Virus record (IMG/VR): IMGVR_UViG_3300025466_000214
Coordinates: 1 to 20,740 of that record
DNA from: a virus
Reading direction: 5' to 3' (one strand)
Length of the DNA stretch: 20,740 bases
In this document: one piece after another, positions 1 through 20,740 of the stretch
How positions within the stretch are numbered: the first letter of the stretch is position 1
Layout: the number at the start of each line of letters is the position of its first letter
Notes under the pieces: model-generated
What the model saw: only the letters and a program-made list of their open reading frames with translations
The model's database searches: none
What the model was told of the DNA's origin: nothing
Made by a program: the position numbers and the translations under genes

Positions 1-612
1 CGCTCATCCCAATACGGCATCGTGATAGCGATTCCATTGGATTTGGTGGCACTGGTCAAGTGTTTCTTAGGCCTAGATTGGGCCAAATCAAAAGCATATA
101 CTCATCTAGGTGGATTAGGTCAATCTCTAGGTTGGCAGGGTTCGGCAGTTCGTCAGCATTATTTAAATAAATTTATAAGTGATTATAATCGTTTCAAGTT
201 GTCTGCTCACCGATCAGGCGTGGGTGACGGGGCAATAGGACCGTATATCAGAAGCTATATTAACAAATACGGCTGGTCTGTACCTGAAGCAGAAATTGAA
301 AAAATTACTACCTCAGTGGGAAATGATCCAACTAAAGCAGCTAATGCAATGTATATGTTAGCAGTTCAACAGAAAGCTAACGGAGATTCCAGTGGTTCCG
401 GTGCAGCGACGGCTACGGCTGATAAAGCACCGACTGCTTCTGACCAACCTAGCCCAGTAGCTACCGGAGTAATTAGCAAAGTTGCAAGAATGACAGATTT
501 AAACGACATTTCCGATGTTGCTAAAGGTGCGATGCAAAGACTTAATAAACTAGACCGCCGAGCATATCAGCAACTTAGAAAAGAAGTTATAACTGGTAAA
601 AAAGCAAAGTAA
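1..612 (+). CDS. Unknown phage protein, 5' end outside the window
   Basis: The reading frame is open from the left edge to the stop at 610-612, so the gene probably starts upstream. A GTG at 22 could start a 196-aa product but has no ribosome-binding site that I can see. The visible protein has a globular, basic N-terminal half (residues about 1-115). A low-complexity Ser/Gly/Ala/Thr linker follows (about 120-145). It ends in a short basic helical tail containing MQRLNKLDRRAYQQLRKE and KKAK. A disordered linker before a small C-terminal helical domain is common in phage virion or scaffold proteins, but I do not recognise the family. The next gene has its own late-type promoter, so this one ends a transcription unit or is read through. 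Confidence 0.6.
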   Translation, partial: RSSQYGIVIAIPLDLVALVKCFLGLDWAKSKAYTHLGGLGQSLGWQGSAVRQHYLNKFISDYNRFKLSAHRSGVGDGAIGPYIRSYINKYGWSVPEAEIEKITTSVGNDPTKAANAMYMLAVQQKANGDSSGSGAATATADKAPTASDQPSPVATGVISKVARMTDLNDISDVAKGAMQRLNKLDRRAYQQLRKEVITGKKAK

Positions 613-634
613 AACCAAAAAATTTTTAAATAGG

Positions 635-642
635 CATAAATA
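635..642 (+). promoter_or_regulatory. T4 late-type promoter motif CATAAATA
   Basis: CATAAATA matches the T4 late -10 element TATAAATA at 7 of 8 positions. It lies 44 bases before the ATG at 687. The predicted transcript (start near 648) would begin with a small hairpin: GAGTC (649-653), loop TATAT, GACTC (659-663). AAAAGGAAA before the ATG is a good ribosome-binding site. Confidence 0.55.
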
Positions 643-686
643 AACATAGAGTCTATATGACTCACAAACTTTAAAAGGAAAATATC

Positions 687-1073
687 ATGGCAGATCAAAC
701 AAAAGTCCACGGTGACTTTAAACCGGTAATGAACTTTGACACAAATTCATACACAACAGGTTCATTGAATGACGTAACAACTGGTGTAACAGTACAACCA
801 CAAGGTCCTAAGTTAGACTTCTTCACTATCAATGGTGGCGCTAACTGTAACCTAGCTACAACTTCTAACGTTGCAGCAGCTATCCAAACTATCCAACAAT
901 TGGGTACAGTTTACTTGTACAATGTTAACACATCTTCTACAGGTAACATCAGCATTGCTACATACCCAACAGGCGCTTACACAGCAGCAAGTTTGGCATT
1001 GGCAATCAACACAGCTATTGCTTCTAACGTTACTAACGGTAACGCAAGTGCATCTACTGGCGCATCATTCTAA
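687..1073 (+). CDS. Small Thr/Asn/Ala-rich virion-type protein, unknown
   Basis: A 128-aa protein with a purine-rich ribosome-binding site (AAAAGGAAA), its own late-type promoter motif and its own strong terminator, so it forms a single-gene unit. The sequence is rich in Thr, Asn, Ala, Gly and Ser, poor in charge, and has no transmembrane segment. From about residue 45 it alternates short beta-like stretches (DFFTINGG, TVYLYNVNTSS, NISIATYPTG) with Ala-rich turns (AAAIQTIQQLG, ALAINTAIASN). This composition is typical of phage decoration or tail surface proteins. Its codon use is narrow, as in the strongly expressed gene at 7122. The function is inferred only from composition and late control; no family is recognised. 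Confidence 0.7.
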   Translation: MADQTKVHGDFKPVMNFDTNSYTTGSLNDVTTGVTVQPQGPKLDFFTINGGANCNLATTSNVAAAIQTIQQLGTVYLYNVNTSSTGNISIATYPTGAYTAASLALAINTAIASNVTNGNASASTGASF

Positions 1074-1097
1074 TCTAAAACTTAGATTAATAAACAG

Positions 1098-1122
1098 GCC
1101 CGAGAATTTCTCGGGCTTTTTT
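1098..1122 (+). terminator. Rho-independent terminator
   Basis: GCCCGAG and CTCGGGC pair across an AATT-centred loop (1098-1116) and are followed by six T (1117-1122). It ends the single-gene unit at 687-1073. The next late-type promoter follows within 10 bases. Confidence 0.9.
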
Positions 1123-1127
1123 ACCTC

Positions 1128-1135
1128 TATAAATA
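1128..1135 (+). promoter_or_regulatory. T4 late-type promoter, exact TATAAATA
   Basis: An exact match to the T4 late octamer, followed by CTGT, which also fits the extended T4 consensus (TATAAATACTATT). By T4 geometry the transcript would start at about 1141, on the ATG of the next gene (1140), predicting a leaderless mRNA. Confidence 0.7.
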
Positions 1136-1139
1136 CTGT

Positions 1140-1598
1140 ATGAGTTACAGAATCAGATGTTACACACTCTTTGATATTACAAAAACCGGTGTACTAAACA
1201 GAAAAGCACCGTCAACCTACACAACCGAAGAAATTAAAATTTGGGAACAAAAGCGTAACACACAGTTAAACTACGATACGATATTGCAGATTATTTCAAT
1301 ACGTAGTCAACCTGAAAATAACACATCCACTAAAGAAATTTTAGTCAATTTTAAAGAATTTGAAAATTTTGGGTTCTTATTTGATGACGAAGAGGATCAA
1401 AAATGCTGGTACTTTGACTTTGATATTGCACAGGCTAAAGTTTTTTATGATGGGATAGACGAATTAGGATCATTGTTTACTGATGCAAACGGTGTCCCCA
1501 TCATCAAAACCAACACAGCTTGGGATAAACTACCTCAATTTTTAGATACTAGTCCTGAACTAAAAAACATTCATTTTGAGATATTAAGAGATGAGTAA
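1140..1598 (+). CDS. Conserved T4-type phage protein, unknown function
   Basis: A 152-aa soluble, acidic protein opening MSYRIRCYTLFDITKTGV. It has a Trp-containing, Gln/Arg/Asn-rich segment near residues 35-60 and a C-terminus ending LDTSPELKNIHFEI. The segment FLFDDEEDQKCWYFDFDI near the middle is strongly acidic and aromatic. I associate this pattern with a conserved protein of unknown role in T4-like cyanophages; that is from memory. No earlier in-frame start exists, and there is no ribosome-binding site before the ATG. The exact late-promoter octamer ends 4 bases before the ATG, so translation is probably leaderless. The stop overlaps the next gene by 8 bases, so the two are likely translationally coupled. 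Confidence 0.75.
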   Translation: MSYRIRCYTLFDITKTGVLNRKAPSTYTTEEIKIWEQKRNTQLNYDTILQIISIRSQPENNTSTKEILVNFKEFENFGFLFDDEEDQKCWYFDFDIAQAKVFYDGIDELGSLFTDANGVPIIKTNTAWDKLPQFLDTSPELKNIHFEILRDE

Positions 1599-2061
1599 AA
1601 AGAAATTTGACATGTTGAAAAACATGTTTGACAACAATGATATACAGTCCTTAATTGAGTCCATCATCTATGATACAAAAGATGGATATCAATTATTTGG
1701 CGAGTATCACATCAAAAAAGTAGGTAATAAGTTTATTGTTACTAAGAACAGAACCGACTTAACTGAGATTTTTAGCAATTTAAAAAATGCGATTGTTTGG
1801 ACTACTATGTACAAACGTGATAAACTTGTGGATGCAAATCGTGTCAAAGACTTAGATATTTTGCTTGAGGGTGCAGTTGTAAGCTATGAGATTCACAAAA
1901 AACTAGCTAAAAAAGCAAAAGACTTAGATACAAAAACACTTCACATAGTCAAATTACAAGAAGACCAAATGAAGCAAAAAGCTATTATTGAAGAACTAGA
2001 CCGTTTTGTAATTAATGCTAAAAACTGGCAATACCGTCAGTTCAAAGAAGCAGCAAAATAA
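1591..2061 (+). CDS. Conserved T4-type phage protein with C-terminal coiled coil
   Basis: A 156-aa Lys-rich protein starting MSKKKFDMLKNMFDNND. The N-terminal half is mixed alpha/beta. From about residue 95 to the end it is almost entirely helical with heptad-like spacing of Leu, Ile and Val, suggesting a coiled coil and self-association. The start lies inside the end of the preceding gene (ATGAGTAA overlap). The purine-rich AAGAG upstream may serve as a weak ribosome-binding site, so coupling with that gene is likely. The pair resembles a recurring two-gene unit of unknown role in T4-like cyanophages, again from memory. A structural or assembly role is possible given late control and neighbours, but I see no catalytic motif. 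Confidence 0.72.
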   Translation: MSKKKFDMLKNMFDNNDIQSLIESIIYDTKDGYQLFGEYHIKKVGNKFIVTKNRTDLTEIFSNLKNAIVWTTMYKRDKLVDANRVKDLDILLEGAVVSYEIHKKLAKKAKDLDTKTLHIVKLQEDQMKQKAIIEELDRFVINAKNWQYRQFKEAAK

Positions 2062-2069
2062 ACAAAGAT

Positions 2070-2077
2070 GATAAATA
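2070..2077 (+). promoter_or_regulatory. T4 late-type promoter motif GATAAATA
   Basis: GATAAATA lies 26 bases before the ATG at 2104 and only 8 bases after the stop of the preceding gene. It is the same octamer variant found before 3928, 7122 and 15301. Confidence 0.55.
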
Positions 2078-2103
2078 CAATATAAGTTACTTCGGGAAAA
2101 ACT

Positions 2104-2817
2104 ATGAAACTAACAGAATTTAATATGAAACCAACTCAAGCAGCTAAGAAAGCTCTAAAAGAACATTTCAATGCTAACTTAGATGTTGACAGTTTAGGTC
2201 TATATGACACTAATCGTATGCTACGTAAAGTCCGTGGTTTTATCGCAGAAATGAAATCTGCTGGTAAAGTTCACCAAGGCCAAAACAACCCAGCATACTT
2301 GAAAGCAGTGTTCATGGAACAAGCATTAGCAAGTCACTTTGCTACATTGAAGGCTTTACCTGTATATAATCAACGTATCGTTGTAGAAAACGAAGAAGTT
2401 GAAAAATCACAAGTTATTTTAGCAGCACAAGAAATGGTTGACAGCCTACAAAAGATGGTTGAACAAATTTCTGACATGCTAGTTAAAGAACTTCCAGCAG
2501 TTGTTGACGGTGTTAACAGTGAAGTTGGTACTACAGAAGGTGATTCTTTCAATCAACAAGCAACTGAAGCATTAAGCTCATTGCAAGGCGCATTGACACA
2601 AGCTAAAGCAGGTCTACAAGGTGCATTGGGTGTTATCACCGGTCAAGGTGGTGACATGGATATGGGCATGGATGACGGTATGGGCGCAGAACCTACAATG
2701 GGTGATGAAGAACTTGGTGGCGACATAGGTGATGACTCTGAAATGGGTGCAGAACCAGAAATGCCAGAAGAACCAAGCGAATTGCCTGAGCCAAACGTAG
2801 GACGTGCAAAGCGTTAA
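2104..2817 (+). CDS. Acidic-tailed T4-type structural or scaffold-like protein
   Basis: A 237-aa protein in two parts. Residues 1-175 are mainly helical, with a central stretch (about 95-135) of amphipathic helix carrying evenly spaced Val, Met, Leu and Ile (QEMVDSLQKMVEQISDML). Residues 178-237 form a disordered tail of Gly, Asp, Glu and Met repeats such as MDMGMDDGMG and MPEEPSELPEP. It ends in a short basic GRAKR. A helical body with an acidic tail suits head core/scaffold or assembly proteins. I recall conserved homologues in T4-like cyanophages without a settled role. It has its own late-type promoter, and GGGA upstream of the ATG may act as a weak ribosome-binding site. The next gene starts one base after its stop. 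Confidence 0.7.
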   Translation: MKLTEFNMKPTQAAKKALKEHFNANLDVDSLGLYDTNRMLRKVRGFIAEMKSAGKVHQGQNNPAYLKAVFMEQALASHFATLKALPVYNQRIVVENEEVEKSQVILAAQEMVDSLQKMVEQISDMLVKELPAVVDGVNSEVGTTEGDSFNQQATEALSSLQGALTQAKAGLQGALGVITGQGGDMDMGMDDGMGAEPTMGDEELGGDIGDDSEMGAEPEMPEEPSELPEPNVGRAKR

Positions 2818-2818
2818 T

Positions 2819-3163
2819 ATGAGACTATTTGAGTTCGCTGACGATGATCCACTACGTGTTAAGCTGGCTAGCGTAGCTATTCAGCTTAAGTCCAAAATGG
2901 CTGAGACAGACGAACCAATGTCAGTTGATGACTTCTTAAATTTACTAAATGATAACGGAGTAACGATTGGCAAGTCTGACATATATAATTTGATTAAAAA
3001 AGAACCATTAGTCAACATCATTACAGCAATTGAAGGTGATAAAGTTATCTTCAAAGGTCAAGGTGGCGATGAAGACTTTGGCGATATGGGTGATGAACAG
3101 CCCGGGGAGAATGAAAAGATTCTTCAACAGATGGCTAGTAAGCAAACTGCTAAACTAAGTTAA
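2819..3163 (+). CDS. Small conserved T4-type phage protein, unknown
   Basis: A 114-aa protein. I choose the ATG at 2819 (MRLFEFADDDPLRVKL) over a GTG five codons earlier because homologous phage proteins begin M-[R/K]-L-x-E-F, as does the upstream gene (MKLTEF). The body is helical, with the pattern VDDFLNLLNDNGVTIGKSDIYNLIKKEPL. It is followed by a beta pair containing EGDKVIFKGQ and an acidic Gly-rich tail (about 85-105). The winged-helix-like order of helices and a final beta hairpin could mean a DNA- or protein-binding fold, but that is a guess. The start is one base after the previous stop, so the genes are co-translated. An 11-bp inverted repeat follows the stop. Confidence 0.7.
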   Translation: MRLFEFADDDPLRVKLASVAIQLKSKMAETDEPMSVDDFLNLLNDNGVTIGKSDIYNLIKKEPLVNIITAIEGDKVIFKGQGGDEDFGDMGDEQPGENEKILQQMASKQTAKLS

Positions 3164-3171
3164 CCAATAAT

Positions 3172-3201
3172 ATTGTACTACAGAGAAATTTGTAGTACAA
3201 T
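3172..3201 (+). promoter_or_regulatory. Perfect 11-bp dyad overlapping a sigma70-like promoter
   Basis: ATTGTACTACA (3172-3182) and TGTAGTACAAT (3191-3201) are perfect inverted copies around an 8-base loop. TTGTAC (3173-3178) and TACAAT (3196-3201) sit inside the two arms with exactly 17 bases between, so the dyad also reads as a host-type promoter (-10 5/6, -35 3/6). It could be an operator, a weak terminator for the genes upstream (only three T follow), or both. Confidence 0.5.
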
Positions 3202-3207
3202 TTCCAT

Positions 3208-3894
3208 ATGTACATACCAAATAAATTTATTTACGAACCTATTAGTAGAGTTGATACACCAGAGGGACGTAGATATGCTACACCCGACGGTAACAAACTT
3301 CCATCAGTAACTACGATTCTTTCAGCAACTACTCCTGAAGAAAAGAAATTAATTTTACAAAACTGGCGTAATCGTGTAGGCCATGCTAAAGCACAAGAGA
3401 TTACAACAGAAGCCGCAGGTCGCGGTACAAGAATGCACAAGTTCTTGGAAGATTATATCAAGACAGGGGTGTTAAATGCATCAGGATCGAATCCCTATAG
3501 TATCCAAAGTCACAAAATGGCTGATTCAATTATCAGGCAAGGCTTATCGCAATGCACTGAATTTTGGGGTACAGAAGTCCCATTATATTTCCCTGCAGTA
3601 TACGCTGGAACAACTGACTTGGTCGGTGTCCATGATGGTAGTGAATCTATTATGGATCATAAGCAGACTAATAAGCCTAAAAAGCGTGAGTGGATTGACG
3701 ACTACTTTATACAACTTACGGCTTATGCAACAGCACATAACGAACTTCACGGTACAAAAATCCGCAAAGGCGTCATTTTTATGTGCGATCCGAACGCTAT
3801 GTACCAAGAGTTTATCATAGAAGGAAATGAGTTTGACAAGTATCAACAAGAGTGGTACAAAAGACTAGAACAATACTATAGTCAGTTCGTATAA
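3208..3894 (+). CDS. PD-(D/E)XK superfamily nuclease (RecB/Cas4-like exonuclease)
   Basis: A 228-aa protein with the usual order of this nuclease fold. The RGTRMHKFLEDY helix carries His77. TEVPLY follows near 123. AGTTDLVGV contains metal-binding Asp137. MDHKQT contains Asp150 and catalytic Lys152. QLTAYA (Gln169, Tyr173) is the QxxxY motif typical of RecB-family exonucleases. The protein probably degrades or processes DNA ends during phage replication or recombination, or breaks down host DNA; which of these cannot be told. No ribosome-binding site precedes the ATG. The -10-like TACAAT ends 6 bases before it, so the early transcript may be leaderless. It stands alone between late genes, with a host-type promoter of its own. 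Confidence 0.88.
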   Translation: MYIPNKFIYEPISRVDTPEGRRYATPDGNKLPSVTTILSATTPEEKKLILQNWRNRVGHAKAQEITTEAAGRGTRMHKFLEDYIKTGVLNASGSNPYSIQSHKMADSIIRQGLSQCTEFWGTEVPLYFPAVYAGTTDLVGVHDGSESIMDHKQTNKPKKREWIDDYFIQLTAYATAHNELHGTKIRKGVIFMCDPNAMYQEFIIEGNEFDKYQQEWYKRLEQYYSQFV

Positions 3895-3899
3895 AGGGT

Positions 3900-3907
3900 G
3901 ATAAATA
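3900..3907 (+). promoter_or_regulatory. T4 late-type promoter motif GATAAATA
   Basis: GATAAATA begins 5 bases after the nuclease stop. The predicted start is near 3913, in the loop region of the hairpin described next. It serves the fibre-type gene at 3928. Confidence 0.6.
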
Positions 3908-3927
3908 ATATATCGGACGGATATATT
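3907..3927 (+). promoter_or_regulatory. RBS-masking hairpin before the fibre gene
   Basis: AATATATC (3907-3914) and GATATATT (3920-3927) form a perfect 8-bp stem with a 5-base loop, GGACG, that holds most of the ribosome-binding site GGACGG. The ATG follows at once. The left arm lies at or before the predicted late start, so only read-through transcripts could fold it. Confidence 0.55.
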
Positions 3928-5703
3928 ATGCCAATTGTACAAATTTCAAAAATGCAACATAGAGTCGGAGCACTTTCCGACTTACCTCAACTTGATATAG
4001 GTGAGTTAGGGTTTGCAACAGACGAAAATCGTTTATTTATAGGGAATGACCCTATCTTACACCCAGTTGGAACTGGTGAAGTAACCAACACTGAGGTATT
4101 AACCAGTGATCCAAACTGTTCAATAAGTTTCAGTCAATTAAGTGGAACATTATCAATTGCAATAGGTAATTTAAAAATTGTTAATAATACCGGTGACACT
4201 ACAAACAATAACGGTAAAGTTCTTCAAACTGATGCTCACGGAAATTTAAGCTGGGCTACAGTATCAGGTTTGGGTAGTGGTGCTCCTGGTGGCGGCAACA
4301 CACAAATTCAATATAACTCCAGCACACAATTTGCTGGACAAAGTAATCTAACATACAACGACACTAGTAATACATTAACAACTGATAATATTCATTTGTT
4401 TGGTAATTTACTAGCTGCCGGTAATATCTCCTCAGCACGTTTTTCAGGTGACGGTGGAACATTAAGCAACATTACTGGTGGTAATGTTACTGGATTTGTT
4501 GCTAATGCAAATATTGCAAACACAATACGCAATGCCTCACAACCTAACATCACTAGTATCGGAACATTATCTAACTTGACAGTTACAGGTAATGTCACAA
4601 GTAATGGAAACTTGAAGGTAGCAAACGCATTAAGTGCCAATAACGTTAGTTCATATGGTACCGGTGGCAATGGATTTGTTGTTGGTAACGGAGCACAGAA
4701 TCAATCAGCACTTGCATTCGTGCCAACAACTGGTGTTGGTGCTAACATGGCTATTCGTGATTTTTCAACTGTTCCAAGTTTCATGTACTTTGATGTGTCA
4801 GTTGGTGCTAATGCTAATGGACAGTTTGTATTCCGTACAGGTAACGGATTCCACACTTATGCAACACTTGCAAATTCAGGAACAACATTAGCTAACGGAT
4901 TAGTAGTTACAGGTAACATTACCGGTAATGTAATTATTGGCAATGGTTCTTCATTGTCAGCAATTACAGGAGCAAATGTAACTGGACAAGTTAGTAATAG
5001 TTTAATTGCTGGTACAGTTTACACAAATGCACAGCCAAATATTACTAGTGTGGGCACACTTGCTAACTTGACAGTTACAGGTAACGTACAAGCAACAAAT
5101 TTCTTAGGCGACGGTGGTTATTTAAGTAATATTCAAGCAGGTAACATTATAGGTAATGTTCAACGTGCTAACATAGCTAACTTAGCAGCTACTGCTACTA
5201 CAGTAGTTGCACCTAATCAACCTAATATTACAAGCGTAGGTCCTCTTGCTAACTTAAGCGTGTTAGGTAATGTCACAAGTAATGGATTCTATATTGGTAA
5301 CGGTAGTTTATTGACAGGTACATTGCCAAGTAGATCCAATGTCAGTATAGCAACTGCTAATATTGCGAATGCGGTTTCAGCAAACGTTACAATCTCTGCG
5401 TATAAAGGTTATGCTTTATATAGTTTACAAACAACGGCTGCTGCTTGGGTAACAATTTATACTTCTGTTGCTGCTAGAACGGCAGATGCTTCTAGACCAA
5501 TTACAAGTGATCCTCTTCCAGGTTCAGGAGTTATTGCTGAAGTTGTTACTGCCAACACTGACCCGATTGTGTTTACACCAGCATTGATGGGTTTCAGTAA
5601 TGAATCAGTTCCTGATGGAAACATTCAATTGAGAGTTAATAATTTAAGTGGTGCTCATCAAGCTATCACTGTTACATTAACTGTGTTGCCATTAGAGAAA
5701 TAA
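3928..5703 (+). CDS. Tail-fibre/tropism-type structural protein with repeats
   Basis: A 591-aa protein. I start it at ATG 3928 (MPIVQISKMQHRVG) because an in-frame GTG at 3898 lies in the promoter and GGACGG is well placed for 3928. Residues 1-50, with GELGFATDENRLFIGND, resemble the small N-terminal domain of many phage fibre and tropism proteins. A Gly/Asn/Thr-rich beta-repeat region follows. The unit QPNITS[I/V]G-x-L-x-NL recurs at residues 205, 369 and 431, mixed with GDGG-x-LSNI units. The last 100 residues form a compact beta domain (GYALYSLQTTAAAWVTIYTS to the end) shared, as I recall, by many marine phage structural proteins. Probable role: receptor binding or an attached virion fibre. 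The protease gene starts one base after its stop. Confidence 0.78.
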   Translation: MPIVQISKMQHRVGALSDLPQLDIGELGFATDENRLFIGNDPILHPVGTGEVTNTEVLTSDPNCSISFSQLSGTLSIAIGNLKIVNNTGDTTNNNGKVLQTDAHGNLSWATVSGLGSGAPGGGNTQIQYNSSTQFAGQSNLTYNDTSNTLTTDNIHLFGNLLAAGNISSARFSGDGGTLSNITGGNVTGFVANANIANTIRNASQPNITSIGTLSNLTVTGNVTSNGNLKVANALSANNVSSYGTGGNGFVVGNGAQNQSALAFVPTTGVGANMAIRDFSTVPSFMYFDVSVGANANGQFVFRTGNGFHTYATLANSGTTLANGLVVTGNITGNVIIGNGSSLSAITGANVTGQVSNSLIAGTVYTNAQPNITSVGTLANLTVTGNVQATNFLGDGGYLSNIQAGNIIGNVQRANIANLAATATTVVAPNQPNITSVGPLANLSVLGNVTSNGFYIGNGSLLTGTLPSRSNVSIATANIANAVSANVTISAYKGYALYSLQTTAAAWVTIYTSVAARTADASRPITSDPLPGSGVIAEVVTANTDPIVFTPALMGFSNESVPDGNIQLRVNNLSGAHQAITVTLTVLPLEK

Positions 5704-5704
5704 A

Positions 5705-7024
5705 ATGATTTTTAAACCACTTATCAACTCTCACAAATTCGTAGCTGATTTTTCTAGTATCAGTGATGCCGTTGTGAAGGATAACTATCTAACACCTCCT
5801 ATGATTTCAAAAGCATACAATATGCCTGAAAGTACTGGGTTTAAAGTCACTATTGGAATCATCAGCTTGGGCGGAGGATTTTTACAAAGCGATTTAGACA
5901 GGTCAATGAGTGACTTAGGTTTAGAATCTCCTTCAATTAATTTCATTTCAATTGACAGTGCAACCAATGACTTTGATAATAGTGTTTATAGTATCGAAAA
6001 CACTTTAGATATTTTTTGCATTGCTAGTATGGTTCCCGATGCAACTATTAATATCTATATTGCATCCCCTGATATGACTAACAATTCACAAGTTGTATCA
6101 GATTTTAATGCTGCTGTGCAACAAGCCATTAACGATGGATGTGATTTGATTAATATCTCTTGGGGTACTAATGAAGTTGGAGATCATGGTCAACCAGGTG
6201 GTGATGTATTTGATACTGTGTTGGCAAACGCAGAAGCATTGGGCATAACAGTTTTTGTTGCTAGCGGAGATTTTGGATCATACAACCCTACAGTAGACAA
6301 TTCAGTTAATCCTTTACTTGGTATTGCTCCTGTATATCCTGCAAGTAGCGCAAGAGTAATTGCTGTTGGTGGGACTTACCTAACCCTTAATACTGATGGT
6401 ACAAGAAATACTGAGTATGCAGCACAAAACTCAGGTGGTGGTATTAGTAGAATCATACCAGTACCAGCATGGCAAGATAAATTGCCGTATATTGGTGCAG
6501 GATTGTTGAGTAATACAAGCACTAAGTTAGTCAAGTATGCACTTACTAATAGTCCAAGAGTTGGTAGAGGTGTTCCTGATTTAGCTGCACCATATTACAA
6601 TTATGTTTTTTATTTCAACAATGCATTAGTTGCAGCAAACGGCACAAGTGCTAGTTGCCCTGTAATCTTAGGTATGTTTGCTAGATTCATTTCATTGAAT
6701 CATGGAAGAAGACCTGCATATGGTGCAAGTACATTTATGACAGAGTTTTATCCCTTTGTTAAAACTGCATTTTTCAATGCTACGTTTGATAAAACATTTA
6801 CTAATACAGGTGTGATTGGTAATAGCGACATTACAACAGCTAACATTGCAAACATAAATGCAGGATATATTTCAACTACTAACAGTTGGAATCCAGTAAC
6901 TGGATTGGGTGCACCTAACGGTAGAAATCTATATAGATTAACCGGAGTCACTGGACAAACCTATCCATACAACAGTTCAAGTAGACCAGGCAACGGTATT
7001 CTCTACCCACGTAAACTCGTCTAA
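5705..7024 (+). CDS. Sedolisin-family (S53) serine-carboxyl peptidase
   Basis: A 439-aa protein with the whole catalytic domain of sedolisin/kumamolisin peptidases and no prodomain. TPPMISKAYNMP opens the domain (30-41), then the VTIGIISLGGGF strand (48-59). Glu98 and Asp102 (ENTLD) fit the catalytic Glu/Asp. ISWGTNE lies at 151-157. Asp189 in VASGDFGS fits the oxyanion Asp. PASSARVIAVGGT, NSGGGISR and GRGVPDLAA are family landmarks, and GTSASCP holds nucleophile Ser315. DI at 375-376 and WNPVTGLGAPNG at 395-406 fit the calcium site, but Asn replaces the usual Asp in W-D-P. There is no signal peptide. It is co-translated with the fibre gene (1-base gap), so a virion-bound or fibre-processing protease is a fair inference. 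Family assignment is strong; the role is unknown. Confidence 0.9.
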   Translation: MIFKPLINSHKFVADFSSISDAVVKDNYLTPPMISKAYNMPESTGFKVTIGIISLGGGFLQSDLDRSMSDLGLESPSINFISIDSATNDFDNSVYSIENTLDIFCIASMVPDATINIYIASPDMTNNSQVVSDFNAAVQQAINDGCDLINISWGTNEVGDHGQPGGDVFDTVLANAEALGITVFVASGDFGSYNPTVDNSVNPLLGIAPVYPASSARVIAVGGTYLTLNTDGTRNTEYAAQNSGGGISRIIPVPAWQDKLPYIGAGLLSNTSTKLVKYALTNSPRVGRGVPDLAAPYYNYVFYFNNALVAANGTSASCPVILGMFARFISLNHGRRPAYGASTFMTEFYPFVKTAFFNATFDKTFTNTGVIGNSDITTANIANINAGYISTTNSWNPVTGLGAPNGRNLYRLTGVTGQTYPYNSSSRPGNGILYPRKLV

Positions 7025-7027
7025 TAA

Positions 7028-7035
7028 GATAAATA
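7028..7035 (+). promoter_or_regulatory. T4 late-type promoter motif GATAAATA
   Basis: It starts 4 bases after the protease stop. The predicted start is near 7041, giving an 80-base leader before the ATG at 7122, the longest leader of any late gene here. Confidence 0.6.
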
Positions 7036-7045
7036 TTCTAGTACG

Positions 7046-7102
7046 ACTCACATAGGGTGAGTTTTATGCGGAAGTTCAACCGCGTAGTGGGTTAGAACCC
7101 AC
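7046..7102 (+). promoter_or_regulatory. Structured leader: three tandem hairpins
   Basis: Hairpin 1: ACTCAC (7046-7051) with GTGAGT (7057-7062). Hairpin 2: ATGCGG (7066-7071) with CCGCGT (7080-7085), one G-T wobble. Hairpin 3: GTGGG (7087-7091) with CCCAC (7098-7102). They are 1-3 bases apart and end just before the ribosome-binding site TAGGAG (7109-7114). Such a leader could stabilise the mRNA or tune translation of an abundant virion protein. Confidence 0.6.
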
Positions 7103-7121
7103 ATTTTCTAGGAGAAATAAA

Positions 7122-8348
7122 ATGGGACGTCCTTTAGCAAAAAGATATTTCGGTAATCTTAACACAAACGATACCGGAGATAATGCATCAACATATTCAC
7201 GTAGTTCACACGAAGGTATCGGTGGTCAAGGTGTTGCAAGTTACGGTACAATCGTAGCAGGTTCAGGTTGGACAACAATTCCAACTGTTTCATTCAGTGG
7301 CCCAACATTGCCAGGTGGACAATCAGTTGCTGGTACAGTACATTACAAAGCATTATCATTCGCTACAACAGCAAATGGTTCAGGTTATAACGTAGGTGAT
7401 GTAGTAGAAGTACACACAGGTACTGCAACTACGAAGGCACGTGCAACAGTTGCGGCTATTACTGTTGTTACAGCTACAAAACATTTAAACACAGGTACAG
7501 GTTACGCTGATGGTGATACAATCACATTTAGTTCAGGTTGGTCAACACCTTGTGTATTGCGTGTAAATCGTCCAGGTGGCGGTACAGGTAGCGCTGATAA
7601 CTATACTATTGTTAACCCAGGTGTTCGTAGTTCAGCAGCTCCAACTAACCCAGTATCTCCAGACAGTCACACTGGTTCTGGTTCTGGTGCAACTGTTGAC
7701 TTTGTATTCGGTGCATATTCATTCAGCGCACCAACAGTAGCAGGTGATTACACTACATTCCCAAGCACAAATAGTGCAGGTGTTTTAGATTCAATTAGTC
7801 CAGCAACTGGTACAGGTGCTAAAGCTGATATCACTATGGGTCTATTGAGCATTACCGTAACAGATCCAGGTTCTGGATACTTAAATGCTGCCGATGCAGC
7901 AGTAAGTTTCAGTGGTTCAACTGGTGCAGCAGCTACCGCAGTATTGACTACTGACGATGGTACACCATATGATGCAGAAGCATTCCCAGCTATCATTGCA
8001 TACGCTAAGACTACTTCAGGTGGCACAAACCAAATCGCTGACATCAATCGTCAACGTGGTTCACATCGTTATTACGTAACTACAGCAGATGGTTCAGCAG
8101 TTTGCCAATTGAAGACAACTGGTGCAGCAAGTTCTGCAGGTGAAATGACTATCAAGGCAACTGATAGTGCTGGTAAAACATATTATGTTCAAAAATTAAC
8201 AGCACACAGAGCAACACTAGTTCCTTATGGATCAAGCGGTTGGAACTTCCCATTGGTAAATTCTCAACCTCAATCAGTTCACTGGACTTTCAGTACTGGC
8301 GATACAACATACAACAGTGCTACATCTGTTGTTATCGAAAACGCTTAA
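7122..8348 (+). CDS. Late virion protein with Gly-rich beta repeats
   Basis: A 408-aa protein beginning MGRPLAKRYFGNLN, a start I recall from virion proteins of marine T4-like phages. TAGGAG is a strong ribosome-binding site. The sequence is Gly/Thr/Ser/Ala-rich and made of short beta repeats of the form G-S-G-[W/Y] followed by a strand: GSGWTTIPTVSFSG, GSGYNVGDVVEV, GTGYADGDTITF, GSGYLNAADAAVSFSG. The last about 110 residues form a separate domain (HRYYVTTADGSAVCQLKTTG, KTYYVQKL, TLVPYGSSGWNF). It has its own late-type promoter, a long structured leader, a narrow codon choice and a strong terminator, all suggesting high late expression. Decoration or tail surface protein is a reasonable guess; no enzyme motif is visible. 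Confidence 0.78.
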   Translation: MGRPLAKRYFGNLNTNDTGDNASTYSRSSHEGIGGQGVASYGTIVAGSGWTTIPTVSFSGPTLPGGQSVAGTVHYKALSFATTANGSGYNVGDVVEVHTGTATTKARATVAAITVVTATKHLNTGTGYADGDTITFSSGWSTPCVLRVNRPGGGTGSADNYTIVNPGVRSSAAPTNPVSPDSHTGSGSGATVDFVFGAYSFSAPTVAGDYTTFPSTNSAGVLDSISPATGTGAKADITMGLLSITVTDPGSGYLNAADAAVSFSGSTGAAATAVLTTDDGTPYDAEAFPAIIAYAKTTSGGTNQIADINRQRGSHRYYVTTADGSAVCQLKTTGAASSAGEMTIKATDSAGKTYYVQKLTAHRATLVPYGSSGWNFPLVNSQPQSVHWTFSTGDTTYNSATSVVIENA

Positions 8349-8364
8349 TTAATTTAAGCACAAC

Positions 8365-8392
8365 AAAAAAGCCGCTTTATGCGGCTTTTTTT
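8365..8392. terminator. Bidirectional rho-independent terminator
   Basis: GCCGC (8371-8375), loop TTTAT and GCGGC (8381-8385) are flanked by six A on the left and seven T on the right, so the hairpin works on both strands between convergent genes. The stop codon of the minus-strand Nudix gene lies in its loop. Confidence 0.9.
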
Positions 8393-8796
8393 ATTAGTTT
8401 CTGTAATTTATCTTGTACAACATCAAAGTTAATTGTGTTAAACAATCCCGGGTGTAATGGTTTTGGATAATGCTCAAACTCTACCCAAGCATAACCACAA
8501 TGTTCTTCATTTAGTTTAGGGATAAACTCAGCATCTACTTGACAAAAGAATGTGTGGTAGGTGAAGTTGTTATTTACAAACTTCTGTATTGGAATAAGTT
8601 TTGGTTCTTTTGGAAAATAGCCAAGTTCTTCTAAACATTCACGTTCAACACCTTCATACAGTGTTTCATCTTTTTCAACTTTGCCACCGGGAATGCCCCA
8701 GTTGCCTGGGTTTCTTTCATCGTTTCTTAGTAAGTATAAAAATCTATGTGAATCTATAGCGTAGAAGAAAATGCCTGCGCTAGTATTTGTTATCAT
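8377..8796 (-). CDS. Nudix hydrolase
   Basis: A 139-aa protein with a complete Nudix box, GGKVEKDETLYEGVE followed by RECLEELGY (about residues 36-59). It matches GX5EX7REUXEEXGU at every fixed position. Proteins of this family hydrolyse nucleoside diphosphates linked to another group X, such as oxidised dNTPs, NADH, ADP-ribose or capped RNA ends; the substrate cannot be read here. N-terminal TSAGIFFYAIDSHRFLYLLRN is the usual first strand pair. I start at ATG 8796 because an upstream GTG at 8838 lies inside the gp15-like gene with no spaced ribosome-binding site. A late-like GATAAATC ends 5 bases before the ATG. It is downstream of the gp15-like gene on the same strand. Confidence 0.9.
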   Translation of the reverse strand: MITNTSAGIFFYAIDSHRFLYLLRNDERNPGNWGIPGGKVEKDETLYEGVERECLEELGYFPKEPKLIPIQKFVNNNFTYHTFFCQVDAEFIPKLNEEHCGYAWVEFEHYPKPLHPGLFNTINFDVVQDKLQKLIKKAA

Positions 8797-8801
8797 ACTA
8801 T

Positions 8802-8809
8802 GATTTATC
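8802..8809 (-). promoter_or_regulatory. Weak late-type promoter motif GATAAATC
   Basis: On the minus strand, GATAAATC matches 7 of 8 positions of GATAAATA, the variant used elsewhere here. It lies 5 bases before the Nudix ATG, so transcription from it would give a leaderless or nearly leaderless message. Confidence 0.3.
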
Positions 8810-8815
8810 TCATAG

Positions 8816-10192
8816 TTAAATGACGATAGAATAATCACCTTCCGAATACCAACCTTCGTAACTCTTCATCCATACACCATCAGCCCAACGATATTGAACA
8901 CCTGAGTATAAGTTAGTAACGAATTGAGTATCGGGGAATAATTGGCTATCAAATGCAACTTCCCATCTACCTGTATTTGACACATATTGAATAATGTCAT
9001 TTGGATTTGCAGTTACACTGCCCCATGCAACACTAGTTCCATCTAATCCTTCAACGATTAGATAACGTTGACCATCTGCTGCTTCGGGTAATCCATGTTC
9101 AATACCACTAGACTCTTGTGGGCCAATAACATGAGGATTGATAACTCTATCCACAGGTGCTAGTGTGTCTTGTGGTAATGTATCATTGTCAAAACTTAAC
9201 AACAATATTCTATCATCAGATGGATGTAGAGCAAAGGTTGCAACAATCGGGTTGCTTAGATATGGATTGTCTAACCAAATTTGACTACTTGGTTTTATTG
9301 TGCCATACACGTTTAGTAAACTTGTCCAGTATAATTGTGTGTTAGGATTTTCTGGCAAGTCAATTGCTTCATTGTTTGGATATGAAGGTTGACTGCCCGG
9401 TACTAGTTGTAAGCTGTTGCCAATCAATAATACTTTGTATCCATATGGTGTGACTTTTTCTCGTGTACCTAACAACAACGAATCGTCTTTCATGTCAGTC
9501 AATGCATTGCCTTGGAAGATACTATTGATAATCTTATGAATAACACCAAGTTTCTTAACTTTAGCACTTGAACTTATCCAGACAGGCATGTAGAATTTCC
9601 AAGACATTACATCAATAGGATTACCTGAGCCAACAGGAATACTGCGACTACTGAAGGTTAGTCCATCTTGATATACTACTGATAATGAAGTCCAATCAAT
9701 AAAGTTATCAGTGCTTTGTAATTCCATTGCAGGATTAAACAATACACCAAGTTGCTCAATCAATTCTAGTTTTTGATTGTAGTTAGTTGTCCAAAAGTCT
9801 ACTGTGATACGCAATGTATACGGTACTGGCATTAGCCTTTCAACTGTAAATGCTTGTCCTTGGGTGTTTTCAAACTGTTGAGTATCAGCATTGTATGTAC
9901 GACGGCGAACATTCATTTTATCAATAAAGAATGGATCCTGTGTACGTTTTTGATCGTATTCTAATCCACTGATATAATAAGTAATCATGGGTGCACTTGG
10001 TACGCTGCTTGCACTATTATTAGCAATAATAGTACTTGCTTGACGACTTGAATCTCCATATTGAATTGGTACACGAACAAGTATAGGATTACCTGCAGGG
10101 TCGTTGCCCTTTGTTACTTGCCAGTCGGAAAAAATGCGACCAAATTGAATTAAAAAACGACGGATTTGATTATCGTAGAAGAATGCTGCCAT
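8816..10192 (-). CDS. 15: gp15-like tail sheath stabiliser / tail completion protein
   Basis: A 458-aa protein whose N-terminus, FFYDNQIRRFLIQFGRIFSD, lines up with the start of T4 gp15 (aromatic FYNSSFRRY-type opening). The strand LVRVPIQYGDSSRQ matches the T4 IRVPITYASKE segment. The middle holds RLMPVPYTLRITVDFWT, an acidic Glu-Leu-Gln-rich helix and PIDVMSWKFYMPVWISS, also found in cyanophage gp15. In T4 this protein caps the tail tube and sheath and joins tail to head. At 458 aa it exceeds T4 gp15 (about 270 aa). The extra C-terminus, from about 370 (DGQRYLIVEGLDGTSVAWG to the end), is a separate repeat-like domain. ACTAAATA and AAAAGG precede the ATG. Confidence 0.85.
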   Translation of the reverse strand: MAAFFYDNQIRRFLIQFGRIFSDWQVTKGNDPAGNPILVRVPIQYGDSSRQASTIIANNSASSVPSAPMITYYISGLEYDQKRTQDPFFIDKMNVRRRTYNADTQQFENTQGQAFTVERLMPVPYTLRITVDFWTTNYNQKLELIEQLGVLFNPAMELQSTDNFIDWTSLSVVYQDGLTFSSRSIPVGSGNPIDVMSWKFYMPVWISSSAKVKKLGVIHKIINSIFQGNALTDMKDDSLLLGTREKVTPYGYKVLLIGNSLQLVPGSQPSYPNNEAIDLPENPNTQLYWTSLLNVYGTIKPSSQIWLDNPYLSNPIVATFALHPSDDRILLLSFDNDTLPQDTLAPVDRVINPHVIGPQESSGIEHGLPEAADGQRYLIVEGLDGTSVAWGSVTANPNDIIQYVSNTGRWEVAFDSQLFPDTQFVTNLYSGVQYRWADGVWMKSYEGWYSEGDYSIVI

Positions 10193-10207
10193 ATAGTACC
10201 TTTTAAC

Positions 10208-10215
10208 TATTTAGT
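10208..10215 (-). promoter_or_regulatory. Late-type promoter motif ACTAAATA
   Basis: On the minus strand ACTAAATA ends 15 bases before the gp15-like ATG, leaving a leader of about 10 bases that still holds AAAAGG. The same C-for-A variant (GCTAAATA) precedes the tail sheath gene. It overlaps the stop of the small zinc-finger ORF. Confidence 0.45.
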
Positions 10216-10339
10216 GCTTGTGAAATCGCTTAAATGCAGGAAGAGTAGTTTCCTTATCGCACACGCTACAGTACATTTTTATTTTGTTAGGATCTATTCT
10301 ATCTGCATTATTAAAAGGGTGTTCTTTGTTAGCTAACAT
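10211..10339 (-). CDS. Tiny zinc-finger protein, start uncertain
   Basis: From ATG 10339 the ORF encodes 42 aa: an N-terminal MLANKEHPFNNADRIDPNKI and then YCSVCDKETTLPAFKRFHKH. The spacing Cys-x2-Cys-x12-His-x-His suggests one bound zinc. The frame stays open upstream all the way to the stop of the 685-aa gene at 10412-10414. The 24 codons between (SKGTHAFQQEENK and on) look like real protein but contain no ATG, GTG or TTG. So either the start is unusual, the gene is short, or the codons arise by readthrough or frameshift. An AAAGG with a well-spaced ATG lies at 10391 in another frame and opens a 19-codon reading frame rich in Lys. Function unknown; single-finger phage proteins are often nucleic-acid- or protein-binding. 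Confidence 0.5.
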   Translation of the reverse strand: MLANKEHPFNNADRIDPNKIKMYCSVCDKETTLPAFKRFHKH

Positions 10340-10411
10340 TTTTTGTTGTGCTTCTTTAGCTTTTTGTTTATTTTCTTCTTGTTGAAAAGCATGGGTACCT
10401 TTAGATAACTC

Positions 10412-12469
10412 TTAATCTACTTGTATTTTTAAGATGTTTGAAAGAGGTTGTTGCTGTGGAATTGTTGTACCATCAGTCAATGTAGTTGTTGCAGTGTTAT
10501 TTACAAATGATCCCATCAATGTTTCACTTGATGTAGGACCTGCTTGTGCTCTAACATTAACACCGATACGTACCCATAATGTACCATCATATCTGTATAA
10601 GATATTAGGTAGATAATCAGTACGCAAGAAATAGTCGCCTAAATTAGGGTTAGTCGGGAATGTTATTCCTGATCCAGTTGGTAGTCCGTTTGGAGCAGTA
10701 CCATCACCGATTAAATATCCATTAGTATAACCAAATCCTTGAGGAGTAAACTGTTTGATATATGCAAATCTAGGATCAGCGTCAGCACGATAATCCATGA
10801 CGTTTTGCTGTATTGGGTTGCCAGTGAAACTTGCACCCAATGTAATGGTCGCACCTACTGGGATATTTGCAATAGTTGGCTTGCTAACTGTAATTGTATT
10901 AGCAGTTGCATCATATCCTGCTAGTAATGTACCAGGTGCAAATGCATCAATAACTGTAGTCGCGCCGTTTGTTTCTGATAGTGATGCGTTGATATCTAAA
11001 TCCAATGAACCCACTTCATCATAATATGTATCTAAGTTCAATGGATCAATTGCTTGTTGTACATGCAACACAGTAGAACCAGTTGGTATAGATTGTGCTG
11101 CTATCAAGTAAATACTTGGATATTGGTCAGTATGCGAATATGTATTATCTGCTGTACCGTATGGTTCTGTGATAACACTTGTAGCTTTAATTTTAAGTAC
11201 GGGTGTTGAGTCAACTAATCCAGAACCAGTATCAGTTTTTTCAGGAAGAATTTCTGCTTCTTGAATGCTGACTTTAACAAATTCTTGCAATGCAACTATA
11301 TCATCTTCTGTTAGTTTAAACAATTCTTTACGTGCGGCAGCACCGATACGAATTGCTGGACTAGGATTTTTATATTTAGGATTGTAGACTAAAGCAAGTT
11401 CACCCCTAATTGGAGTAGGACTATTTGGATTACTTAAAATTCTAACTGGATTAGCAGGTTGACTTCCCTGTGCATCAATTGTTGGTACAAGATATAGTTG
11501 ACTTCTATCGTACCCATTTTTAGGTACCAATCGTGCTGCTTCTGCAATTGCGGCATCATTTATAGCAATGTTTGTGTTGTAACGACTGATAATGTCTGAT
11601 AGATTATCAGCACTACTCAATTGCCACATAGGTGTGAAATATGTTGCGTTGGTTACAGGAGTTCCAAAAGGTGGACTACCATTGACCATATAGGTGATAC
11701 CGTTTTCAGTGACCATTGATCCTGAACTATATGTAGCTGTATTTGAGTATGCCGCACCGGTGCAAGGTGTACCTGCTGGAATATTACCTAGTGTCGTGTA
11801 TGTTTTATCACCATACGTAACGGTATAACCTGCAACATACGTACTATTACTATTCCAATTACCAAGATAGTTATCTTTGTTAATTGGTTGGCTTAATATT
11901 GTGCTAAACTCTTGACTATCAACTAGTGGTTCACACTTGATACGCCACAAGTGCGGATACCATGTTTGTGTAAATCCTTCACTAGCAAAGTTAGCATCGG
12001 TTACTTGATAGTATCTACGTAATCCAATTGGCAATGTTTCATTCAATGGATGATAGTCAGTTAAGTGAGGTAGTTCAAACACGTCGCCAACCATCAACTT
12101 ACGGCCCACAGTATCAATCATATCATTATAATGTACTGTGATAAAGATAATATCGTTGTTTAGAAACAATCCAAACTGACTTAAATCAAAGTCTAGGTTC
12201 TGAACGTTGTAATGCCCACGTAATATATAAATGTCAGGTGCGTAAGTTCTATCACGGTTCTCTAAAAACAATAAGTCTTGAATTTTAGTAGGATCAAGTG
12301 TAGTATTTTGAGGTTGTGTTAAATCGGTACTTGTGCCCTGATTTGAGGGACCCAAATATTTGTGAATGTATAAATCTGTGGCCCCAACAGTAAACATTTC
12401 CTTGATTGTTCTATCAAGGAACTTGAAGTCGTTAGATTTGGTTGGCCTATAAAGCGAGAGTCTTGGCAT
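10412..12469 (-). CDS. Large T4-type virion protein, possibly gp14-like neck protein
   Basis: A 685-aa protein. I start at ATG 12469 (MPRLSLYRPTKSNDFKFLDR) because a late-type CATAAATA lies just upstream at 12490-12497. An upstream ATG at 12520 would place the start before that promoter. Residues 20-190 include MFTVGATDLYIHKYLG, PDIYILRGHYNVQNLDFDLSQFGLFLNND, GDVFELPHL and TWYPHLWRIKCEPLVDSQEF. Their order recalls neck protein gp14 of T4-like phages (a DIY motif, then FGL, then GDV-x-x-x-P), but this is a weak match. At 205-265 are two units resembling carbohydrate-binding family 5/12: WNSNSTYVAGYTVTYGDKTY and YSNTATYSSGSMVTENGITY. The C-terminal half is beta-rich, with DGTLWVRIGV near the end. 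It is on the strand of gp15, its likely partner. Confidence 0.75.
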   Translation of the reverse strand: MPRLSLYRPTKSNDFKFLDRTIKEMFTVGATDLYIHKYLGPSNQGTSTDLTQPQNTTLDPTKIQDLLFLENRDRTYAPDIYILRGHYNVQNLDFDLSQFGLFLNNDIIFITVHYNDMIDTVGRKLMVGDVFELPHLTDYHPLNETLPIGLRRYYQVTDANFASEGFTQTWYPHLWRIKCEPLVDSQEFSTILSQPINKDNYLGNWNSNSTYVAGYTVTYGDKTYTTLGNIPAGTPCTGAAYSNTATYSSGSMVTENGITYMVNGSPPFGTPVTNATYFTPMWQLSSADNLSDIISRYNTNIAINDAAIAEAARLVPKNGYDRSQLYLVPTIDAQGSQPANPVRILSNPNSPTPIRGELALVYNPKYKNPSPAIRIGAAARKELFKLTEDDIVALQEFVKVSIQEAEILPEKTDTGSGLVDSTPVLKIKATSVITEPYGTADNTYSHTDQYPSIYLIAAQSIPTGSTVLHVQQAIDPLNLDTYYDEVGSLDLDINASLSETNGATTVIDAFAPGTLLAGYDATANTITVSKPTIANIPVGATITLGASFTGNPIQQNVMDYRADADPRFAYIKQFTPQGFGYTNGYLIGDGTAPNGLPTGSGITFPTNPNLGDYFLRTDYLPNILYRYDGTLWVRIGVNVRAQAGPTSSETLMGSFVNNTATTTLTDGTTIPQQQPLSNILKIQVD

Positions 12470-12489
12470 AGTTTGATCCAATTGTCTTG

Positions 12490-12497
12490 TATTTATG
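12490..12497 (-). promoter_or_regulatory. T4 late-type promoter motif CATAAATA
   Basis: On the minus strand it lies 20 bases before the 685-aa gene's ATG. It is back to back with the early sigma70 promoter 24 bases away on the other strand, so this 100-base gap is an early/late divergent promoter pair. Confidence 0.55.
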
Positions 12498-12520
12498 ACT
12501 AAAGTATTACCACAAAACAC

Positions 12521-12549
12521 TTGACAATAAATGGAATCTCATATATAAT
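12521..12549 (+). promoter_or_regulatory. Consensus sigma70 promoter (early)
   Basis: TTGACA (12521-12526) and TATAAT (12544-12549) are both perfect hexamers with a 17-base spacer. The expected start is near 12556, giving a 19-base leader with AGGAG (12565-12569) before the ATG at 12575. This is the clearest host-type promoter in the window and probably drives the whole operon to 14804. Confidence 0.9.
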
Positions 12550-12574
12550 TGATACATTGTTAATAGGAGCATAC

Positions 12575-13732
12575 ATGGCAACTCGCAAGCCGAAACTTAC
12601 AGGCGATCACTTTGTTAAAGCACTGAACCCAAAACATGCAGATACAAAATACACAGGGGACGAACCTTTCTTCCCCATGCAGCCACAAAATGAAGACCGT
12701 ACTATTGCACTTACCCGTGCTTTTACATGGTACCATCACTTCTATGCTAAAAAAGATGCAAAAGAACTATTGTGTCAGTACTTAGAACTACATAGCCGTT
12801 CTGACGAAGCCAAAAAGGTCCGTAGGGTCCATGAAAGTGAATTCCTGATGACACTTTGTTGGCTAGCCCGCATGAATTTGCGCGGGCTTGAGTTGAGTGA
12901 ACACGAAGAATTGACACTTGAGAATGAAATTTCGAGATTGGTTAAGTTAGTCAACAAACCTGAAGTTGTCGAAAAAGAGGAAGTTGTGTCCAATCGTCCC
13001 AATGTGCAAGAAATCATGCGAGAAAAAGCACGTGAGGCAGCAGGTGAACTTGAGGGTATGTTTGACGAGTTTTACGTTGACGGCAAGACCTCAATGAAAA
13101 CAGTTGATGTTGTTGCAAAATACAATGTCATGTCACAGCATATCCCAATTATCTTAGAAATCTGGAAAGCGAAAAAGGAAGAGTTTGAAATGTTGTCTGA
13201 AACTGACGACCGTGAACTCAAAGAATCCTATGGTAATCTAGGTAAAATTCAGTTGCGTAACATTCTTAAATTCATTGAGAATGTCATTGGTGACTTGAAC
13301 AGTTATATCTCAATTAAGAAAGCAAGCAAGGCTCCGCGCAAACGCAAAGCAGTTCCTGTTGAGAAGATTGTTGCTAAACTTAAATACTTAAAGGAATTCA
13401 AAGATGCAGTCAATAAACTTGACCTCGTATCAGTACACCCTACTAAATTACACGGAGCTAGTGAAGCATGGGTTTACGACACAGCAAAGCGTAAACTTCA
13501 CCACTATATCGCCGATGAATACTCAAAGAGTTTCACGGTCAAAGGCAACGCTTTACTTGGTTTTGACACAAATATTTCCGAAATCAAAACTCTTAGAAAG
13601 CCAGGTGAGCAAATTAAGGAAATCATGGGTTCTAAGCCTGCCGCAAGAAAGTATTTCAAAGACATTAAAGCAGTCAGTGCGACTCCTAATGGCCGATTCA
13701 ACGAGAATATGCTAATCCTGCGATGCTTTTGA
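12575..13732 (+). CDS. Conserved phage protein, 385 aa, unknown function
   Basis: I start at ATG 12575 (MATRKPKLTGDHFVKAL), 5 bases after AGGAG. A TTG at 12521 is the -35 box and cannot be the start. The protein is soluble, highly charged and mostly helical. It has an acidic central stretch (about 140-165), a region with FYVDGKTSMKTVD and a basic patch KKASKAPRKRKAVPVEK near 268-285. The C-terminal part contains KLHGASEAWVYDTAKRKLHHYIADE, SFTVKGNALLGFDT and KTLRKPGEQIKEI. I recall this last region from T4-like marine phages without a function. The basic patch could bind nucleic acid. A consensus host promoter makes it early. It heads the operon that ends in MazG, so a role in takeover or DNA metabolism is possible. 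Confidence 0.82.
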   Translation: MATRKPKLTGDHFVKALNPKHADTKYTGDEPFFPMQPQNEDRTIALTRAFTWYHHFYAKKDAKELLCQYLELHSRSDEAKKVRRVHESEFLMTLCWLARMNLRGLELSEHEELTLENEISRLVKLVNKPEVVEKEEVVSNRPNVQEIMREKAREAAGELEGMFDEFYVDGKTSMKTVDVVAKYNVMSQHIPIILEIWKAKKEEFEMLSETDDRELKESYGNLGKIQLRNILKFIENVIGDLNSYISIKKASKAPRKRKAVPVEKIVAKLKYLKEFKDAVNKLDLVSVHPTKLHGASEAWVYDTAKRKLHHYIADEYSKSFTVKGNALLGFDTNISEIKTLRKPGEQIKEIMGSKPAARKYFKDIKAVSATPNGRFNENMLILRCF

Positions 13733-13748
13733 TTGACAAGGTGTAATA

Positions 13749-13958
13749 ATGAACGAAGCTGAAAACACTTTTAGGACACTAAAGGAAGAACCACTACTTA
13801 TTAAAAGTGTGTGGTGCTACTTAGGTGTACATAGGTGGACTCAGTGGAGTAAGCCCATGAATCGTATTGAGGGCGCATACAATGTTGACTTGCAAACTAG
13901 GACCTGTAGTTGTTGCAATCAGTATAGTGTTAAAGTTTTGAGAAAGACATATAGATGA
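13749..13958 (+). CDS. Small Cys/His protein, possible zinc ribbon
   Basis: A 69-aa protein. VWCYLGVHRWTQWS near residues 21-34 and TRTCSCCNQ near 51-59 give Cys, His and a Cys-x-Cys-Cys cluster that could hold zinc. The pattern C-x4-H-[R]-W-x2-W-S followed by R-T-C-x2-C is common in tiny phage proteins of unknown role. AAGG is suitably placed before the ATG. Its last four bases (ATGA) overlap the start of the next gene, so translation is coupled. It lies 16 bases after the 385-aa gene and is probably on the same early transcript. Confidence 0.7.
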   Translation: MNEAENTFRTLKEEPLLIKSVWCYLGVHRWTQWSKPMNRIEGAYNVDLQTRTCSCCNQYSVKVLRKTYR

Positions 13959-14158
13959 ACAACCGAATTCGAGAATTGCTGACTGAGACCAAACCTTACG
14001 GTGTTGGCATTGGGTTGATTTGTATGAATGAAATTGAAAAGTTCGCTGAGTTATTGATTCGTGAATGTGCTGAGGTTGCCGATAATGCTGATGCTACTAG
14101 AGAAAAATGGCAAAGTATTGGCAAATTTGTAAAAGAACATTTTGGAGTTGAAGAATGA
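13955..14158 (+). CDS. Small phage protein, unknown
   Basis: A 67-aa protein, mostly helical: MNEIEKFAELLIRECAEVADNAD in the middle and IGKFVKEHFGVEE at the end. The segment E-K-F-A-E-L-[I/L]-[I/V]-R-E-C recurs in many small phage proteins, from memory, but no activity is attached to it. It overlaps both neighbours by ATGA, so it is made by translational coupling in the MazG operon. Its ribosome-binding site is weak (GAAAG within the previous gene), which fits coupling. Confidence 0.68.
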   Translation: MNNRIRELLTETKPYGVGIGLICMNEIEKFAELLIRECAEVADNADATREKWQSIGKFVKEHFGVEE

Positions 14159-14370
14159 TTGATCCTAGATCACAGGAAGAAAAATTAGCAAGAATGGATG
14201 AGTTGATGAAGCCAATTGAGCAACAACTTATGATGTGTGATGACTATAAAGACCAATTAATGATGGCTAGTTCTATGATGGTCACTGCTTGCGATTTATT
14301 TACTCAACATATGGGTACAGAAGGTGCGAAAGAAATGTTTACAATTTTTATGGAGAGAAATTTCAAATGA
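14155..14370 (+). CDS. Small Met-rich helical phage protein, unknown
   Basis: A 71-aa protein with no recognised family. It is Met-rich (MDELMKPIEQQLMMCDDYKDQ, MMASSMMVTACDLF) and acidic, predicted as two or three amphipathic helices. It is too polar for a membrane anchor. Start and stop both overlap neighbours by ATGA, the third such junction in a row. The purine-rich GGAG before the next gene lies inside its end. A small adaptor or host-modulating protein is conceivable, but nothing shows it. Confidence 0.65.
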   Translation: MIDPRSQEEKLARMDELMKPIEQQLMMCDDYKDQLMMASSMMVTACDLFTQHMGTEGAKEMFTIFMERNFK

Positions 14371-14804
14371 CAAATCAAGTTGATTTAACAAAATATCAGG
14401 GGTTCGTTGAGGCAGTTACTAGTCAGGCTAGTAATGACTTAACAACATTTATGAATCGCTTAGATTACCTAGATGGTAACTATGTTGAAAACGAGGGTCA
14501 TGGACCTGATATCAATGTCCCGTTGCTTATCACTGCATGTATGGGTCTTGCCGCAGAAAGTGGCGAGTTCATTGAAGTGCCCAAGAAAATCATTTTTCAG
14601 GGTAAGCCGCTCGATGACGCAGCAGTATTTCATATGATTAGGGAGTTAGGAGATGTGATGTGGTACTGGATCAATGCATGCCGTGCATTGAATCTTGACC
14701 CTAACGAAGTTATTGCAGAGAATGTTAAGAAACTAGAAAGTCGCTATCCAGGTGGCACTTTTGATGTTCACTATTCTGAAAATCGTCAACAGGGTGATAT
14801 TTAA
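14367..14804 (+). CDS. MazG-like nucleotide pyrophosphohydrolase
   Basis: A 145-aa protein with the single-domain MazG pattern. Glu64 and Glu67 (AAESGEF) then Glu93 and Asp96 (RELGDVMWYW) make the EXXE...EXXD magnesium site. The family cleaves (d)NTPs to monophosphates and pyrophosphate; phage versions are thought to alter host nucleotide pools during infection. KKIIFQGKPLDD between the helices and VKKLESRYPGG at the end are typical of this branch. I start at ATG 14367, which overlaps the previous stop as ATGA. An upstream in-frame ATG at 14289 would lie deep in that gene. GGAGAGAAA provides the ribosome-binding site. It ends the early operon and is followed by a terminator. With dNMP kinase and Nudix it forms the window's nucleotide set. 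Confidence 0.9.
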   Translation: MTNQVDLTKYQGFVEAVTSQASNDLTTFMNRLDYLDGNYVENEGHGPDINVPLLITACMGLAAESGEFIEVPKKIIFQGKPLDDAAVFHMIRELGDVMWYWINACRALNLDPNEVIAENVKKLESRYPGGTFDVHYSENRQQGDI

Positions 14805-14807
14805 TTA

Positions 14808-14832
14808 AAACGGGCCACAGTGCCCGTTTATT
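14808..14832 (+). terminator. Rho-independent terminator after the MazG operon
   Basis: AAACGGGC (14808-14815) and GCCCGTTT (14822-14829) form a perfect 8-bp stem with loop CACAGT, followed by ATTATT. The T-run is short, so some read-through into the structured region is likely. Confidence 0.75.
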
Positions 14833-14871
14833 ATTAGTTTATAGGTGTCCCAGTACCTTGAAATATGGCTA

Positions 14872-15124
14872 TAACCCGTCCTAACCACAGTGACGGTAGA
14901 GTGATGACGACTAACATCTAATTTATAGGACTACCCATTTGGATGCCTAAACGCCTTGCCACTGCAAGTAACGTTTCCTATATCTTAACGGTTGTGATGT
15001 AGTAATACACTTTAAGAATGCCAAAAGATAGTAATTGCGATAGATACTTTTGGGCTGGATAACACTTCCCGATGAATCATGTGTTATCATAACAGCGAAT
15101 GCAGCAAATTCCCTTTACGGGTTA
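14872..15124 (+). ncRNA. Candidate structured RNA in a gene-free region
   Basis: No ORF fits here. TAACCCGT (14872-14879) pairs perfectly with ACGGGTTA (15117-15124) and encloses a row of hairpins. These are AAACG/CGTTT (14949-14953, 14972-14976) around CTTGC/GCAAG (14955-14959, 14964-14968); TCTTAA/TTAAGA (14983-14988, 15012-15017); CCAAAAG/CTTTTGG (15021-15027, 15047-15053); and GATAACAC/GTGTTATC (15058-15065, 15081-15088). Linkers of 3-6 bases join the last ones, which is orderly for chance. TATAGGA/TCCTATA (14924-14930, 14976-14982) and GTCCTA/TAGGAC (14878-14883, 14926-14931) compete, so a switch is possible. I cannot name a class; tRNA, tmRNA and group I intron are not supported. Strand is assumed from the flanking genes. 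15125-15269 shows only one bulged stem (15141-15147 with 15197-15204). Confidence 0.4.
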
Positions 15125-15269
15125 GTGAGACATAGACAATCCTCCACTGTAATATTTGAATTCATCGTCGCCTAAGTTCCTCAAGAATGTTTTGGTGTGG
15201 TAGGTTTATATCTACTCGCCATTGCCTAAGAATATATAACACAACTCCGATACAAATAAACTCATAGAA

Positions 15270-15295
15270 TTTCCGATAAATAATGTATCCGGAGA
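15270..15295 (+). promoter_or_regulatory. RBS-masking hairpin at the gp13 promoter
   Basis: TTTCCG (15270-15275) can pair with CGGAGA (15290-15295), with one T-G wobble, hiding the ribosome-binding site GGAGAG. The late promoter octamer lies in the loop. A transcript started at the late site (near 15288) lacks the left arm, so only read-through messages would be silenced. Confidence 0.4.
15275..15282 (+). promoter_or_regulatory. T4 late-type promoter motif GATAAATA
   Basis: It lies 18 bases before ATG 15301. An ATG directly after it (15283) would be upstream of the expected start of transcription, which settles the start codon of the neck gene. Confidence 0.6.
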
Positions 15296-15300
15296 GTATA

Positions 15301-16053
15301 ATGAACCTACAAGAATTAAAAGATCAATTATTTCAAAACTTACGATATCGTATGGGTGAAGGTATAGTTGATATTGAAGCAGATCCAGAGCATTTTGAAG
15401 CAGCATATCAATATGCCATTAAAATTTATCGTCAAAGAGCGCAAAATGCTACTATGGAATCATACACATTAATGAGCCTAGCGGAGCATGTTGATACATA
15501 TACCCTACCACAAGAATTTATTAATGTCCGTCAAGTTTTCCGCAGAACGATTGGGTTAGAAACTGGCCCTAGTTCTAGTAGCTTTGACCCATTCTCCAGT
15601 GCTATCTTAAACACATACCTATTGAATTATAACTACTCAGGTGGATTAGCTACATACGATTTCTATGCAGGATATATTGAATTAGCCGCACGTATGTTTG
15701 GTGGTTATATGATTTATACCTTTAACCCTGTTACTAAACAGATTCGTTTAGTTAGAGATACAAAGGGATCGGGGGAACAGATTCTTGTTTGGGCTGACAT
15801 ACAACGCCCTGAAGCTGAACTATTACAAGATCCGGGTGCAGGTGTTTGGTTGGGTGACTTTACATTATCAACTATCAAAATGATTATCGGTGAAGCACGT
15901 GAAAAATTTGGAACTATTGCAGGCCCTGGTGGGGGATCCACATTGAATGGTACCGCATTAAAAGCTGAAGGTCTAGCACAACAAAATCAACTGTTAGAAG
16001 ATTTGAAACGCTATGTTGACTATTCACAACCACTAACATGGGTCATTGGATAA
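15301..16053 (+). CDS. 13: gp13-like neck protein
   Basis: A 250-aa protein with late control. I choose ATG 15301 (MNLQELKDQLFQNLRYRMGEG) because GGAGAG is 4-9 bases upstream and the earlier ATG at 15283 lies beside the promoter. It has the plan of T4-type neck proteins: an N-terminal helical segment HFEAAYQYAIKIYRQRAQNA, a short strand TYTLPQEFINVRQVFRR and an aromatic middle (LLNYNYSGGLATYDFYAGY). A beta core VTKQIRLVRD follows, with a helical C-terminus LSTIKMIIGEAREKFG and LLEDLKRYVDY. In T4, gp13 and gp14 form the neck that joins portal and tail; T4 gp13 is about 310 aa, so this one is shorter. The assignment rests on motif order and late context. The next gene starts one base after its stop. 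Confidence 0.72.
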   Translation: MNLQELKDQLFQNLRYRMGEGIVDIEADPEHFEAAYQYAIKIYRQRAQNATMESYTLMSLAEHVDTYTLPQEFINVRQVFRRTIGLETGPSSSSFDPFSSAILNTYLLNYNYSGGLATYDFYAGYIELAARMFGGYMIYTFNPVTKQIRLVRDTKGSGEQILVWADIQRPEAELLQDPGAGVWLGDFTLSTIKMIIGEAREKFGTIAGPGGGSTLNGTALKAEGLAQQNQLLEDLKRYVDYSQPLTWVIG

Positions 16054-16054
16054 T

Positions 16055-17545
16055 ATGAGAGCAAGTGAGTTCATTGTTGAATATAAACAATATCCTTTGG
16101 AAGAGTTTGAGGGTATCAATATGAAACTTAAAGTAGACAACCATGAGTTGATTCTACAGGCTCTTGACGACTGGGGTAACAAAGTACTAGGTCATGTTAG
16201 AATGAACATAGGTGACGGTAGTGAACTAGACCCGCAAGATTTACAAGTTGACGACCGTTACAGAGGTCAGGGCATTGCAAAGGTAATGTATGATTACCTT
16301 AAATCTAAAGGATATGAAATACATCGTAGTCCCGATCAGACAGATGATGGTAAACACTTTTGGGACAAAAACCGCGGTGAAGAAGGTAATGTTTGGGAAG
16401 ATGTCTTCGGTTCAAAAGCGCCAAAGCAATTTGAACCTCTGAAAGAGTTTGAGGAAAATAATCTAAAACTAGAACCCGAACCGTATGAAGGTTGGACTGG
16501 CGAAGGTATTATTGTTCGTGCGTATTTGAGTGACAAAGAAGTAGGGCATGTAATCTTTGAACCTACAGAAGATGATGAAACACAATGGTATGCAGTTGAT
16601 GTTGAAGTAGATGACAACTATCAGCGTAAAGGTATTGCTACATCTATGTATAACTTGGCTAAGAATATTGCTAAAAAGCGTGGTATAATTATTGTTCGTA
16701 GTCATGCACAAAGTCAAGCCGGTCAAGGTCTTTGGCAAGATAAAAAAGTTTGGGAAGATGTACCTAAACCTGGACCAAGTTCAGGAGCGCCAAAGCAATT
16801 TGGACCTGACGCAAAGATAGAAACTCGCCAAATGACTGTAAAGCAATTAATCTCGTCAGTACCAGGCTTGCCCTACTACAACAATGTAGTTGATGATTGG
16901 GACGCTAAAGATTACAGTTGGGGTGTTACTAAGAAGGTAATAGAATACGCTACTTACCTAAAAGAACATCCTGAGAGTTTATCAAAGTTGCCACCTATAA
17001 TAGTGTTGGACGGTAAGTTTGAAGATGGGGCACATAGAGTATCTGCTATATGGTTGCTACAACAAAGAATGGATCCTAAGAATCCTTTATGGGCAAATGC
17101 TAAATTGAATGTCCAATTTGTAACGCAAGGTATTACCGAAGCATTTACTAACCCATATAACTTCAAATGGGAAGAAGGTGAGTACGGTGATTGGGATGCT
17201 CTTGCGCCTAGATTGCGATTAGAAATTGGATTCACTAGAGACCATGATTATCCTGACAGGTACCAAGTCGAGTTCTGGCGTAACAACAGTATAGGTGTTA
17301 CTGGTGATGGTGATGCTCAACGTATATTCGCTACTGTATTGGAAGCTATAAAACAGTTTGTTGACAAAGTTCACCCCGACCAACTACACTTTACAGCAAG
17401 TAAGGAAGTAGAAAAAGGTCAGAACCCAGAAAGTCGTGCTAAGTTGTATGACAGAATGGTGCAACGCTATGCTTCCTCAATTGGATACTCATCACATCGT
17501 ATGGATACTGGTATGGATATTCAGTACGAACTACATCGTAAATAA
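16055..17545 (+). CDS. Four-part fusion: GNAT-GNAT-ParB-like-unknown
   Basis: A 496-aa protein. I use ATG 16055 (MRASEFIVEY), one base after the neck gene, not a GTG three codons earlier. Residues 20-118 hold an acetyltransferase-type fold with the acetyl-CoA motif RYRGQGIA (69-75). Residues 137-236 hold a second with YQRKGIA (189-195). Both end in near-identical tails, WEDV then APKQF[E/G]P (114-128 and 233-251), so the unit was duplicated. Residues 255-345 look like a ParB/sulfiredoxin-type domain: PPIIVLDGKFEDGAHRVSA (313-331). Residues 364-496 form a C-terminal domain (FKWEEGEYGDW, GDAQRIFATVLEAIKQF, SRAKLYDRMVQRYA) that I recall from other marine phage proteins but cannot name. Substrates are unknown; modification of host or virion proteins is a possibility only. 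Confidence 0.8.
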   Translation: MRASEFIVEYKQYPLEEFEGINMKLKVDNHELILQALDDWGNKVLGHVRMNIGDGSELDPQDLQVDDRYRGQGIAKVMYDYLKSKGYEIHRSPDQTDDGKHFWDKNRGEEGNVWEDVFGSKAPKQFEPLKEFEENNLKLEPEPYEGWTGEGIIVRAYLSDKEVGHVIFEPTEDDETQWYAVDVEVDDNYQRKGIATSMYNLAKNIAKKRGIIIVRSHAQSQAGQGLWQDKKVWEDVPKPGPSSGAPKQFGPDAKIETRQMTVKQLISSVPGLPYYNNVVDDWDAKDYSWGVTKKVIEYATYLKEHPESLSKLPPIIVLDGKFEDGAHRVSAIWLLQQRMDPKNPLWANAKLNVQFVTQGITEAFTNPYNFKWEEGEYGDWDALAPRLRLEIGFTRDHDYPDRYQVEFWRNNSIGVTGDGDAQRIFATVLEAIKQFVDKVHPDQLHFTASKEVEKGQNPESRAKLYDRMVQRYASSIGYSSHRMDTGMDIQYELHRK

Positions 17546-17577
17546 CCTAAACACTTTTTATTGTCACAGCCTTGTAA

Positions 17578-17583
17578 TATAAT
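17578..17583 (+). promoter_or_regulatory. Possible sigma70 -10 element TATAAT
   Basis: TATAAT is exact, but the best -35 at 17-base spacing (TTTTTA, 17555-17560) is poor. The -10 lies within a small dyad GTAATA (17574-17579) and TATTAC (17587-17592). It lies 22 bases before the kinase ATG, with ACGAGGG as ribosome-binding site. The terminator-free gap upstream allows read-through instead. Confidence 0.4.
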
Positions 17584-17605
17584 AAGTATTACGAGGGTTT
17601 TTTAT

Positions 17606-18250
17606 ATGATTATAGGTGTTACCGGGTTGATTGGAAATGGTAAAGATACGATTGCAGACTATCTTTGCACACATCATAAGTTTAAGCGCATTAGTTTTGC
17701 AGCCAGTCTCAAAGATGCAGTAGCAGCAATCTTTGGTTGGGACAGAGAATTACTAGAGGGTACGACAAAAAGCAGTCGTCAATGGCGTGAACAAGTAGAC
17801 CCTTGGTGGAGTGAACGACTAGGTAAAGATATCACACCTCGTTGGATACTACAATATTGGGGCACAGAAGTCTGTCGTCAAGGCTTTCACGATGATATTT
17901 GGGTAGCAAGCGTAGAGAATAAACTACGCCAAGCAAAGGATGATATTGTCATCACCGACTGTCGTTTTGCTAACGAGATTAAAGCTATCAAAGATGCAGG
18001 TGGCATCACAGTACGAGTATCTAGGGGAGACGATCCTGAATGGTATAGTGCAGCAGTTGAATATAACAAGGGACCAAACGGTAATCCCATGTGGGCACTG
18101 AGCAAAGCTAAACTAGACAAACTAAAAGTACATGCTAGTGAGTATTCTAGTGTTGGATTAAAGTATGATTATTACCTAGACAACAATGGAACGATTGATG
18201 AATTGCACAATCGTATTAGTCAACTGTTAGATCACCACGACGCCACGTAA
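17606..18250 (+). CDS. 1: Deoxynucleoside monophosphate kinase (T4 gp1-like)
   Basis: A 214-aa P-loop kinase. G-L-I-G-N-G-K-D-T at residues 7-15 is the nucleotide-binding loop, with Asp after Lys as in T4 dNMP kinase. FAASLKDAVAAIFGWDRELLEG follows as in this family. The segments SRQWREQVDPWWSERLG and ILQYWGTEVCRQGFHDDIWV fit the substrate-binding part, and DDIVITDCRFANE is the second conserved block. The enzyme phosphorylates dNMPs to dNDPs for phage DNA synthesis. I start at ATG 17606; a TTG at 17561 lies upstream of the probable -10. The 3' end overlaps the convergent minus-strand gene by 35 bases, and its terminator lies inside that gene. At 214 aa it is close to T4 gp1 (about 240 aa). 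Confidence 0.88.
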   Translation: MIIGVTGLIGNGKDTIADYLCTHHKFKRISFAASLKDAVAAIFGWDRELLEGTTKSSRQWREQVDPWWSERLGKDITPRWILQYWGTEVCRQGFHDDIWVASVENKLRQAKDDIVITDCRFANEIKAIKDAGGITVRVSRGDDPEWYSAAVEYNKGPNGNPMWALSKAKLDKLKVHASEYSSVGLKYDYYLDNNGTIDELHNRISQLLDHHDAT

Positions 18251-18557
18251 CCTCTTTACGTTTCACTACCTCTATGCAGTTTAGGCAGATAGTTCTTAAA
18301 TTAGTCATGTTAATGTTCTCTAAGTTCCCGTCAATATGAAACACTGTTAGTTGACTAGTGAACAACCCCTTAAAGCCACATAAGTCACATGTGGCTTTTT
18401 TCTTGTATGTACCACTTTGCCAATTTGGCTTTCTTGGTTTAAGTTTATTCTTTTTACGACCGCATTCATCACACGTACTGCGATAGTACGTTTTTTCCTT
18501 ACGGATATAATTAATCGCACATAGGTTCTTGTTGCAAGTCTTGCATATTGGTCTCAT
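18216..18557 (-). CDS. Cys-rich HNH-like zinc protein
   Basis: A 113-aa protein with nine Cys: CKTC (5-8), C13, CDEC (29-32), CDLC (57-60) and CLNC (91-94). VFHIDGNLENINMTNLRTICLNC (72-94) follows the HNH-endonuclease pattern: His74, then Asp-Gly-Asn, Asn-Leu and the closing Cys-x2-Cys. The last catalytic His usually found after that Cys pair is absent (CIEVV), so it may be non-cutting or act differently. The N-terminal zinc cluster suggests DNA binding. The start MRPICKTC at 18557 has no ribosome-binding site, and CATAAATA ends 4 bases upstream, as for the gene at 1140. The 3' end overlaps dNMP kinase, and a plus-strand terminator runs through it. I recall similar small phage proteins without a proven role. 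Confidence 0.7.
   Translation of the reverse strand: MRPICKTCNKNLCAINYIRKEKTYYRSTCDECGRKKNKLKPRKPNWQSGTYKKKATCDLCGFKGLFTSQLTVFHIDGNLENINMTNLRTICLNCIEVVKRKEVTWRRGDLTVD
18372..18401 (+). terminator. Terminator for dNMP kinase, inside the opposing gene
   Basis: AAAGCCACA (18372-18380) and TGTGGCTTT (18390-18398) are a perfect 9-bp stem with loop TAAGTCACA. T-run 18396-18401 follows on the plus strand. On the minus strand no T-run follows, so the gene there is not cut. It lies in the CDLCG part of the HNH-like gene. Confidence 0.7.
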
Positions 18558-18561
18558 GTGA

Positions 18562-18569
18562 TATTTATG
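18562..18569 (-). promoter_or_regulatory. Late-type promoter motif CATAAATA
   Basis: On the minus strand this octamer ends 4 bases before the HNH-like ATG at 18557. By T4 geometry the RNA would start at the ATG. The spacing equals that at 1128-1140. Confidence 0.5.
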
Positions 18570-18572
18570 CAG

Positions 18573-18606
18573 AAGACCTTTAAAGGCACGCTAATTGGGT
18601 CTTTTT
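18573..18606 (+). terminator. Possible weak terminator before the sheath promoter
   Basis: AAGACC (18573-18578) pairs with GGTCTT (18598-18603), and CTTTTT ends the element. The 19-base loop includes part of the palindrome CCTTTAAAGG. The stem is short and the loop large, so this is uncertain. Confidence 0.3.
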
Positions 18607-18616
18607 ATAAAATTTC

Positions 18617-18624
18617 GCTAAATA
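18617..18624 (+). promoter_or_regulatory. Late-type promoter motif GCTAAATA for tail sheath
   Basis: It lies 53 bases before ATG 18678. The leader holds a small hairpin AGGG (18637-18640) with CCCT (18647-18650), and AAAGGA (18665-18670) is the ribosome-binding site. Confidence 0.5.
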
Positions 18625-18677
18625 TCTATACGTACTAGGGCGTTAACCCTCATAATCATAACATAAAGGAAATTAAC

Positions 18678-20740
18678 ATGGCATTATCATCACCGGGCAT
18701 TGAGGTAAGTATTAAGGATCAAAGTCAATATTTACCAGCAGCCTCAAGTTCAGTTCCGCTATTAGTTGTAGCAACTGCACAGAATAAAGCAAATGCAACA
18801 AGCACAACTGGTGCTGTAGCTGCAGGAACAATCAAAGCAAACGCTAACAAACTATATCAAGTTACAAGTCAAAAAGACATTCTTACATTGTTTGGTAGTC
18901 CATTCTTCTATAAAACTTCTAACGGTACTCCTATTCAAGGGTATGAGTTAAATGAATATGGTTTATTGGCAGCATGGTCATTAATGGGCGTAACAAATAG
19001 TTGCTATATCTTACGTGCAGACGTTGATCTAGGATCATTAGTGGGTACATTAAATCGTCCAGTCGGTCAGCCTGTAGGTGGAACATATTGGTTGAACACG
19101 ACATCAAGTACATGGGGAATTTTTGAATTCAATGCAACTTCTGGTGTCTTCAATAGTATCAACCCTATCGTTATCACTGACACAGCATATATTGATACAA
19201 ACTCAGGATATCCTAAAGATTCGGTAGGTTCAATTGGTTCTTATGCAGTTTTACCTGATCAAATTTCAAATGGTTTGTCAAATAACACAGGTACATATTT
19301 CTACAAAACATATCTAAACACTTGGGAAATTTTAGGATCACAAGGATGGAAATCTGGTATCCCAACAATCGTAGGAGCTGCAAGCAATCCTTCACTAAGC
19401 TCAGGTGCATTCAGCATTAACATTAACAACTTGTTCTCACGCACAATTTCTATCAGCAATGGTGATACAGTTTATACTGTCGCTAGTGCTATTAATAATT
19501 TGGGAATTGGTGATTTAACCGCGCGTGTTGATTCTTCAAGCAGACTAGTTATCAGCGTATCATCAGTACGTACTAACAGTTCATTGACTTTGGCTAATAC
19601 ATCAAATACACCATTGACAGATTTGGGAATTACTTCAGGTCAAACATACTATGCTGCTGACGCAGTATTTGCTCCAAGTTCAGGTATGCCTCTATGGACA
19701 AATAGTCAAGCTGCACCTCACCCAACTGGTTCTGTATGGGTAAAAACAAGTGCTACTGGTTCAGGTCTAAACACTGTTCTATCGCAATACAGTGCAACAA
19801 ATGAAGCATTTGCAAGTGTTGCAGTAAACACATTTGATACATTAGATACTGTATTACCGGGATTAGATACATCAGGTGGTCAATCTATTCCAACAGGAAC
19901 AGTTGTGCAAGTTACTGGTAACCAAACATATGGTCCTGCAGGTATCGCTTACTATGTAAGAGGTAATACAGGCGCAACTGTTGCAATTGGTACAGCTACA
20001 AACGTAAGTGTTTCTTCTCCAGGAAAAACATTAAACGTAGCAGTAACTACACCAGGTGTAAGCACATTCAGCACACAATATAGCTTCACATTCCACGGTG
20101 ATGCAGAAACTTTTGTAACTGCATGGCAAGCTACAAATATTCCAAATACAACAGCTTCTATTGGTGCTGCAGGTGAAATTATTTTAACTCACACATTGGG
20201 TGGTGATATTCTTCTTAGTGATTTAGGTACTTCTGGTATTTCTAACGGATTGATTTCTCAATTAGGTTTCACTAATGGAACAAACGCAATCCCTCACCCA
20301 ATCACATTTACTACTACAACAGCTACACATACAACTAACGGGGCAGGTAGTGGTGCAACATTCAGCATTACAAACAAAGTTGGATACTATACATTCAACC
20401 TAACTTCAGGTGGTCATAACTATGCTGTTGGTGACTTGTTAACATTCGTTGGTTCTGAACTAGCAGGCGTTGATACAGTAAACAATTTAGTATTAAGCGT
20501 ACAAACAGTAAGTGGTGGTGTAATTACATCAGTTGCTTATCATTCAGGTATGCCTAAAGCTAACTATGCTACAAGATTGAGTAACTGGAATGAGTTGTAT
20601 TATACAGCTAGCCTAGGCGCTCCTGCAACTGCACCAACAGACGGAACAACATGGTTCTACTCAACTGCAAGTCAAGTTGATATCATGGTTAACAAACACG
20701 GTGTATGGAAAGGTTATGGTAACGTAGCATTTGACAATAA
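18678..20740 (+). CDS. 18: Tail sheath protein (gp18-like), 3' end outside the window
   Basis: Open to the right edge: 687 codons and no stop. The start MALSSPGIEVSIKDQSQYLP with the following SSVPLLVVATAQNK is the typical gp18 N-terminus. QVTSQKDILTLFGSPFF, NEYGLLAAWSLMGVTNSCYILRADVDL and GGTYWLNTTSSTWGIFEF continue the T4/cyanophage sheath pattern. It forms the contractile outer tube of the tail. T4 gp18 is 659 aa in total. Here 687 codons pass before the C-terminal core is reached, so the protein is much longer. The surplus is beta-rich insert modules, one (TISISNGDTVYTVASAINNLGIGDLTARVDSSS) resembling the repeat domain of flagellar hook proteins, and a second (VAVTTPGVSTFSTQYSFTFHG to LGFTNG). 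AAAGGA is the ribosome-binding site. Late control by GCTAAATA. Confidence 0.88.
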   Translation, partial: MALSSPGIEVSIKDQSQYLPAASSSVPLLVVATAQNKANATSTTGAVAAGTIKANANKLYQVTSQKDILTLFGSPFFYKTSNGTPIQGYELNEYGLLAAWSLMGVTNSCYILRADVDLGSLVGTLNRPVGQPVGGTYWLNTTSSTWGIFEFNATSGVFNSINPIVITDTAYIDTNSGYPKDSVGSIGSYAVLPDQISNGLSNNTGTYFYKTYLNTWEILGSQGWKSGIPTIVGAASNPSLSSGAFSININNLFSRTISISNGDTVYTVASAINNLGIGDLTARVDSSSRLVISVSSVRTNSSLTLANTSNTPLTDLGITSGQTYYAADAVFAPSSGMPLWTNSQAAPHPTGSVWVKTSATGSGLNTVLSQYSATNEAFASVAVNTFDTLDTVLPGLDTSGGQSIPTGTVVQVTGNQTYGPAGIAYYVRGNTGATVAIGTATNVSVSSPGKTLNVAVTTPGVSTFSTQYSFTFHGDAETFVTAWQATNIPNTTASIGAAGEIILTHTLGGDILLSDLGTSGISNGLISQLGFTNGTNAIPHPITFTTTTATHTTNGAGSGATFSITNKVGYYTFNLTSGGHNYAVGDLLTFVGSELAGVDTVNNLVLSVQTVSGGVITSVAYHSGMPKANYATRLSNWNELYYTASLGAPATAPTDGTTWFYSTASQVDIMVNKHGVWKGYGNVAFDN

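Follow-up and report, generated by a model that had tools for sequence, protein, structure and literature searches.

A prodomain-less, tail-fibre-linked phage sedolisin with a C-terminal tag shared with cyanophage subtilases

Results

The sedolisin gene and its product. The stretch of DNA analysed (hereafter the window, 20,740 nt) contains a complete, uninterrupted reading frame with an ATG start that encodes a protein of 439 aa and begins, as the initial annotation had it, 1 base after a fibre-type gene (5703/5705). The features considered below are:

3898–5703, plus strand: tail-fibre-type gene, 601 aa, with a repetitive shaft and an N-terminus that resembles Mtd_N at a score below the Pfam cut-off
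5230–5700, plus strand: fibre tip domain (phrog_15343), partner of tagged proteases
5705–7024, plus strand: gene for a prodomain-less S53 sedolisin, 439 aa (PDB match and predicted fold)
5996–5998, plus strand: catalytic Glu98, kumamolisin E78 (kumamolisin alignment, as for the next five)
6008–6010, plus strand: catalytic Asp102, kumamolisin D82
6269–6271, plus strand: oxyanion Asp189, kumamolisin D164
6647–6649, plus strand: nucleophile Ser315 in G-T-S-A, kumamolisin S278
6776–6778, plus strand: Asn358 in place of kumamolisin Asp316, a calcium ligand
6890–6892, plus strand: Asn396 in place of kumamolisin Asp338, the other Asp calcium ligand
6983–7012, plus strand: C-terminal tag RPGNGILYPR, residues 427–436 (pattern scan)
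7122–8348, plus strand: gene for 408 aa, no family match, third member of a fast-diverging block
8816–10192, minus strand: gp15-type tail sheath stabiliser

Among solved structures the best match of the 439-aa protein was kumamolisin (1t1g, E 3.8e-23, query residues 29–410), while Pfam registered a remote S8 similarity alone (1.6e-13). The AlphaFold model (pLDDT 78.6, pTM 0.84) has a kumamolisin-like fold, and the ten-residue blocks around E98, D102, D189 and S315 are predicted with pLDDT of about 89–97. In Foldseek this model matched kumamolisin-As (6.4e-26, target-normalised TM 0.81) and Pseudomonas sedolisin (7.8e-21), the best S8 structure scoring 2.1e-12, so that sedolisins are nearer to it than subtilisins. 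By homology, catalytic tetrad and fold the product of 5705–7024 belongs to the S53 peptidase unit, and the tetrad named from the sequence at the outset is the one that aligns with kumamolisin. With kumamolisin and the MEROPS S53 family it shares the fold, the Glu-Asp-Ser residues with the oxyanion Asp, and the GTSA, GGGxS and TGLG landmarks; it differs from them in the missing prodomain, in Asn at the calcium Asp positions, in its phage fibre context and in the C-terminal tag.

Only about 29 residues precede the catalytic domain, and Pro-kuma_activ (PF09286) had no match in this protein or anywhere else in the 20,740-nt record, which agrees with the earlier reading of a catalytic domain starting near residue 30 without a prodomain. 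No signal peptide was apparent in residues 1–30 on inspection by eye. The definition of S53 rests on the peptidase unit, and the prodomain, though usual, lies outside that unit. Two features of canonical secreted sedolisins are missing here: the activation prodomain and a calcium site with two Asp ligands. The replacement of Asp by Asn in the W-D-P calcium site had been pointed out before (N396); the second Asp ligand turned out to be Asn as well (N358). Among the aligned phage sedolisins this double Asn occurs only in the window and in two others (L128, L002); one further protein (L048) has Q and N at these positions, and nearly all the rest keep both Asp. Loss of both ligands could reduce stability or activity.

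A family of phage sedolisins. In IMG/VR a single-sequence query found nothing, while a query alignment together with kumamolisin brought out a family of about 40 distinct phage sedolisins. A tblastn search of 50,697 cultured-phage records (INPHARED) with three different phage sedolisins as queries gave no sedolisin; the window sedolisin matched 44 plasmid records (about 30% for the best of them), so the search method itself works. A tree that included cellular S53 proteins, the outgroup at about 30% identity, separated 32 phage sedolisins from the cellular ones with support 96/94 and placed two further IMG/VR sequences (L019, L021) on the cellular side. The first branches within the 32 are L126 and L017, which retain Pro-kuma_activ (4.7e-12 and 9.8e-13), and the other 30, all without prodomain, make one group (100/100). 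Since these basal branches still have the prodomain, it was, most simply, lost after the sedolisin had entered phages. The window sedolisin is therefore not a lone capture. A recent host insertion was also considered and rejected, because the gene falls into a phage clade and related phages, a close relative among them, keep it at the same position.

Almost every informative phage relative retains the tetrad (the S53 region of L166 fell outside this alignment); the clear exception is L048, with E98A and S315H. This protein (L048:744–2039) has both a tip partner and the tag, and is probably catalytically dead. Phage sedolisins without an upstream tip either end in another repeat, IKT..NTWSYV...TTWKQTF, or run on into proteins of 649–1413 aa with the sedolisin as N-terminal domain, some of which add Ig-like or Gly-rich regions. 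The repeat, in the form IKTxxNTWSYVxNVxVKT...TWKQTF, is common to the C-termini of L130–L133, L135, L141, L149, L151, L171 and L174, and is possibly a second attachment tag. Three unusual architectures were registered: an S53 sedolisin and a tip-type S8 protease in one chain of 1362 aa (L166:3787–7875), a sedolisin fused to Ig-like, Gly-rich and C-terminal Hint-like domains, the last by a weak Pfam match (L012:9971–14167), and a sedolisin in two overlapping frames of 169 and 261 aa (L173:6001–7267), which reflects a frameshift or an assembly error.

The fibre tip domain and its protease partners. The last ~157 aa of the 601-aa fibre protein, at its C-terminal end, form a domain that immediately precedes the sedolisin in the fibres of many other sedolisin phages. 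It matches 48 cultured records. Almost all of these belong to Synechococcus phages, and in some the annotation is tail fibre or baseplate/tail pin. Comparison of the predicted fold of the tip domain with solved structures gave no convincing relative. In a set of 88 tip loci, 80 of them the best-scoring of at least 577 in IMG/VR and found with a query alignment seeded mostly with protease-paired tips, the next gene encodes a protease in 84, and the gap to it is usually 1 base. By single-linkage clustering 74 of these partners fall into an S8 cluster and 10 are S53. All tested proteins of the S8 cluster were recognised as S8 by Pfam except L084, which is grouped with the S-CAM1 S8 protein at 50% or more. 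The remaining four loci comprise two truncated partners (L060, L073), one non-protease (L046) and one unclassified protein (L075).

Most cultured cyanophages examined have an S8 gene in the slot behind the tip (by Pfam S-CREM1, S-H9-1, S-CAM1, S-H38, S-WAM2, ACG-2014h, S-CAM4 and ACG-2014e). In ACG-2014i and Sf-CH1b it is occupied by a protein of 765–776 aa with no protease match, and the tip gene of S-CRES1 has no comparable partner; there (L178:1915–3378) it adjoins capsid genes. Some S8 partners are themselves elaborate: L097:5175–7979, L098:1942–4800 and L181:3383–6307 carry a plastocyanin-like C-terminal domain, and in L050:5386–8073 the S8 match comes in two stretches, apparently with a long insert between them. 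The window shows the arrangement of the cyanophages, with the C-terminal tip upstream, a gap of about 1 base and the tag, but its protease is S53, not S8. The S8 proteases of the T4-like cyanophages S-CREM1, S-H9-1, S-CAM1, S-WAM2 and S-H38, which share this slot and a matching or variant tag, belong to the other family and have an N-terminal extension resembling, by eye, an I9-type propeptide. Peptidase genes at syntenic positions have been described in two cyanophages (PMC3037559).

A tag common to S53 and S8 partners. After the catalytic domain, tip partners of both families carry the motif R-P-x-x-G-x-x-[YFW]-P-R. In six frames of 1.56 Mb of phage loci this strict pattern gave 72 matches (a redundant count), all in partners of the tip domain. 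In 15 whole records it matched eight times, at most once per record, seven times in the tip partner, while the reversed pattern had no match in the same records. The eighth match is a 77-aa protein of S-H9-1, encoded after the gene that lies behind another tail-fibre-like gene. A looser form of the tag was found in 18 of 18 tip-partnered phage sedolisins versus none of 22 others (Fisher 9e-12, uncorrected for kinship: the tip label changes five times on the sedolisin tree and relatives are not independent). It is also present in 33 of 49 distinct non-S53 tip partners, most of the others having variants with different spacing, and in none of 976 other ORFs. The association of tag and tip suggested by these comparisons is a statistical one. 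Equivalents of the small S-H9-1 protein in ACG-2014i and Sf-CH1b are tagged too. The small tagged cyanophage proteins (77–95 aa; L047:4305–4538, L046:7813–8100 and L180:5683–5916) each lie behind a large protein that has no protease match and follows a fibre gene. Are they another cargo of the same plug?

A fast-diverging block in a conserved neighbourhood. In a close relative (L128/L129) the neighbouring proteins are 92–100% identical to those of the window, while identity drops to 77% for the fibre, 67% for the sedolisin and 63% for the product of gene 7122. The block has dN/dS of 0.15–0.39, with 0.18 for the sedolisin and 0.39 for 7122–8348, its fastest-diverging member; these ratios show that its genes are under constraint. 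Positive selection as the source of the divergence was not supported, as dN/dS stays below 1 and dS is raised too. The raised dS suggests instead that the block was exchanged with a more distant lineage, as happens with host-range genes. The sedolisin had been placed initially in a phage structural cluster. This is right for the upstream fibre gene, but the downstream gene 7122–8348, taken for a virion gene, has no family match, though it diverges within the same block. The tail sheath stabiliser is nearest to those of jumbo phages (Atu_ph07, Phosso, PA5oct), not of cyanophages, which places the backbone of this phage near jumbo myoviruses; on this ground a transfer of the tip cassette from one group of phages to another is probable. 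Elsewhere in the window, positions 16046–17545 encode a protein with two GNAT acetyltransferase stretches and a phage-type C-terminal part.

Discussion

Based on these data one can assume, with some confidence, that the sedolisin belongs to the virion, docks on the fibre tip through its tag and cuts a host surface protein. Translated directly after the fibre gene, the enzyme, presumably catalytically competent, would become a virion component, with the C-terminal tag docking it onto the C-terminal tip domain of the fibre or onto a partner common to both. During attachment it would act from the fibre end on a protein of the host surface (outer-membrane protein, S-layer, sheath or matrix) and cut it in the way that polysaccharide is cut by tailspike depolymerases. 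The protease itself would be an interchangeable module, S8 in cyanophages and S53 in this phage, and the prodomain was presumably lost in phages since such an enzyme needs no secretion as a silent precursor. A virion-borne protease had already been proposed from the sequence alone; the strict pairing with the tip, the tag shared with S8 proteases of the same slot, the fusions of relatives with long Ig-like or Gly-rich regions and a record in which no prodomain gene is found now lend that proposal good indirect support, the location in the virion being what we infer from them.

The same proposal left open whether the enzyme trims fibres or opens host surface proteins. A position straight after the fibre gene suits assembly factors, as T4-like gp38 and its like are encoded there, and the tag could serve as a recognition handle for the fibre; a maturation protease or assembly factor that cleaves the upstream fibre or helps it to fold would not have to remain part of the virion. 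However, the same slot also holds S8 proteases, the dead sedolisin L048 and non-proteases, which makes trimming less likely than cutting of the host surface, and elsewhere the sedolisin is the front part of a phage protein of 649–1413 aa, not a free enzyme. We regard a role in fibre maturation or assembly as unlikely. The persistence of tip and tag in L048 despite E98A and S315H, together with the rapid, adhesin-like divergence of the block and the calcium site lost in the subclade of the window, would fit a sedolisin fold used as a fibre-tip adhesin, with catalysis secondary. Against such a binding scaffold, which is quite improbable, stand a tetrad that is intact in almost all the roughly 40 distinct phage relatives and the dN/dS of the window sedolisin against its close relative. 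Even less can be said for a captured cellular sedolisin with an intracellular or lysis role and no link to the virion. Cellular S53 genes do form the outgroup, but the phage clade is old and well supported, the prodomain is absent, no signal peptide is evident, the gene has a fixed place after the fibre, and the tag occurs only alongside the tip domain.

A virion protease at the fibre tip would have partial parallels. T4-like gp38, a fibre-tip adhesin whose gene lies right after the fibre gene, is alike in gene place and location but has no protease domain. Most of the tail enzymes that have been studied in phages act on sugars or the cell wall. Predicted sedolisin folds also occur in S53 proteins of giant viruses (Barrevirus, Homavirus), which are not tailed phages and have longer chains. 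The baseplate hub of the Anabaena myophage A-1(L) carries a tail-borne peptidase domain active on host cells (PMC10966104); this domain targets the cell wall and is not a fibre-tip serine protease. In the literature covered (main texts, mostly of freely accessible papers) we found no description of the link between tip and tag or of the pairing of sedolisins or subtilases with this fibre tip.

A broader generalisation can be offered only tentatively. The tip domain and the ten-residue tag may constitute a standard plug in at least two lineages of tailed phages, cyanophages and jumbo-type myoviruses, through which S8, S53 and perhaps other surface enzymes are swapped at the end of the fibre, sedolisins having shed their prodomain there. 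If such a recurring surface-protease cassette is real, it would suggest that host surface proteins are a barrier that aquatic phages cut, and the ten-residue motif would offer a handle for finding such proteases and their partners. A natural sedolisin without a prodomain also has a bearing on what purpose the prodomain serves.
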